A stretch of DNA of 62,777 nt, taken from Coriobacteriia bacterium (GTDB lineage Bacteria; Actinomycetota; Coriobacteriia; Anaerosomatales; SLCP01). The notes beneath the pieces were generated by a model. The model saw only the letters and a program-made list of their open reading frames with translations. It had not been told where the DNA came from and made no database searches. This document shows, piece by piece, positions 1-62,777 of the stretch. The stretch covers positions 1-62,777 of the forward strand of contig SKMN01000039.1 of NCBI GenBank assembly GCA_007121015.1, given 5' to 3'. Position numbers and translations under genes: made by a program. Each line of letters begins with the position of its first letter. Position 1 is the first letter of the stretch.

Positions 1-120
1 AACGTCGAACTGCGCGGCGAGCTCATCGCCCCGATCGCCATGGAGGAGGGCCTGCGCTTCGCCATCCGCGAGGGCGGTCGCACCGTGGGCTCGGGCCGCG
101 TGACCAAGATATTGAAGTAG
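1..120 (+). CDS. tuf: Elongation factor Tu, C-terminal end (partial)
   Basis: Open from the first base in frame 1 and ending in TAG at 118-120, this encodes 39 residues that match the last beta-barrel (domain 3) of EF-Tu: the stretch [20 protein letters not shown] is the familiar end of EF-Tu, followed by VTKILK. EF-Tu delivers aminoacyl-tRNA to the ribosome as a GTP complex. The GTPase domain lies outside the window. Its place 36 nt before rpsJ is the standard str-S10 junction, so it probably is the str-operon copy. Partial because the window starts inside it. Confidence 0.95.
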
Positions 121-156
121 TCGAGACTCGTCTCGCACACGACGGAGGGTAGAGAG

Positions 157-465
157 TTGGCGAACCAGAAGATACGTATCCGGCTCAAGGGCTACGACCA
201 CGAGATAGTCGACCAGTCGACGAAGATGATCGTGGACACCGCTCAGAGGACGGGCGCGAAGGTCTCCGGTCCGATCCCGTTGCCGACGGAGCGCAACCTG
301 TACTGCGTGATCCGTTCGCCGCATGTGAACAAGGACAGCCGCGAGCACTTCGAGATGAAGACGCACAAGCGACTCATCGACATCCTCGAGCCCACGCCTA
401 AGACTGTCGATTCGCTCATGCGGCTCGACCTGCCGGCCGGGGTGGACATCGAGATCAAGCTGTAG
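157..465 (+). CDS. rpsJ: 30S ribosomal protein S10
   Basis: A 102-residue protein of normal S10 length, beginning [20 protein letters not shown] and carrying the extended loop with [19 protein letters not shown] that reaches into the 30S head. S10 assembles late in the 30S head and is also the NusE transcription-antitermination partner. The start is TTG at 157, chosen because GGAGGG (144-149) sits at good spacing and the N-terminus matches the family. It is the first gene of the S10 operon here; the 119-nt gap before rplC holds no gene. Confidence 0.97.
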
Positions 466-584
466 GTCCGGATAGGCCCGTAGACAGGGCTTCCGGAATG
501 TAGTGACCACGCGGTCCGCTGGGTCGTCGCGCACGGGGCGCGGCCGATAAGGTCCCAAGACCGCACGAAGGACGGAGAAGAGTG

Positions 585-1208
585 ATGGTGCAAACGATCC
601 TCGGGCGCAAGCTGGGGATGACGCAGGTCTGGAGCGAGGACGACAGTCTCGTTCCGGTCACCGTGATCGAGGCGGGTCCATGCGTCGTGAGCCAGGTCAA
701 GACGGTAGGTCGCGACGGGTACGACGCCGTCCAAATCGCGTTCGGCGACATCAAGGAATCGAAAGTCAACAAGCCAACGGCCGGTCACTTCGCGAAGGCC
801 GGCGCCACCCCACGCCGTCACGTCGCCGAGGTGCGCCTGTCAGAGCCTGACGGTGACGTCAAGCCCGGTGACGAACTCACGGTCGGGATGTTCGAGCCCG
901 GGGCGATGGTGGACGTGTCGGGAACGAGTAAGGGCAAAGGTTTCGCGGGAGTCATGAAGCGCCACAACTTCCGCGGCGGCCCTGGTGGACACGGTTCGCA
1001 CTTCCACCGCGCACCCGGTTCGATCGGTCAGGCATCGACACCGTCGCGGGTCTTCCGGGGCGCGCGCATGCCGGGACAGATGGGCAACGAGACCGTCACG
1101 GTACGCAACCTCGAGGTGGTCAAGGTCGATCCCGAGCAGAACTTGCTCATCGTCAAAGGGGCGGTGCCGGGGCCCAAAGGTGCCCTGCTCACCATCAGGT
1201 CCACATAG
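585..1208 (+). CDS. rplC: 50S ribosomal protein L3
   Basis: 207 residues, normal for bacterial L3, which is an early 50S assembly protein whose extended loop approaches the peptidyl transferase centre. The diagnostic loop GGPGGHGSHFHRAPGSIGQ lies at about residues 131-149. Two in-frame starts touch each other, GTG at 582 and ATG at 585; ATG 585 is preferred because GGAG at 574-577 is then 7 nt away and the protein begins MVQTILGRKLGMTQ as in relatives. Followed after 50 nt by rplD. Confidence 0.96.
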   Translation: MVQTILGRKLGMTQVWSEDDSLVPVTVIEAGPCVVSQVKTVGRDGYDAVQIAFGDIKESKVNKPTAGHFAKAGATPRRHVAEVRLSEPDGDVKPGDELTVGMFEPGAMVDVSGTSKGKGFAGVMKRHNFRGGPGGHGSHFHRAPGSIGQASTPSRVFRGARMPGQMGNETVTVRNLEVVKVDPEQNLLIVKGAVPGPKGALLTIRST

Positions 1209-1258
1209 GGCCGGCCCGTAAACCCCGACAGGCACCGTCTCTCAAGGAGTAGGAAACG

Positions 1259-1882
1259 ATGGCACAGGTAGAAGTCAAAGACACGACCGGTAAGACGGTC
1301 GAGACGGCCGAGGTGGCCGACAGCGTGTTCGGCATCGCGCCGCACACGTTCGCCGTGCACCAGGTCGTGCGCAGCCAGATGGCCGCACGTCGTTCCGGCA
1401 CCCACGCGACCAAGACCCGGAGCATGGTTTCCGGCGGCGGACGCAAGCCGTGGCGTCAGAAGGGCACCGGTCGCGCTCGCCAGGGCACGATCAGGGCACC
1501 TCAGTGGCGGGGAGGCGGCGTGGTCTTCGGTCCGAGTCCCCGCAGTTACGGGTTCAAAGTCCCGAACAAGGTGGTCAAGCTGGCCATGCGCTCTGCGCTC
1601 TCGGCCAAGACCGCAGAGGGCGTATTGCACGTCGTCGACTCGTTCGGGTTCGACGAGCCGTCGACCAAGCAGGCGGCCGCCGTGCTCGCGAATCTCGGCC
1701 TCGAGGGGCGCGTAACCGTGATCGTGGAGGACGCCGATCTCAACGCGGTGCTGTCCTTCCGCAACATTCCTAAGGTGCGCGTCATAACCGCGTCGGAGGC
1801 GAACACTTACGATCTCGTGGACAACACCGCCGTGCTCTTCACCCGCCCGGCGCTGAGCTGGCTCGAGGGGGTGCTTGCATGA
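1259..1882 (+). CDS. rplD: 50S ribosomal protein L4
   Basis: 207 residues; L4 binds 23S rRNA near the exit-tunnel constriction. The basic tunnel loop is visible at about residues 61-87 (GRKPWRQKGTGRARQGTIRA and onward to WRGGG). In Gammaproteobacteria L4 also represses its own operon, which cannot be inferred here. ATG 1259 follows a clear AAGGAG. The stop codon overlaps the rplW start by 4 nt (ATGA), implying translational coupling. Confidence 0.96.
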   Translation: MAQVEVKDTTGKTVETAEVADSVFGIAPHTFAVHQVVRSQMAARRSGTHATKTRSMVSGGGRKPWRQKGTGRARQGTIRAPQWRGGGVVFGPSPRSYGFKVPNKVVKLAMRSALSAKTAEGVLHVVDSFGFDEPSTKQAAAVLANLGLEGRVTVIVEDADLNAVLSFRNIPKVRVITASEANTYDLVDNTAVLFTRPALSWLEGVLA

Positions 1883-2175
1883 TGCACAACCAGGACCCGC
1901 GTGATATCATTCTGCGTCCGGTCGTGTCGGAGAAGTCCTACGACCTGATCGCACAGAACCGCTACACCTTCGAGGTGGCCAAGCGTGCCACCAAGCCGCA
2001 GATCGCTGAGGCGGTCGAGGAAATCTTCGGCGTGAGTGTAGCCAAGGTCAACACCATGAACGTGACTGGGAAACCGCGCCGCCTGAGGTGGCGCACGGGG
2101 ACCACGCGTTCGTGGAAGAAGGCGGTCGTCACCTTGAAAGAAGGCGAGACGATCGAGTTCTTCGAGACCCACTAG
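1879..2175 (+). CDS. rplW: 50S ribosomal protein L23
   Basis: 98 residues, standard for L23, which sits at the tunnel exit and docks trigger factor and SRP. The N-terminus MMHNQDPRDIILRPVVSEKS and the motif VNTMNVTGKPRR match the family. It begins with ATG 1879 (or the immediately following ATG 1882), overlapping the rplD stop. It is followed by a 146-nt spacer before rplB that contains no gene I can support. Confidence 0.95.
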   Translation: MMHNQDPRDIILRPVVSEKSYDLIAQNRYTFEVAKRATKPQIAEAVEEIFGVSVAKVNTMNVTGKPRRLRWRTGTTRSWKKAVVTLKEGETIEFFETH

Positions 2176-2321
2176 GGTCGAATCGAGGAGGTGGTGACGG
2201 GCACCCGCTCTGTGCGTGATGGAGCCGCCCGGCACCGTGGTAGTCCGGCGTCGGAGCCGCCGCACGTGAACGACGCGTGCTCGTCCCAGGCGGGCCGGCC
2301 ATCGGACGGAAGGAGAGAAAG

Positions 2322-3152
2322 ATGGGACTCAAGAAGTACAAACCGACCTCTCCGGGTCGACGTTTCCAGACGGTGTCGGATTTCGCCGACATCACGACGT
2401 CGACCCCCGAGAAGTCTCTGCTCGAGCCGGTACACAAGAAGGGCGGGCGTAACAACAATGGCCGCATAACGACACGCCACCAGGGTGGCGGCCACAAGCG
2501 CCGGTATCGCCGTATCGACTTCAAGCGGAACAAAGACGGCGTACCCGCGAAGGTGGCCACGATCGAGTACGACCCCAACCGCTCCGCGCGCATCGCACTG
2601 CTGCACTACGCGGACGGCGAGAAGCGCTACATCCTCGCCCCGCAGAAGCTCACCGTGGGCGCGACGGTCATGTCGGGTTCGGATGCCGACATCAAGCCGG
2701 GCAATGCTCTACCGCTCAAGGACATCCCGACCGGTACCGTGGTGCACGCCATCGAGCTGCAGCCTGGCAAGGGTGCGGCGATGGCACGCTCGGCGGGTAC
2801 CTCGGCCCAGCTGATGGCCAAAGAGGGCGGATACGCGATTCTGCGTATGCCCTCGTCGGAGATGCGCAGGGTGCTCGCCACATGTCGTGCGACCGTAGGC
2901 GCCGTGGGCAATGCCGAGCACGAGGGCATCTCGATCGGCAAGGCCGGCCGTAACCGCTGGAAGGGAGTGCGCCCGACCGTGCGCGGCACCGTCATGAACC
3001 CGGTGGACCACCCGCACGGCGGTGGAGAGGGCAAGAACAAGACTGCCGGTCGTCATCCGGTGAGTCCGTGGGGTGTGCCCACCAAGGGTCATCGAACCCG
3101 CAAGAAGGGCAAGGCCTCTGACCGTCTGATCGTCCGTCGTCGCAAGAAGTAG
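2322..3152 (+). CDS. rplB: 50S ribosomal protein L2
   Basis: 276 residues, the usual length. L2 binds 23S rRNA domain IV, supports subunit joining and lies close to the peptidyl transferase centre. The conserved [10 protein letters not shown] with the functionally important histidine is at about residue 230. ATG 2322 is chosen over the upstream in-frame GTG 2277 because AAGGAGAG precedes it directly and [14 protein letters not shown] is the normal L2 N-terminus. Very basic C-terminus (RLIVRRRKK). Confidence 0.97.
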
Positions 3153-3183
3153 CGACGGACCGCACGGAAGCTGGAGCGAGATT

Positions 3184-3459
3184 ATGAGCAGAAGCCTTAA
3201 GAAGGGACCGTTCATCGAGCCGCGCCTCCTCGGCCGGATCCACGCGATGAACGAGACAGGGGAGAAGAGGGTCGTCAAGACCTGGTCGCGAGCGTCGACC
3301 GTCTTCCCCGAGATGGTGGGACACACTATCGCGGTGCACGATGGCCGCAAGCATGTCCCGGTCTACGTCACCGAGTCGATGGTCGGCCACAAGCTCGGAG
3401 AGTTCGCGCCGACCCGCACGTTCCGTGGCCACGCGGCCGACAGGAAGGGCAAGAGGTAG
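3184..3459 (+). CDS. rpsS: 30S ribosomal protein S19
   Basis: 91 residues, normal for S19, which pairs with S13 in the 30S head. It starts [16 protein letters not shown] and carries [20 protein letters not shown] and the [10 protein letters not shown] signature near the C-terminus. ATG 3184 follows TGGAGCGA. Only 3 nt separate it from rplV. Confidence 0.97.
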
Positions 3460-3462
3460 AAG

Positions 3463-3804
3463 ATGGAAGCGAGAGCAGTTGCACGCTACGTGCGGGTCAG
3501 CCCGCGCAAGGCACGGCTCGTCGTCGACCTCATCCGCGGCAAGTCCGTCGAGGAGGCTGCGGCCACCTTGAAGTTCACTCCGCGCGCTGCCGCCGAGGTC
3601 GTTGAGAAAGTCCTGATGAGTGCGGTGGCCAACGCCGAGAAGAACCTGAAGATCAGAGCGGACGACCTCATCGTCGCCACCACGTTCGTCGATGAGGGCC
3701 CCACCTTGAAGCGGATCCGTCCGCGGGCCATGGGGCGTGCCTCTTCGATCCACAAGAAGACGAGTCATATCACCGTGATCGTCAAGAAACGAGAGGAGGC
3801 GTAG
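3463..3804 (+). CDS. rplV: 50S ribosomal protein L22
   Basis: 113 residues. L22 lines the exit tunnel with an extended beta-hairpin; mutations there give macrolide resistance in other bacteria. [20 protein letters not shown] (residues 8-27) and the hairpin region [17 protein letters not shown] are typical. The gene follows rpsS after 3 nt and precedes rpsC by 7 nt, with the ribosome-binding site for rpsC (GAGGAGG) inside its own 3' end. Confidence 0.96.
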
Positions 3805-3811
3805 GGTCCGT

Positions 3812-4510
3812 ATGGGTCAGAAAGTCTATCCCATAGGTCTGAGGCTCGGCATCACCGAGCAGTGGCGTTCTCGCTGGTACGCCGGCAAGGCATACAGCGA
3901 AACGCTCGCCGAGGACCTCGAGATCCGTAAGTATCTCGTCAAACGCCTCCGTCGCGCCGCGGTTTCGCGTATCGAGATCGAGCGCAAGGGCGACAAGATC
4001 GTCATCGAGCTGTGGACGGCTCGTCCCGGCATCGTGATCGGTAAGAAGGGTTCTGAGGTCGACGCGTTGCGCAAGGACCTCGAGAAGCTCACCGGGTCGA
4101 GCGTCGCGGTGAATATCGTCGAGATCAAGCGTCCCGAGCTCGACGCCAACCTTGTGGCGCAAAGCGTTGCCGAGCAGCTCGAGGGTCGAGTGGCTTTCAG
4201 GCGCGCCATGCGCAAGGCTGTGGCGTCCGCCATGAAGAGCGGTGCGCTCGGCATCAGGATCCAGTGCTCCGGGCGCCTCGGCGGCTCCGAGATGGGTCGT
4301 CGCGAGTGGTACCGGGAGGGCCGGGTGCCGCTTCACACCCTCAGGGCGAAGATCGACTACGGTACCGCCGAGGCTCGCACGACCATGGGTGCTATCGGCG
4401 TGAAGGTCTGGATCTATCGTGGCGAGGTCCTGCCGGGCCAGGAGCTGCCGTCGCCGACGGACGGTCCTCCGTCGCGTGGCCGCCGCAACGATCGTAGAGG
4501 GAGGTCGTAA
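3812..4510 (+). CDS. rpsC: 30S ribosomal protein S3
   Basis: 232 residues. S3 forms part of the mRNA entry channel. The N-terminus [18 protein letters not shown], the KH-domain GXXG loop in [20 protein letters not shown], and the C-terminal domain with [20 protein letters not shown] are all present. The tail after residue 215 is short, polar and arginine-rich. Directly abuts rplP (1 nt). Confidence 0.96.
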
Positions 4511-4511
4511 G

Positions 4512-4937
4512 ATGCTGCTCCCTAAGCGAGTGAAGCACCGCAAAGTCCAGCGCGGGTCGATGAAGGGCATGGCCAAGGGTGGGACCGAGGTCAACTACGG
4601 TGACTACGGCCTCAAGGCCCTCGAGCCGGCGTGGATCACGAACCGCCAGATCGAGGCCGCCCGTATCGCGATGACGCGCCACATGAAGCGTGGCGGGAAG
4701 GTGTGGATCAACATCTTCCCCGACAAGCCGGTCACGCAGAAGCCTGCGGAGACCAGGATGGGTTCGGGCAAAGGTAACCCCGAGAAGTGGGTGGCCGTCG
4801 TGAAGCCCGGTCGCGTGATGTTCGAGCTGGCCGGTGTGCCCGAGGACGTCGCCAAAGAGGCGATGAGGCTTGCCGCCAACAAGCTGCCCATCAAGTGTAA
4901 GTTCGTGACTCGCTCCGATGCTGGTGGTGACGCATAG
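4512..4937 (+). CDS. rplP: 50S ribosomal protein L16
   Basis: 141 residues. L16 organises the A-site of the 50S subunit. It starts [19 protein letters not shown], the normal N-terminus, so ATG 4512 is used rather than in-frame codons upstream that would lie inside rpsC; GGGAGG at 4498-4503 supports it. The stretch [20 protein letters not shown] is diagnostic. Ends immediately before the rpmC ATG. Confidence 0.96.
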
Positions 4938-5153
4938 ATGAAGACGAAAGACATACAGGGTCTCGCCGACTCTGACTTGATGGAGAAGGCAAAGGAGGCC
5001 CGCGCCGAGCTGTTCAACCTACGGTTCCAGCTCGCGACAGGTCAGCTCGACAATCCTGCACGTATCGGCTTCGTCAAGAAAGACATCGCGCGACTGCTGA
5101 CCGAGTTGCGCGCCCGTGAGATCGGTGCGTCGCGTGACGCACAGGCGTCCTAG
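4938..5153 (+). CDS. rpmC: 50S ribosomal protein L29
   Basis: 71 residues, the two-helix L29 found at the tunnel exit next to L23. Motifs: [20 protein letters not shown], then [19 protein letters not shown] and [12 protein letters not shown]. Starts on the base after the rplP stop. The last dozen residues are polar and not conserved. Confidence 0.94.
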
Positions 5154-5173
5154 AGGACGGTGGAGGAAACGCA

Positions 5174-5434
5174 ATGACTACTGAGCGTAACAGACGAAAG
5201 GCCCGACAGGGAGTCGTCGTGTCGGCCAACGGCGAGAAGACCTGCGTGGTGCAGGTCTCGAACCGCAAGCGCCATCCGTTCTACGGCAAGATGATCACCC
5301 GCAGTACGAAGTTCCATACGCACGACGAGGAGAACGCGGCTCAGGTGGGCGATGTCGTCCAGATCATGGAGACCCGTCCGCTCTCGAAGCTGAAGCGCTG
5401 GCGGCTCATCGAGATCGTGGAGAAGGCAAAGTAG
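5174..5434 (+). CDS. rpsQ: 30S ribosomal protein S17
   Basis: 86 residues, OB-fold primary 16S-binding protein. [20 protein letters not shown] and [20 protein letters not shown] are clear S17 signatures, ending with the [17 protein letters not shown] block. ATG 5174 follows GGTGGAGGAA. The next gene, rplN, is 71 nt downstream. Confidence 0.96.
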
Positions 5435-5505
5435 AGGCAGCCGTCGATGTGTGCCGGTAGAGGCGCACCGCTCACGTGCGGTACGGTTTCGGAGGAAGAG
5501 AAGAG

Positions 5506-5874
5506 ATGATACAGGCGGAATCGCGGCTCAAGGTAGCCGATAACTCAGGGGCACGCAGAGTACTCTGCATCAAGGTACTCGGCGGCTCCAAGCGTCGCTA
5601 CGCGCGCGTGGGCGACACCATCGTCGCAACCGTGAAGGAGGCTATCCCGAACGGTACCGTGAAGAAGGGCGAGATCGTCCGCGCGGTCGTAGTCCGCACG
5701 AAGAAGGAAGTACGGCGTCCCGACGGCAGCTACATCAGTTTCGACGAGAACGCCGCTGTCATCATCGATACCCAGGGCAACCCGAGGGGTACCCGCATCT
5801 TCGGCCCGGTCGCACGCGAGCTGCGCGACCGTCGCTACATGAAGATCGTCTCCCTCGCGCCCGAGGTCATATAG
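5506..5874 (+). CDS. rplN: 50S ribosomal protein L14
   Basis: 122 residues, exactly the usual L14 length; it forms an intersubunit bridge and is the docking site of the RsfS silencing factor in other bacteria. [20 protein letters not shown] at the start and [20 protein letters not shown] at the end are diagnostic. ATG 5506 is preferred to the in-frame start at 5476 because GGAGGAAGAG directly precedes it and the length is then canonical. Confidence 0.97.
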
Positions 5875-5890
5875 GGAGGGTCGGAAGCAG

Positions 5891-6214
5891 ATGTCGAAGT
5901 CTCTCACGATCCGCAAGGGCGACCGGGTCAAGGTCATCACCGGTAAGGACAAGGGCAAGGAGAGCCGGGTCCTCCGCGTGTATCCGCACCGGGAGCGCCT
6001 TGTGGTCGAGCACGTCAACATGATCAAGAAGCACCAGAGGGCAACGCAGCGCCAGCCCAAGGGCGGGATCCTCGAGATCGAGGGCACGATCCACGCGAGC
6101 AACGTCATGCTCGTCTGTCCAGGTTGCGGCCAGGCGACCCGCGTCGGGCGCCGTCGCGAAGGCGGCAATCGGGTCCGCGTGTGCAAGAAGTGTGGTACTG
6201 ACATCGACAAGTAG
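5891..6214 (+). CDS. rplX: 50S ribosomal protein L24 with C-terminal zinc-ribbon extension
   Basis: 107 residues. The KOW motif ([20 protein letters not shown]) nucleates 50S assembly. After about residue 70 an extension carries two CXXC pairs (CPGC and CKKC), a probable zinc ribbon that is common in L24 of several phyla but absent from E. coli L24. ATG 5891 follows GGGAGGGTCGG. It ends 91 nt before rplE. Confidence 0.95.
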
Positions 6215-6305
6215 TCGATGTGCAAACGGTCCGCATCCGGAGTCCCCGGGCGCGGAGTGCCGGGTCGGAAATCCGGTGCACAGCAGATATACGGAGGTAG
6301 GACAG

Positions 6306-6848
6306 GTGGCAGCACGGTTCAAGGAGCGGTACAGGGACGAGGTCGTCCCAGTGCTGTTCGAGCAGTTCGGATACGAGAACGTCAGTATGGTGCCCCGCCT
6401 CGAGAAGATCGTGGTGAACATGGGCGTAGGCCAGGCCGTTGCCGATGCGAAGCAGCTCGACGCTGCTATGGGGGACCTGGCGACGGTGACAGGTCAGAAA
6501 CCCATGGTCACGCGGGCCAAGAAATCGATCGCAGGCTTCAAGCTCCGCCAGGGGATGCCTATCGGGGCGAAGGTCACGCTTCGCGGAGAGCGCATGTGGG
6601 AGTTCTTCGACCGCCTCATGTCGACGGCCATCCCGCGTGTCCGTGACTTCCGCGGTCTGTCCACGAAGTCGTTCGACGGCCGCGGGAACTACTCGATGGG
6701 CGTCACGGAGCAACTCATCTTCCCGGAGGTCGACTACGACAAGGTCGATCGTATCCGCGGGATGGATATCACGTTCGTCACGACAGCGAAGACAGACGAG
6801 GAAGCCAAGGCGCTGCTCGCAGCGTTCGGATTCCCGTTCAAGCGATAA
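6306..6848 (+). CDS. rplE: 50S ribosomal protein L5
   Basis: 180 residues; L5 binds 5S rRNA and contacts the P-site tRNA. The GTG start at 6306 (GTG GCA GCA CGG) is selected because CGGAGGT lies 8 nt upstream and the length becomes normal; the longer in-frame extension back to 6192 would overlap rplX and has no family match. Motifs: [54 protein letters not shown] and the terminal AFGFPFKR. Confidence 0.95.
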
Positions 6849-6900
6849 GGACCGCACGACCGGTCCCGGACGGATACGGTCGCGGCAAGGAGGTTTCGAA

Positions 6901-7086
6901 GTGGCAAAGAAGTCGATGATCGCCAAGGCGAAGCGGACACCCAAGTTCAGTGTCCGCGCGGTCAATCGCTGCAACAGGTGCGGCAGACCGCGCGCGTACT
7001 ATCGGCAGTTCGGCATGTGCCGCATCTGCGTGCGCGAGTTGGCGAGCCGTGGCGAACTTCCCGGCGTCCGTAAGGCCAGCTGGTAA
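6901..7086 (+). CDS. rpsN: 30S ribosomal protein S14, zinc-binding type Z
   Basis: 61 residues starting at GTG 6901 after [27 protein letters not shown]. The two CXXC pairs (CNRC at about 24-27 and CRIC at about 40-43) mark the short zinc-binding S14 type rather than the 101-residue zinc-independent form. It sits in the head of the 30S subunit. A longer frame starting at 6637 reads through rplE antisense-free but is only an artefact of the open reading frame. Confidence 0.96.
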
Positions 7087-7188
7087 ACGGCCCGTCGACG
7101 AAGCTCCGTCCGGCAGGCGCATCGGCCAAGGGTCGAGGCGAACCGCCGGAGAAGAGTGATCCGCACGAACCATAGGAGGAGCACGATC

Positions 7189-7587
7189 ATGAGCATGACA
7201 GATCCCATCGCCGACATGTTGACGCGGGTGCGCAACGCGAACGCCGCGTTCAAGCCCTCGACCACGATCCCTTCGTCGAAGAAGCTCGTCGAGATCGCGC
7301 GCATCATGAAGGAAGAGGGCTACATCGAGGAGTATCGCGTCGTCCCGGGTGACGTCCAGGATTCTCTCGAGGTCGTCCTCAAGTACGGCCCGAAGCGCGA
7401 GCGGACGATCACGGGGATCCGGCGAATCAGCAAGCCGGGACTTCGCGTGTACGCGAAGAAGGACGAGCTGCCCCGCGTCCTCGGCGGACTGGGTATCGCC
7501 GTGATCTCGACGTCCAGGGGCGTCATGACCGAGAAGGGCGCCCGCAAAGAGGGCGTCGGAGGCGAAGTCATCGCCTACATCTGGTGA
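7189..7587 (+). CDS. rpsH: 30S ribosomal protein S8
   Basis: 132 residues. S8 binds helix 21 of 16S rRNA, and in E. coli is the spc-operon repressor. N-terminus [20 protein letters not shown] and C-terminus [20 protein letters not shown] are diagnostic. ATG 7189 follows AGGAGGAGC; the in-frame ATG 7156 lacks such a site. A 102-nt gap separates it from rpsN. Confidence 0.97.
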
Positions 7588-7616
7588 CCGGACAGGACTG
7601 AGAAAGGAGCGACGCC

Positions 7617-8153
7617 GTGTCTCGAATCGGCAAACAGCCCATCCCGGTCCCGTCCGGGGTACAGGTGAGCATCGAGGGCTCGAAGGTGACCGTCAAGGGA
7701 GCCAAGGGTCAGCTGGAGTACACGTTCAACGAAGATATGTCCGTCACGATGGCGGATGACGAGATCACGGTCACCCGTCCGAGCGATGCCCGGAACCACC
7801 GGGCCCTGCACGGGCTGACCCGCACCTTGATCGCCAACATGGTCACAGGCGTTTCTGAAGGATTCTCCAAGACGCTCGAGATCATCGGTGTCGGGTACCG
7901 TGCTCAGCTGAAGGGCAATGATCTGGAGTTGGCACTCGGTTTCAGTCACCCGGTGGTCGTGAAGGCGGAGAAGGACATCACGTTCGAGGTCCCTGCTCCC
8001 ACGAAGGTGGTTGTGAGCGGTATCGACAAGCAGAGGGTCGGTCAGATCGCAAGCGAGATCCGGGACTTCAGGCCACCGGAGCCCTACAAGGGCAAGGGCG
8101 TGCGGTATGAGGGCGAATACGTTCGCCGTAAGGTCGGTAAGACCGCCAAGTAG
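7617..8153 (+). CDS. rplF: 50S ribosomal protein L6
   Basis: 178 residues, two tandem L6 folds. It begins [20 protein letters not shown] at GTG 7617 after AAAGGAG, and ends with [20 protein letters not shown], the standard C-terminal signature. L6 lies near the sarcin-ricin loop and factor-binding site. Confidence 0.97.
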
Positions 8154-8204
8154 ATATCGGGTCTCCGGCGGTGAGCCGGAATGGACGAGGAGAGTAGTGA
8201 AGGT

Positions 8205-8573
8205 ATGCAGCGACTGAGAGCCAAGACCGCTGGCCTGGCCCGGCGGCAGCGAGGGGTGCGAAGCCGTGTGAGCGGGACCGCCGAGCGGCCCCGGCTCCGC
8301 GTAACGCGCACGAACGCGAACATCTACGCACAACTGATTGACGACGTCAGCGGCAACACGATGGCGTCGGCGTCGAGTATCGACGGCGAGCTTCGAGCAG
8401 CGCTCAAGTCCGGCGCGGATCGAGAGGCCGCGAAGGTCGTCGGTGAAGCCCTCGGACGCAGGGCGCTCGAAGCGGGCGTGACCGAGGTGGTGTTCGACCG
8501 CGGTGGTCGACTGTACCACGGACGCGTCCAAGCTCTGGCCGACGGCGCACGAAGCGCCGGACTCAAGTTCTAA
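8205..8573 (+). CDS. rplR: 50S ribosomal protein L18
   Basis: 122 residues from ATG 8205, the normal length for L18, a 5S rRNA-binding protein. Motifs: [38 protein letters not shown], and the terminal [20 protein letters not shown]. An in-frame ATG at 8181 would add eight acidic residues; GAGGAG (8184-8189) upstream of 8205 favours the shorter form although the spacing (15 nt) is long, so the start is not certain. Confidence 0.93.
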
Positions 8574-8586
8574 GGGAGGATACGGT

Positions 8587-9096
8587 ATGGCTCGCAGAGA
8601 GGCCCCGGTCTCGGAGCTCCAGGAGAAAGTCGTCTACATCAATCGCGTGTCCAAGGTGGTCAAAGGCGGTCGCCGGTTCGCGTTGACGGCACTGGTCGTC
8701 GTCGGCGATGGGGCCGGCAACGTCGGTGTCGGTATGGGCAAGTCCCAGGAAGTGCCCATCGCCATCAAGAAGGGCATCGAGGACGCGCGGAAGAACATGT
8801 TTAAGGTGCCGTTGACCGAGAGCACCATCCCTCACGAGGTCCTCGGACGTTTCGGCGCCGGCAAGGTGCTGCTCAAACCAGCTGCGCCTGGTACCGGTAT
8901 CATCGCCGGCGGACCCGTTCGCGCGCTCCTCGAACTCGCCGGCATCAAGGACATACTGTCGAAGTCCCTGGGGACCGACAACGCGCTCAACATGGTGAAG
9001 GCTGCCGCCGAGGGCTTGAAGTCACTTGCGAGTCCACAAGAGATCGCGGCCCGTCGCGGCAAGAGCGTTGGCCAACTGTATGGTTGGGAGGAGTAG
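8587..9096 (+). CDS. rpsE: 30S ribosomal protein S5
   Basis: 169 residues. S5 has a double-stranded-RNA-binding-like N-terminal domain and acts in decoding accuracy and mRNA unwinding at the entry tunnel. [40 protein letters not shown] and [20 protein letters not shown] are diagnostic. ATG 8587 with GGGAGGA is used; the frame opens further upstream inside rplR. Confidence 0.97.
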
Positions 9097-9099
9097 GTT

Positions 9100-9291
9100 G
9101 TGGCAGCGGACGTTAAGAGACTCAAGATCAGGCAGGTGAAGAGCGTCATCGGATCGCCCGCCGACCAGAAGGCGACCGTGCGCGCACTCGGTTTGAAGCG
9201 TATCGATCACACTGTCGAGCAGGACGACACCCCCGTCATCCGCGGGATGGTATTCAAGGTCAAGCACCTGGTCGAAGTAGAGGAAGTCTAG
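9100..9291 (+). CDS. rpmD: 50S ribosomal protein L30
   Basis: 63 residues from GTG 9100, normal for bacterial L30. LKIRQVKSVIGSPADQKATV and RALGLKRIDHTVEQDDTPVI, with the terminal V-K-H-L-V-E-V block, identify it. Its ribosome-binding site (GGGAGGAG) is inside the 3' end of rpsE. 110 nt separate it from rplO. Confidence 0.94.
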   Translation: MAADVKRLKIRQVKSVIGSPADQKATVRALGLKRIDHTVEQDDTPVIRGMVFKVKHLVEVEEV

Positions 9292-9401
9292 GCCACCCCG
9301 GTACACCGGGATGAAGGCCGGAAATATGGAGTCTGCCGGCGGCGAGCGGCCGGCACCGCGCGGGTCGTCCGAGCGGTATCGCGAGTAAGGAGAAGCGTAC
9401 G

Positions 9402-9848
9402 ATGCAGATACACGATCTGTTCCCGGCACCGGGAGCACGCAAGAAGGCCAAGCGGATCGGCCGCGGACACGGTTCGGGATATGGTGGCCGATCCGGACGC
9501 GGGAACAACGGCCAGCTCTCGAGGGCCGGCGGAGGTAAGGGGCCCGGCTTCGAGGGAGGTCAGAACCCCCTTCACATGCGTCTGCCTAAACTTCCCGGAT
9601 TCAAGAACCGTTTCCGCGTCGAGTACGCGATCGTGAACGTGTCGCGTCTCGAGGAGCGTTTCGACGCCGGTTCTACCGTCGACATCGATGCGCTCCATGC
9701 AGCTGGTATCATCAAGTCGAAGGCCGCTCCCGTCAAAGTGCTCGGAGACGGCGAGCTGAGCAAGGCGCTCACCGTCAAAGTCGACAAGGTCTCGAGCGCG
9801 GCCAAGGCCAAGATCGAGGCCGCAGGGGGGACGGTCGATACGCCGTGA
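9402..9848 (+). CDS. rplO: 50S ribosomal protein L15
   Basis: 148 residues. The glycine- and basic-rich N-terminal region (RIGRGHGSGYGGRSGRGNNG) and the globular C-terminal half (IIKSKAAPVKVLGDGELSKA) are typical. L15 is a late 50S assembly protein. ATG 9402 follows AAGGAGAAG. Its stop overlaps the secY start by 4 nt (GTGA). Confidence 0.96.
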   Translation: MQIHDLFPAPGARKKAKRIGRGHGSGYGGRSGRGNNGQLSRAGGGKGPGFEGGQNPLHMRLPKLPGFKNRFRVEYAIVNVSRLEERFDAGSTVDIDALHAAGIIKSKAAPVKVLGDGELSKALTVKVDKVSSAAKAKIEAAGGTVDTP

Positions 9849-11098
9849 TCAACGCAATCGCGAATGCGTTCAGGGTACCTGAGCTTCGCCGTCGCATCCT
9901 GTTCACGCTCACGATCGTCGGCTTGTACCGGATCGGCGCTCATATCCCCGTGCCGGGCGTCGACCTCGAACGGGTCCAGGACATCATCGAAGGGCAGGCC
10001 GCGCTCGGTCTGCTCAACCTGTTCTCGGGGGGAGCCCTCGAGAACTTCGCGATCTTCGCCCTCGGCATCATGCCCTACATCACGGCATCGATCATCATGC
10101 AGCTGCTCCAGGGAGTCATCCCCAAAGTGGAGCAGTGGGCCAAGGAGGGTGAGACCGGGCGCCGTAAGATCACGCAGACCACGCGTTACCTGACGCTCGG
10201 TATCGCTACCGTCCAGGCGATCGCGATGATCGGGCTGTTCCAGAACACGCTTGCTCCGGTGGGCATCACACTGGGCCTGTTCACCCGGTTCGTCATCGTT
10301 CTCACGCTTGTCGCTGGGACCGCCCTCATCATGTGGATGGGCGAGTTGATCACCCAGCGAGGCATCGGGAACGGGATGTCACTCATGATCTTCGCGAGCA
10401 TCGTGGCCCGCTTCCCGATCGCGATCGTACAGGCGGTCCAGTTGGGCGATTTCGCGATGACCGTCGCGCTGATCTTGATCTTCGTGTTCGTGGTCGCCGC
10501 GATCGTTACGATCAACCAGGGCCAGCGCCGCATTCCCGTCCAGTACGCGAGGCGGGTCGTCGGCCGAAAGGTCTACGGTGGCTCGGGCACGTACATACCG
10601 CTCAAGCTCAACGCCGCCAACGTCATCCCGATCATCTTCGCCTCGGCCGTGCTCTTCTTCCCGGCGCAGCTCGCCGCGCTCACCGGTGTAGGCTGGCTGC
10701 AGGCAGCCGGTAACGCGCTCGCGGCGGGTTGGCTGTACTATGCGCTGTTCGCCGGGTTGATCATCTTCTTCACGTACTTCTACACGGCACTCGTCTTCAA
10801 CCCGATCGACCTCGGGGACAACCTGCGCAAGAACGGTGGCTTCATCCCCGGCGTGCGTCCGGGTAAGGCGACCATCTCGTATCTCGAGAAGACGATGAAC
10901 CGTATCACGCTGCCGGGAGCAGTCTTCCTGGCGCTCGTCGCGATCGCGCCGACGGCGCTCTTCCGCGCCACGGGTGTGACGGTTCTCGAGCAGTTCGGCG
11001 GCGCGTCGATCCTCATCATGGTCGGTGTCGCGCTCGAGACGATGACGCAGCTCGAGAGCCAGTTGAAGATGCGCCACTACGACGGGTTCTTCAAGTGA
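9845..11098 (+). CDS. secY: Preprotein translocase channel subunit SecY
   Basis: 417 residues with ten predicted membrane segments. SecY is the inner-membrane channel through which SecA pushes unfolded proteins and into which ribosomes insert membrane proteins. Typical stretches: LYRIGAHIPVPGVDLERVQ, the half-helix plug region LLNLFSGGALENFAIFALGI, and the cytosolic loops with RRIPVQYARRVVGRK and GGFIPGVRPGKAT. GTG 9845 overlaps the rplO stop, giving translational coupling. No SecE or SecG gene lies nearby, as is usual in spc operons. Confidence 0.97.
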   Translation: MINAIANAFRVPELRRRILFTLTIVGLYRIGAHIPVPGVDLERVQDIIEGQAALGLLNLFSGGALENFAIFALGIMPYITASIIMQLLQGVIPKVEQWAKEGETGRRKITQTTRYLTLGIATVQAIAMIGLFQNTLAPVGITLGLFTRFVIVLTLVAGTALIMWMGELITQRGIGNGMSLMIFASIVARFPIAIVQAVQLGDFAMTVALILIFVFVVAAIVTINQGQRRIPVQYARRVVGRKVYGGSGTYIPLKLNAANVIPIIFASAVLFFPAQLAALTGVGWLQAAGNALAAGWLYYALFAGLIIFFTYFYTALVFNPIDLGDNLRKNGGFIPGVRPGKATISYLEKTMNRITLPGAVFLALVAIAPTALFRATGVTVLEQFGGASILIMVGVALETMTQLESQLKMRHYDGFFK

Positions 11099-11147
11099 TC
11101 GAAACCGGCAACGATCCCGTCAACTGGGGTAAGGAAGGAGTAGCACG

Positions 11148-11792
11148 ATGAACGTGATCCTGCTGGGTGCTCCCGGTGCAGGCAAAGGTACTCAGGCCGA
11201 GAAGATGATAGAGGCGTGGGGCATCCCCCATATCTCGACCGGCGATATCCTCCGCAAAGCGGTAGCGGCCGGGACCCCGCTCGGCACGCAGGCCAAGAGA
11301 TACATGGATGCTGGCGAACTCGTTCCCGACTTCGTGGTCATCGGCCTGGTGAAGAGCCGTCTACAAGAGCCGGACGCGGAGCGAGGCTTCATCCTCGACG
11401 GGTTCCCGCGTACCGACGCCCAGGCCGAGGCGCTCGATCGCGCGCTCGAGGAGCTCGGCCGGTCACTGGATGCGGTGATCAGTATCGACGTCGCGCGGGA
11501 TGTCATCGTGAAGCGGCTCACCTCGCGCAGGACCTGCAGTTCGTGCGGCAAAATATACAGCCTCATCGCCGATCCGCCAGCCGACCCTGCCAAGTGTGAC
11601 GTGTGCGGCGGCGACCTGTATCAGCGAGACGATGACACCGTCGAGACGGTGACGAACCGTCTCGCAGTCTACGACCGCTCGACCGCCCCGCTCGTCGACT
11701 ACTACCGCTCGAAAGGGCTGCTCAAGCAGATCGACGGGGACCGTCCGGTCGACGAGGTCTTTGCTGACGTACGCAGCGTCGTCGAAGGGTAG
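11148..11792 (+). CDS. adk: Adenylate kinase (zinc-type LID)
   Basis: 214 residues. It converts AMP and ATP into two ADP. P-loop LGAPGAGKGTQA is at residues 5-16, the AMP-site HISTGDILRKAV follows, and the LID domain has a four-cysteine zinc site (CSSC about 130-133 and CDVC about 150-153), the long, metal-stabilised form found in Gram-positive bacteria. Strong AAGGAAGGAG precedes ATG 11148. Standard position after secY. Confidence 0.97.
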   Translation: MNVILLGAPGAGKGTQAEKMIEAWGIPHISTGDILRKAVAAGTPLGTQAKRYMDAGELVPDFVVIGLVKSRLQEPDAERGFILDGFPRTDAQAEALDRALEELGRSLDAVISIDVARDVIVKRLTSRRTCSSCGKIYSLIADPPADPAKCDVCGGDLYQRDDDTVETVTNRLAVYDRSTAPLVDYYRSKGLLKQIDGDRPVDEVFADVRSVVEG

Positions 11793-11802
11793 TCCTGATC
11801 GC

Positions 11803-12558
11803 GTGATCGTGTGCAAGTCTCCAGCGGAGATCGACAAGATGCGTGCAGCCGGCGGCGTTGCGGCGCGCGCGCTTCGACTCGTGGGCGACGCGGTGCGACC
11901 GGGCATCACGACAGAGCGGCTCGACCGCATCGCAGAGGACGCTATCCGTTCGGCAGGCGCCGCTCCGGCGTTCAAGGGGTATCATGGCTTCCCTGCGACG
12001 ATATGCGCCTCACTCAACGAGGCGGTGGTCCATGGGATCCCGGACACCGTGCCGCTCAAGGAGGGCGACATCCTCTCGGTGGATGTGGGAGCCATCGTAG
12101 ACGGCTACTACGGTGACTGCGCGGCAACCTTTCCGGTAGGTAAGGTGAGCGCCGAGGCAGCGACACTGATGGATGTCACACGTCTCTCGCTGGAGGCGGG
12201 CATCGAGCGGTGCCGCGTGGGCATGCGTCTCTACGACATCTCGGCTGCCGTCCAGCAGGTGGCCGAGGCAGCCGGGTTCTCCGTAGTGCGGGAGTACGTG
12301 GGTCACGGCATCGGGCGCTCGATGCACGAAGAGCCGCAGATCCCCAACGTGGGCCAGGCGGGAACGGGACCGACATTGTCCGAGGGCATGGTATTCGCCA
12401 TCGAGCCGATGGTGAACGCGGGCAAGGCGGCGGTCCGTGCGCTCGACGACGGATGGACGGTCGTCACAGAGGACGGAGCGCTCTCCGCCCACTACGAGCA
12501 CACGGTGGCGATCACGGCGGACGGCCCGGCGATCCTGACCGTCGAGGACGACGGGTGA
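11803..12558 (+). CDS. map: Methionine aminopeptidase, type I
   Basis: 251 residues. It removes the initiator methionine from new proteins. The dinuclear metal ligands of the family are in place (the D of SVDVGAIVDGYYGDCAATF, H of VGHGIGRSMHEEP, E of FAIEPMVNAG, and the final E before HTVAIT). GTG 11803 is chosen because the protein then starts MIVCKSPAEIDKMRAAGGVA; an in-frame ATG-like extension to 11761 would overlap adk. The cytoplasmic enzyme acts at the tunnel exit. Confidence 0.96.
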   Translation: MIVCKSPAEIDKMRAAGGVAARALRLVGDAVRPGITTERLDRIAEDAIRSAGAAPAFKGYHGFPATICASLNEAVVHGIPDTVPLKEGDILSVDVGAIVDGYYGDCAATFPVGKVSAEAATLMDVTRLSLEAGIERCRVGMRLYDISAAVQQVAEAAGFSVVREYVGHGIGRSMHEEPQIPNVGQAGTGPTLSEGMVFAIEPMVNAGKAAVRALDDGWTVVTEDGALSAHYEHTVAITADGPAILTVEDDG

Positions 12559-12615
12559 ATCCCGGGTTCGCACTCGAGCGACATCGAGCAGATGTGCGCT
12601 CAGGTGAAGTTCGTG

Positions 12616-12644
12616 TAGACGAGCGTGGTCTGTATAGGTATACT
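12616..12644 (+). promoter_or_regulatory. Probable sigma-70-type promoter for infA and the alpha operon
   Basis: TAGACG (12616-12621), 17 nt, TATACT (12639-12644). The -10 box is good; the -35 matches TTGACA at four of six positions. It lies in the 128-nt gap between map and infA, where many bacteria start a separate transcript. Downstream, ACCTC (12663-12667) can pair with GAGGT (12671-12675), which includes the likely infA ribosome-binding site. Confidence 0.5.
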
Positions 12645-12686
12645 GACCATTTGTGACTCATGACCTCGGGGAGGTAGCAGCACCAC

Positions 12687-12908
12687 GTGAGCAAGCGTGA
12701 AGACTCGATAGAGATGGAAGGCACGGTCATCGAACCGTTGCCCAACGCTATGTTCAGGGTGGAACTCGACAACGGGCATAAGGTGCTCGCTCACATCTCC
12801 GGCAAGATGCGCATGCACTACATCCGTATCCTGCCTGGCGACAAAGTCGTCGTCGAGTTGTCGCCGTACGACCTGTCACGCGGACGTATCACCTATCGAT
12901 ACAAATAG
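12687..12908 (+). CDS. infA: Translation initiation factor IF-1
   Basis: 73 residues of S1/OB fold. It binds the 30S A-site during initiation. [40 protein letters not shown] and [16 protein letters not shown] are the family signature. Start is GTG 12687; GGGGAGG (12668-12674) is 12 nt upstream, slightly far. Followed by a 111-nt gap and rpmJ. Confidence 0.97.
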
Positions 12909-13019
12909 CGGGACGGTGCTACAAGGGTGGTGGATACGCCCGGTAGCGTGTATCAGTCCGGAAAGATCGCGCCTGCGGCTGGGTGTGTAGATAGATAGAG
13001 AACGCCGAAAGGGTACGTC

Positions 13020-13133
13020 ATGAAAGTCCGACCTTCGGTCAAGAAGATGTGTGACAAGTGCAAGATCATACGCCGCCATGGGCGGGTTCTCGTGATTTGC
13101 GACAATCCCCGCCACAAGCAGCGGCAGGGTTAG
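13020..13133 (+). CDS. rpmJ: 50S ribosomal protein L36, zinc form
   Basis: 37 residues: [20 protein letters not shown] then [17 protein letters not shown]. The CXXC (11-14), C27 and H32 are the zinc ligands of the C+ form of L36. GAAAGGG precedes ATG 13020. It lies in the invariant position between infA and rpsM. Confidence 0.96.
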
Positions 13134-13146
13134 GAGGGATCCGGGA

Positions 13147-13521
13147 GTGGCCCGAATCGCAGGTGTCGATCTCCCGCGCGAGAAGCGCGTCGAGATCGGC
13201 CTGACCTACATCTATGGTATCGGTCTGACCACCAGTCAGACGATCCTGCGCGAGACGGGGATCGACCCGTCGACGCGCGTTCGGAACCTCACAGAAGAAG
13301 AGGTCGTTCGGCTCCGTGAGTTCATCGACCGTCAGCTCGAGGTCGAAGGCGATCTGCGTCGTGAGGTGGGCCAGAACATCAAGCGACTGATGGAGATCGG
13401 CTGTTATCGTGGTCTGCGTCACCGGCGCGGTCTGCCGGTCCGCGGGCAGCGCACTCACACCAACGCGCGTACCCGCAAAGGGCCGCGCCGCCAGATCGGT
13501 GCGAAGAAGAAGGGCAAGTAA
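13147..13521 (+). CDS. rpsM: 30S ribosomal protein S13
   Basis: 124 residues from GTG 13147. S13 contacts the P-site tRNA and forms intersubunit bridges. [20 protein letters not shown] and the C-terminal [20 protein letters not shown] are diagnostic, followed by a basic tail. TTAGGAGGGATCC gives a strong ribosome-binding site just after the rpmJ stop. Confidence 0.97.
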
Positions 13522-13524
13522 CGC

Positions 13525-13923
13525 ATGGCCAAGAAGAAGACCGCCCAGAAGCGCGTACGCCGGAGCGAGCGCAAGAACATCGCAGTCGGCCAGGCGCACA
13601 TCAAGAGCACGTTCAACAACACGATCATCACGATCACCGACCCCAACGGCAACGTGATCGCGTGGCAGTCCGCCGGCACGGTGGGATTCAAGGGCTCTCG
13701 AAAGTCGACGCCGTTCGCCGCCCAGATGGCGGCCGAGGCGTGCGCGAAGGTCGCCCAGGAACACGGCGTCCGCAAGGTCTCGGTGTTCGTCAAGGGTCCT
13801 GGCTCCGGTCGTGAGACCGCGATCCGCACCCTGCAGGCCGCCGGACTCGAGATCGCGAGCATCCAGGATCGTACCCCTGTTCCCCACAACGGCTGCCGGC
13901 CGCGCAAGCGCCGCCGCGTCTAG
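13525..13923 (+). CDS. rpsK: 30S ribosomal protein S11
   Basis: 132 residues. S11 lies on the 30S platform near the Shine-Dalgarno helix. Motifs: [39 protein letters not shown] and the terminal [18 protein letters not shown]. Starts 3 nt after rpsM. Confidence 0.97.
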
Positions 13924-13943
13924 CACTCGGGAGGACCACAGCT

Positions 13944-14570
13944 ATGGCACGTTATACCGGGGCGGACTGCAGACTGTGCCGCCGCGAAGGAATCAAGCTC
14001 TTTCTCAAGGGCGATCGCTGCTACTCGGACAAGTGCGGGGTGGAGCGCAGGCCTTACCCGCCGGGCATGGCCGGCAAGCGCCGTCCGCGCGACAGCGAGT
14101 ACCGCGTCCAGCTCAGAGAGAAGCAGAAGACCAAGAGGATCTACGGACTGCTCGAGAAGCAGTTCCACAGCTACTACGAGATCGCGAACCGCCAGAGCGG
14201 CATCACCGGTGAGAACCTGCTCCGTCTTCTCGAGAGCCGGCTCGACAACGTGGTGTACCGTCTTGGCTTCGCCAAGTCTCGCGATGAGGCACGCCAGGTC
14301 GTGCGCCACGGACACATCTCTGTGAACGGGCGTCGCGTCGACATCCCCTCGTACCGCGTCCGTCCGGGGGATTTGGTCGCCGTCATGCCCAAAGCCGCCG
14401 ACTTGCTCGTCATCAAGACCGCGCTCATCTCATCCGAGAAGATCGAGGTCCCGGGGTGGCTCGAAGTGGATATCGAGAAGCTTTCCGGCAAGGTGTTGTC
14501 CCTGCCCGAACGCGGTCAGATCGATGCACCCGTCCGCGAGCAGCTCATCGTCGAGCTGTACTCGAAGTAA
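13944..14570 (+). CDS. rpsD: 30S ribosomal protein S4, zinc form
   Basis: 208 residues. S4 is a primary 16S-binding assembly protein. The N-terminal region has four cysteines in a zinc-binding arrangement (CRLC at about 9-12, then C and C around 26-31 in [14 protein letters not shown]). The S4 RNA-binding domain ([40 protein letters not shown]) follows. GGGAGGACC precedes ATG 13944. Confidence 0.97.
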
Positions 14571-14607
14571 CACCAGCCACACCACGGAAGGCCAAGGAGG
14601 CTCTTGG

Positions 14608-15546
14608 ATGACAGAGTTCATGAGACCGCAGTTGAGTGTCGAGCAGGTCGACGAGCGGGTCGCTCGCTACACCGTCGAGCCCCTCGAGCGGGGGTTCGGA
14701 TACACGCTCGGCAACTGCATGAGGCGCGTCCTGCTTTCGTCCCTCGAGGGCGCAGCCGCGACCTCGATCAGGGTCGAGGGCGTCCAGCACGAGTTCGCTT
14801 CGGTGGAGGGCGTCCGCGAGGACGTGACCGATATCGTGCTCAACGTGAAGGGGCTCGTGTTCCGCGAGACCGGCGTGGGCGCGGCTGACGCCGTCGCCAC
14901 ACTCGACGCGACCGGCCCCGCTGTCGTGACCGGTGCGGACCTCAAGGTCCCGGCCGAGTTCGATCTTGTGAACCCGGATCACGCCATAGCCACGCTGAAC
15001 GAGGGCGGCAAGCTCGAGATGGGGATCCGCATCGGTGTCGGTCGCGGGTACGTGTCCGCAGACCGTAACAAGCGCACCGAGGACCCCATAGGCATCATCA
15101 CCGTCGACTCGCTGTTCAGTCCGGTCGTGCGCTGTACGTACGTTGTAGAGAACACGCGTGTCGGCCAGCGCACCGACTACGACAAGCTCACGCTCGAGGT
15201 CGAGACGAACGGGTCGATCGACCCCGGCGACGCCGTCGCGCGCGCAGGCAGGATCATCGACGAGCACATGATGCTCTTTGCCGAGCAGGCGAGCGGGACA
15301 CTGTCCGAAGAGGGTATCTTCGCCGACGTCGCCGACGAGGGCGATAGCGTGCTCGACACACCGATCGAGGAGCTCGACCTATCGGTCCGCTCGTACAACT
15401 GCCTGAAGCGGCAGGGGGTCAACACCATCGGCCAGCTTGCCGAATGCTCGGAGACCGACCTGCTCAACATCCGTAACTTCGGCGCCAAGTCCATCGAGGA
15501 AGTCAAAGACAAGCTCCAGCACATGGGTCTGGGCCTGAAGGCGTAA
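14608..15546 (+). CDS. rpoA: DNA-directed RNA polymerase subunit alpha
   Basis: 312 residues. The N-terminal domain dimerises and recruits beta and beta' ([20 protein letters not shown] is the dimer/beta contact region); the C-terminal helix-hairpin-helix domain ([20 protein letters not shown], about 248-267) binds UP elements and activators. ATG 14608 follows CCAAGGAGGC and gives [13 protein letters not shown]; the frame extends upstream to 14524 inside rpsD but has no family match. Confidence 0.97.
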
Positions 15547-15563
15547 GTGGGAGATCACTGAAG

Positions 15564-15917
15564 ATGAGACACCTCAAGAAAGGCCGGAAGCTCGGCACGG
15601 ACGCCAGTCACACCAAGGCGATGCTGCGCAGCCTCGCCATCGCTCTGTTCACGAACGAGCGGATCAAGACGACCGAGACGCGGGCTAAGGAAGTCCGCAC
15701 GCTCGTCGACAAGGTCATCACGTGGGGCAAGCGCGGTGACGTTCATGCTCGCCGCCTCGCGCTCGCCGAACTCGGCGACAAGGAGATCGTGCACAAGGTG
15801 TTCTCCGATATCGCCCCCCGGTTCGAGGAGCGCAACGGCGGCTACACGCGCATCTACAAGCTCGGGCCGCGCAAGGGTGATGCTGCACCGATGGTGATCC
15901 TGGAACTCGTGGAGTAA
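15564..15917 (+). CDS. rplQ: 50S ribosomal protein L17
   Basis: 117 residues. [20 protein letters not shown] and [20 protein letters not shown] are standard; the C-terminal block [20 protein letters not shown] ends the protein. It is the last gene of the ribosomal super-operon and is followed by a strong hairpin. Confidence 0.97.
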
Positions 15918-15954
15918 CAGGCGCTCCGTCCGGCACGACGCGTTCGATACCATG

Positions 15955-15992
15955 CGAGGAGGGTCTCACCGTAAGGTGTACGACCCTCCTCG
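15955..15992 (+). terminator. Strong hairpin ending the ribosomal super-operon
   Basis: CGAGGAGGGTC (15955-15965) is perfectly complementary to GACCCTCCTCG (15982-15992), and the loop can extend the stem through CACC/GGTG around a GTAA tetraloop. There is no downstream T-run, so it may be a GC-rich terminator as in many actinobacteria, or only attenuate reading into the ECF genes that start 34 nt later. Confidence 0.65.
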
Positions 15993-16025
15993 TGCGTTCA
16001 CCGCAGGAGAGGGGCCGCACCGCAC

Positions 16026-16838
16026 ATGATCGAGTTCTCCGACGTGACGTACGAGTACCCTGCCGCGGAGCGCGGGATCACCGCGCTTGCCGGCGTCAGC
16101 CTCACGCTCGCGCCAGGTGAGCACGTGGCCGTGTTGGGCGCTAACGGGTCGGGGAAGTCCACGCTCGTGCGCCTGGCGAACGGACTTCTCAGGCCTGCAT
16201 CGGGGAGCGTCATCGTCGATGGCGACGACACGCGCGACGCGGCAGGGGTGTGGGACATACGCTCGCGTGTCGGCGTGGTGTTCCAGAACGCCGACAACCA
16301 GATCGTCGCGACCACGGTCGAGGAGGACGTCGCGTTCGGCCCGGAGAACCTCGGGGTACCCGTGCCCGAGATGAGGCGGCGTGTCGACGGCGCGCTCGCC
16401 GCGGTCGGGCTGACCGGCCTGGAGTCGCGAGAGCCGCACCAGCTGTCGGGCGGCCAGAAGCAGCGGCTGGCGATCGCGGGGGTCCTGGCGCTCGAGCCGG
16501 ACTACCTCGTGTTGGACGAGCCCACCTCGATGCTCGACCTCCAGGGCCGCGCAGACGTTCTTGCAGCCGTTGAGATGCAGCGAGAGGCGGGTCGGGGCAT
16601 CCTTCACGTCACGCACCACCTTGCCGACGCCGCATCTGCCGACCGCGTGATCGTACTCGACGCCGGGCGGATCGTCTTCGACGCGCCGCCCGCTGGCCTG
16701 CTCTCCGATAAGTCCGCTCTCGCCGCTCTCGGCGTGGCGCTCCCACCGATCGGGCGTCTTGCGGCCGAGCTGCGCGCTCGCGGGGTCTCGGTGCCATACG
16801 AGGCCATGAGCGCAGAGAGCGTGGCAGCGGCGCTATGA
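16026..16838 (+). CDS. ecfA1: ECF transporter ATPase EcfA1
   Basis: 270 residues. With EcfA2 and EcfT it forms the energizing module that powers vitamin- or metal-binding S components. Walker A GANGSGKST is at about 38-46, signature LSGGQKQRLAIAG, Walker B YLVLDEPTS and a late switch histidine region HVTHH are present. Next gene overlaps by 4 nt. No S component gene is in the window, so this module probably is of the shared (group II) type used by several substrate-binding subunits encoded elsewhere. Confidence 0.93.
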   Translation: MIEFSDVTYEYPAAERGITALAGVSLTLAPGEHVAVLGANGSGKSTLVRLANGLLRPASGSVIVDGDDTRDAAGVWDIRSRVGVVFQNADNQIVATTVEEDVAFGPENLGVPVPEMRRRVDGALAAVGLTGLESREPHQLSGGQKQRLAIAGVLALEPDYLVLDEPTSMLDLQGRADVLAAVEMQREAGRGILHVTHHLADAASADRVIVLDAGRIVFDAPPAGLLSDKSALAALGVALPPIGRLAAELRARGVSVPYEAMSAESVAAAL

Positions 16839-17674
16839 GGCTGACCCTCGAAGATGTCGGTTATACCTATGGGGAGGGTACGTCGTTCGCCGTTCGCGCC
16901 CTCCGAGGTGTCACGCTCGCGATAGAGCGCGGACAGCTGATACTCGTGCTCGGTGCGACCGGCTCGGGCAAGTCCACCCTCTTGCGCGTAGCCGCCGGGC
17001 TCATGCCGCCTACCGAGGGGCGTGTCGCCATCGATGGTGTCGCCCTCGACGGTGCGTCTGGCGCGGCGGGCCGGATCGGCCTCGTGTTCCAGAACCCGCA
17101 GACGCAGCTGTTCGCCGAGACCGTGGAGGCCGATATCGCCTTCGGTCCGCACAATCTCGGCATGGCGGCCGACGAGGTGCGTCGTGCGGTCGCCGACGCG
17201 CTCGAAGCTGTAGGACTCGATGCGGCCGAGTTCGGGCCTCGCTCTCCGTTCGCGCTCTCCGGCGGCGAAGCGCACCGCGTCGCGATCGCGGGGGTCCTCG
17301 CGATGCGTCCCGAGCTGCTCTTGTTCGACGAGCCCACAGCCGGGCTCGATGTTCGCGGGCGCGAAGCGATCACCGATTTCGTGACGTCGGTCCGCGAGCG
17401 CGCCGGGGTCGTGGTCGTCACGCACGATGCCGAGGCGTTCCTCGGCATAGCGGACCACATCGTCATGCTTTCCGACGGCAGGCCCGTCTTCTCGGGCTCG
17501 TGTGCGGAGCTCGTCGAAGACCCATCGCGTTTCGAGGAGGCCGGTCTGCGGGTCCCCGACGTCCTCCGCGCCCAGGTACTTGCCGAGGCAAGAGGTATCC
17601 AGCTCGATGGCTACACGCTCGACGTGGCCGAGGCGGCAGACCGCATCGCTCGTGGACGGGGGCGGGGCCGATGA
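16835..17674 (+). CDS. ecfA2: ECF transporter ATPase EcfA2
   Basis: 279 residues. Walker A GATGSGKST (about 42-50), Q-loop LVFQNPQTQLFAETV, signature LSGGEAHRVAIAG and Walker B LLLFDEPTAGLD. The Q-loop sequence FQNPQTQLFAETVEADIAFG is typical of EcfA-type ATPases. The signature has EAH where most ABC proteins have QQQ or QKQ, still compatible with function. Overlaps both neighbours by 4 nt (ATGA), so the three subunits are translationally coupled. Confidence 0.93.
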   Translation: MRLTLEDVGYTYGEGTSFAVRALRGVTLAIERGQLILVLGATGSGKSTLLRVAAGLMPPTEGRVAIDGVALDGASGAAGRIGLVFQNPQTQLFAETVEADIAFGPHNLGMAADEVRRAVADALEAVGLDAAEFGPRSPFALSGGEAHRVAIAGVLAMRPELLLFDEPTAGLDVRGREAITDFVTSVRERAGVVVVTHDAEAFLGIADHIVMLSDGRPVFSGSCAELVEDPSRFEEAGLRVPDVLRAQVLAEARGIQLDGYTLDVAEAADRIARGRGRGR

Positions 17675-18468
17675 GACCGCCGGTCCCGTTCGGCCAGTTC
17701 GTACCCGGAGACTCCGCGGTGCACCGCCTCGAGGCGCGCGCCAAGCTCGGGCTCGCGGCGGCCTTCACCGCGATGCTCTTCATGGTGGGCGGGTTCGCGG
17801 GACTCGGCATCTCGTCACTCTTCGTCCTCGTCGCGGTGGCGGTTTCCGGAGTGCCCGTCAGGCTTGTTCTGCGCGGTGTGCGTGTCGTCGCGTTCATCCT
17901 CGTGTTCACGTTGCTCGCGCACTCGCTGCGCATCGAGCCGGCTACCGTCGCGCTCGTGAGGGTGGGGCCGCTCGCGATCGACCCCGAGGGTCTCGTTACA
18001 GGCTCGTTCTTCGCCGTCCGCATCGTGCTGCTCGTTGTGGGCACGTCGCTCATCACGCTGACCACGTCTCCGGTCAGGCTCGCCGACGGTCTGGAGCACC
18101 TGATGAGCCCGCTTCAGCGCGTGGGCTTTCCCGCAGGTGATGTCGCGATGATGCTCACGGTGGCACTCCGCTTCATCCCGACTACCGCCGAGGAGGCCGA
18201 GAAGATCATCCTCGCCCAGACCGCGCGCGGCGCCCGGTTCGACCGGCGCGGGCCGATCGCGCGAGGACGAGCGTACGTCCCCGTGCTGGTGCCTCTGTTC
18301 GTGAGCCTGTTCAGGCGCGCCGACGAGCTCGCGACGGCGATGGAGTCGCGGTGCTATCGTGGTGGCACCGGCCGCACCAGGCTCCACGAGAGCAGGTTCG
18401 CGGCCACCGATTGGCTCACGCTGCTGGCTGGGGTGGGCCTTATGCTCACGGTAGGGGTGCTGCTCTGA
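17671..18468 (+). CDS. ecfT: ECF transporter transmembrane subunit EcfT
   Basis: 265 residues from ATG 17671, which overlaps the EcfA2 stop. It begins MRPPVPFGQFVPGDSAVHRL, the usual EcfT opening, followed by several hydrophobic membrane segments and the coupling-helix region ARGARFDRRGPIAR with the two conserved Ala-Arg-Gly type motifs that dock onto the ATPases. Length is normal. Inner-membrane scaffold joining ATPases and S component. Confidence 0.92.
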   Translation: MRPPVPFGQFVPGDSAVHRLEARAKLGLAAAFTAMLFMVGGFAGLGISSLFVLVAVAVSGVPVRLVLRGVRVVAFILVFTLLAHSLRIEPATVALVRVGPLAIDPEGLVTGSFFAVRIVLLVVGTSLITLTTSPVRLADGLEHLMSPLQRVGFPAGDVAMMLTVALRFIPTTAEEAEKIILAQTARGARFDRRGPIARGRAYVPVLVPLFVSLFRRADELATAMESRCYRGGTGRTRLHESRFAATDWLTLLAGVGLMLTVGVLL

Positions 18469-18469
18469 C

Positions 18470-19267
18470 ATGGCCGACGAACGGACGTCCGTCGCGACCC
18501 TCGTGTTGACGCTCTCCTACGACGGGGCGCGGTTCGCCGGGTTCGCGCGTCAAGAAGGTCGGGAGACGGTCCAGGGTCGACTCGAGGCAGCTCTCGGGAC
18601 CGTGCTGCGCCGCGACGTGGACACCACCGGCGCCGGACGGACCGATGCCGGCGTCCATGCCCTCGGACAGGTGGTCTCCGTGCCGCTGGAGACCGGTGAA
18701 GAAGACGTCGACCCCCGCATGCTGCTGCGCTCGCTGAACGCGCTCGCCGGCGACGGGATCGTCGTGACGGGCGCGCGCCTCGCGCCTCCCGGGTTCTCGG
18801 CACGCTTCGGTGCGCAGGCTCGCGAGTACCGCTACCGTCTCGTCCCCGGCTCCGTGCCGCCCCTCTTCCTCGGGCACGCCGCGTGGTGGGTCAAGCACGA
18901 CCTCGACCTCGAAGCGATGCGCTCGGCGGCTGCAGCCCTCATCGGCGAGCACGATTTCCGCTCGTTCTGCGTCGCCGAGAGCGCCGAGGGCAAGCGGACG
19001 GTGCGCCGTATCGATGCGATCGACATCACGCGTGCCGAGGAGCTCGGAGAACACTGCGTGGTGGTGCGGGTCGTGGGTAACGCGTTCCTTCACTCGATGG
19101 TGAGGGTCATCGTCGGATCGCTCGTCGAGGTGGGGCGCGGCCGTCGTCGGGCCGAGTGGCTCGCCGAGGTGCTCGCAGCACGCGACCGCTCCGCCGCCGG
19201 CCCCACAGCCCCTGCTCAGGGCCTCGTGCTGTGGCACGTGAGCTACCCGGAGGAATGTTGGTCGTGA
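18470..19267 (+). CDS. truA: tRNA pseudouridine(38-40) synthase TruA
   Basis: 265 residues. It isomerises uridines 38-40 in the anticodon stem-loop. LTLSYDGARFAGFARQ and the catalytic-aspartate motif TTGAGRTDAGVHALGQV (Asp59) are clear, with FHSMVR-type FLHSMVRVIVGSLVEVGRGR near the end. It starts 1 nt after EcfT, giving the ecfA1-ecfA2-ecfT-truA order seen beside ribosomal operons in many Gram-positive bacteria. Confidence 0.96.
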   Translation: MADERTSVATLVLTLSYDGARFAGFARQEGRETVQGRLEAALGTVLRRDVDTTGAGRTDAGVHALGQVVSVPLETGEEDVDPRMLLRSLNALAGDGIVVTGARLAPPGFSARFGAQAREYRYRLVPGSVPPLFLGHAAWWVKHDLDLEAMRSAAAALIGEHDFRSFCVAESAEGKRTVRRIDAIDITRAEELGEHCVVVRVVGNAFLHSMVRVIVGSLVEVGRGRRRAEWLAEVLAARDRSAAGPTAPAQGLVLWHVSYPEECWS

Positions 19268-19330
19268 GGTGCGAAGCGGTTTGCCGGACGTCTCGTCGGC
19301 AGTGATGGACACGCCCGGGTGCGTGTTACA

Positions 19331-19359
19331 TTGACACACACCCCCTCGCTGGATAAAGT
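19331..19359 (+). promoter_or_regulatory. Promoter of rplM-rpsI
   Basis: A perfect TTGACA (19331-19336) and TAAAGT (19354-19359) are separated by 17 nt in the 163-nt gap between truA and rplM. Expected transcription start is about 19,366, leaving a leader of about 65 nt. An ACACGC/GCGTGT inverted repeat (19309-19314, 19321-19326) lies just upstream of the -35 box and might end truA transcripts. Confidence 0.72.
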
Positions 19360-19365
19360 GTAAGG

Positions 19366-19401
19366 GTTCGTTTCAAGGCCCCGTGAAACCGTGACGCGAA
19401 C
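19366..19401 (+). promoter_or_regulatory. Structured rplM leader, possible L13 autoregulatory element
   Basis: Right at the predicted transcription start, GTTTCA (19370-19375) pairs with TGAAAC (19384-19389) around an 8-nt loop, and GTTC (19366-19369) pairs with GAAC (19398-19401), leaving an asymmetric 8-nt bulge (19390-19397). Firmicutes have an L13-binding leader at this place (Rfam L13_leader); similarity to that consensus was not tested, so the role is inferred from position and foldability. Confidence 0.4.
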
Positions 19402-19430
19402 ACGAAAGATCGTATCCGTTTGGAGGACCA

Positions 19431-19865
19431 TTGAAGACCTACCATGCAAAGCCGGGCGAGGTCGAGCGCGAGTGGCTGGTCGTGGACGCCAGCGACATCG
19501 TTCTGGGACGTCTCGCCAGCCAGGTGGCGCAGATCCTCAAGGGCAAGCACAAGCCTCAGTACACTCCCCATGTGGACACCGGTGACTTCGTCGTCGTCGT
19601 GAACGCCTCGAAGATCAGGCTCACCGGCAACAAGCTCGCCGACAAGTCGAAGTACCGCCACAGCGGCTTCCCGAGCGGGCTGAAAGAGATACCCATAGCC
19701 ACGATGCTCGAGAAGAACCCGGGGCGCGTCGTCCAGCTTGCCGTCAAGGGCATGCTCCCCAAGAACACGCTCGGACGCGCGATGCTCAAGAAGCTCAAAG
19801 TGTACGGAGGCCCCGATCATCCGCACGAGGCACAGAAGCCCCGTGAGATCACGCTGGAGGGTTAG
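19431..19865 (+). CDS. rplM: 50S ribosomal protein L13
   Basis: 144 residues starting at TTG 19431 with TGGAGG 5 nt upstream. L13 is an early 50S assembly protein. [40 protein letters not shown] and [20 protein letters not shown] are diagnostic. Own promoter upstream; 3 nt from rpsI. Confidence 0.97.
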
Positions 19866-19868
19866 CGC

Positions 19869-20267
19869 ATGGCTGAGAACAAGGCAGTGTACCTCGGCAC
19901 CGGGCGACGCAAGACGTCGGTGGCCCGCGTGCGCCTCGTGCCGGGAACCGGTACCTACACGATCAACGGGCGTCCTGCGGCCGATTACTTCGGCAGGGAC
20001 GCGTACCTCACCTACTTCGAGCAGCCGTTCAAGGCGACCGAGACGGTAGGCCGCTTCGACGTAGTCGCGAAGATCCACGGCGGCGGTATCTCCGGCCAGG
20101 CCGGAGCGCTGCGCCACGGTATCGCCCGTGCGCTCCTCGAGGCCGGGGACGAGTACCGCGGCGACCTCAAGCGCGCCGGGCTGCTCCGTCGCGACCCGCG
20201 CATGGTCGAGCGCAAGAAGTACGGACTCAAGAAGGCCCGCAAGCGCCCGCAGTTCTCCAAGCGTTAG
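19869..20267 (+). CDS. rpsI: 30S ribosomal protein S9
   Basis: 132 residues. The C-terminal tail of S9 reaches the P-site tRNA anticodon. [31 protein letters not shown] and the basic ending [12 protein letters not shown] with the terminal Lys-Arg are present. Forms the usual rplM-rpsI pair. Confidence 0.97.
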
Positions 20268-20292
20268 GCCTGGCGCATCAAGATGCGAACGT

Positions 20293-20320
20293 CGGGACCC
20301 GTCCACCGTGGCGGGTCCCG
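20293..20320 (+). terminator. Terminator after rplM-rpsI
   Basis: CGGGACCCG (20293-20301) pairs with CGGGTCCCG (20312-20320) across a 10-nt loop that can itself close partly (CCAC/GTGG). It is followed by TGCGTTT, a weak T-tract. It lies between rpsI and glmM. Confidence 0.65.
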
Positions 20321-20346
20321 TGCGTTTCGAGGGAGAGGAACCTAAG

Positions 20347-21681
20347 ATGACGCGTTTGTTCGGCACCGACGGCGTTCGCGGCATAGCGAACGCGGACCTG
20401 ACCCCCGAACTGGCGTTCCGCCTCGGGGAGGCCGCAGGTCATTTCCTCGGCGACAAGGGTAGGGGCCGTATCGTCGTGGGCCGGGACACCCGGCGCTCTG
20501 GTGACATGCTCGAAGCCGCTCTCGTCGCGGGGGTCTGCTCGGGAGGGGCCGATGCGCTCGTGCTCGGTGTGGCGCCCACCCCCGCCGTGGCCTACCTGAC
20601 CCGGGAGCTCGGTGCCGACGGCGGGGTCGTCATCTCGGCCTCGCATAACCCCGCTCCGTACAACGGCATCAAGCTCTTCAGCCGTGAGGGCTTCAAGCTT
20701 CCTGACGAACTCGAGGACGAGATCGAGGAGTTCATCGTCACCGAACGCGATTGGGAGCGGCCGACCGGTGCGGCCGTGGGACGTGTCCGGGTGCTCGAGG
20801 ACGGTGTCGCGCGTTACGTCAACCACGCCATCGACGCCATCGAGGGCGACCTGACCGGCATGACGATCGCAGTGGACTGCGGCCACGGTGCCGCCTCGGT
20901 CGCGACGCCCGCCACACTCGAGGAGCTCGGTGCGACGGTCATCACGCTCAACTGCGAGTGGGACGGGATGGACATCAACGACGGATGCGGCTCGACGGAC
21001 CTCAACCCCCTCACCGAGATCGTCCGTTCGCACGAGGTCGACTTCGGCATCGCTCACGACGGCGACGCCGATCGCGTGATCGCGGTCGATGAGACCGGTG
21101 CGGAGATCGACGGCGACGTCATCATGGCCATCTGCGCGACGCACATGAAGCAGCGGGGCACGCTCGCGGGCGATACGGTCGTGAGCACCGTCATGTGCAA
21201 CCTCGGCTTCGAGGTCGCGATGCGCGAGCACGGCATCACGCTCGTCAAGACCAAGGTCGGCGACAGGTACGTGCTCGAGCAGCTCCAGTCCTCCGGCGCC
21301 GTGCTCGGTGGCGAGCAGTCCGGCCACATCATCTTCATGAAGCATGCCACCACAGGCGACGGACTCATCACCGCGCTCAAGCTCGCCGAGGTCATGCGCG
21401 CGACCGGCAAGCCGCTATCGGAGTTGAGCCGCGTCATGACCCGCTACCCGCAGGTGCTTGTCAACGTGTCCGTCGCCGACAAGGGGCGGCTCGGAGCGAG
21501 CGCCGCGATCGCCGAGGCGGTGCACGCCGCGGAGGCGCGCCTCGGTTCCGAAGGGCGCGTGCTTGTGCGCGCGAGCGGGACCGAGCCGCTCGTGCGCGTC
21601 ATGGCCGAGGCGTCCGACGCGCAGGCCGCATCAGGGGTCGTCGACGAGATCGTAGCGGTGGTCAGCGCCGAACTCGGCTGA
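20347..21681 (+). CDS. glmM: Phosphoglucosamine mutase
   Basis: 444 residues, normal for GlmM, which turns glucosamine-6-phosphate into glucosamine-1-phosphate for UDP-GlcNAc and peptidoglycan synthesis. The catalytic phosphoserine is Ser99 in VVISASHNPAPYNGIK; the metal loop DGDADRVIAVDE and the C-terminal phosphate site RASGTEPLVRVMAEA are intact. ATG 20347 follows GGGAGAGGAA. It lies just upstream of glmS, whose product supplies its substrate, with one small gene between. Confidence 0.96.
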   Translation: MTRLFGTDGVRGIANADLTPELAFRLGEAAGHFLGDKGRGRIVVGRDTRRSGDMLEAALVAGVCSGGADALVLGVAPTPAVAYLTRELGADGGVVISASHNPAPYNGIKLFSREGFKLPDELEDEIEEFIVTERDWERPTGAAVGRVRVLEDGVARYVNHAIDAIEGDLTGMTIAVDCGHGAASVATPATLEELGATVITLNCEWDGMDINDGCGSTDLNPLTEIVRSHEVDFGIAHDGDADRVIAVDETGAEIDGDVIMAICATHMKQRGTLAGDTVVSTVMCNLGFEVAMREHGITLVKTKVGDRYVLEQLQSSGAVLGGEQSGHIIFMKHATTGDGLITALKLAEVMRATGKPLSELSRVMTRYPQVLVNVSVADKGRLGASAAIAEAVHAAEARLGSEGRVLVRASGTEPLVRVMAEASDAQAASGVVDEIVAVVSAELG

Positions 21682-21700
21682 CGGTGGAAAGAGGAGCACC

Positions 21701-22069
21701 ATGAGCGAGTACATCGAGGTAATGGGTTTCGATGAGTTGAGCGACGGCGAGATGGTCTCCTTCGAGGTCGACGGCGACCGCCTCCTCCTGGCCCGAGCCG
21801 GCACCGAGGTGTATGCGGCCGATGCGCACTGTCCCCACCTCCACGGCCGCCTCGACGAAGGAGAACTGGAGGGGACGATCGTGACGTGTCCCCGCCACGG
21901 GTCCCAGTTCGACCTGGCCGACGGGAGCGTCGTGCGCTGGACGGACTTCGACGGCGTGGTGAAGAGTCTTACCGAACTGGTCCGTCATCCCCGGCCGCTG
22001 AGGGTGTACGAGACGCTCATCGAGGACGGGAAGGTCTTCGTGGGCGCACAGAAGCAGCCGCCACGGTGA
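21701..22069 (+). CDS. Small Rieske-type [2Fe-2S] ferredoxin-like protein
   Basis: 122 residues, cytoplasmic (no signal or membrane segment). The Rieske ligands are complete: C44-P-H46 and C63-P-R-H66, separated by 16 residues, in CPHLHGRLDEGELEGTIVTC. It resembles the ferredoxin subunit of ring-hydroxylating dioxygenases or the small NirD-like family, but no oxygenase, reductase or nitrite reductase gene is nearby, so the partner is unknown. It is 19 nt after glmM with GAGGAG before ATG 21701, and so is probably co-transcribed with it. Confidence 0.87.
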   Translation: MSEYIEVMGFDELSDGEMVSFEVDGDRLLLARAGTEVYAADAHCPHLHGRLDEGELEGTIVTCPRHGSQFDLADGSVVRWTDFDGVVKSLTELVRHPRPLRVYETLIEDGKVFVGAQKQPPR

Positions 22070-22090
22070 GCGCGCGTGGTGCGCGCTTGG

Positions 22091-22096
22091 TATAAT
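22091..22096 (+). promoter_or_regulatory. -10 box of the glmS promoter
   Basis: A perfect TATAAT, preceded by TTGG, lies 22 nt after the Rieske gene. No good -35 box is at 16-18 nt upstream, where the sequence is GC-rich. Transcription would start near 22,103, about 55 nt before the predicted ribozyme cleavage site. Confidence 0.6.
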
Positions 22097-22156
22097 CTCG
22101 CGCAAGTCGGCGACGAGAGGAGTTGGTGCCTGGCACGGACCGTACGAGTTCTGCGA

Positions 22157-22300
22157 AGCGCCAGGACTGACGCGGGCGACACGGTGTCAGTCGACGAGGA
22201 GAGAGCTGATCGAAACACTCGGCGGATGGCTCTCCGGCCTGACCGGAGTCGTGACGTCACCGACAAAACCCGCGGGCGATCGCGGGGACAAAGCGGTGGC
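22157..22300 (+). ncRNA. glmS ribozyme (glucosamine-6-phosphate-activated self-cleaving RNA)
   Basis: The 366-nt leader of glmS holds a sequence that matches the glmS ribozyme core. Cleavage is expected between A22157 and G22158, before GCGCC (22158-22162). Stem P1 is GACTGAC/GTCAGTC (22165-22171, 22186-22192), followed by the invariant GACGAGGA (22193-22200). GAGAGC pairs with GCTCTC (22201-22206, 22229-22234), enclosing ATCGAA and TCGGCGGATG, both conserved; GGCG there can form the pseudoknot with GCGCC. The stabilising part is also present: CACCG/CGGTG (22258-22262, 22294-22298) around CCCGCG/CGCGGG (22269-22274, 22281-22286) and ACAAAG (22288-22293). The known ribozyme uses glucosamine-6-phosphate, the GlmS product, as cofactor and destabilises its own mRNA. 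Identification is by eye against the Bacillus subtilis element. Confidence 0.92.
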
Positions 22301-22334
22301 GGACCGGTATCCCCTCTTATGCGTGGGTCCCTCA

Positions 22335-22355
22335 CGTGCCCCGTTCCTCGGCACG
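22335..22355 (+). other. Hairpin between glmS ribozyme and glmS start
   Basis: CGTGCC (22335-22340) pairs with GGCACG (22350-22355) over a 9-nt loop. It lies in the 135 nt between the ribozyme and the glmS ATG, which otherwise shows nothing recognisable. It may shape the 5' end left after cleavage or be chance. Confidence 0.25.
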
Positions 22356-22435
22356 CACGCGCCTAAGACCCCCAGTCATGCATGCTGCCGGTCGCGGTAC
22401 TCGTCGCGCCGGAAACGAGAAAGGCACCTGAGCCT

Positions 22436-24262
22436 ATGTGTGGAATCGTCGGATACATCGGACCCCGCCAGGCGAGCGACGTGCTGCTCGGTGGATTGGC
22501 CCGGCTCGAGTACCGCGGGTACGACTCGGCCGGTGTCGCGATCATCAACAGCGCCGAGATCGATGTCGTGCGCCGTGTCGGGAAACTCGTCAACCTGAGT
22601 GAGGCGATCGCCGCCACGCCGATCCCTGGCACGGTCGGCATCGGGCACACCCGGTGGGCGACCCACGGACGCCCCAGCGAGGAGAACGCCCACCCCCACA
22701 TCGACTGCACCGGCAGGATCGCGGTCGTGCACAACGGCATCATCGAGAACTACCTCGAACTGCGCGAGGAGCTTGCGCAGGCGGGACACATCCTGCGCAG
22801 CGAGACCGACACCGAGACCGTCGCGCACCTCGTCGAGGCGTACTACGACGGCGATCTCGTCGAAGCCGTCAGCAAGACCATCGAGCGACTCGACGGTGCG
22901 TATGCGCTCGGGGTCGTGCACCTCGACAGTCCCGGGACGCTCGTTGCCGCGCGCAAGGACTCGCCGCTCATCATCGGTGTGGGCGAGGGCGAAAGCATCG
23001 TGGCGAGCGATATCCCTGCCGTCCTCGAGTACACGCGTGAGGTGCTCGTGCTGGCCGATGGGCAGATCGCCAAGGTCACCGCCGAGGGCATCACCGTGAC
23101 CGATCTTGTCGGCACCGAGGTCGAGCCGGAGATGATCCACGTCGAGTGGGACCTCGAGGCGGCCGAGAAGGGCGGGTTCGAGGACTTCATGCTCAAGGAG
23201 ATATACGAGCAGCCGAAAGCCATCCGGGAGACGCTCAGGGGTCGCATGGGAGCCGACGGCCAGATCCAGCTTTCCGAGCTCCAGATGTCACCCGAACAGG
23301 TGGTCGCGATCGACCGGGTCTTCATCCTGGCGTGCGGGACCTCGTACCACGCGGGCATCGTCGCCAAGAGCCTCATCGAGCAGTGGGCGCGCATACCCGT
23401 CGAGGTCGAGGTATCGAGCGAGTTCCGCTACTCGGACCCGATCGTCGATGACGAGACGCTCGTCGTGGCGATCACGCAGTCTGGCGAGACCGCCGACACG
23501 CTCGCCGGCGTGCGTGAGGCGCGCGAGCGCGGCGCGAAGGTCATCGCGATAACCAACGTGGTCGGCTCACGCGTGACCCGCGAGTCCGACGGCGTGCTCT
23601 ACACGCACGCGGGCCCGGAGATCGGTGTGGCGGCCACCAAGACGTTCACCGCCCAGATCGCCGCGCTTACCGTGCTCGCACTGAAGCTCGCGCAGGCCAA
23701 AGGGATGTTGCCCGACGAGCGTGTCGAGAACCTGTGGGTCGAGCTCACCCGTGTGCCCGACATCGTCGAGGCGATCCTCGAGGACCTGCAGGCGATCGAC
23801 GATTGCGCGGCGGCCTACACTGACGTGTACTCCACGCTCTTCCTCGGCAGGGGCATCGGCGTACCCGTGGCGATGGAGGGGGCGCTCAAGCTTAAGGAGA
23901 TCAGCTACATCCACGCCGAGGCGTACGCCGCCGGCGAGATGAAACACGGGCCGATCGCGCTGATCAGCGAAGACGTCCCGGTCGTTGTCGTGGCGACGCA
24001 GGGAGCGACGTACGAGAAGGTGGTGAGCAACATCCAGGAGGTCCGCGCGCGCGGGGCCGAGGTGATCGCGGTCGCAACGCACGGGGACGACTCGATCCGT
24101 TCGCACGCGGAGCACGTGCTCTACATCCCCGCCACGCCCGAGGCGCTCTCCGCCATACCTGCGACGCTACCGCTCCAGGTGCTTGCGTACCGGATCGCCA
24201 AGCTACGCGGGTGCAACGTCGACCAGCCGCGTAACCTCGCCAAGTCCGTCACGGTGGAGTAG
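22436..24262 (+). CDS. glmS: Glutamine-fructose-6-phosphate aminotransferase (isomerizing)
   Basis: 608 residues, normal length. It makes glucosamine-6-phosphate from fructose-6-phosphate and glutamine, the first step to UDP-GlcNAc. Cys2 of MCGIVGYIGPRQ is the glutaminase nucleophile, with TRWATHGRPSEENAHPH downstream; two SIS domains follow (ACGTSYHAGIVAKSLIEQWA and GRGIGVPVAMEGALKLKEIS), and the invariant ending RNLAKSVTVE. ATG 22436 is fixed by the catalytic Cys2. Probably controlled by the ribozyme in its leader. acpS starts 3 nt later. Confidence 0.97.
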   Translation: MCGIVGYIGPRQASDVLLGGLARLEYRGYDSAGVAIINSAEIDVVRRVGKLVNLSEAIAATPIPGTVGIGHTRWATHGRPSEENAHPHIDCTGRIAVVHNGIIENYLELREELAQAGHILRSETDTETVAHLVEAYYDGDLVEAVSKTIERLDGAYALGVVHLDSPGTLVAARKDSPLIIGVGEGESIVASDIPAVLEYTREVLVLADGQIAKVTAEGITVTDLVGTEVEPEMIHVEWDLEAAEKGGFEDFMLKEIYEQPKAIRETLRGRMGADGQIQLSELQMSPEQVVAIDRVFILACGTSYHAGIVAKSLIEQWARIPVEVEVSSEFRYSDPIVDDETLVVAITQSGETADTLAGVREARERGAKVIAITNVVGSRVTRESDGVLYTHAGPEIGVAATKTFTAQIAALTVLALKLAQAKGMLPDERVENLWVELTRVPDIVEAILEDLQAIDDCAAAYTDVYSTLFLGRGIGVPVAMEGALKLKEISYIHAEAYAAGEMKHGPIALISEDVPVVVVATQGATYEKVVSNIQEVRARGAEVIAVATHGDDSIRSHAEHVLYIPATPEALSAIPATLPLQVLAYRIAKLRGCNVDQPRNLAKSVTVE

Positions 24263-24265
24263 AGC

Positions 24266-24808
24266 ATGGCTGTCACCGGCCTCGGGGTGGATATCGTCGA
24301 GATCGACCGCATGCGTGCGGCACTCGAGCGCACGCCGCGCATGCGCGAGCGTCTCTTCAGCGCCGAGGAGCGTGCGTACTGCGACGCACGCCGCAAGCCC
24401 GAGATCCACTACGCGATGCGCTTCGCGGCAAAAGAGGCGGTGCTCAAGGCGCTCGGGACCGGGTTTTCCGGGATGCGCTTCACCGACGTCGAGGTCGCGC
24501 GCGACGACCGGGGCCGCCCTGTACCCCGGCTTTCCGGCCGGGCCGCCGAGGTGGCCGAGGAACGTGGCATCGTAGAGATGCACCTCTCGCTCTCGTTCAC
24601 GCACTCCACTGCGGTCGCCTCGGCTGTCGCAGTCACCGCTGAGGGCCGTCCGCAACCCAAGGAGACGCCCCGCGACCCGATGGCCGAGCTTGCCGCGTCG
24701 TTCAAGGAGGCGCGGGCACTGCTCGACGAGGTAGATGCGATCGACGATGGCCACGCGGTCGACGACGTCGACGAGGTCGAGGACGGGGATACACCAGATA
24801 CAAGGTGA
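24266..24808 (+). CDS. acpS: Holo-[acyl-carrier-protein] synthase with acidic C-terminal tail
   Basis: 180 residues, about 50 more than usual. The enzyme moves 4'-phosphopantetheine from CoA to acyl carrier protein. GVDIVEIDRM (metal ligand Asp9) and FAAKEAVLKALGTG (Glu57) are intact, and the normal fold ends at about residue 128 (SAVAVTAEG). Residues 131-180 form a proline-poor, strongly acidic tail rich in Asp, Glu and Val with short DNA repeats. Tail role unknown. It follows glmS by 3 nt and probably is in the same transcript. Confidence 0.93.
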   Translation: MAVTGLGVDIVEIDRMRAALERTPRMRERLFSAEERAYCDARRKPEIHYAMRFAAKEAVLKALGTGFSGMRFTDVEVARDDRGRPVPRLSGRAAEVAEERGIVEMHLSLSFTHSTAVASAVAVTAEGRPQPKETPRDPMAELAASFKEARALLDEVDAIDDGHAVDDVDEVEDGDTPDTR

Positions 24809-24857
24809 GCGCCGGGGACTGACGAGGCGCTCGCCACGTCGATGACGGGAGGCATTC

Positions 24858-26390
24858 GTGATATACGCCCTGGACGCGATGCGCGCACGACGCGCCGAGG
24901 AGCGTGCGGTCGCCGAGCACGGACTGGACGTGGAGACCCTCATGCAGCGGGCAGGCACGGTCATCGCCGAGGAGGTCGGGTGCCGGGCGCCGTACGGGTC
25001 GATCACGGTCGTCGCCGGAGCGGGTAACAACGGCGGTGACGGCTGGGTCGCGGCCCGCGAGCTCGCGGGCCGTGGGCGCAGCGTGACGGTGGTGACGGCG
25101 GAGCCCCCTGAGGCCATCGAGGGGGTCGCGGGCGATGCGGCGCGTTCGGCCGCCGGCGCAGGCGTCGATGTGCAGGTGGTCGGGACCGAGACGCTCGCCA
25201 CCGATGCCTTCATCGGGAGCGCGGTCGTGATAGACGCGCTGTTCGGTATCGGCTTCTCGGGTCCGATGAGGGAACCGTACGACACGTGGATCGATGCGAT
25301 CGACGCTTCCGGGGCGCTCGTCGTGTCCGCCGACGTCCCCTCCGGGATCGACGCGTCGACAGGCGCCGTGAGCGGTCGTGCCGTGCGCGCCGACGTGACG
25401 GTGACGTTCTCGGCGCCCAAGGTCGGTACGATCGTCTACCCGGGTGCCGAGTTCGCCGGTGAGCTCGTCGTCGCCGATATCGGGATACCGATGGGGTTGC
25501 TCGGCGGCGCCGGGGACCCGGAGGTGTGGGACGTCGGTGAGTATCGCTCGCACGTGCCTCGGCCGGCGCCCGATGCACACAAGAACACCCGCGGCCGCGT
25601 GTTGATCGTCGCCGGTTCGGGGGCGTTCCCCGGCGCGGCGGCTCTGACGGCGATGGGCGCGCAACGCATGGGGGCGGGATATGTCACCGTCGCTGCGCCC
25701 CAGTCGGTGGTGGCTGTGCTGCAAACGAAGCTCACCTCGGCCATCGTGATGGGGTTGCCCGAGAACCCGTCGCAGACCGTTGCTGAGGGTGTGACCGACG
25801 CGATCCTCGATATAGCACAGGATTTCGATGCGGTCGTGCTCGGTCCGGGGATGACCGTCGCCCACGGCGCGGTCGACGTCGCACGGGCGCTCGTGGGATC
25901 CCTTGCGATGCCGCTCGTGCTCGACGCCGACGGCCTGAACGCCCTCGTCGACTCGATCGACGTGGTCACCGGCCGGTCGGCTCCCACCGTCATCACACCG
26001 CACCCGGGCGAACTCGCACGTCTGCTCGACGTGACGCCGGCGTCGGTGCAATCGGATAGACTATCGTATGGGAGAGAACTGAGTGGCGAGCAGCTCGCCT
26101 GCGTGCTCAAAGGCGCACATACCGTGGTGAGCGGTAAGGGACGGCAGGTCGTCACGTTGGCTGGCAATCCCGGGCTCGCGACCGCGGGCACGGGCGACGT
26201 GCTTGCCGGCATGATCGGTGCGCTGCTCGCCCAAGGTCTTGAATCGTTCGAAGCCGGCGCGCTCGGCGCGTATCTGCACGCACGGGCGGGGGATCACGCG
26301 GCGGCCAAGTTGACCACGCTTTCCGTGGTCGCCGAGGACGTGCCGGGGTTCCTTCCGGCTGCGATCCGGGAGCTCGACGAGACCGTGTGA
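24858..26390 (+). CDS. nnr: Bifunctional NAD(P)H-hydrate epimerase / ADP-dependent dehydratase
   Basis: 510 residues. It repairs hydrated NADH and NADPH. N-terminal epimerase domain (YjeF_N, about 1-210) has VVAGAGNNGGDGWVAARELA and the substrate-site VVSADVPSGIDASTG; C-terminal dehydratase (YjeF_C, about 225-505) has VITPHPGELARLLD and the ATP/ADP-site GLATAGTGDVLAGMIGALLA. GTG 24858 follows GGGAGGC. The acpS-nnr-alr order is common in Gram-positive bacteria. Confidence 0.95.
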   Translation: MIYALDAMRARRAEERAVAEHGLDVETLMQRAGTVIAEEVGCRAPYGSITVVAGAGNNGGDGWVAARELAGRGRSVTVVTAEPPEAIEGVAGDAARSAAGAGVDVQVVGTETLATDAFIGSAVVIDALFGIGFSGPMREPYDTWIDAIDASGALVVSADVPSGIDASTGAVSGRAVRADVTVTFSAPKVGTIVYPGAEFAGELVVADIGIPMGLLGGAGDPEVWDVGEYRSHVPRPAPDAHKNTRGRVLIVAGSGAFPGAAALTAMGAQRMGAGYVTVAAPQSVVAVLQTKLTSAIVMGLPENPSQTVAEGVTDAILDIAQDFDAVVLGPGMTVAHGAVDVARALVGSLAMPLVLDADGLNALVDSIDVVTGRSAPTVITPHPGELARLLDVTPASVQSDRLSYGRELSGEQLACVLKGAHTVVSGKGRQVVTLAGNPGLATAGTGDVLAGMIGALLAQGLESFEAGALGAYLHARAGDHAAAKLTTLSVVAEDVPGFLPAAIRELDETV

Positions 26391-26455
26391 CGCACGAAGA
26401 CGACTGACGGACACATCGCGACGGCGTCGCCGCGGTGACTAGGGAAGGAGCACGG

Positions 26456-26920
26456 ATGGCGGAGCAGACCGTTCGCAAGATCATGACAGCAGACCCGGTC
26501 ACGGTGGATCCCGACATGACGGTGACCGAGGCGGCCCGTCTCATGGTCGACCGAAGCATCGGCGCTCTTCCAGTGGTCGAAGACGAGGCGCTGATCGGCA
26601 TCGTGACCGAGGGCGACCTCATAATGCAGGACGTGAAACTCGAATTCCCGACCTACCTGCACCTGCTCGATGGTTACGTACTCTATCCGGGCGCGACGGC
26701 GCGATTCGAGAACGAGTTGAAGAAGGCGGTCGCGGCTTCGGTGCGTGACGTCATGACCCCCGAGCCACTCGCGATCCAGGCGGATGCATCGGTCGAGGAC
26801 GCGGCGACATTGCTCGTCGATCGTGACGTGAGCCGACTGCCCGTGCTCGACGGTGAGCGGCTCGTCGGCATCGTGAGCAAGTCCGATGTCGTCCGCTCGC
26901 TTATCAACCAAGCCGAGTAG
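26456..26920 (+). CDS. Stand-alone CBS-domain pair protein
   Basis: 154 residues with two CBS motifs (about 1-58 and 88-150): IMTADPVTVDPDMTVTEAAR with SIGALPVVEDEALIGIVTEG, then VMTPEPLAIQADASVEDAAT with DVSRLPVLDGERLVGIVSKS. Such pairs bind adenine nucleotides (AMP, ATP, or SAM) and act as sensors or regulatory partners. No catalytic domain. ATG 26456 follows GGAAGGAGC. Lies between nnr and alr, 7 nt before alr, in the same likely transcript; target unknown. Confidence 0.9.
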   Translation: MAEQTVRKIMTADPVTVDPDMTVTEAARLMVDRSIGALPVVEDEALIGIVTEGDLIMQDVKLEFPTYLHLLDGYVLYPGATARFENELKKAVAASVRDVMTPEPLAIQADASVEDAATLLVDRDVSRLPVLDGERLVGIVSKSDVVRSLINQAE

Positions 26921-26927
26921 ACCTCCG

Positions 26928-28046
26928 ATGCCGTACGAGCGCTGGGCACGAGTAGAGATCGACCTCGACGCGGTGCGGCGTAACGTCCGCACGCTCAAGG
27001 GCCGCACGAAGCCGGGCACGCTGTTCATGGCGGTGGTCAAGGCGGACGGCTACGGTCACGGCGCTCTGCCTGTCGCGCGCGCGGCGCTCGCGGCCGGCGC
27101 CGACCGGCTTGGCGTGGCGACGGTCGAAGAGGGCATCGCGCTGCGGGAGGCGGGTGTCACGGCTCCACTCCAGCTCATGTCGGAACCGCCTGCCTCGGCG
27201 GTCGACCTCCTCATCGAGCACGACCTCGTCCCGACCGTGACGACGCGGGCGTTCGCCGGAGCGCTCGGCCGCGCGGGCGCCGCGCTCGGTGTTGAGATTC
27301 CCTACCACCTCAAGGTCGACACCGGGATGAACCGCATCGGCGTGCCTGCGGCCGAGGCCCACGAGTTCGCGGCAGCATTCGACAGTTTCCCCGGGCTGCG
27401 GCTCGAGGGGACCTTCACGCACTTCGCCACGGCCGACGTGCTCGGAGACTGGGACTTCGAGACGCAGCTCGACCGGTTCACGTCGGCGCTCGCCCGGATG
27501 CGTGACGAGGGCATCGGCCCCGGCATCGTGCATGCCTCCAACAGTCCCGCCATGATCCTCCACCCCGAGGCGCACTTCGACATGGTGCGCTGTGGTATCG
27601 CCATCTACGGCCTTCACCCTTCGCGCGACACCTACGGCGAGGTCGACCTCGCGCCTGCTATGTCGGTCGTGGCGCGGGTCACACTGGTGAAGAAGGTCGG
27701 GATGGGGGAGGGTGTCAGTTACGGTCTGACGTGGCGCGCCGTTGCTCCGACCACCATCGCCACACTGCCGCTCGGCTACGGGGATGGCGTGCACCGTGTC
27801 CTCTCCAACAACATGGAGGTGCTCATCGGCGGCGTTCGGTGCGCGCAGGTCGGACGCGTGTGCATGGATCAGCTCATGGTCGAGGTGCCGCGCGGGGTGA
27901 CCGTTCACGAGGGCGACGAAGCGCTCCTCGTAGGCACGCAGGGAACCGAATCGGTCCTCTTAGACGAACTCGCTGAACGGGCCGGGACCATCAACTACGA
28001 GCTGGCGTGTGCCTTCGGCATGCGCATGCTGCGCGCCTACCGCTGA
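26928..28046 (+). CDS. alr: Alanine racemase
   Basis: 372 residues. It makes D-alanine for peptidoglycan from L-alanine with pyridoxal phosphate. The PLP lysine is Lys38 in VVKADGYGHGA; the second-base tyrosine is in GEGVSYGLTWRA; CMDQLMVEV near the end is typical. ATG 26928 (MPYERWARVEIDLDAVRRN) is used; in-frame codons upstream lie inside the CBS gene. Ends 138 nt before the V-ATPase operon. Confidence 0.96.
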   Translation: MPYERWARVEIDLDAVRRNVRTLKGRTKPGTLFMAVVKADGYGHGALPVARAALAAGADRLGVATVEEGIALREAGVTAPLQLMSEPPASAVDLLIEHDLVPTVTTRAFAGALGRAGAALGVEIPYHLKVDTGMNRIGVPAAEAHEFAAAFDSFPGLRLEGTFTHFATADVLGDWDFETQLDRFTSALARMRDEGIGPGIVHASNSPAMILHPEAHFDMVRCGIAIYGLHPSRDTYGEVDLAPAMSVVARVTLVKKVGMGEGVSYGLTWRAVAPTTIATLPLGYGDGVHRVLSNNMEVLIGGVRCAQVGRVCMDQLMVEVPRGVTVHEGDEALLVGTQGTESVLLDELAERAGTINYELACAFGMRMLRAYR

Positions 28047-28087
28047 GTCACACCCGAGCGACCGTTCGTCCCTCCCCGATGTTCCTG

Positions 28088-28180
28088 GCAGGATTCGGGC
28101 TTCTTGTTGGAGAAATACCTCTGTAGGAAGCCGACGGGTGCTGGTCCCGTCCTGCGATTCCGGCAGCGGAAACCGGAGGA
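28088..28180 (+). promoter_or_regulatory. Structured leader of the V-ATPase operon (candidate cis-regulatory RNA)
   Basis: Between alr and the first ATPase gene the sequence can fold into a three-way junction: P1 GCAGG/CCTGC (28088-28092, 28151-28155), P2 GGCTTC/GAAGCC (28098-28103, 28127-28132, with inner GAG/CTC), P3 ACGGG/CCCGT (28134-28138, 28146-28150). Immediately after, TCCGG (28159-28163) can pair with CCGGA (28173-28177), covering part of the ribosome-binding site GGAGGA (28175-28180). I recognise no known riboswitch class. The P2 hairpin could also serve as a terminator for alr. Confidence 0.35.
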
Positions 28181-28184
28181 GAAT

Positions 28185-28562
28185 GTGGACGAGAAAACGC
28201 TCGAAGAGATCCAATTCCACACCGAGACTATCGAGAGCGATGAGAACTCACCCCTCCATCTCATCAGAGAGAAGGAGATGGAGCTTTCCGGCCAGGCGCT
28301 GGCCGTCAAGAAGCAGGCAGAAGAGATCGTGGCCGAGGCACGTCGCAAGGCGGTGGAGACCGTTCGCGAGGCCGAGGCCGAAGGGGAGCGGCTCGCCGCC
28401 GAGCGCGAGAAGACTGTACTCGCCGAGGTGCAGGAAGAGGTCGCACGGGTGGCCCAGCAGACCGAGGGCGAGATCGAGGGTCTCGAAGCCACGATCTCCG
28501 AGAGGATGGACTCCGCAGTCGAGTTCGTCATCGGAGCGGTGCTACAGAGTGGGGGACGCTAG
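28185..28562 (+). CDS. V/A-type ATPase peripheral stalk subunit G/H
   Basis: 125 residues, almost wholly charged alpha-helix. The middle (about residues 30-100) is a long coiled coil rich in Ala, Glu, Arg (LAVKKQAEEIVAEARRKAVE). Such a protein at the head of a V-type ATPase operon is the G/H (AhaH/NtpF-like) subunit that pairs with subunit E in the peripheral stalk. GTG 28185 is chosen after GGAGGAG; an in-frame ATG at 28104 lies in the structured leader. Family assignment rests on length, coiled coil and operon place. Confidence 0.82.
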   Translation: MDEKTLEEIQFHTETIESDENSPLHLIREKEMELSGQALAVKKQAEEIVAEARRKAVETVREAEAEGERLAAEREKTVLAEVQEEVARVAQQTEGEIEGLEATISERMDSAVEFVIGAVLQSGGR

Positions 28563-28601
28563 ACCACGTTGCATCAGTGCTGTATGCGGGAGGTGAGCTA
28601 G

Positions 28602-30599
28602 GTGCTCGTCCCAATGGCAAAGGTCGAGATCATCGGTGCCAGGAATGACTTCGCCGATGTCCTCAGTCTGTTGCACGAGCAGGGGTGTCTCCACATCGAA
28701 GACCTTTCGCACAAGATCGAGTCGGGTGAGGTCCCGCTCGACCAGATGGAGGTCTTCGAAGAACAACAGCTCGATCGGGAGCAGATGGAAGACCTGCTCA
28801 TGCGCGTACGCTCGATCATCAAGGCGCTCGAGCACGATCGCATCACGGTCGATTCGGATGTTCGCCGCCCGGAGTACGAGAGGCTCTACGGACTGTCGGC
28901 CCAAGAGCTCGCCGCCGAGGTGGCCGAGGTCCTCAGCGACCTTGAGGGACGCACCGCGGAGCTCGCCTCGGCGCGCACGAACCTCGAGTCGGAGATGGCA
29001 TTGCTCACCCGGTACGAACCGATCCTCCAAAAGATCCAGCCCCTCGCGAAGCAGATCGTCACCACCGGTGCGTACGAATCGGTGGCGCTGCTCGTCGAGC
29101 GGCGGTACAAGTCGGCACTCGAGCTCCTCAAGGCGGAACTTGACAAGATAACCCACAAGCAGTGCGAGATCGTGTCCACCGATGTCGACGAGGACACCAC
29201 CGCTGCGATCGTCGTGTTCAGCAAGACGTACTCGGACCCCGTACACAAGTTCCTCGCGATGGAGAACGTGAACCAGATCAGGCTCCCCAACGCGTTCGAA
29301 GATATGCCCTTCGATGTCGCGTACGAGACACTGAAGGAGCGCAGGAGGCACCTTCCTGCAGAGATCGAGCGGATATCGCTCGAACTCGAGGAACTGTCGA
29401 AGCAGTGGTTCTTGAGGCTGACCACGATCCGTGACGTCATGATCGACAAGATCGCCGAGATAGAGGCGATACCGAAATTCGGGCGTACGGCGTATGCGTT
29501 CGTCATCAACGGCTGGCTTCCCATTGCGGACGTGCCGAAGCTCCGAAAGGAGATAGCCTCCCGCTGGGGCGACGAGGTCATCATCACCGAGGTGCATATC
29601 GCGGAGGCGGATTACGGCGACACTCCCGTTGCGGTGAAGAACTCGCCGCGGATCGCGCCGTTCCAGAAACTCATCAACGTGCGGGGGGTCCCTCGCTACG
29701 GGACGGTCGACCCCACGTGGATGATATTCATCTTCTTTCCCGTGCTCTACGGGATGATCGTCGGCGATTTCGGGTACGGCCTCGTGATGCTCAGCGTCAT
29801 CTTGTGGTTACGTTGGAAGTTCCGTGTGAACGAACTCATCCAGGTCGCCACGTCGATTCTCGGTCCGGCTGCAACGATGGTCATCGCGTTCGGGCTGGCG
29901 TACGGGGAGGGGTTCGGCGACCTGTTCATGCGGATCGGCTGGGTGCACGTAGACCACGTGACCCACCAGAGTTCGTGGTTCGGAGTGGTTCCGACGTTCC
30001 ACCGCGTCGATCTGATCATGCCATTCATGTTCATCGCTCTCGCGGTCGGCGTCGTGCACATCTTGTTCGGGCTTGCTGTCGGCGTCCTCAACGCGATCAG
30101 GACGCGCCACAGGAAGCATCTGTACGAGAAGGGTGGCATCCTCGCGTTCCTCATCGGGGGACTCGCGTTCATAGGCCTGTTCTCCCAGGCGGCACTCGGC
30201 GTGCTCGGCGAGACTGGGCAACTTATCGCCCAGTCTTCGGTAGCGCTGCTCGCGGCAGCGGGTTTCATCTACGCCATCAGGGGCGGCGGCGTTATGGGGG
30301 TCGTCGAGACCATCGAATCCGTCGCGCACATCGCGAGCTACATCCGTATCATGGCGGTCGGTCTGGCCGGAGCGATCTTCGCCGACGCGATCAATCAGAT
30401 CGTCGTCATCATGGGCAACCCGCTCATCGGCGCGCTCGTGGGCATCACGTTGCACTCGCTCCACATCATCATGGCTTCGTTCAGTCCGATGATCCATGCA
30501 CTGCGTCTCAACTTGCTGGAGTTCTTCGGCAAGTTCTATGAGGTGGGCAAGCAGCCCTACAGTCCGTTCACGAAGACCGGAGGTGAGGAGATCGTATGA
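28602..30599 (+). CDS. atpI: V/A-type ATP synthase subunit I (membrane a-type subunit)
   Basis: 665 residues. The N-terminal half (about 1-360) is soluble and partly coiled coil, the stalk-binding part; the C-terminal half has seven or eight membrane segments, beginning at TWMIFIFFPVLYGMIVGDFG. The essential half-channel arginine is in IASYIRIMAVGLAGAIFADA. It conducts ions past the rotor ring. GTG 28602 has GGGAGGTGA at ideal spacing and gives MLVPMAKVEIIG, similar to relatives; ATG 28614 is the alternative. Overlaps the K gene by 4 nt. Confidence 0.94.
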   Translation: MLVPMAKVEIIGARNDFADVLSLLHEQGCLHIEDLSHKIESGEVPLDQMEVFEEQQLDREQMEDLLMRVRSIIKALEHDRITVDSDVRRPEYERLYGLSAQELAAEVAEVLSDLEGRTAELASARTNLESEMALLTRYEPILQKIQPLAKQIVTTGAYESVALLVERRYKSALELLKAELDKITHKQCEIVSTDVDEDTTAAIVVFSKTYSDPVHKFLAMENVNQIRLPNAFEDMPFDVAYETLKERRRHLPAEIERISLELEELSKQWFLRLTTIRDVMIDKIAEIEAIPKFGRTAYAFVINGWLPIADVPKLRKEIASRWGDEVIITEVHIAEADYGDTPVAVKNSPRIAPFQKLINVRGVPRYGTVDPTWMIFIFFPVLYGMIVGDFGYGLVMLSVILWLRWKFRVNELIQVATSILGPAATMVIAFGLAYGEGFGDLFMRIGWVHVDHVTHQSSWFGVVPTFHRVDLIMPFMFIALAVGVVHILFGLAVGVLNAIRTRHRKHLYEKGGILAFLIGGLAFIGLFSQAALGVLGETGQLIAQSSVALLAAAGFIYAIRGGGVMGVVETIESVAHIASYIRIMAVGLAGAIFADAINQIVVIMGNPLIGALVGITLHSLHIIMASFSPMIHALRLNLLEFFGKFYEVGKQPYSPFTKTGGEEIV

Positions 30600-30928
30600 T
30601 CGACAAGAGGCGTGCGCGATGGGTGGTCGGTACTACATTCCTGGTGATGATGCTTATCCCAGCGGTCGCCTTTGCGGCTGAGGAGGTGGCTGGTGAGTGG
30701 CAGTCCTACGTGGCCAAGGCTATCGGCGCCGGTATCGCCATGGCTGTGTCGGCACTTGCAGCAGGGTATGCTCAGGCCAAGATCGGTTCGGCTGGTGCGG
30801 GTACCCTCGCGGAGCGGCCTGAGGCAGCGATCTGGATCATCGTCTTGCAGGCGCTTCCCGAGATCATCGTGCTCCTCGGCTTCGTGGCCGCGGTCCTCAT
30901 CGTCAACATGCCTGTGACGCCCGTGTAA
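30596..30928 (+). CDS. atpK: V/A-type ATP synthase subunit K (rotor ring c-type subunit)
   Basis: 110 residues: a cleavable-looking N-terminal hydrophobic segment (about 8-28, ending AFAAEE), then one two-helix hairpin (about 42-62 and 80-105). The ion-binding carboxylate is Glu in LQALPEIIVLLGF. The signal-like N-terminus resembles Thermus-type K subunits. After the Glu the residues are Ile-Ile-Val, not the Thr/Ser and Tyr typical of Na+-binding rings, which hints at proton use. Forms the rotating membrane ring. Confidence 0.92.
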   Translation: MIDKRRARWVVGTTFLVMMLIPAVAFAAEEVAGEWQSYVAKAIGAGIAMAVSALAAGYAQAKIGSAGAGTLAERPEAAIWIIVLQALPEIIVLLGFVAAVLIVNMPVTPV

Positions 30929-30966
30929 GGCAGTGCAACCGGGATCGTAGAAAGGCTTGATCATCG

Positions 30967-31545
30967 ATGGCCCTTGAAGACATCTTCCGCGCGCTTGAAG
31001 AGCAGGCGGAGAAGGAGCGCGAAGAGATCCTGAGCGCTGCCAGAGCGCAAGCAGAAGCGATCGAGGCAGACGCGGTCGACCAGGCTGCGCGCATATGCTC
31101 GGCGTGTGTGGAGAACGCTGACACCACCCTCAACCTGCGCTCCGCACGAGAGGTCAACGCCGCACGCCTCGAGGCCAAGAAGCAGGTCGCCAAGGTGAAG
31201 CAGGAGGCGGTCGCTGCAGCGTTCGAGCACGCGGCCGAGTCACTCGGAGATCTCCGGTCTTCCCCCGACTACCCGGAGATATTCCGGTCCTTCGCCGCCG
31301 AGGCGCTCGACGGCGTCGACGGCGTGGAGACGGTACAGGTCGATCCCGCCGACGAAGACTTCGCGCGGACGACCCTCGCCGACATGGGGGTAGCGGCCGA
31401 GGTCAACACCGACATCACGAGTCGTGGAGGTCTCGCGGTCGTGATGGACGGAGGGCGTGTCATCAGGCGGAACACCGTCGAGGACAGGCTCGCCAAGGTG
31501 GAGACCGGCATCCAGTCCAAGGTTGCGGAGATCCTCTTCTCATGA
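30967..31545 (+). CDS. atpE: V/A-type ATP synthase subunit E
   Basis: 192 residues. N-terminal half is a long helix (EDIFRALEEQAEKEREEILS onward to about 100) that pairs with subunit G/H; C-terminal globular part contacts the A3B3 head (GGLAVVMDGGRVIRRNTVED). Three cysteine residues near 38-43 (ICSACVEN) are unusual for a stalk helix. ATG 30967 follows AAAGG. Overlaps the C-subunit gene by 4 nt. Confidence 0.88.
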   Translation: MALEDIFRALEEQAEKEREEILSAARAQAEAIEADAVDQAARICSACVENADTTLNLRSAREVNAARLEAKKQVAKVKQEAVAAAFEHAAESLGDLRSSPDYPEIFRSFAAEALDGVDGVETVQVDPADEDFARTTLADMGVAAEVNTDITSRGGLAVVMDGGRVIRRNTVEDRLAKVETGIQSKVAEILFS

Positions 31546-32639
31546 ACCCCGATGTCGCAACGACGACAAAGCGGACCGCCCCGGCTGGCGGGGATTTCGG
31601 ATACTCGAACGCTCGCATCCGCGGGATGCGTTCTCGTCTGCTGCGTCGAGACTTCCTCGATACCCTTATCGAGGGAACCGACATGAAGAAGCTCGTGCAA
31701 GAACTGGCCGACACGGAGTACGGGCCGGACCTCGAGGAAGCGCTCATCATGGGCCTGAGTGCGGGAACCGTCGATATCGCGCTCAAGAACAATATGGTAC
31801 GCACGTTCCAGAAGGTCCTCGGGTTCCTCAACGACGAGGCCGCGATGCTCGTCACCACTCTTCTCGGCAGGTGGGACATCTTCAACATCAAGACCGTGCT
31901 CCGGGCGAAGCAGATGGGCCTCAAGCACGAGGAGTTCGTCGAAGGCCTCTTGCCGGTCGGCTCGTTGGGACCGGTCGACCTCGAAGCGCTCTCGTCGCAG
32001 CCTGACATCAAGGCGGTAGTCGACACCATCGTGACGTGGGGGCTGCCGTTCGCGGGAGCGGTGCGCGAAGGGCATGCGGCGTTCTTGCAGAGTGGTCAGC
32101 TCGCTGAGTTGGAACTCGCGCTGGACCGCTACTACACCGAGTGGGCCGCGTCTCGTCTCAAGCGGAGGGGTGTCAATGCGAGGATCGCGCGCGATGTCCT
32201 CCAGGTGCAGGTCGACATATCTAACCTGGTGATGACGTTCCGCTTACAGAAGGAGGACGTCGGGAGCATCGATGCCTCCCGGTTCTTCCTTGAGGGCGGC
32301 GCCGTCGTCACGGCGGACCTCTACGACGAACTCGTCAAGATGTCCGATATCGATGAGGTGCTCAACAGGCTGAGGGGAACCAGGTACGGCAAAGTCCTCG
32401 ACGACGTGGCCATGCTATTCCTCGAGGTGAACTCGATCTCCGTATTCGAGCGTGCACTCGAGGACCTGCTCACGCGCAGGATCCTCGGACTCGCGAAGGG
32501 GGATCCGCTCGGCGTGGGAGTGGCCATCTCGTATCTGTGGGCCAAGCAGAACGAGGTGACCAATCTACGCATCATCGTCAAAGGCAAGGCCGTTGGCATG
32601 CCGATCGACCGCGTGAGGAAGGAGCTCATCCTTGTATAA
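31542..32639 (+). CDS. atpC: V/A-type ATP synthase subunit C
   Basis: 365 residues, mostly helical, in the range of the funnel-shaped C subunit (V-ATPase d-like) that links the central stalk to the K ring. FGYSNARIRGMRSRLLRRDF at about residues 18-37 and the C-terminal VAISYLWAKQNEVTNLRIIV with KGKAVGMPIDRVRKELI are typical. Overlaps subunit E (4 nt) and subunit F (8 nt). Confidence 0.92.
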   Translation: MNPDVATTTKRTAPAGGDFGYSNARIRGMRSRLLRRDFLDTLIEGTDMKKLVQELADTEYGPDLEEALIMGLSAGTVDIALKNNMVRTFQKVLGFLNDEAAMLVTTLLGRWDIFNIKTVLRAKQMGLKHEEFVEGLLPVGSLGPVDLEALSSQPDIKAVVDTIVTWGLPFAGAVREGHAAFLQSGQLAELELALDRYYTEWAASRLKRRGVNARIARDVLQVQVDISNLVMTFRLQKEDVGSIDASRFFLEGGAVVTADLYDELVKMSDIDEVLNRLRGTRYGKVLDDVAMLFLEVNSISVFERALEDLLTRRILGLAKGDPLGVGVAISYLWAKQNEVTNLRIIVKGKAVGMPIDRVRKELILV

Positions 32640-32964
32640 GCTCGTCGTCCTCACAGACCCAGATACCGCTGACGGGTTCCGACTCGCCGGCGTGGACGTG
32701 GCCGTTGCCGAGTCCGAAGATGTCGCGCGCAAGCAGCTCAATTCGTTGCTCGATGACGAGGCGAGCGGCATCATCGCGGTCAACGAGAAGATGATGGCTG
32801 CTATCGACGAGCGCACTCAACGCAAGATAGACAGCATCTACCGGCCGATAGTCATCTCGTTGCCCATCAAGGAGCAACTCGAGATGGGCGAGGACCACAG
32901 GGCATATCTTGCCCGCCTGATCCGCAGAGCGATCGGGTTCGACATCACACTGAGGCGAGGCTGA
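32632..32964 (+). CDS. atpF: V/A-type ATP synthase subunit F
   Basis: 110 residues. A small Rossmann-like central-stalk protein: [20 protein letters not shown] at the start, [20 protein letters not shown] in the middle and [20 protein letters not shown] near the end. Start is TTG 32632, 8 nt inside the C-subunit gene, with AAGGAG upstream. Its TGA overlaps the ATG of atpA. It is a regulatory stalk subunit bound to D. Confidence 0.92.
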
Positions 32965-34715
32965 TGATTGCAGGAACCATCTCCAAGATCACCGGACCGG
33001 TCGCGGTGGCAGCGGGCATGACCGGCGCCAAGATGTATGACATCGTGCGGGTCGGGCACGAGGGCCTCATGGGCGAGATCATCCGGCTCGAGGGGGGGTC
33101 CGCGACCCTTCAGGTGTACGAAGACACCTCCGGCCTCAAGGTCGGCGACCCGGTCGAGTCCACGGAAGGGCCCTTGCTCGTAGAGCTTGGCCCGGGGCTC
33201 CTGTCGTCGATCTACGACGGCGTACAGCGCCCGCTCCCGATCGTCGCCGAACAGGGCGGCGACTTCATCGAGCGAGGCACCGTGGCATCCGCGCTCGACC
33301 GGGAACGCGAGTGGGAGTTCACTCCCACGGTCGAAGTCGGCCAATACGTCACCGGCGGGGACATCGTCGGCACCGTGCCGGAAGGCAAGACCATCGTCCA
33401 CAAGGTGATGGTATCGCCCGCATTGAAGGGGACCGTCGCATCCGTGGTCCCGGCCGGCTCCTACAACGTCGACACGGTCCTCGTCACGCTCGATGACGGG
33501 ACCGAGATCAAGATGTCCCAGTGGTGGCCCGTACGCCAGGGGCGTCCCTACGTGCGCAAGCTCGATCCGACACACCCGTTCACGACGGGCATGCGGATCC
33601 TCGACACGTTCTTCCCGATCGCTCTGGGCGGGAACGCGATCATTCCCGGTGGCTTCGGTACGGGGAAGACCGTCACGCAGCAATCGCTCGCCAAGTGGGC
33701 CGACGTCGACATCATCATCTACGTCGGTTGCGGAGAGCGCGGCAACGAGATGACAGAGGTGCTCGTCGAGTTCCCCGAACTCGAGGATCCCCGTTCCGGG
33801 GCCCCACTCATGGACCGGACGGTGCTCGTCGCCAATACTTCGAACATGCCGGTGGCCGCCCGTGAGGCATCCATCTACGTCGGCGCGACCCTCGCCGAGT
33901 TCTACCGTGACATGGGCTACAGCGTCGCCATGATGGCCGACTCGACCTCGCGCTGGGGCGAGGCCCTTCGCGAGGTCTCCGGCCGTCTCGAGGAGATGCC
34001 GGGTGAGGAAGGCTACCCGGCGTACCTCGCGACGCGTCTCGCTGCGTTCTACGAGCGCTCGGGCCGGGTGCGCCCGCTCGGGTCCGACGACCGCGTCGGT
34101 TCGGTCACGATGGTGGGCGCGGTATCACCGGCAGGTGGCGACATGTCCGAACCCATGACGCAGAACTCTCTGCGGGTGTCGGGTGCGTTCTGGGCCCTCG
34201 ACACATCGCTCGCACACCGCCGGCACTTCCCGGCGATCTCGTGGACGAAGTCCTATACGCTTTTCCTCGGCCAGGTGCGTGGATGGTTCGAAGAGAACGT
34301 AGCCGGAGACTGGTACGAGATGCGCGGCAAGGCGATGGGCATTCTCCAGAAGGAGACCGAGCTTCAAGAGATCGTGCAGCTTGTGGGGCCGGACGCGTTG
34401 CCGGAGTCCGAGAAGATCATCCTCGAGATCGCGCGCATGCTGCGCGAGGACTTCCTCCAACAGTTCGCGTTCGACGACATCGATGCGTACTGTCCGCCCG
34501 AGAAACAGTACCTCATGCTCAAGGCCATCCTCGCGTTCCACGATGCCGCGACGTCCGCGCTGAACAGGGGCGTGTCGCTACGCCAGGTACTCGAATTGCC
34601 GCACAAGGAGCGCATCTCGACGATGAAGACGACCCCGCACGAAGAAGCGATCGACACTATCCCGGTGCTTGCGAAAGAGATCGCCGAGGACATCGCTGGA
34701 ATAGAGGTGTACTGA
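32964..34715 (+). CDS. atpA: V/A-type ATP synthase catalytic subunit A
   Basis: 583 residues. The catalytic head subunit. P-loop GGFGTGKT at about 229-236, the non-homologous insert at about 90-200, [16 protein letters not shown]-type region ([20 protein letters not shown]) and [20 protein letters not shown] are diagnostic of V/A-type A subunits rather than F-type beta. ATG 32964 shares a base with the atpF stop. Works with B as an A3B3 hexamer on the cytoplasmic side. Confidence 0.97.
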
Positions 34716-34716
34716 C

Positions 34717-36168
34717 GTGACGCCAGAGACGATGACACCCACCACGAAGACCGAGGAGCAGCCCGCGAGGCTTTCCCTTGTCTCGACGGACTACCGGACG
34801 ATCAGCTACGTTACCGGACCGCTGGTGTTCGTTGAGAACGTGCACGACGTCTCGTACAACGAGATGGTCGCGATCCGGATGCCGGACGGCGCACGGAGGA
34901 GCGGCCAGGTGCTCGAGGTGAGCGGCGACACCGCCGTCATCCAGGTATTCGAGGGCACGCAGGGCATCGATGTCGACGCTACCGAGGTACGCTTCCTCGA
35001 GGAGGTCGCGCGCATCAGTGTCTCACTCGACCTCCTCGGCAGGGTGCTCAACGGTACGGGTGACCCGATCGACGGCGGTGCCCCTATCATCCCCGAGGCT
35101 CGCCTCGACATCACCGGTAGCCCCATCAACCCGTACATGCGCGAGAAGCCGGCCGACTTCATCGAGACCGGCATCAGTGCGATCGACGGTCTCAATACGC
35201 TCGTGCGTGGCCAGAAGCTACCGATCTTCTCGGGCTCGGGCCTGCCTGCCAACGAGCTCGCTGCGCAGATTATCCGCCAGTCGCGGGTCAAGAGCGGCGA
35301 GGAGTTCGCGGTCGTGTTCGGCGCGATGGGGCTGACCCACCGCGAGGCGGCCTACTTCATCTCGCAGTTCGAGAGCACGGGCGCGCTCGAGCGCGTCGTT
35401 TTCTTCCTCAACCTGGCGGACGACCCCACCGTCGAGCGGCTCCTCACGCCCCGCTGCGCGCTCACCGTGGCAGAGTATCTCGCCTTCGAGAAGGACCTGC
35501 AAGTCCTCGTGGTGCTGTCGGACATGACGAACTACTGCGAGGCACTCCGCGAGGTCTCGACCGCACGCGAGGAGGTCCCGGGTCGCCGCGGGTATCCCGG
35601 CTACATGTACACCGACCTCGCGTCGATCTACGAGCGCGCGGGACGTATCAAGAACCGCAAGGGCTCGGTCACGCAACTCCCCATCCTCTCGATGCCCGAC
35701 GACGACATCACGCACCCCATCCCCGACCTCACTGGGTACATCACCGAGGGTCAGATCGTACTCTCCCGGCAGCTGCACCGTCGTGCGGTGTTCCCTCCCA
35801 TCGATGTCCTGCCGTGCCTGTCGCGCCTCATGAACCTCGGCATCGGCGAGGGTAAGACGCGTGACGACCACCGCGCTGTCGCCAACCAGCTCTACGCCGC
35901 CTACGCGCAGGGCCGCGACCTTCGTAAGCTCGTGGCCATCGTCGGCGAGGAGGCCCTCTCCGACACGGACCGCAGTTACCTGCGCTTCGCCGACGAGTTC
36001 GAGAAGCGTATCGTGGGTCAGGGGGACGAGGGCCGAACCATCGAAGAGACGCTCTCGATCGGATGGGAGCTCATGGCAGGCTTACCGAAGGCGGAGCTGA
36101 AGCGCGTGCGTGAGTTCGTCGACACGTACCATCCGAGCGCATCGACCGATGCTGAGGACGCGATCTAG
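34717..36168 (+). CDS. atpB: V/A-type ATP synthase regulatory subunit B
   Basis: 483 residues. Homologous to subunit A but with the P-loop replaced by [15 protein letters not shown], so non-catalytic. [17 protein letters not shown] and [20 protein letters not shown] are typical. It starts at GTG 34717 with the first 20 or so residues (Thr- and Pro-rich) not conserved; ATG 34732 is a possible alternative. One base after atpA. Confidence 0.96.
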
Positions 36169-36177
36169 GGGTCGACC

Positions 36178-36819
36178 ATGGAAGAAGTCCGTCCGACACG
36201 TTCAGAGCTGCTCGAACGCAAGCAACAGATCGCGCTGGCCGAGCAGGGCATGGATCTGCTCAAGCAGAAGCGTGACGCGCTGCTCATCGAGTTCATGGGC
36301 GTCATGGACGAGACGTTGCGGCTCTCCGAGTCGCTCCAGAAAAGCGTGTCCGAGGCGCAGTACTCACTCGCGGTCGCCAAGGCAGTGGACGGCACCGTCG
36401 CTCTGCGCAGTGCGGGCATGGCGACGACGAGCGAGATCGTGGTGGACATGTCTGGAACCAAGATCATGGGCGTCTCGGTGCCGGTCGTCACGAAGGGCGA
36501 GAGCCCGATCCGCTCGTCGTTCACGCGCGGCTACTCGGTCACCGGTGTCACGTCGAGGGTCGACGAGACGGCGGACAAGTTCGAACGCATCCTCGACGTC
36601 ATCATCGAGTATGCCGACATCGAGACGCGCCTGAAGAGGCTCGGCGAGGAGATCCAGAAGACGAACCGGCGCGTCAACGCGCTCGAGCAGGTGACGGTGC
36701 CGCAGCTAAGGCAGCAGGTGTCCTACATCCGCCAGACGCTCGACGAGCGCGCGCGCGAGGACCTCTTCCGCCTCAAGAAGGTCAAGAAGAAGATCGAGCG
36801 CAGGAAGGCAGGCCGGTAG
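36178..36819 (+). CDS. atpD: V/A-type ATP synthase subunit D (central rotor shaft)
   Basis: 213 residues. Long antiparallel coiled coil forming the rotating shaft. VRPTRSELLERKQQIALAEQ with KRDALLIEF near the N-terminus and RVNALEQVTVPQLRQQVSYI near the C-terminus are the family signature, ending in a lysine-rich tail. Last gene of the operon; the opposite-strand gene ends 19 nt further on. Confidence 0.95.
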   Translation: MEEVRPTRSELLERKQQIALAEQGMDLLKQKRDALLIEFMGVMDETLRLSESLQKSVSEAQYSLAVAKAVDGTVALRSAGMATTSEIVVDMSGTKIMGVSVPVVTKGESPIRSSFTRGYSVTGVTSRVDETADKFERILDVIIEYADIETRLKRLGEEIQKTNRRVNALEQVTVPQLRQQVSYIRQTLDERAREDLFRLKKVKKKIERRKAGR

Positions 36820-36837
36820 GCGCGGTCGGGCGGGTCC

Positions 36838-37197
36838 CTACGCCCGTGGAGCCGAGGGGCCCTTGTCGCGGATCAGCTGCGCGATGTCGTCGAGCACGTC
36901 CACGGCGTTGCGCGAGTGGGCGCGAAGCTCGCGCCCGAAGACGAGGATCCGCCGGATATCGTGCATCGCGAGGTGGCCGAAGTGGAGGTCGTCCCAGTCG
37001 GCGCGGGCCGCGTACGCCCACAGCTCTCCGAGCACCCACTCGAGCTGCTCTATCTCCTCGTTCGTGAGCGTGGCCCAATCGGTCGAGATGCTGTGACGGA
37101 TGCGGTCTACGGCGCGCTCGGTCGCTCGAGCCTTGCGGAGCTGGAACGCTCGCATGCCGAGATCCTCATCGGTCACATCAGGTCGCTGCGGCCCCAT
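36838..37197 (-). CDS. Uncharacterised 119-residue helical protein
   Basis: I do not recognise the family. The protein is soluble, charged and predicted mostly helical, with no cysteine. Tryptophans cluster at about 41-72 (STDWATLTNEEIEQLEWVLG and ELWAYAARADWDDLHFGHLA). It looks real because ATG at 37197-37195 has AGGAGGTGA at ideal spacing on the - strand, codon use is like neighbours, and it sits in an otherwise empty slot between converging operons. The divergent 99-nt region to the nitroreductase gene holds the promoters. Confidence 0.7.
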   Translation of the reverse strand: MGPQRPDVTDEDLGMRAFQLRKARATERAVDRIRHSISTDWATLTNEEIEQLEWVLGELWAYAARADWDDLHFGHLAMHDIRRILVFGRELRAHSRNAVDVLDDIAQLIRDKGPSAPRA

Positions 37198-37251
37198 CCT
37201 TCCTCACCTCCTGATTGATTCATTCGGTACGTGTAGATGGTTCCCTTGTTC

Positions 37252-37257
37252 TAGAAT
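37252..37257 (+). promoter_or_regulatory. Possible -10 box of the nitroreductase-tsaD operon
   Basis: TAGAAT, the same -10 hexamer as at groES and guaB3 in this window, lies 40 nt before the nitroreductase ATG. No convincing -35 box is at the right distance, so this is weak. Confidence 0.3.
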
Positions 37258-37296
37258 GTGCGAGTGTGCATCGCCCTGAGTAAAGAAAGGACCACC

Positions 37297-37812
37297 ATGG
37301 AGTTCACGGAAGTCATCGCCGCGAGGCGGAGCGTCAGGCACTTCTCGTCCCGCCTCGCTGTCAAGGACGATGACATCCGGGCGTTGCTGCTCGCCGCGGT
37401 CAGCGCGCCGAGCGCAGGCAACATCCAGCCGTGGCGCTTCACCGTGGTGCGTTCGTCCGAGGCCCGCGAGCGGCTCGCCACAGCGCTCCACCAGCGGTGG
37501 GCGGCTGCGGCGCCGGTGGTGATCGTCGTCTCGGTCGATCCGCGGCCATGCGCCGCACGTTATGGCGACCGCGGAGAGATGCTCTACTCGATCCAGGACA
37601 CCGCCGCCGCAGTCCAGAACATCCTGCTCGCGGCGGTCGACCGGGGACTCGCCAGCTGCTGGATCGGTGCGTTCGACGAGAGCGCTGTCCGGGAGGCGCT
37701 CGCGATACCGGCAGCCCTCACGCCCGTCGCGGTGCTGCCCGTGGGCCACTCGGCGGAGTCCTCGGCCAAGCCGAAGCGCCGCCCCATCGAGGATGTCACG
37801 ACGTGGTTGTGA
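37297..37812 (+). CDS. Nitroreductase-family FMN oxidoreductase
   Basis: 171 residues, short for the family. FMN-phosphate contacts RRSVRHFS (10-17) and [11 protein letters not shown] (41-51) are clear, as is [11 protein letters not shown], typical of the small nitroreductase/dehydropropionate-like group. It would be a cytoplasmic dimer using NAD(P)H; the physiological substrate cannot be read from the sequence. ATG 37297 after AAAGGACC is chosen over the in-frame ATG-less extension at 37258. 4 nt before the uracil-DNA glycosylase gene. Confidence 0.88.
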
Positions 37813-37816
37813 GCCG

Positions 37817-38395
37817 ATGGAAAGCCTGAAGGATCTCGAGGAGCACATAGGGGACTGCCACCGCTGTCCGCTCGGGGACACGCGGACGCACCTCGTGTTC
37901 GGGGTTGGCCGCGAGGATGCCGACATCATGTTCGTGGGTGAGGCGCCCGGCCGCAACGAGGACCTCAAGGGCGAGCCGTTCGTGGGAGCGGCGGGCAGGC
38001 TGCTCGACGAGCTGCTCGCTTCGATCGGGCTCGACCGCGAAGACGTCTACATCGCCAACATCCTCAAGTGTCGCCCGCCGGGAAACCGCAACCCGCAGCA
38101 AGTGGAGATCGACACCTGCACCCCGTTCCTAAGGGAGCAGGTGCGGCTCGTGTCGCCCCGGGTGATCGTCACGCTTGGTAACTTCGCGACGCGGTTCGTG
38201 CTCAAGACGACCGAAAGCATCACGCGCATGAGGGGAACGGTGCAGCAGGCCGGACACTTCACCGTCCTACCCATCTACCACCCGGCGGCCGCCCTCTACG
38301 ACGGCTCCAAACGTGACGTCCTCTTCGCCGATCTCGCGCTCCTCGGCCAGATGTGCGAGGCCTCGCAAGCGACAGAGCAGCGGGAACGGCCATGA
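37817..38395 (+). CDS. Uracil-DNA glycosylase, family 4 (iron-sulfur)
   Basis: 192 residues. It removes uracil from DNA to start base-excision repair. Four cysteine ligands of the [4Fe-4S] cluster fit the family-4 pattern C-X2-C-Xn-C-X15-C: Cys14, Cys17, Cys85, Cys101. Motif [18 protein letters not shown] and the late motif [10 protein letters not shown] with IYHPAAAL are present. ATG 37817 is chosen; the frame opens far upstream inside the nitroreductase gene. Overlaps tsaE by 4 nt. Confidence 0.93.
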
Positions 38396-38901
38396 GACGC
38401 GAGATGACGACCTCCTCGGCGGAGGCGACCCGTGGTGTGGGACGGGCGCTCGGCGAGACCGTATCTGCAGGTGCGGTGGTGGTCCTGACAGGCGACCTCG
38501 GCGCGGGTAAGACGGTGCTCGCAAAGGGCGTGGCCGAGGGGCTCGGTGTGGCCGAGGAGGTCACGAGCCCCACCTTCAACATCCTGCTCGTGCACGAGGG
38601 GCGGGTGGAGCTCGCGCACTTCGACCTCTATCGCCTCGAGCGGGAGGCCGAGCTGGAGGACATCGATTTCTGGGGCGTGCTCGAGAGCGGGGCGGCGTGT
38701 CTCGTGGAGTGGGGCGACCGCTTCCCCGACGCGCTCCCGCCCGATGCGCTCACCGTCTCGATCTCGATCACCGGCGACGAGTCCCGACGTATCGACGTCA
38801 AGGCCTCCGGTCCACGAAGCGAGGCGCTCGCGCAGGCCTGGATCGAAGCGAGCGCGGGGCTGCCGGGAGTCGCGGTCGTACCCGGGGAGAGGTCGCCGTG
38901 A
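38392..38901 (+). CDS. tsaE: tRNA t6A biosynthesis ATPase TsaE
   Basis: 169 residues. TsaE is the small ATPase that turns over the TsaB-TsaD complex making threonylcarbamoyl-A37 in ANN-reading tRNAs. Walker A TGDLGAGKT is at 33-41, followed by VTSPTFNILLVHEG and HFDLYRLE; LVEWGDRFPDALP is the conserved late block. ATG 38392 overlaps the glycosylase stop. Coupled by overlap to tsaB. Confidence 0.94.
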   Translation: MRREMTTSSAEATRGVGRALGETVSAGAVVVLTGDLGAGKTVLAKGVAEGLGVAEEVTSPTFNILLVHEGRVELAHFDLYRLEREAELEDIDFWGVLESGAACLVEWGDRFPDALPPDALTVSISITGDESRRIDVKASGPRSEALAQAWIEASAGLPGVAVVPGERSP

Positions 38902-39671
38902 GCGCGCTCGTGCTCGGCATCGACACCGCGACCGAACGGACGGTCATCGCTCTCGGCGAGGGCGACGCCGGTGAGGTGCGCGCGCTCGCGGTGGAGGAGA
39001 TCGACGCGCCGCGCGCGGCGCTCGGCCGGTTGCTCCCGGCACTCGCAGAGCTGCTCGACAGGGAGGGCTCCACGCCGGCCGACATCTCCGAGGTCGTCGT
39101 AGGGCGTGGACCCGGGTCGTTCACCGGGGTGCGCATCGGTGTGGCGACCGCCAAGGGGCTCGCTCACGGTCTCGGTGTCGCGCTCTACGGGGTCGGCACG
39201 CTCGATACGATCGCGTGGCGGCTCGCGCGCGAGGGTCACGGGCTTCTCGGCGTGGTAGGAGATGCGATGCGTGGCGAGGTGTACCCGGCGCTCTTCGAAC
39301 TCGAGGAAGGGGTCGCGACGCGGCTCTCTGCAGACCGCGTGGCCGACCCGGCGGACGTGGCTGCGGAGTGGGCTGCGCTCGGCCGGCCGCTCCTACTCGC
39401 GGGCAACGCGCTCGACAAGCACGGGCCGGTGTTCGTCGAGGCGCTGGGCGAGCACATGACGTGCGCCTCGGCGGAGTTCCGGCTGCCCACCGGTATCGGG
39501 CTGCTCGCGGCGTACGCGCGCGTCCGAAGCGTCGCGGAAGGCGGGCCTGTCGCGGGCGAGGACGCGACAGGGAGCCCCGGCACCGGCGACCCAGGCACGC
39601 TGCTGCCCATCTACACGCGGCTCTCCGACGCCGAGGAAGCGGAGCGCGCGCGGCAGGGGAGTGCCCAGTGA
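38898..39671 (+). CDS. tsaB: t6A complex dimerisation subunit TsaB
   Basis: 257 residues, starting at GTG 38898 in a 4-nt overlap with tsaE. ASKHA-fold paralog of TsaD lacking its metal site; it binds TsaD and TsaE. LVLGIDTATERTVIALGEGD and VVVGRGPGSFTGVRIGVATA are the signatures. The last 40 residues are Gly- and Asp-rich and not conserved. Overlaps the next gene by 4 nt. Confidence 0.94.
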   Translation: MSALVLGIDTATERTVIALGEGDAGEVRALAVEEIDAPRAALGRLLPALAELLDREGSTPADISEVVVGRGPGSFTGVRIGVATAKGLAHGLGVALYGVGTLDTIAWRLAREGHGLLGVVGDAMRGEVYPALFELEEGVATRLSADRVADPADVAAEWAALGRPLLLAGNALDKHGPVFVEALGEHMTCASAEFRLPTGIGLLAAYARVRSVAEGGPVAGEDATGSPGTGDPGTLLPIYTRLSDAEEAERARQGSAQ

Positions 39672-41188
39672 CCGTGGACGTGCGCGAGATGGACTACGCG
39701 GACCTCGACGGTGTCGTCGCCCTTGAAGAGGTGACGTTCTCTGAGGCGTGGAGCCGGCGGACCTTCGCTGACGAACTCGCCCGTGCGCGTACGCGCGGCT
39801 GGTACGTGGCCGAGGAGGACGGTGCGCTCCTGGGGTACGGTGGGGTGATGGTCATCGACGACGAGGCACACATCATGAACATCGCGGTGCGCGGCGACAG
39901 GCGGCGGGAGGGCGTGGCCTCGGCGCTCCTCGACGTGCTCGCGGGACGGGCGCGCGAACTCGGCGCGGACCGGCTGACACTCGAGGTGCGCGCCGAGAAC
40001 GAGGCGGCGATTCAGTTCTACCGCTCCGTCGGGATGCAGCTAGCGGGCGAGCGAAGGAGCTATTACGGCCCTGGCGCCCATGCTCTCATCATGGGCGCCG
40101 CGATCGATGACGTCGGTACTGGCGGGGGTGTTCCTGCGGAGAGCAGTCATGTGGCCGAGGCGCAGGAGTCGCGGTCGGGAGCGGAGTTGATCCTTGCCAT
40201 CGAGACCTCGTGCGACGAGACCGCGGCCGCGGTCATGCGCGGAGGTACCGAGTTGCTCTCGAACGTGGTTGCGAGCCAGGTCGACTTCCACGCACGCTTC
40301 GGCGGAGTGGTGCCCGAGATCGCGTCGCGCAAGCACACCGAGGCGATCGTTGGCGTGGTGGACGAAGCCCTCGCCCGGGCGAACGTGACCTTCGCCGATC
40401 TCGACGCGATCGCGGTCACGTACGGCCCGGGGCTCATCGGCGCGCTCGTGGTGGGCGTCGCGTACGCGAAGGGGCTCTCGTTCTCGACCGGTCTCCCGCT
40501 CGTTGGCGACAACCACCTCGAAGGCCACATATTCGCCGCCGCGCTCGCCGAGCCCGATATCGCACCCCCGCTCGTCGCGCTTGTCGTCTCCGGCGGACAC
40601 ACCTCGCTCGTGCACGTCCCGGAGTGGGGCGTCTACCACACGCTCGGCCAGACGCTCGACGACGCGGCAGGTGAGGCGTTCGACAAGGTCGCCAAGGTGC
40701 TCGGGCTCGGCTATCCGGGCGGACCGGTCATCTCGAAACTCGCCGAGGAAGGGGACCCGACGGCTATCGATTTCCCGCGGGCCATGATGCACTCGGGGGA
40801 CTACCGTTTCTCACTCTCCGGTCTCAAGACGGCGGTCATCAACCACATCCGCAACGAACGTGAGGCCGGCCGCGAGATGTCCCTTCCCGATCTCGCCGCC
40901 TCGTTCCAGGCTGCCGTCGTCGATGTCCAGGTCGCCAAGACGGTGCGCGCTGCCGTGGAACTCGGGGTGGGGACTGTCTGCCTCGCCGGTGGCGTGGCGG
41001 CGAACCCGTCGCTCCGCGAGGGGCTGCGAACCGCACTCGCCGAGCGCGGCATCCGGCTGTCAGTGCCGCCGTTCGCCTTCTGCACCGATAACGCGGCCAT
41101 GATCGCGGCAGCAGGGACGTGGCGCTTCCGCCGGGGAGACCGCCTCGGGCCAGCTGCCGAGGCGGTTGCTGACCTGTCGCTGGCATAG
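39668..41188 (+). CDS. tsaD: RimI-TsaD fusion: ribosomal-protein N-acetyltransferase joined to t6A transferase
   Basis: 506 residues holding two enzymes. Residues 1 to about 150 are a GNAT acetyltransferase of the RimI type (GDRRREGVASALLDVLAGRA is the acetyl-CoA loop; NEAAIQFYRSVGM is typical RimI). After a 20-residue linker, about residue 172 starts TsaD: LAIETSCDETAAAVM, the metal motif HLEGH, SGGHTSLVHV, and CLAGGVAANPSLREGL near the end. TsaD transfers threonylcarbamoyl to A37; RimI acetylates the N-terminus of ribosomal protein S18. No stop or frameshift separates them. GTG 39668 overlaps tsaB by 4 nt. Confidence 0.94.
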   Translation: MTVDVREMDYADLDGVVALEEVTFSEAWSRRTFADELARARTRGWYVAEEDGALLGYGGVMVIDDEAHIMNIAVRGDRRREGVASALLDVLAGRARELGADRLTLEVRAENEAAIQFYRSVGMQLAGERRSYYGPGAHALIMGAAIDDVGTGGGVPAESSHVAEAQESRSGAELILAIETSCDETAAAVMRGGTELLSNVVASQVDFHARFGGVVPEIASRKHTEAIVGVVDEALARANVTFADLDAIAVTYGPGLIGALVVGVAYAKGLSFSTGLPLVGDNHLEGHIFAAALAEPDIAPPLVALVVSGGHTSLVHVPEWGVYHTLGQTLDDAAGEAFDKVAKVLGLGYPGGPVISKLAEEGDPTAIDFPRAMMHSGDYRFSLSGLKTAVINHIRNEREAGREMSLPDLAASFQAAVVDVQVAKTVRAAVELGVGTVCLAGGVAANPSLREGLRTALAERGIRLSVPPFAFCTDNAAMIAAAGTWRFRRGDRLGPAAEAVADLSLA

Positions 41189-41192
41189 ACCG

Positions 41193-41234
41193 GGCACTGT
41201 TTCAACAGGAGTCGACCTGCATCCGGTCAGTGCC
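41193..41234 (+). terminator. Two-tier hairpin after tsaD
   Basis: GGCACTG (41193-41199) pairs with CAGTGCC (41228-41234), and inside it CAGG (41206-41209) pairs with CCTG (41216-41219). It starts 5 nt after the tsaD stop and is not followed by a T-run. A terminator is the simplest reading; part of the leader of the next gene is the alternative. Confidence 0.4.
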
Positions 41235-41355
41235 GAGGTCACTTTGGGTACATCTCTGACGTCGGACGCACTCGCGTCGAGGGGGCTGCTGCGACTCCGT
41301 GCTGCCGTGGATCAGCTCCCGACCATCGGTTCGTGTCGAAAGGAACGTGGTGTGG

Positions 41356-42888
41356 ATGGGTGCTCGAAGGGTACGAAGCATGCTGCTAGCGGGGTTGTTG
41401 GCGGTCTTCTTGGTGGCCAGCGTCCCCGCATTCGGTGGAGTCAAAGGGGTTACGGGAGGCGAGTTCAGCGCGCAGACCGCCTACTTCGACGAAGACAGGT
41501 ACGAACCCGATGACACGTTCGAAGATGCGTACGTGTACGATCCGGCGGTCGACGGTAACACGTTCGAGTCGCACCGCACGTTCCACGGCGTCAACAACGA
41601 GATGGACGATGAGTTCGATATCGTCGCTGTCACCGTCGAGGCGACGGACACGCCGATCTGGGTCGAGACGATGTACGTCGACGGGTTCTACGACACGTAC
41701 GTGTCGATCTACGACGAGGACGAGAACATCCTCGACACGTTCGATGACAACGACTACTTCGACTCGACGTACTCCGAGTCGGCGTATTTCCTCGCGCCGG
41801 CACCCGGCACGTACTACGTGGAGATCGAGAACATCTCCGGATATCCCTTCGCTTACGAGCTCTACATAACCGTGGGCAACGCCCGGCGCGTGTGGGGAGC
41901 CAACCGCTTCGCGACCGCTGCCGAGGTCTCCCGTCTCCAGTGGGACAACACCGGCAACCCGTATTACGGTAGCGGCTACGGTCCGAGCGACATCGTCATC
42001 GCGAACGCCTTCAACCCGGCTGACGCGCTTGCGGGCGGTGCCCTAGCCGCACAGCTCGGAGGGGTACTGCTCCTCACGGACCGCGACCACATGCCGTGGG
42101 AGACGTATGCCGAGATCGTGCGTGTGAGCGAGTCCCGGTTCTGGTACTACGACGACGTGACCGTTCACGTGCTCGGCGGAGAGGCGGTCATCAGCGAGAC
42201 GGTCTTCGAGGACCTCCAGGACATGCGGCACGTCACGAGGGTGTACCGCCACGCCGGTCCCGACCGGTATGCGACCGCTGTAGCGATCGCTGACGCGCTT
42301 GCCGGCGAGGTCATGATCGGTACGACCGCGTACGTCGTCAACGGCAACGCGTGGGCCGATGCGCTCGCCGTCGCGCCCGTGGCTGCATGGGACGCCGCAC
42401 CGGTGCTCATGACCGCGACGAACTCGGTGCCGCAGGTCACGCTCGACTGGCTCGATGAAAACGGCATCACCGACGTCGTCATCGTCGGCGGGGAGTCGGT
42501 CGTGAGCCAGGCCGTCTACGACCAGCTCGACACGCTCTACGCCGTCGAGCGGGTCTTCGGCCCGAACCGCTACCAGACTGCGAAAGAGGTAGCCCTGTAT
42601 GGCGTCGATGAACTCGGCATGAATGGAGCGCTTGCGACACTCGTCTCGGGCGAAGGCTTCGCCGACGCGCTCTCGGCAGCTCCGATCGGCTGGTGGACCG
42701 GAGCGCCCGTGCTGCTGACTCCGAGGAACTCGTTGCACGCTGCCGTCGCCGAGTACTTCGAGGAGAACGGCGAGATCGGGACGACGCAGTGGGACGGCAT
42801 CGGCTGCTACGTACTCGGTGGACCTGCCGCCATCAGCAACGCCACATACGCAGCGTTCAGGGACCACTGGAAGGTGCTTCTTCCGTAG
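41356..42888 (+). CDS. Secreted protein with PPC-like domain and three CW_binding_2 repeats
   Basis: 510 residues. A signal peptide (about 1-28, SMLLAGLLAVFLVASVPAFG) is followed by an acidic, Tyr- and Asp-rich beta region (about 35-185) like a pre-peptidase C-terminal domain (DEFDIVAVTVEATDTPIWVE, APGTYYVEIENISG). The rest (about 190-510) is three cell-wall-binding repeats of the CW_binding_2 type, each opening with R-x-x-G-x-x-R-[FY]-x-T-A (WGANRFATA, AGPDRYATA, FGPNRYQTA). Expected to attach to the cell envelope; no catalytic domain seen. ATG 41356 is used, with AAAGGA 11 nt upstream; GTG 41350 is possible. Confidence 0.88.
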   Translation: MGARRVRSMLLAGLLAVFLVASVPAFGGVKGVTGGEFSAQTAYFDEDRYEPDDTFEDAYVYDPAVDGNTFESHRTFHGVNNEMDDEFDIVAVTVEATDTPIWVETMYVDGFYDTYVSIYDEDENILDTFDDNDYFDSTYSESAYFLAPAPGTYYVEIENISGYPFAYELYITVGNARRVWGANRFATAAEVSRLQWDNTGNPYYGSGYGPSDIVIANAFNPADALAGGALAAQLGGVLLLTDRDHMPWETYAEIVRVSESRFWYYDDVTVHVLGGEAVISETVFEDLQDMRHVTRVYRHAGPDRYATAVAIADALAGEVMIGTTAYVVNGNAWADALAVAPVAAWDAAPVLMTATNSVPQVTLDWLDENGITDVVIVGGESVVSQAVYDQLDTLYAVERVFGPNRYQTAKEVALYGVDELGMNGALATLVSGEGFADALSAAPIGWWTGAPVLLTPRNSLHAAVAEYFEENGEIGTTQWDGIGCYVLGGPAAISNATYAAFRDHWKVLLP

Positions 42889-42932
42889 ATGGGAGCGGGC
42901 CTTAGGCGTTGGCGTACGAGTATGTGATCCTT

Positions 42933-42960
42933 CGAGGGCCGGGCACGAGCCCGGCCCTCG
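42933..42960 (+). terminator. Perfect 12-bp hairpin after the CW_binding_2 gene
   Basis: CGAGGGCCGGGC (42933-42944), loop ACGA, GCCCGGCCCTCG (42949-42960). No T-run. It ends the upstream gene; the remaining 300 nt to groES hold the groE promoter and CIRCE and otherwise nothing I can identify. Confidence 0.75.
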
Positions 42961-43058
42961 GCCTGTACAGCAGTCCTGCCAGGGACGATGCGGTGCCGCC
43001 ACTCATGATGTGAGTCAAGGCGACTCAATGCGGACCCAAAAATGGCTGCTGATAGGGG

Positions 43059-43087
43059 TTGAATCATCTCCACGCTAGCAGTAGAAT
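43059..43087 (+). promoter_or_regulatory. groESL promoter
   Basis: TTGAAT (43059-43064), 17 nt, TAGAAT (43082-43087): five of six matches to each consensus box. Transcription would start near 43,094, exactly where the CIRCE operator begins. Confidence 0.8.
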
Positions 43088-43093
43088 CCGTAG

Positions 43094-43126
43094 CTGCTAG
43101 CACTCTGGGGATTCGAGTGCTAGCAG
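43094..43126 (+). promoter_or_regulatory. CIRCE element (HrcA operator)
   Basis: CTAGCACTC-N9-GAGTGCTAG (core 43097-43123) differs from the consensus TTAGCACTC-N9-GAGTGCTAA only at the outermost bases. The palindrome extends to 12-nt arms, CTGCTAGCACTC (43094-43105) and GAGTGCTAGCAG (43115-43126). It lies directly downstream of the -10 box, so HrcA binding should repress groESL until heat shock. hrcA is not in the window. Confidence 0.93.
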
Positions 43127-43265
43127 GCGGCGGCGGAGGCTGCGAGCGGATCTGATCCGGGCGCTACCGCCGTCGTAGGGGTCATCGTGCGAGCGTCACG
43201 CAGGCTGACGCGTCCGCACGGGTTCGCGTAGTCGAAGTCAGGACAAGGACACAGGAGGGCAGCAG

Positions 43266-43553
43266 ATGAAGCTCAAGCCGCTCGGCGACCGCGTGGTCGT
43301 CAAAGCCGCTGAGGCCGAGGAGCAGACCAAAAGCGGTCTGTTCATCCCGGACACGGCCAAGGAGAAGCCCCAGAAGGGCACCGTCATCGCCGTTGGCGAG
43401 GGCAGGTTCGAGGACGGTGACCGCGTGCCGCTCGACGTCAACGAGGGCGACACCATCATCTACAGCAAGTACGGCGGTACCGAGATCAAGCTCGATGGCG
43501 AGGAGTACATGATCCTGGCCGAGCGCGACATCCTCGCCGTCATCGAGGACTAG
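43266..43553 (+). CDS. groES: Co-chaperonin GroES
   Basis: 95 residues, forming the heptameric lid of the chaperonin. [20 protein letters not shown], the mobile loop [20 protein letters not shown] and the dome/end motif [20 protein letters not shown] are complete. ATG 43266 follows GGAGGGCAGC. 172-nt leader containing CIRCE. Confidence 0.97.
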
Positions 43554-43590
43554 ATCCACCACCACCTACGTAAGGGAGGAGAAACCCTAG

Positions 43591-45222
<1,632 letters not shown>

Positions 45223-45250
45223 TCTCATCCCTCGCGTCTCCCCTGAGTCT

Positions 45251-45283
45251 CGAAGGCCCCGGGCGTTCCGTCCGGGGCCTTCG
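45251..45283 (+). terminator. Terminator after groEL
   Basis: CGAAGGCCCCGG (45251-45262) pairs perfectly with CCGGGGCCTTCG (45272-45283) around a 9-nt loop. A second copy of the right arm follows at 45289-45300. Confidence 0.8.
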
Positions 45284-45301
45284 ACCGTCCGGGGCCTTCG
45301 A
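45268..45301. repeat. Perfect tandem 17-bp direct repeat overlapping the groEL terminator
   Basis: CCGTCCGGGGCCTTCGA occurs at 45268-45284 and again at 45285-45301 without a gap. Each copy carries the right arm of the groEL terminator, so the left arm can pair with either one. Confidence 0.85.
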
Positions 45302-45414
45302 AGTGCGTGGGGTCCGTCGCAGCCCGGGTCGCCGAGGCGGGCGGGATGGGCTGTGGCCTCATCGGCTCCGCACCGTTACACTGGAGTCGCCGGTTGTCAG
45401 ACCTGGAGGAACAG

Positions 45415-45753
45415 ATGGATGCGGAGTTCATGCGCGAGTGGACGAGACTGAAGTCCGAGCACACGCACGACCGTGACGCCGCTAACAACTACGGCTGCTT
45501 CAATGTCGAAGCGTGCCGCAACTGCAATTACGTGTACAACTCACGGGCCTGCATCAGCTGCCACAACAGCGACTCGATCATCGAGTGCGTCCAGTGCGTC
45601 GACTGTCGCGACTGCGCGTACTGCGTGGGACTCAACGGCGCCAGGTTCCACATCCTCAACAAGGAGCACTCGGAGGCGGACTACTATGCCAGGCTCACCG
45701 AGCTCGGCATCGACTGGAATGTCGAGGCATTCGACCCGCTCGACATGCCGTAG
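45415..45753 (+). CDS. Small cysteine-ladder protein
   Basis: 112 residues with ten cysteines between residues 28 and 70 (28, 34, 37, 46, 49, 58, 61, 64, 67, 70), the last five spaced exactly C-X2-C. No signal peptide. After the ladder comes ARFHILNKEHSEADYYARL, which recalls the N-K-x-[YH]-[ST]-x-x-[DE]-Y ending of cysteine-rich proteins seen in many uncultured bacteria; that resemblance is from memory and not tested. Metal binding (zinc or iron-sulfur) or a stacked beta-solenoid are possible. ATG 45415 has CTGGAGGA 5 nt upstream. It is isolated between the groEL terminator and a gene on the other strand. Confidence 0.78.
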   Translation: MDAEFMREWTRLKSEHTHDRDAANNYGCFNVEACRNCNYVYNSRACISCHNSDSIIECVQCVDCRDCAYCVGLNGARFHILNKEHSEADYYARLTELGIDWNVEAFDPLDMP

Positions 45754-45782
45754 CCCGCTGTCGTGCCGGCGCCCCCGGTGTC

Positions 45783-46952
45783 TTAGCTCGCTGTATCGAT
45801 GTGTCGCGTCTGCCGCGCGCGGTCGATGACCCGCCGATACAGGTCGAGCATCTCGTCGGCGAGCAGACGTATGTCGTAGCGTGCCGCCTCGTCTCGTGCA
45901 CCGGAGCTCAGGCGGCGGCGCGTGTCGGCGTCGCAGGCGACATCTTCGATCCGCCGCGCGAGTGACTCCGTGTCGTTGTCCGCGAGGAGTCCGCTCACCC
46001 CCTCGACCACGATATCGCCTACCCCGGGTGACCGGACGCCCACGGTGGGTAGACCGGCCGCCGCGGCCTCGAGCACCACGAGCGGATGTACCTCCGAGAC
46101 CGATGCGGTCACGAAGAAGTCGCATGCAGCGAGGTGGTCGGGGACGAGTTCGTACGGTGTCGCGCCGGCGAACACGGTCCGCTCACCGAGTCCGCGCTTC
46201 GCAGCCGACTTCTCCGCGTCCTCGCGCTCCGGGCCATCACCTAACACGAGCAGGTGGAGATCGGGGCATCGTTCGATCGCGGCCTCGAACGCATCGATGA
46301 GCATGTCGATGTTCTTCTCACGTCCCACTCGGCCGAGGTAGACCATCACGGTGGCATCGCTCGGGAAGCCAAGGTCGGATTTGGAGCGAGGAGCACTCGG
46401 CCGGGCGAAGGGCTCGGTGTCGACGGCGTTGGGCACCACGATCGCCCGCGTCGTCACGCCAAAGGTCTCGAGCCACTCGGCTACGCCGGGCGACGGGGCG
46501 ATCACGAGGTCGACCTCCTCGGCGAAATCGGCGAGGTAGGACTTGAGGTAGCTCATGCGCATCTTGCGCGGCAGGAACCATGCGTAGGTGTCCGAGTAGA
46601 GGTCGTAGCGGGTGTGGTTGGTGAACACGACGGGGATGTCAGCGGGTCCGCAGTGTTTGAGCGCGAGGCGTCCGCTCACGAACGGATGGTGGACGTGGGC
46701 GACATCGAGCGTCTGGATGAGCTGTTTGGCGGTGGCGCTGTAGTCGATGCCGAACTGGTAGCCGGTATCGCCGACCTCGAGGCCCCACGAGCGGATGACG
46801 TTGGGCTCGCCGTCGTGGTAGCCCCTGTTGCCGAACGTGAACACGAACACCTCGTGACCGAGTTCCTCGAGGCGGTGTTTGTGCAGTGCGATGCAGTTGG
46901 TGACGCCGCTGATATGCGGCTTGTACATGTCGGCGAACATGCCGATGCGCAC
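45783..46952 (-). CDS. Glycosyltransferase family 4 (GT-B), glycolipid type
   Basis: 389 residues. MRIGMFADMYKPHISGVTNC and HVHHPFVSGRLALKH form the acceptor side; the nucleotide-sugar side has VYLGRVGREKNIDMLIDAFE and the E-X7-E motif SEVHPLVVLE followed by AAAAGLPTVG. The overall pattern resembles diacylglycerol or phosphatidyl-inositol sugar transferases that build membrane glycolipids; the exact donor is not readable. On the - strand GAGGAGGA precedes the ATG. Divergent from ychF across 103 nt. Confidence 0.9.
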   Translation of the reverse strand: MRIGMFADMYKPHISGVTNCIALHKHRLEELGHEVFVFTFGNRGYHDGEPNVIRSWGLEVGDTGYQFGIDYSATAKQLIQTLDVAHVHHPFVSGRLALKHCGPADIPVVFTNHTRYDLYSDTYAWFLPRKMRMSYLKSYLADFAEEVDLVIAPSPGVAEWLETFGVTTRAIVVPNAVDTEPFARPSAPRSKSDLGFPSDATVMVYLGRVGREKNIDMLIDAFEAAIERCPDLHLLVLGDGPEREDAEKSAAKRGLGERTVFAGATPYELVPDHLAACDFFVTASVSEVHPLVVLEAAAAGLPTVGVRSPGVGDIVVEGVSGLLADNDTESLARRIEDVACDADTRRRLSSGARDEAARYDIRLLADEMLDLYRRVIDRARQTRHIDTAS

Positions 46953-47055
46953 GAGTCCGTCCTCCTCGGATGTAGCGGTGACGAGTGCCGTCGAGTAGAG
47001 TGCGTACGGTACTTTCCCTCGTAACGCTATCAGTACCCACTCGAGGAGTCATCCC

Positions 47056-48120
47056 GTGGCGCTTTCCATCGGCATAGTCGGCCTGCCCAACGTCGGGAAA
47101 TCGACGCTGTTCACCGCGCTCACCCGCAAGGGGGGTGTGGCTGCGAACTACCCGTTCGCGACCATCGAGCCCAATGTAGGAGTGGTACCCGTGCCCGACC
47201 AGCGGCTCGACCGGCTAGCCGAGATCGTGCAGCCCCAGCGCGTGGTGCCCGCTACCGTCGAGTTCGTGGACATCGCCGGACTCGTCCGGGGCGCCAACGA
47301 GGGTGAAGGACTCGGTAACCAGTTCCTCGCCAACATCAGGGAGACCGACGCGATAGCCGAGGTCGTCCGCTACTTCTCCGACCCCGATGTCGTGCACGTC
47401 GAGGGCCGGGTCGATCCGGCCGGGGATGTGGAGACGATCAAGACCGAGCTCGTGCTGGCAGACCTCGCGACGGTCGAGCGCGCGCTGCCCAGGCTCGAGA
47501 AGGATGCCAAGCGCGACCCGTCGCTAGCTGCCAAGATCGTGGCCGTCGAGCGGGTGCACGAGTGGCTCGCTGCCGGTCACCGGGCGGGACGGATGGAGAT
47601 GACGGACGCCGTTCGTGCCCACCTGCGCGACCTCCACCTTCTCACGGCCAAGCCGATGCTCTACGTCGCTAACGTTGACGAGGACCGGCTCCATGCCGAC
47701 CTCGCCCCAATCGATGGCATGAAGCCCGTCAGGATCTGCGCGAAGGTCGAGGCCGACCTCGCCGAACTAGAGCCCGACGAGGCGGCCGAGTACCTTGGCG
47801 CACTCGGCCTCTCCGAACCCGGGCTCGACTCGCTTGTCCGGGAGGCGTACCGGCTCCTCGGCTTGCAAAGCTTCTTCACCGCAGGCGAGAAGGACGTCAG
47901 GGCATGGACGCTGCCTGTCGGCGCGAAGGCTCCGCAGGCCGCAGGCGTCATCCATACCGATTTCGAGCGTGGCTTCATCAAGGCCGAGGTGATCGCTTAC
48001 GACGACTGCGACACTTTCGGTGGAGAAGCCGGTGCGCGTGCCGCCGGCAAGCTGCGCATCGAGGGCAAGGACTACGTCGTGGCCGAGGGCGACGTCATCC
48101 ACTTCCGGTTCAACGTCTAG
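47056..48120 (+). CDS. ychF: Ribosome-binding ATPase/GTPase YchF
   Basis: 354 residues. Obg-related P-loop protein that binds ribosomes and prefers ATP. G1 GLPNVGKST (9-17), G3-type DIAGLVRGANEGEGLGNQF, and the family-specific N-V-D-E in place of N-K-x-D (YVANVDED). C-terminal TGS/DUF933 domain with DFERGFIKAEVIAYDD and the ending DVIHFRFNV. GTG 47056 follows CGAGGAG. A divergent paralog lies 6 kb downstream. Confidence 0.95.
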   Translation: MALSIGIVGLPNVGKSTLFTALTRKGGVAANYPFATIEPNVGVVPVPDQRLDRLAEIVQPQRVVPATVEFVDIAGLVRGANEGEGLGNQFLANIRETDAIAEVVRYFSDPDVVHVEGRVDPAGDVETIKTELVLADLATVERALPRLEKDAKRDPSLAAKIVAVERVHEWLAAGHRAGRMEMTDAVRAHLRDLHLLTAKPMLYVANVDEDRLHADLAPIDGMKPVRICAKVEADLAELEPDEAAEYLGALGLSEPGLDSLVREAYRLLGLQSFFTAGEKDVRAWTLPVGAKAPQAAGVIHTDFERGFIKAEVIAYDDCDTFGGEAGARAAGKLRIEGKDYVVAEGDVIHFRFNV

Positions 48121-48200
48121 CCCGGACCTCCGTGCACGCCGTTTCGAACTGGAGTATCCTGAAGGGCGGCACCGAAGCGTACGCCGAATCGGGGGATCCA

Positions 48201-48599
48201 ATGAGTGCGAGTCTGAGGGTGGCCATCATCGGCGGGAGCGAAACTGCCCGGCAACTGATCGCCGACTTCCTTTCGCGCCCTTTCATCGACCTCGTTGCCG
48301 TCGTCGACTTGAGCGAGGCAAGCCCCGGGGCCACAGCGGCCAAGCGGGCGGGCGTGCAGTTCATGAACGATATCAAGCAACTCGGCGACGTGGACCCTGC
48401 TCCCGACATCATCGTCGACGTGTGCGGTAGACCGCACGTGAAGCCGACCCTCGCCGTCACGTTCCCGGATGACGGACGGGAACGCCCGGTCATCGTCCAC
48501 GACCTCGTCGCCCGCCTCGTGCTCAGCCTGGCCGCAGATTCGCTCATGCTCGCGCCGGAGTGCCCGCCGGAACCACACCCCGAGGTGCAGGCCGGCTAG
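48201..48599 (+). CDS. Small Rossmann-fold protein, NAD-binding-domain-like
   Basis: 132 residues. Begins MSASLRVAIIGGSETARQLI, a dinucleotide-binding strand-loop-helix with G-G-S-E-T instead of GxGxxG, then a second strand ending in an acidic residue (VAVVDLSEASPGATAAKRAG) and IIVDVCGRPHV. It is like the N-terminal half of homoserine/aspartate dehydrogenases or of Rossmann sensor domains seen next to histidine kinases, but there is no second domain. Function unknown; it might bind a nucleotide as a sensor. GGGGGA precedes ATG 48201. Convergent, 1 nt from the amidase stop. Confidence 0.75.
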   Translation: MSASLRVAIIGGSETARQLIADFLSRPFIDLVAVVDLSEASPGATAAKRAGVQFMNDIKQLGDVDPAPDIIVDVCGRPHVKPTLAVTFPDDGRERPVIVHDLVARLVLSLAADSLMLAPECPPEPHPEVQAG

Positions 48600-48600
48600 T

Positions 48601-50271
48601 CTAGCGCGCGAAGCCTTTGCGGACCATCCAGTCCATCTGGTACGTGACCGCTGCCGGCCCGCCCACCACGGTGGGATCGGCGATGCGGGACCGGTTCATG
48701 TGCAGGAACTCGCGCGTGTACGGTGAGAGGTAGCGTTCGCCTACGAGGAGCACGGGGCGTCGGCTCTTCGAGGCGAACGTCGCCGCGGTCAGCGCGTCGG
48801 GGAACGCAGTCGCTCTGGCGACGATCGGGTCGAGGCTGCCCGAACCGCCGAACCTCGACACGACCGCAAGGTTCGTGCGGTAGCGGTCGGGACCCCATGT
48901 GCGTACGACCGGAGCTGTCGCACGAAGTTCACCCTCTACCTGCTGGCTCACCGCTGCCGTCCCGCCTATGAGCTCGAAGCGTGTGATGCGCGATGCGTTC
49001 TCGGCGATGAATGCCCGGGTAGCGGGTGGCACCGAGGTGGGCTCGACGAGGAGGATCGGTACACCATCGGCTCCAGCGTACGAGCCGATGGAGAGCGCGT
49101 CTGCGTACTCTCGGCCCGATGCGACGAAGACGCGGCCGTCAGTGGGGACGCCTACGTGCCGAGCGATGTCGGCGGCGGTGTCGAAGCGCCCCTCGCCCGA
49201 GAACCGCTCGACATCTACCGTGGCCGGGTCACGTCCCGTCGCGCCGACGGCGGCGGCGACGGTGCGTGTCGACAGGACGCTCTCGCCACCGAGTATCACG
49301 ATCCGCGTCGGTCTCTGCGATGCGAGGTGGTCGCGCGTCGCGGGCGGGAGCCAGTTCTTCTCCGCGAGCAGGAGCGGGGCGTCGATGCGTCTGGAGAGCG
49401 GCGTCCCGGCGAGCGAATCGGGCCAGTCGAGGCCGGACGCCAGGATGACGGTGGACCCGGACGTACCCCAGCCGCGTTGGGCGACGAGGGTCGCGGTCTC
49501 GTAGCGGTCGTTGCCGGCGATGCGCGGGTAGACCGGTCCGAAGGGGTCGGTCGCAAGGAACCTGTCGATGCCGCGAGCGATGGCTACCGCGGCTTTGCGC
49601 TGGAACGAGGGACTCGTGAGGAGACCGCGTTCGGTGCTGTTGCTCATGAAGCCGGTCTCGACGAGGATCGCGGGCATGTTCGACCAGCGCAACACGTAGA
49701 ACTGAGCGGTCTTCACTCCCCGGTCGTTGAGCCCGGTCTCCTTGATGTACTCCTGTTGCACGTACGTCGCCAGCTGGGCCGAGAGGAGTCGGTCGGTGGT
49801 GCTCAGGTTGGACCAGTAGGTCTCGGCGCCGCGGGCGGAGGTGCTCGTCGCCGCGTTGGCGTGGATCGATACGAAGACGTCAGCTCCCCACGAGTTCGCG
49901 AGGTCGCAACGTGCTTGGAGGTCATCGCGGAGGGTGTAGGTGCCGTCGGGGGCGTAGCGCCACTGGTCGTTGATGTAGTTCCATGTCGGGATGTCGTGTC
50001 CGACGACCACCGTGTCCGATCGCCGGCTCATCGCGGTCTCGTGCCCGCGAGCGCGCAGCTGGCGGTCGAGCTCGAGCGAGATAGCGAGCGCGATGTCCGA
50101 CTCCTTGATGTCGTCGTACGTCGCACCCGGGAACCTGCCACCGTGCCCGGGGTCGACGAAGACGCGTCCAGCGAACACCTGGGCAGGTAGGCAGAGGATG
50201 ACGGCGAGCAGGACGGCCGCGATGCCGAGCGCTCGCGCACGACGGCCGAGTGGCTGTGGTGTAGGCTGCAT
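48601..50271 (-). CDS. Secreted N-acetylmuramoyl-L-alanine amidase with CW_binding_2 repeats
   Basis: 556 residues. Signal peptide about 1-34 (GIAAVLLAVILCLPAQVFAG). Amidase_3 catalytic domain about 36-240: zinc ligands in DPGHGG, the Glu of IKESDIAL and SIHANA, and catalytic Glu in VETGFMSN. Three cell-wall-binding repeats follow (about 250-556), with IAGNDRYETA, FSGEGRFDTA and WGPDRYRTN openings. It cuts the amide bond between MurNAc and the stem peptide, acting in wall turnover or cell separation. Same wall-binding module type as the protein at 41,356. Confidence 0.94.
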   Translation of the reverse strand: MQPTPQPLGRRARALGIAAVLLAVILCLPAQVFAGRVFVDPGHGGRFPGATYDDIKESDIALAISLELDRQLRARGHETAMSRRSDTVVVGHDIPTWNYINDQWRYAPDGTYTLRDDLQARCDLANSWGADVFVSIHANAATSTSARGAETYWSNLSTTDRLLSAQLATYVQQEYIKETGLNDRGVKTAQFYVLRWSNMPAILVETGFMSNSTERGLLTSPSFQRKAAVAIARGIDRFLATDPFGPVYPRIAGNDRYETATLVAQRGWGTSGSTVILASGLDWPDSLAGTPLSRRIDAPLLLAEKNWLPPATRDHLASQRPTRIVILGGESVLSTRTVAAAVGATGRDPATVDVERFSGEGRFDTAADIARHVGVPTDGRVFVASGREYADALSIGSYAGADGVPILLVEPTSVPPATRAFIAENASRITRFELIGGTAAVSQQVEGELRATAPVVRTWGPDRYRTNLAVVSRFGGSGSLDPIVARATAFPDALTAATFASKSRRPVLLVGERYLSPYTREFLHMNRSRIADPTVVGGPAAVTYQMDWMVRKGFAR

Positions 50272-50350
50272 GTCTCCGGTCGTCTTCTTTCGCGGACCGA
50301 CGCGTCACGATGCTCCGGGCCAAAAAGTTGCACCATCTATTCTCCAACGG

Positions 50351-50379
50351 TTCACGCATCGGGTCAAACCGCCTAGAAT
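50351..50379 (+). promoter_or_regulatory. guaB3 promoter
   Basis: TTCACG (50351-50356), 17 nt, TAGAAT (50374-50379). The -10 is the same hexamer as at groES. Transcription would start near 50,386. Confidence 0.6.
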
Positions 50380-50391
50380 ACAGGCACCCCT

Positions 50392-50408
50392 GACCCCGGA
50401 CCGGGGTC
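50392..50408 (+). other. Perfect palindrome in the guaB3 leader
   Basis: GACCCCGG-A-CCGGGGTC spans 50392-50408, a 17-nt near-perfect inverted repeat a few bases after the predicted transcription start and 39 nt before the gene. It could be an operator or a short RNA hairpin. Confidence 0.4.
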
Positions 50409-50446
50409 CCGGTATTCACGATGATATGAGGAGGCGGCGAGAGCGC

Positions 50447-51628
50447 ATGGAGATCGAGATCGGACGTGGCAAGACCGCTCGCAGAGCGTACGGTTTCGAC
50501 GACGTGGCCATCGTGCCCTCCCGGCGTACGCGCGACCCGCGCGACGTCGACATCACCTGGACGTTCAACTTCCGTGGTACGGACCACACCTTCCCGCTCC
50601 CGGTGCTCGCCTCGGCGATGGACGGCGTGGTCGACCCGGCGTTCGCCGTCACGATGGGTAAGCTGGGTGGTCTCGCAGTCCTCAACCTCGAGGGTATCCA
50701 GACCCGCTACGAGGACCCCGCACCGCAGCTCGATGCCATCGCGTCGTTCGGGCACGAGGAAGCCACCGCCAAGATGCAGGACATCTACGCTGCCGAGCAG
50801 GTCAAACCGGAACTCATCACGCAGCGCATCAAGGAGATCAAGGACGGGGGCGTGGTTGCGGCCGCCTCGCTCACCCCGCAGAACGTCGAGCGCTACATCG
50901 AGCCTGCGCTCGTCGGCGGGCTCGATATCCTCGTCATCCAGGGCACGGTCGTCTCGGCCGAGCACAAGTCGAGCTACGATGAGCCGCTGGACCTCAACAC
51001 GTTCGTGCGCGACCTCGAGATCCCGTGCATCATCGGCGGGTGTTGCAGCTACCAGGGCGCATTGCATCTCATGCGGGCGGGCGCTATCGGCGTGCTCGTA
51101 GGTGTGGGCCCCGGCCATGCGTGCACGTCGCGCCGCGTGCTTGGCATCGGCGTTCCGCAGTGCACTGCAGTTGCTGACGCCGCAGCCGCCCGGATGCGCC
51201 ACCTTGACGAGACTGGCATCTATAGTCACGTCATCGCCGACGGCGGCATGCGCACCGGCGGTGATCTCGCCAAGGCGATCGCGGTGGGCGCCGATGCCAC
51301 CATGATCGGCTCACCCCTCGCGGCGGCTGCCGAGGCCCCCGGTCGCGGCTATCACTGGGGCATGGCGACGTTCCACCCCGACCTGCCGCGAGGGACCCGC
51401 GTCCACGCGGGTCAGAGGGGCACGCTCGAAGAGATCCTCCTCGGCCCGGCGCGTCAGAACGACGGTACGCTGAACCTGCTCGGGGGTTTGCGCACCTCGA
51501 TGGCGACGACAGGCTACGAGAACCTCAAGACCTTCCAGAAGGCCGAGGTCATGGTCGCACCCGCGCTGCAGACCGAGGGCAAGGCTCTTCAGCAGTCGCA
51601 GGGCGTGGGCATGGGCCGCTGTGAGTAG
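50447..51628 (+). CDS. guaB3: GuaB3-family IMP dehydrogenase-related protein
   Basis: 393 residues. TIM-barrel of the IMPDH/GMP reductase superfamily without the CBS insert. It has the catalytic loop GPGHACTSRRVLGIGVPQ with Cys226, and VIADGGMRTGGDLAKAIAVG. The early FDDVAIVPSRRTRDPRDVDI and the gene pair guaB3-guaA match the GuaB3 group common in actinobacteria; reaction reported for the group is uncertain (IMP dehydrogenase or GMP reductase-like). ATG 50447 is chosen; an in-frame ATG at 50426 would add RRRRER and lacks a ribosome-binding site. Confidence 0.93.
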   Translation: MEIEIGRGKTARRAYGFDDVAIVPSRRTRDPRDVDITWTFNFRGTDHTFPLPVLASAMDGVVDPAFAVTMGKLGGLAVLNLEGIQTRYEDPAPQLDAIASFGHEEATAKMQDIYAAEQVKPELITQRIKEIKDGGVVAAASLTPQNVERYIEPALVGGLDILVIQGTVVSAEHKSSYDEPLDLNTFVRDLEIPCIIGGCCSYQGALHLMRAGAIGVLVGVGPGHACTSRRVLGIGVPQCTAVADAAAARMRHLDETGIYSHVIADGGMRTGGDLAKAIAVGADATMIGSPLAAAAEAPGRGYHWGMATFHPDLPRGTRVHAGQRGTLEEILLGPARQNDGTLNLLGGLRTSMATTGYENLKTFQKAEVMVAPALQTEGKALQQSQGVGMGRCE

Positions 51629-51637
51629 GGCGGACGA

Positions 51638-53191
51638 GTGACCACCTCCTACCACGAGCAGCAGCCGACCGTCCTCGTCTTCGACTTCGGCGCGCAGTAC
51701 GCGCAGCTCATCGCTCGGCGCGTACGCGAAGCGCGCGTGTACAGCGAGATCGTCCCGTACGACATCCCGGCGGCGGAGGTCGCACGGCGTGCGCCGACGG
51801 CGATCATCCTCTCCGGCGGACCGGCGAGCGTCTATGCGGAGAACGCGCCGCACATGGACCCGGCCGTGCTCGATCTCGGCATCCCCGTGCTAGGGTTCTG
51901 CTACGGGATCCAGGAGATGGCGCTCCACCTCGGCGGGGGGATCCCCCGCACCGACATCGGCGAGTACGGTTTCGCCGAGCTCGAGGTCGTGGAGCCCGAG
52001 TGCCGCCTTCTCGAGGGTGTGCCCGAGCGCAGCCAGGTGTGGATGAGCCACCGCGACAGCGTCGGCACGGCGCCTGCGGGCTTCTCGGTCACCGCGCGCA
52101 CCGCGACCACCGCGGTCGCCGCGATGGAGGACCCGGCTCGCAAGCTCTACGCTACCCAGTTCCACCCCGAGGTCGCCCACACCGAGTTCGGGCAGGAGAT
52201 CATCAAGAACTTCCTCCACACGATCGCGGAGATACCGCCGGTCTGGACGATGGTCAACATCATCGACGAGACCGTCGAACAGGTGCGCGAGATGGTCGGG
52301 AGCGACCGTGTCATCTGCGGGCTTTCAGGAGGCGTCGACTCGAGCGTGGTCGCCGCGATCCTTCACCGGGCGATCGGCGATCAGCTCACGTGCGTGTTCG
52401 TCGACCACGGGCTGCTGCGCTTGAACGAGGCCGAGGAGGTCGTGCGGGTCTTCCGCGACCAGTTCCACGTCGACCTCGTGCACGTCGAGGCCGAGGGGCG
52501 CTACCTCACCAAGCTCGCCGGCGTGACCGACCCGGAGGAGAAGCGCCGGATCATCGGCGAGGAGTTCTGGCAGGTCTTCTTCGAGGAGGCCACGCGTCTT
52601 AAGGGCGTCAAGTGGCTCGCGCAGGGCACGCTCTACCCCGACGTCATCGAGTCCGGCTCCAAGACCGCCGCGAAGATCAAGAGCCACCACAACCTCATCC
52701 CGTTCCCTGAGGGTGTGCACTTCGACCTCATCGAGCCGCTCAAGGCGCTCTTCAAAGACGAGGTGCGAGCTGTCGGTGCGGAACTCGGCCTGCCGGACGA
52801 GATCGTGCACCGCCAGCCGTTCCCTGGACCGGGACTCGCCGTGCGCATCATCGGCGGCATCACCCATGAGAAGCTCGAACTGTTGCGTGCAGCCGACGCG
52901 ATCGTGCGCGAGGAGATCCTCGCGTGGGACCGCGATCGCACCGTGTGGCAGTACTTCGCGGTGCTGCCCGACATCCGCAGCGTGGGCGTGATGGGTGACG
53001 AGCGCACGTACGGCCACCCGATCATCGTGCGCGCGGTCGCCTCGGCGGATGCGATGACCGCCGACTGGGCACGCTTGCCGCACGACCTGCTCGCACGCAT
53101 GAGCAACCGCATCATCAACGAGGTCGACGGCATCAACCGTGTGGCCTACGACATCACGAGCAAGCCGCCCGGCACGATCGAGTGGGAGTAG
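51638..53191 (+). CDS. guaA: GMP synthase (glutamine-hydrolysing)
   Basis: 517 residues. Makes GMP from XMP, ATP and glutamine. Glutamine amidotransferase domain about 10-205 with nucleophile Cys88 in [14 protein letters not shown] and the H-x-E in [14 protein letters not shown] pyrophosphatase P-loop [14 protein letters not shown]-terminal dimerisation domain ending [21 protein letters not shown] 51638, 9 nt after guaB3. Confidence 0.97.
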
Positions 53192-53237
53192 GCCGCTCCG
53201 GCGCACCATCTCCATCGGACGGATAGGTGAGGCAGGG

Positions 53238-54278
53238 ATGAAGATCGGGCTCGTCGGCTTCGCCGGCTCGGGCAAGACCACGGTGTTCAACACGATGACC
53301 GGACTCGACGTACCGGTCGGGTACGGCGGCGAGGTGCGCCTCGGCACCGTGCGCGTGCCCGACGAGCGGATCGACCGGCTCTCGGCTATGTTCGATCCGA
53401 AGAAGACCACGTACGCCGAGATGACCTTCTGCGACGTTCCCGGCGAGCACGGAGCGGAGCGCGCGGGTCTTTCGACGCGTGCGCTCGTGACGATCCGCGA
53501 GCAGGAGGCGCTCGCGCTCGTGCTCCGCGACTTCGACAACCCGGCTGTCGAGGGCGATGCGGACCCGCTCCGCGACCTGAACGCGTTTTCCGACGAGTGT
53601 ATCCTCGCCGATCTGGCGATCATCGAGGGGTTGCTCGCTCGGGCGCGCAAGGAGAATCTGCCGCCGGTCGAGCGCGGTCGCCTCGAGCGGATGCAGTCGG
53701 TGCTCGAGGACGGGCGGCCGCTGCGCACGCTCGCTGCCGATGAGCTCGACCGAAGCCAGCTCAAAGGCTATCAGCTGCTGACCGACCGTCCGCTGCTCGT
53801 TGTGGTGAACCGGGACGAGGACCGTGCCGCCGAGCCGCTTCCGGATGATCTCGATGCGCGCCTCCGCGAACTCGGCGCCGCGGGCTTGGCGCTTTCGGCG
53901 AGCGTCGAGGCGGAGATCGCGTCGCTCGACGCCGAGGACCAGGCCGCCTTCCTCGAGGACCTCGGGGTCGCCGAACCCGCGCTCGCACGCTTCATCCGGG
54001 CCGCATACGGGCTGCTCGACCTCATCAGCTTCTTCACGGTCGGCGAGGACGAGGTGCGCGCGTGGACGATAGCGCGCGGGACGACCGCCCGTGTGGCCGC
54101 CGGGAAGATCCACTCCGACCTCGAACGAGGCTTCATCCGGGCGGAGGTCATGCCCTACGACGTGTTCATCGAGCACGGGAGCGAGCACGCCGTCAAAGAG
54201 GCGGGCCTGCTGCGCGTCGAGGGCAAAGACTACATCGTCGCAGACGGCGACATACTTCACGTCCGCTTCAACGTGTAG
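53238..54278 (+). CDS. Divergent YchF-like P-loop GTPase/ATPase (second paralog)
   Basis: 346 residues. Same architecture as YchF: P-loop GFAGSGKTT (7-15) where YchF has PNVGKST, G3-like CDVPGEHGAERAGLSTRA, base-specificity N-R-D-E (VVVNRDED), and the C-terminal TGS/DUF933 block with HSDLERGFIRAEVMPYDVFI ending GDILHVRFNV. Clearly related to, but distinct from, the ychF at 47,056, with no match at the switch regions. ATG 53238 is chosen because the protein starts MKIGLVGFAGSGKT; frame opens earlier inside guaA. Role unknown; perhaps ribosome-associated. Confidence 0.88.
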   Translation: MKIGLVGFAGSGKTTVFNTMTGLDVPVGYGGEVRLGTVRVPDERIDRLSAMFDPKKTTYAEMTFCDVPGEHGAERAGLSTRALVTIREQEALALVLRDFDNPAVEGDADPLRDLNAFSDECILADLAIIEGLLARARKENLPPVERGRLERMQSVLEDGRPLRTLAADELDRSQLKGYQLLTDRPLLVVVNRDEDRAAEPLPDDLDARLRELGAAGLALSASVEAEIASLDAEDQAAFLEDLGVAEPALARFIRAAYGLLDLISFFTVGEDEVRAWTIARGTTARVAAGKIHSDLERGFIRAEVMPYDVFIEHGSEHAVKEAGLLRVEGKDYIVADGDILHVRFNV

Positions 54279-54315
54279 GGTCTTCGCCGCGCATCTCGTC
54301 GGCACTCTTCATCCG

Positions 54316-54345
54316 TTCACCGCGTGGGTAGGAACTCGGTATACG
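54316..54345 (+). promoter_or_regulatory. Possible promoter of the hydrolase gene
   Basis: TTCACC (54316-54321), 18 nt, TATACG (54340-54345), in the 95-nt gap before the gene at 54,374. Moderate matches only. Confidence 0.4.
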
Positions 54346-54373
54346 GAAGGGAGATGGACGAGGGGGCTCGAGC

Positions 54374-54991
54374 ATGCGTATACCGATAGGACGTGTCCAG
54401 CTCGAAGGGGAACTTCAGGCCACACCCGACAGTCGAGGCATCATCGTGTTCGCACACGGGAGCGGGTCGTCGCGCTTGAGCCCGCGCAATCGGCAGGTGG
54501 CCGAGTACCTGCGATCCAGCGGTGATTTCGGGACCCTGCTGTTCGACCTGCTGACGCCCGAGGAGGACAGGGACTACGAGCGGCGGTTCGACATCTCACT
54601 GCTGGCGGAGAGGCTTGTCGCGGTGACCGACTGGTTACGTCAGCAGCATGGAGAGGTCGCGCCGGCGATAGGTTACTTCGGAGCCAGTACGGGTGCGGCC
54701 GCAGCACTGGTGGCCGCGTCGAGGCGGGATGACATAGCGGCGGTGGTGAGCAGGGGAGGACGGCCCGATCTCGCAGGGGAGGCGCTCAAGGGCGTCAAAG
54801 CGCCCACGCTACTCATCGTCGGGGGCGCCGACGCGCAGGTGATCGGCCTCAACGAGGCAGCGATGTCGAGTATGCCGGGAACCGTCGAGCTCGCCATCGT
54901 GCCGCACGCCACCCACCTTTTCGAGGAGCCGGGAGCCCTCGAGGAAGTCTCGCGGCTTGCGCGGGTATGGTTCGAACGCTATCTGACGTGA
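54374..54991 (+). CDS. Alpha/beta hydrolase, dienelactone-hydrolase-like
   Basis: 205 residues, cytoplasmic. Oxyanion-region IIVFAHGSGSSRLSPRNRQV, nucleophile elbow G-A-S-T-G in GYFGASTGAAAAL, and general-base histidine in PHATHLFEEP. The late acid is probably the Asp of IVGGADAQVIG. This short family is widespread and its substrate is not known; in other genomes it is sometimes fused to a phosphoribosyltransferase. ATG 54374 with GAGGGGG upstream. Confidence 0.88.
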   Translation: MRIPIGRVQLEGELQATPDSRGIIVFAHGSGSSRLSPRNRQVAEYLRSSGDFGTLLFDLLTPEEDRDYERRFDISLLAERLVAVTDWLRQQHGEVAPAIGYFGASTGAAAALVAASRRDDIAAVVSRGGRPDLAGEALKGVKAPTLLIVGGADAQVIGLNEAAMSSMPGTVELAIVPHATHLFEEPGALEEVSRLARVWFERYLT

Positions 54992-55055
54992 GCGGAGATC
55001 GGGCGCCCGGCAGGTAGCGGTCGGTCGTCCGGCTAGCATGACAGGCGAGTCGATG

Positions 55056-55061
55056 TACAAT
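55056..55061 (+). promoter_or_regulatory. -10 box before the chorismate mutase gene
   Basis: TACAAT, 55 nt before the ATG at 55,116. The -35 region (CTAGCA at 55033-55038, 17-nt spacer) is poor. Confidence 0.4.
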
Positions 55062-55115
55062 ACCCAGACACCGCGAGCCCGCGGTGCGGTTCGACCACAC
55101 AAGGGGGAACTCGAG

Positions 55116-55400
55116 ATGACCGATCAGCCATCCGCCGAGGCCGCCGAGCAGATCGCGAAGCACCGCGAGCGCATCGACTCGATCGACTGCCGGATCGTGC
55201 AGCTGCTCAACGAGCGCGCCGCCGAGTCACTCGCCATCCGAGCACTCAAACCCCAGGTGCACTGGGGGCTCTACGACCCCAAGCGCGAGGAGGAGATCTT
55301 CGCGAACCTCGCCGGGTGCAACGAGGGTCCGCTCTTCGACGAGAACCTCCGCGAGATATACGAGGCCATCCTTCACGTGATGAAGGAGCTGAGGGACTGA
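55116..55400 (+). CDS. Chorismate mutase, AroQ type
   Basis: 94 residues, all-helical, the usual size for the monofunctional AroQ domain. IAKHRERIDSIDCRIVQLLN is helix 1 with the substrate arginine, ERAAESLAIRALK follows, and the last helix is NLREIYEAILHVMKELRD. It turns chorismate into prephenate for Phe and Tyr. ATG 55116 follows AGGGGGAA; the frame could open at 55038. Its stop shares a base with the start of the DAHP synthase gene. Confidence 0.9.
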   Translation: MTDQPSAEAAEQIAKHRERIDSIDCRIVQLLNERAAESLAIRALKPQVHWGLYDPKREEEIFANLAGCNEGPLFDENLREIYEAILHVMKELRD

Positions 55401-56209
55401 TGGCGGCCGAGGGGGCCCGCGGGCTCGCCCGTGCAGTCGGCGCCGTCGAGCGCGACGCGGGGATGACGATCATCGCCGGGCCATGCTCGGTGGAGAGTCT
55501 CGCGCAGATGCGTGAGGTGGCCGAGGTCTGCATGCAGCTCGGTGTGCGCGTCATGCGTGGGGGTGCGTACAAGCCGCGCACTTCGCCCTTCTCGTTCCAG
55601 GGCCTCGAGGAAAAGGGCTTGCAGATCCTCCGCGAGGCGGCCAACGAGTTCGGGTTACTCGTCGTGACCGAGGTCGTCGACTCGGCTCACGTCGAGATCG
55701 TCGACGAATACTCTGACATCCTGCAGGTGGGTACCCGCAACATGGCTAACTACTCCCTGCTCAAGAAGATCGGGATGGTCACCGCCGAGTCGCAGAAGCC
55801 TGTCGTCTTCAAGCGAGGCATGGCGGCGACCATCGAGGAGTGGCTGCAGGCGAGCAACTACATCACGATGGGCGGCAACGAGAACGTCATCTTGTGCGAG
55901 CGGGGCATCAGGACGTTCGAGACGGCCACGCGTTTCACGCTCGACATCAGCGCGGTGCCCGTCGTCAAGAAGCTCTCGCTCCTCCCGATCATCGTCGACG
56001 TCTCTCATCCGACCGGCTCGGCCGACCTCGTTCCTGCGGTCTCGCGGGCTGCGGTCGCCGTGGGCGCCGACGGTATCATGGTCGAGGTCCATCCCAACCC
56101 GCGGGAGGCCCTCTGCGACGGTCCACAATCACTCGACCTCGACGGATTGCGTGCCCTGGTCGAGGATCTGGCACCGATCGCCAACGCTGTCGGTACCGCC
56201 CTGAGGTAG
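55400..56209 (+). CDS. aroF: 3-deoxy-7-phosphoheptulonate (DAHP) synthase, type I beta
   Basis: 269 residues. First step of the shikimate pathway. [20 protein letters not shown], the PEP/E4P site [32 protein letters not shown] and [20 protein letters not shown] (metal His) are diagnostic of the beta type shared with KDO8P synthase. It lacks the N-terminal ferredoxin-like regulatory domain of Thermotoga-type enzymes. Directly coupled (TGATG) to the chorismate mutase, the domain that is fused to it and inhibits it in Bacillus. Confidence 0.95.
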
Positions 56210-56327
56210 GAATCCAGCTGACTTTGTCGAATCGAACCGTTGGGGTACGGGAGCGTCTCCAGGCCTCCGGGGTCGTGACCGCACACTTGCATGCAACGCA
56301 CAGGTGATCGCGACTCGGGGAGTGCGC

Positions 56328-56531
56328 GTGGCGGAACGTGGCGCAGTCAGATTCTGCGCGTACTGTGGTGCTGTCGGCACCACGCGTCTCGGTCCGTGCT
56401 CGGTGTGTGACCAGCGCGTGTGCGAGAAGTGCGGCAACATCCAACACATCAAAGGCGAGTGCAAGCCTATCCACGATTCATGCCTCAAGGACTCCGGTGA
56501 CTCGTTCTCGATGATCAAGTTCGTGAAGTAG
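56328..56531 (+). CDS. Small zinc-binding protein with multiple CXXC motifs
   Basis: 67 residues with eight cysteines: pairs at 10/13, 24/27, 32/35 and singles at 45 and 52, plus His40 and His49, enough for two zinc sites. [20 protein letters not shown] then [20 protein letters not shown] resembles a double zinc-ribbon or B-box-like fold. The GTG start at 56328 has GGGGAG at good spacing; GTG 56304 is an alternative adding eight residues. Function unknown. A perfect palindrome TTGCATGCAA (56287-56296) lies upstream. Confidence 0.75.
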
Positions 56532-56600
56532 AGAAGGACACGCGCCGCGCTGAGTGCGTGCGAGTCGTATCTCGCCCTTCCGCACCACCCTGCCAGCGGG

Positions 56601-56606
56601 TACACT
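56601..56606 (+). promoter_or_regulatory. -10 box very close to the helicase start
   Basis: TACACT ends 9 nt before the ATG at 56,616, and no ribosome-binding site is seen between them. A start site at the normal distance would give a leaderless or nearly leaderless mRNA. Confidence 0.4.
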
Positions 56607-56615
56607 GACTGTCCT

Positions 56616-58856
56616 ATGACCATCGATCTCTCCGACCTCAACCCGGCCCAGCGTGACGCGGCACTCGCGACCGAAGGGCCGCTCCTCGTGCTCGCCGGCG
56701 CCGGTTCGGGCAAGACACGTGTACTCACGTACCGTATCGCCCGGCTCATCGGCGATCTCGGCGTATCCCCTGCCGAGATCCTTGCCATCACCTTCACCAA
56801 CAAGGCAGCCGAGGAGATGCGCAGCCGCCTCGGCGGACTCTGCGGACCGTGCGTGCGTGCCATGTGGGTGCTCACGTTCCACGCGATGTGCGTGCGCATG
56901 CTGCGCGCCGATGCCGAGCGGGTGGGCCTCACCCGGACGTTCACCATCTACGACACCGACGATGCGAAGCGCATGATCACCTCGGTCATGGCCGATCTCG
57001 ACTACGATCCTAAGCGCTACCCCGCGAACGCCGTCATGCACCGCATCTCCGCCGCGAAGAACGAACTCATCGAGCCGGCCGAGTTCTTGCAGGCGGCCGT
57101 GAGCCCGCTCGACAAAGCCGCAGCCAAGGTCTTCCCGTTCTACCGGAAGCGCCTGCGTGAGGCCAATGCGCTCGACTTCGACGACCTGCTCGTCGAGGCG
57201 CACCGCTTGCTCGCCGAGCACCCAGGGGTGCTCTCGGCGTACCAGGAGCGCTTCCGCTACCTGCACGTCGACGAGTACCAGGACACGAACCACGCGCAGT
57301 ACCGCATCGTGAACCTGCTCGCCGCCAAGCACCGCAACCTCATGGTCGTGGGCGACGACGATCAGTCGATCTACGCGTGGCGCGGTGCCGACATCCGCAA
57401 CATCTTAGAGTTCGAGCGCGACTACCCGGAGACGATCGTCGTAAGACTCGAGCAGAACTACCGCTCGACCGCGACGATACTGGCGGCCGCCAACGCGGTC
57501 GTCGCCAACAACGCGGGCCGCAAACCTAAGACGCTGTGGACCGCGAACGCCGGCGGTGAGTCGATCAGCCGCTACCACGCCTCCGACGAGCGCGACGAAG
57601 CCCGCTTCGTCGCCACCGAGATCGAGCGGCTCCTGCGCGAGGAGGGGCGCTCCTACGCAGACGCAGCCGTCTTCTACCGTACCAATGCGCAATCCCGCGT
57701 GCTCGAGGACACGTTCCTGCGCGCGGGCGTGCCCTACCAGATCGTGGGCGGCACGCGCTTCTTCGACCGCGCCGAGATCCGCGATGTCATGGCCTACGTA
57801 CGCGCGGTCGTCAACCCGGCCGATGAGATCGCGCTCAAGCGTATCGTCAACAAGCCCAAGCGCGGGATCGGAGCCACGACCGTCGACAAGCTCGAGTTCG
57901 AGGCCTCTCGTCGCGGCACCTCCTTCGAGGACGCGATGCGCGTCGCCGTGACCGAGGAGTGGCTCGGCAGCGGGCTGCGCGCCAAGCTCACCTCCTTCCT
58001 CGAGCTGCTCGACGCGATCCGCGCGCTTGTCGCCGACGGCGGCGACCTACGCGACCTCGTCGAGGCGATCGTCGAGCGTTCGGGCCTCGTCTCGGCGCTC
58101 GAAGCGGAGCGCACCGTCGAGGCGGAGGGGCGCATCGAGAACGTCCGTGAGTTCTTTGGCGTGGTGGGCGAGTTCGCCGAGACACATGAGGGCGCTGACC
58201 TCCCCGCGTTCATGGAGTGGGTCGCGCTGCGCACCGACATCGACAGCCTCGCGGCGGGCGAGCGGGCCGTCACGATGATGACGGTGCACAGCGCCAAGGG
58301 CCTCGAGTTCCCGGTCGTCTTCATCGTGGGCCTCGAAGACCAGATTTTCCCGCACGCCAACTCGATGTTCGACTCCTCCGGACTCGAGGAGGAGCGCCGG
58401 CTCGCGTACGTGGGCATAACGCGGGCCCGTGAGCGCCTCTACCTCACCCACGCGCATGCACGCAGCCTCTTCGGCTCGACGCAATACAACCCGCCAAGTC
58501 GTTTCATCGCCGAGATCCCCGAGGAGCACGTCACCGCGAGCGGGCTTGGCTCGGCGGGCGTGAGCGGCACGGGGTACGGGCGCCGGGGGGCCGCCGCCAG
58601 AGGCTCGTCGTACGGCACCGGCCCGGCAGCGCCTGCGGGGGGCGGGCGGGTGTTCGGGACGGGGACCCCGCGCCGCGAGGTCTCCTCGGCCGGTCCCGCT
58701 GAGTCCTTCGAGGTCGGCGCGACCGTCGAGCACAAGGTGTTCGGGCTCGGCAGGGTCACCGCCGTGGACGGCGACAAGGTCACGGTCGCGTTCAAGACGG
58801 CTGGCACTAAGAAGCTGCTAGCGGGTTTCGCGCCGCTGCGCAACGTGCGAGACTAG
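56616..58856 (+). CDS. pcrA: UvrD/PcrA-type DNA helicase
   Basis: 746 residues. 3'-5' superfamily 1A helicase for repair and removal of stalled RNA polymerase or RecA. Motif I AGAGSGKTR, Ia ITFTNKAAEEMRSRL, II HVDEYQDTN, III VVGDDDQSIYAWRGAD, V TVHSAKGLEFPVVFIVGLED, VI YVGITRARERLYL. The C-terminal region has a Gly-rich linker and a Tudor-like end (VEHKVFGLGRVTAVDGDKV) that binds RNA polymerase in PcrA/UvrD. Starts at ATG 56616. Confidence 0.96.
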   Translation: MTIDLSDLNPAQRDAALATEGPLLVLAGAGSGKTRVLTYRIARLIGDLGVSPAEILAITFTNKAAEEMRSRLGGLCGPCVRAMWVLTFHAMCVRMLRADAERVGLTRTFTIYDTDDAKRMITSVMADLDYDPKRYPANAVMHRISAAKNELIEPAEFLQAAVSPLDKAAAKVFPFYRKRLREANALDFDDLLVEAHRLLAEHPGVLSAYQERFRYLHVDEYQDTNHAQYRIVNLLAAKHRNLMVVGDDDQSIYAWRGADIRNILEFERDYPETIVVRLEQNYRSTATILAAANAVVANNAGRKPKTLWTANAGGESISRYHASDERDEARFVATEIERLLREEGRSYADAAVFYRTNAQSRVLEDTFLRAGVPYQIVGGTRFFDRAEIRDVMAYVRAVVNPADEIALKRIVNKPKRGIGATTVDKLEFEASRRGTSFEDAMRVAVTEEWLGSGLRAKLTSFLELLDAIRALVADGGDLRDLVEAIVERSGLVSALEAERTVEAEGRIENVREFFGVVGEFAETHEGADLPAFMEWVALRTDIDSLAAGERAVTMMTVHSAKGLEFPVVFIVGLEDQIFPHANSMFDSSGLEEERRLAYVGITRARERLYLTHAHARSLFGSTQYNPPSRFIAEIPEEHVTASGLGSAGVSGTGYGRRGAAARGSSYGTGPAAPAGGGRVFGTGTPRREVSSAGPAESFEVGATVEHKVFGLGRVTAVDGDKVTVAFKTAGTKKLLAGFAPLRNVRD

Positions 58857-58892
58857 CACCGAAGAATGCATCCGACCGGAGGTGGCGCGTCG

Positions 58893-60521
58893 ATGGGTCC
58901 TGTGCTGGTCTTCGGCCACAAGAATCCCGACAACGACTCGGTGTGCTCGGCGGTGGCGTACGCGCACCTCAAGAACCTCGTCGATGCAGACAACGTCTAC
59001 GTGCCCGCGCGCCTCGGCCCGGTCCCGCCGGAGACCGAGTGGGTGTTCTCACGCTTCGGGGTCGAACTTCCCGAGGAGATCGCGCACGTGCACACCCGCG
59101 TGCGCGACGTCATGACCCCCGACGTCGTGACCGTCGAGGCCGACCGCACGATGCTCGACGCCGGGCGCCTCATGCGAGAGCGTGACGTGCGCGCGCTACC
59201 GGTGGTCGAGGATGGCTCGCTGCGTGGGCTGCTCAACCAGCGGATCTTGGGCGAGGCGTACCTCGGCGAGACCGAGATTCGCGGGTTCGCCGAGGTCCCG
59301 GTGACCGTAGGCCACCTTGTGGAGGTGCTCGACGGCACCCTGTTGGCGGGAGATGGGGACGCCACGCTCCGCGGTGGCGTGCTCATCGGCGCGATGGAAC
59401 CCGAGACGATGCGCGGCTACATCACGCCGGGCGACACGCTGATCGTAGGCGACCGCCGTCGCACCCAGCCGATGGCGCTCGAGGCCGGCGTGGCGTGTCT
59501 TATCGCGACCGGCGGGCACCGGCCAGCCGATGCCGTGCTCGATCTCGCCGCCGAGCGTGGCGCGTCCGTCGTCGCGACGGGCCACGATACCTTCGCCGCC
59601 GCGCGGCTCGTGAACCTCTCGCATACCGTGGGCGACGTGATGGACACCGACGTGCTCACGTTCGATCCCGACGTGCTGCTTTCCGAGGCGGTCGAAGACC
59701 TGCTGGGCTCGACGCACCGCGAAGCCGTGGTGCTCGACGCGCACCGGCAGGTCGCAGGCATCCTCACCCGCACGAACGTCGCCCGGGGCGACCGGCGGCG
59801 TGTCGTGCTCGTCGACCACAACGAGGTCTCGCAGTCTGCGCCCGGCGTGGAGGTGGCGGCCGTCATCGAGGTCGTCGACCACCACCGGATCGGTGATATA
59901 CAGACCACTGGCCCGATCCTGTTCCTCAACATCCCTGTGGGCGCTACGGCGACGATCGTCGCGCTGCGCTACGAGGAGCTCGGTGTCGAGATGCCCGGGC
60001 CGATGGCGGGCATCCTGCTCGCGGCGGTCCTCACCGACACCGTGTTGCTTAAGTCGCCCACGACGACCGAGACCGACCGCGAGGTCGCCGAGCGGCTCGC
60101 GACGCGCCTCGGGGTGGACGCGGTCGAGTTTGGCATGGAGATGTTCCGTGCGCGCAGCGCCGGCCGGGCGTTCTCGGCCGAGCGGGCGGTGAAGGCCGAC
60201 CTGAAGGAGTATCGCGCCGGCGAAACGCTCGCCGCGATCGGCCAGGTCGAGACGGTCGACGTGGCCGAGGTCATGGACCACCTCGACGAGGTGCGCGAGG
60301 TCATGGAGTCGCTGCGCGAGGCGCGCTGCTACGACCTGGTGCTCCTCATGGTGACCGACGTCGTGCGCGAGGGGAGCGAGATCGTCGCGGTGGGCAAGGT
60401 GCGCCTCGCCGAGCGGGCGCTCGACGTCTCGCTTTCCGAGGGTGGCTCGGCGTGGATGGACGGTGTGCTCTCACGCAAGAAGCAGATCGCCGCGCGGCTC
60501 GTCGACGCGGCGGGGACGTAG
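58893..60521 (+). CDS. ppaC: Manganese-dependent inorganic pyrophosphatase (family II) with CBS and DRTGG domains
   Basis: 542 residues. Hydrolyses pyrophosphate. The DHH motifs GHKNPDNDSVCSA (8-20), LVDHNE and VVDHHRIGDI frame a regulatory insert (about 70-300) of two CBS motifs (VMTPDVVTVEADRTMLDAGR and VMDTDVLTFDPDVLLSEAVE) split by a DRTGG domain. In characterised relatives AMP/ADP inhibit and ATP or diadenosine polyphosphates activate. DHHA2 at the C-terminus. ATG 58893 with GGAGGTGG 7 nt upstream is preferred to ATG 58866. Confidence 0.95.
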   Translation: MGPVLVFGHKNPDNDSVCSAVAYAHLKNLVDADNVYVPARLGPVPPETEWVFSRFGVELPEEIAHVHTRVRDVMTPDVVTVEADRTMLDAGRLMRERDVRALPVVEDGSLRGLLNQRILGEAYLGETEIRGFAEVPVTVGHLVEVLDGTLLAGDGDATLRGGVLIGAMEPETMRGYITPGDTLIVGDRRRTQPMALEAGVACLIATGGHRPADAVLDLAAERGASVVATGHDTFAAARLVNLSHTVGDVMDTDVLTFDPDVLLSEAVEDLLGSTHREAVVLDAHRQVAGILTRTNVARGDRRRVVLVDHNEVSQSAPGVEVAAVIEVVDHHRIGDIQTTGPILFLNIPVGATATIVALRYEELGVEMPGPMAGILLAAVLTDTVLLKSPTTTETDREVAERLATRLGVDAVEFGMEMFRARSAGRAFSAERAVKADLKEYRAGETLAAIGQVETVDVAEVMDHLDEVREVMESLREARCYDLVLLMVTDVVREGSEIVAVGKVRLAERALDVSLSEGGSAWMDGVLSRKKQIAARLVDAAGT

Positions 60522-60530
60522 GGGCCGCGC

Positions 60531-61208
60531 ATGGGGAGATCGCTGCCGAGGGGGTCGACGCCGTGGAGCCGGGACCCCGTCCCGGGTATCGCGGTGCTCG
60601 GCGCCGGCATAGCGGTCGTGCTGTTCGTAGGCATGACCGCCGCTATCCTCTTCTTCCCGGCGTTCCAAGACATCGACGAGCGTATCTCAGGGGTGGTCCG
60701 GGACGTGCACGTCCCGGGGTTCGTGGCAGTCGCTGAGTTCCTCACCACCCTTGGGAGCGGAGTGGTGATGGCGGCGCTCACCGTCGCGGGTGTGGCGTTC
60801 CTACTGCTCAAGCGGTGGCGGGCCGAGGCGGTCCTTCTCGCGCTGACGATGGCGGCCGGCACGGCGGCCGGCAGCGTGCTCAAGCAGGTCATCGACCGCG
60901 CGCGGCCCGGCATCGAGGTGGCGCGTATCCCGGTGCCTGAGACGTACAGCTTCCCCTCGGGACACGCGCTCTCGGCGTTCCTGTTCTTCGGCATCGTCGC
61001 GTTCCTCTTCTTCGTGCGCGCGCGTGAGGTGGGCGTGAAGTTCGGCGGGGTCATCGCGTGCACGCTGCTCGCGCTCGGCGTGGCCCTCTCGCGCGTCTAC
61101 CTCGGCGTGCACTTCCTCGGCGACGTCATCGCCTCGTGGCTGTTGGGCTCTGCGTTCCTCACGGCGTTCGCCGGCGGGTACGTGTGGTGGGTGACGCGGC
61201 GGGAGTAG
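60531..61208 (+). CDS. PAP2-family membrane phosphatase
   Basis: 225 residues with about six membrane segments. The acid-phosphatase motifs are complete: K-X6-RP (KQVIDRARPG), PSGH in FPSGHALSAF and S-R-X5-H-X3-D in SRVYLGVHFLGD. Candidates are undecaprenyl-diphosphate or phosphatidylglycerophosphate dephosphorylation; the sequence does not decide. ATG 60531, 9 nt after ppaC. Confidence 0.92.
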   Translation: MGRSLPRGSTPWSRDPVPGIAVLGAGIAVVLFVGMTAAILFFPAFQDIDERISGVVRDVHVPGFVAVAEFLTTLGSGVVMAALTVAGVAFLLLKRWRAEAVLLALTMAAGTAAGSVLKQVIDRARPGIEVARIPVPETYSFPSGHALSAFLFFGIVAFLFFVRAREVGVKFGGVIACTLLALGVALSRVYLGVHFLGDVIASWLLGSAFLTAFAGGYVWWVTRRE

Positions 61209-61260
61209 CGGCTGTCCGCGCCGGAGCGAACATGGGCGCGGGCGGCCCGGGGGCGCCGCG

Positions 61261-62637
61261 TTACGCGCGCGGGAGCGTGAGAGTGAACGTCGAGCCTGCG
61301 CCCGGCTCCGAGACGACCTCGACCGTCCCGCTCGAACGCTCCACGACGTGGCGCACGAGCGCGAGTCCGAGCCCGGTGCCGCCGCTGCGCCGCGAGCGCG
61401 CCCGGTCGACGCGGTAGAAGCGCTCGAAGATCCGCGGGACGTCCTCGACGGGGATGCCGATGCCGGTGTCGGCGACCGCGATGCGTACCTCAGTCGGCCC
61501 GGCTTCGATCCGCACGCTCACCGATCCGGTCTCCGTGTAGGTGATCGCGTTGTCGAGGAGGTTGTCGAGGGCTACCGCGATGTCGGTGGGGTCCGCCTTG
61601 GCGAAGACGCCCTCGCTCCTGACGGCGGTGTCGTCCGAGGAGAGCTCGAGGCCCCGCTCCGCCGCCGCGGTCCTGTGGCCGATGACTGCGTTCTGCACGA
61701 CCTCGCGGACGTCGGTGAGGGCGCCGGGTGCCGGGGTAGATTCGAGGCGTGAGAGGTCGAGCAGGTCGGTCACGAGGCGGCCGAGGCGTGAGGACTCCTC
61801 CTCGATGCGGCTCGCGAACGCGAGCGCTTGCGCGGTGTCGCCGTCCTCGGCGGCGCTCATCGCAGACTCGGCGAGCAGGTGGATCCCTGCGGTCGGCGTC
61901 TTGAGCTCGTGGCTCGCGTTGGCGACGAAATCGCGGCGCATGCGCTCGAGGCGGGTGCGGTCGGTCGTGTCGCTCACGACGACGAGCGTGCGCGAGCGGC
62001 CCTCGGCGGGGTTGAGCGGCAGGATGCCGACGCGCAGCGTGCGGCCGGAGGGGTCGGGCTCGCCCTCGACGGTGACCGGGCCGGTCGATCCGAGCTCCGA
62101 GGTGATGACGCTGCGCACCGTGGCGGGAAGTCCGCTCTCGTCGAGTGTCCGGTCGCGCCATCCGAGCGCAGGCGCGCGGAACAGTCGGCTCGTCGCGCTG
62201 TTGGCGAATGTGATGCGGTCCCCGTGCACGAGGAGTACCGCGTCGGTGAGCCCGTCGAGGACGGCGCGCAGGTCGCGCTGCTCGGCCTCGAGTTCGGCGA
62301 GCCGGGTGCGCATCTGTGTTCGCAGGTCGGTGAGCGCGGTGGCGAGTTCCGCGAGTCCGTCGTCGTCCCGGCGCACCGCGGTGCGCAGGTCGCCAGCGGC
62401 CATGGCGCGCGCCATGCGCGAGAGCCGCTCGATGGGACGTGCGACACGCGTCGCGAGGCGCACGGCGAGCGCAGTGGCGGCAAAAACCGCCGTGCCGAAC
62501 ACGAACGGTGCCGGTAGCAGAGCGGGCGCGACGAGGGTGGGCCCCCAGGGCACGGCGAGCACCGCGACGATCGCCGCAGCGCCGAGCGCGAGCCGCATCC
62601 GGTACGAGCCACTGAGCCGTCTGGCTATGTCGGTCAC
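61261..62637 (-). CDS. PhoR-like sensor histidine kinase
   Basis: 458 residues. Two close membrane segments (about 16-32 and 38-60) with almost no extracellular loop, HAMP (about 60-112), PAS (about 123-225), HisKA with phospho-acceptor His243 in FVANASHELKTP, and HATPase with N box LLDNAITYT, DTGIGIP and GGTGLGLAL. Short loop and internal PAS are typical of PhoR-type kinases that sense via a transporter. It starts at GTG 62637 in a 4-nt overlap with the upstream response regulator. Confidence 0.95.
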   Translation of the reverse strand: MTDIARRLSGSYRMRLALGAAAIVAVLAVPWGPTLVAPALLPAPFVFGTAVFAATALAVRLATRVARPIERLSRMARAMAAGDLRTAVRRDDDGLAELATALTDLRTQMRTRLAELEAEQRDLRAVLDGLTDAVLLVHGDRITFANSATSRLFRAPALGWRDRTLDESGLPATVRSVITSELGSTGPVTVEGEPDPSGRTLRVGILPLNPAEGRSRTLVVVSDTTDRTRLERMRRDFVANASHELKTPTAGIHLLAESAMSAAEDGDTAQALAFASRIEEESSRLGRLVTDLLDLSRLESTPAPGALTDVREVVQNAVIGHRTAAAERGLELSSDDTAVRSEGVFAKADPTDIAVALDNLLDNAITYTETGSVSVRIEAGPTEVRIAVADTGIGIPVEDVPRIFERFYRVDRARSRRSGGTGLGLALVRHVVERSSGTVEVVSEPGAGSTFTLTLPRA

Positions 62638-62777
62638 CCCTCAGCCGCTGTGTCGCCTGAATCCGTCTTCAGTGTAGGCTCGAACCGGTAGCCCATGCCG
62701 TGTACGGTGTGGATGTAGACGTAGGCGCTCGGTTCCTCGATGGCCTGGCGCAAGCGGCGGATGTGCACGTCGATCGT
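62634..62777 (-). CDS. OmpR/PhoB-family response regulator, C-terminal end (partial)
   Basis: The last 47 codons are in the window. They encode the recognition helix and wing of a winged-helix DNA-binding domain: IDVHIRRLRQAIEEPSAYVY then IHTVHGMGYRFEP, a hallmark of OmpR/PhoB C-termini, and an unconserved tail. Its stop overlaps the kinase GTG. The receiver domain lies beyond the window end. It and the kinase form one two-component system. Confidence 0.93.
   Translation of the reverse strand, partial: TIDVHIRRLRQAIEEPSAYVYIHTVHGMGYRFEPTLKTDSGDTAAEG

Follow-up and report, generated by a model that had tools for sequence, protein, structure and literature searches.

The closest described counterparts of the RNA reported here are the glmS riboswitches of B. 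subtilis, B. anthracis and T. tengcongensis, which make up Rfam family RF00234. In B. subtilis, glucosamine-6-phosphate (GlcN6P) triggers a self-inflicted cut in the glmS message, the downstream fragment carries a 5'-OH end, and RNase J1 degrades the cleaved message (PMC3997798, PMC7125110). In a further study, mutation of the ribozyme lifts B. subtilis glmS mRNA more than 50-fold, and the gene order there is cdaA-cdaR-glmM-glmS (PMC6171935). Most glmS ribozymes have a GNRA tetraloop with a pyrimidine in second place on P4a, as described by Barrick and Breaker (PMC2258182). A second known system is relevant to the leader as a whole: STAB-SD elements bind the 3' end of 16S rRNA, start no translation and block RNase J1 (PMC4113751).

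The locus lies in a window (the whole stretch of DNA analysed, 62,777 nucleotides) from a Coriobacteriia bacterium. It shares with the RF00234 examples the cleavage block, P1, P2, P2.1, P2.2 and P3, a P4/P4a module with a GNRA loop, the place in the glmS leader and a glmM gene upstream. Unlike them, it belongs to a member of the Actinomycetota, has GC-rich stems, and is separated from glmM by a Rieske gene. A further apparent difference, judged from actinobacterial leaders, is a Shine-Dalgarno (SD)-like element 5' of the cut that is conserved in the window's order. The ribozyme itself is an ordinary member of the known family, with no oddity; the main value of the locus beyond that lies in a natural series of losses, the SD-like element and the nagB-linked relatives.

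The ribozyme and its gene context

A cmscan search of the whole window returns a single Rfam match above gathering, the glmS family RF00234, at 103.9 bits with E 3e-23, where 37 bits is the gathering threshold. The match covers the full model, positions 1-167 (Table 1), and the 1.94-Mb genome contains one copy. This strong, full-length match bears out the identity proposed in the preliminary description, whose named motif blocks are all present in their places and in order; the span given there, 22157-22300, falls inside the Rfam match but omits about 10 nt at each end. The segments A/GCGCC, GACGAGGA, ATCGA and UCGGCGG, all within 22157-22228, are invariant or almost so among relatives, and the GCGA loop on P4a is of the GNRA type with a pyrimidine in second place. 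The ribozyme is about 144 nt long, with about 134 nt from its last helix, and 124 nt from the end of the Rfam match, to glmS.

Covariation was assessed in an alignment of 15 ribozymes from the same order (14 distinct sequences), counting the P2.2 pseudoknot pairs as well. In this alignment 95.7% of cells pair, and both sides change at 19 of 39 pairs among the 14 distinct relatives, a count that none of 500 shuffles reached. Double-change cells number 58, compared with 18.7 ± 3.4 after shuffling and at most 11 when the partner is slid, and most of the compensatory change sits in P1, P2 and P4, although P3 and P4a are likewise among the helices that it backs. All four P2.2 pairs are formed in 14 of 14 distinct sequences and never vary, so that P2.2 gives no covariation information; the core pairs are likewise invariant. 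Such invariance of P2.2 and the core is the expectation for the glmS ribozyme family. The covariance model, the anatomy, the gene context and the covariation all mark the RNA in the window, as judged from sequence, as a complete glmS ribozyme.

Table 1. Features of the glmS region in the window, and loci of family f17 with a ribozyme before nagB
Feature	Position	Strand	Basis or remark
glmM, phosphoglucosamine mutase	20341-21681	+	PGM_PMM domains I-IV
Small Rieske [2Fe-2S] protein gene, 122 aa	21701-22069	+	PF00355, 57.8 bits
TATAAT, extended -10 box TGGTATAAT of glmS promoter	22091-22096	+	sequence; kept in relatives
SD-like element GAGAGGAG, possible STAB-SD	22115-22122	+	sequence; order-wide conservation
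glmS ribozyme / glucosamine-6-phosphate riboswitch	22146-22311	+	RF00234 full-length match
Predicted self-cleavage site, A22157 / G22158	22157-22158	+	A/GCGCC aligned to model; invariant in 15 aligned relatives
GCGCC block	22158-22162	+	sequence
P2.2 pseudoknot holding cleavage site, CGCC/GGCG	22159-22162 with 22221-22224	+	invariant in 14 distinct sequences; pairing scheme from PMC7125110
P1 stem	22165-22173 with 22183-22192	+	double changes at 6/9 pairs
GACGAGGA block	22193-22200	+	sequence
P2	22201-22205 with 22230-22234	+	encloses P2.1; double changes at 3/5 pairs
ATCGAA block	22209-22214	+	sequence
P2.1 (Rfam register)	22210-22213 with 22219-22222	+	model match
TCGGCGGATG block	22219-22228	+	sequence
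P3	22235-22239 with 22247-22251	+	model match and covariation count
P4	22255-22261 with 22295-22301	+	double changes at 6/7 pairs
P4a/P4.1, GCGA cap (GNRA tetraloop)	22269-22275 with 22280-22286	+	model match
ACAAAG block	22288-22293	+	sequence
Ribosome binding site of glmS, GAGAAAGG	22417-22424	+	sequence just 5' of ATG 22436
glmS, glutamine-fructose-6-phosphate transaminase, 608 aa, Met-Cys start	22436-24262	+	TIGR01135, NF001484
Ribozyme before nagB, locus L132	1934-2087 (G518:C127:4933-5086)		nagB 2114-2905
Ribozyme directly 5' of nagB, other loci			L158, L160, L166, L167, L170-L172, L175, L176, L255, L256

The gene downstream encodes GlmS (P0001; TIGR01135 848 bits, NF001484 861 bits), with SIS and GATase domains, the enzyme that opens the synthesis of amino sugars for the cell wall. 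In a longer ORF starting at 22382, the extra 18 aa would bury the N-terminal Cys. The closest named GlmS comes from a 'Coriobacteriia bacterium' MAG (79%), and the protein groups with those of Slackia and Collinsella, in agreement with the Coriobacteriia-like host suggested earlier. The glmM gene was said to adjoin the ribozyme; it does lie upstream, but a Rieske-ferredoxin gene intervenes. The glmM ORF spans 20128-21681, of which the domain scan covered the part from 20341, and its exact start is not settled. As a separate observation, the Rieske gene is missing between glmM and glmS in a genome of the same genus (L003) and present there in another genus of the family (L116).

The -10 box upstream of glmS is common to relatives with and without the ribozyme. 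A generic sigma-70 scan found no scoring promoter site at the glmS leader, because no good -35 is present. Since the TGGTATAAT box ends at 22096, transcription would be expected to start near 22103. Counted from that presumed start, the leader before the cut is about 55 nt; from the -10 box to the glmS ATG there are 345 nt. A terminator scan found none on the + strand between ribozyme and glmS, which fits control by cleavage.

The reading we hold with great confidence is that glmS is controlled by GlcN6P-triggered self-cleavage followed by RNase J decay of its mRNA, in a system inherited vertically within the order. A glmS mRNA starting near 22103 would carry the intact ribozyme; when plentiful, GlcN6P would bind it as catalytic cofactor and bring about self-cleavage at the A22157/G22158 junction. 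The glmS coding region, left on a 3' fragment with a 5'-OH end, would then be broken down, with RNase J as the most likely nuclease, and as an outcome GlcN6P would limit its own synthesis. Ligand, cleavage chemistry and decay route are inferred by analogy with the ribozyme family. A gene for RNase J is present in the genome, scoring 578 bits where the cut-off is 400; since RNase J homologues are widespread, this lends the decay route weak support. There is no NagB relative in the genome at E <= 1e-30, which leaves GlmS as the evident source of GlcN6P. Seven relatives keep glmS without a ribozyme, so that control by the ribozyme must be dispensable.

An SD-like element ahead of the cleavage site

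The leader upstream of the cut contains an SD-like element whose AGGAG core follows the first position of the -10 box by 27 nt and precedes the cleavage site by 40 nt. Within the order, 45 of 49 leaders have such a core, against 16.4 expected from dinucleotide shuffles, a count inflated by the relatedness of the sequences. In the spacer 3' of the ribozyme it is found in 17/49. The mean anti-SD energy over the 49 leaders is -10.18, compared with -6.88 for shuffled sequences (standard deviation of the shuffled mean 0.25); these energies were computed with a general anti-SD, since a search of the assembly did not turn up the 16S 3' end of this genome. By computed energy the element binds the anti-SD more strongly than does the true glmS ribosome binding site (-7.97). 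Across the order its spacing from the first position of the -10 box is nearly constant at about 30 nt (mostly 27-33), and the cut follows 33 ± 4 nt further on. Each of the 15 groups (the named loci and 14 families) has it in at least one member, and 12 of these in all members, while the 62-nt segment around it is 52% identical versus 44% when shuffled. The motif was chosen after viewing the leaders, where a purine tract stood out 5' of the cut, and tested on the same sequences. The nearest thing to an independent test is a second order of the class; there the element occurs in 21 of 24 leaders versus 4.5 expected, with an energy of -11.14 versus -6.92.

What could such an element do? It may be a STAB-SD that shields the glmS message from RNase J, acting as a second leader element alongside the ribozyme. 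Near the 5' end of the mRNA it would hold a small ribosomal subunit that does not go on to translate, and self-cleavage would remove the shield with the 5' fragment, so that the cut would create a new 5' end and strip the protection at once. This idea refines the cleavage-and-decay mechanism rather than opposing it, and we give it somewhat less than an even chance of being right. Several observations speak for it, namely the excess of the element in both orders, its regular spacing from the -10 box, its occurrence in some member of every group despite the modest identity around it, a 5' segment free of strong folding (z 0.74), and the match to the published description of STAB-SD elements (PMC4113751). 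Only 4 of 45 such elements have a start codon at normal spacing behind them, below the 7.6 expected. The resemblance to the STAB-SD of cry3A from Bacillus thuringiensis extends to the strength of the SD-like sequence and its place close to the 5' end of the mRNA, the usual lack of a start codon at normal spacing and an RNase J in the genome; unlike in cry3A, a ribozyme that responds to a metabolite would here separate the putative stabiliser from the coding region. Weighing on the other side are the kinship of the leaders, the choice of the motif after inspection, the presumed rather than mapped transcription starts, the use of a general anti-SD, and the chance-level occurrence of the element in other families of the phylum (26/61 versus 29.5 expected). 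If the element is a stabiliser, it would help to account for the destruction of the message by cleavage within a leader that is not translated.

Alternatively, the element could serve an upstream ORF. In the window, a GTG at 22126 after the SD-like element could open a frame of 14 codons (22126-22170, MPGTDRTSSAKRQD) that ends inside P1, which keeps a leader peptide conceivable for this genome, and the leader of the same-genus locus L003 has an ATG version. We consider a leader peptide improbable, given that start codons at normal spacing are rarer than expected, that frames and their lengths vary among leaders, and that the frame is not conserved further out than the genus. Pairing of the 5' leader with downstream sequence was also tried and rejected: pairing with the glmS ribosome binding site (7 nt in the window, GGTGCCT with AGGCACC) was no better in self than in swapped pairs (P 0.26), and the same held for the whole spacer (P 0.17).

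Distribution and history in the Actinomycetota

Among the relatives examined, the ribozyme is present in 48 of 61 genomes. When the class was sampled at a completeness of 90% or more, it occurred in 37 of 52 genomes of the same order, whereas the 196 genomes of other orders yield 2 full matches and one weak fragment (G461; a core match of 39 nt, 26 bits). Slackia, Collinsella and Enorma, the named gut relatives, have no ribozyme near glmS. In a phylum sample the ribozyme is present in 67 of 396 genomes, 61 of them outside the class and from at least 13 families, and a MAG named Acidimicrobiia carries one at 97.7 bits. Its presence in the Actinomycetota is therefore broad and patchy. The proposal that this locus would extend the known distribution holds in so far as the class's other orders seldom have the ribozyme; it is, however, common in its own order, where glmS leaders of other genomes largely share it, and found in many other families of the phylum. 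A literature search that did not take in the 2011 census of the family found no paper joining the glmS ribozyme with Coriobacteriia or Rubrobacter. As a side observation, two loci of family f41, L134 (G094) and L251 (G117), have low-scoring ribozymes (50-55 bits) with long matches of 233-243 nt; they probably carry extra inserts and are possible structural variants.

The history of the ribozyme was read from a GlmS tree of 98 rows, obtained by a quick search and with some long branches, so that its deeper joins are unsure. GlmS proteins of the order form one clade (SH-aLRT 99) within a class clade that includes Slackia and Collinsella (95). Ribozyme carriers sit on all early branches of the order's clade, gaps are nested within it, and losses leave the promoter in place; on these grounds the tree favours a ribozyme that was ancestral in the order, inherited vertically and lost cleanly several times. 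The seven relatives without a ribozyme have an orthologous GlmS (76-82% identical) and retain the promoter, and in their leaders (L116, L117, L118-L121, L122) the -10 box is 38-121 nt from the ATG, compared with 345 nt in the window. On the tree, losses with an orthologous GlmS are found at no fewer than four separate points. The glmS leaders of relatives lacking a match show no trace of the ribozyme at E <= 1, which excludes hidden or decayed copies there and means that stricter filters did not cause those gaps. A different route is seen in five relatives of family f12 (L125, L126, L128, L129, L131), whose GlmS is about 50% identical and falls in its own distant, long-branched clade; in these, glmS has apparently been replaced and the ribozyme lost along with it. 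The gaps in the order stem from clean deletion, GlmS replacement or incomplete assemblies.

The preliminary description had raised transfer as an option, and a recent horizontal acquisition from Bacillota, of the ribozyme with or without glmS, would account for its patchiness in the phylum and its near absence from the class's other orders. The well-supported GlmS clades with carriers on all early branches, and a promoter common to relatives with and without the ribozyme, make such an event very unlikely, and the GlmS tree goes against that suggestion. We attach practically no weight to a decayed or chance RNA without activity, in view of the E-value of the match, the invariant catalytic blocks, the compensatory changes and the complete disappearance of lost copies in relatives. 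The locus shows the glmS ribozyme as a trait of long standing in one actinobacterial order, passed on by vertical descent, and the natural losses, with promoter and glmS kept, offer a ready comparison of glmS control with and without it.

Ribozymes before nagB in family f17

A motif test scored 112 loci as having the ribozyme 5' of glmS on the same strand and placed only two before nagB, both in family f17 of the same class. In this family the ribozyme occurs in 23 of 140 genomes, all in two genera (g294 and g343): it lies 5' of nagB only in 12 genomes, 5' of glmS only in 10, and in both places in one (G664), so that 13 of 24 ribozymes precede nagB (Table 1). These ribozymes share the catalytic core and the upstream SD-like element with the window ribozyme; they differ in their lower scores (60-80 bits), a weaker P4a and the frequent place before nagB. 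In G518 the nagB product, glucosamine-6-phosphate deaminase, matches TIGR00502 at 384 bits. The 12 genomes with a nagB-linked copy only have no ribozyme detected before glmS. Almost all nagB-ribozyme genomes keep a ribozyme-free glmS elsewhere; none was found in G626, which is 77% complete. In the f17 genomes with only a glmS-linked copy that NagB is missing, the sole relative there being a distant one (about 39%).

In a tree of the ribozymes, a single branch (93/93) divides nagB-linked from glmS-linked copies, and each side contains both genera. This pattern suggests that the duplication is older than the separation of the two genera and that differential loss followed. The cluster in G664 (L157, G664:C18:21000-28500), in the order ribozyme-glmS-ribozyme-nagB, is possibly the ancestral arrangement after duplication. 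The consequence for regulation would depend on the direction of the enzyme: a nagB message cut in response to GlcN6P would create positive feedback if NagB only degrades GlcN6P, whereas an enzyme working towards synthesis would turn it into negative feedback.

The 2011 census of the glmS ribozyme family reportedly placed all but two members before glmS. Against this near-exclusive link, the copies before nagB would be a case of a second enzyme under the control of a ribozyme that senses GlcN6P; among the papers surveyed on the glmS ribozyme and nagB, no report of such a link was found. The findings on both leaders could be joined by viewing the Coriobacteriia ribozyme as a metabolite-triggered decapitation device that severs from glmS a 5' SD-like stabiliser, one that ribosomes would bind but not translate and that would keep RNase J away; the module of element and ribozyme would have been duplicated in another family of the class and come to stand before nagB. 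As a whole we think this reading less likely than not; within it, GlcN6P feedback on nagB would make sense only if NagB works synthetically.

Two minor features of G518 deserve mention. A GlmU-like gene follows directly after nagB (L132, 3096-4226), scoring about 61 bits to GlmU models, far below their cut-offs; it hints at an amino-sugar synthesis operon. Elsewhere in the same genome, a ZMP/ZTP riboswitch (L130, 1027-1106, - strand; 51 bits against a gathering score of 39) lies on the opposite strand 5' of the ribozyme-free glmS.
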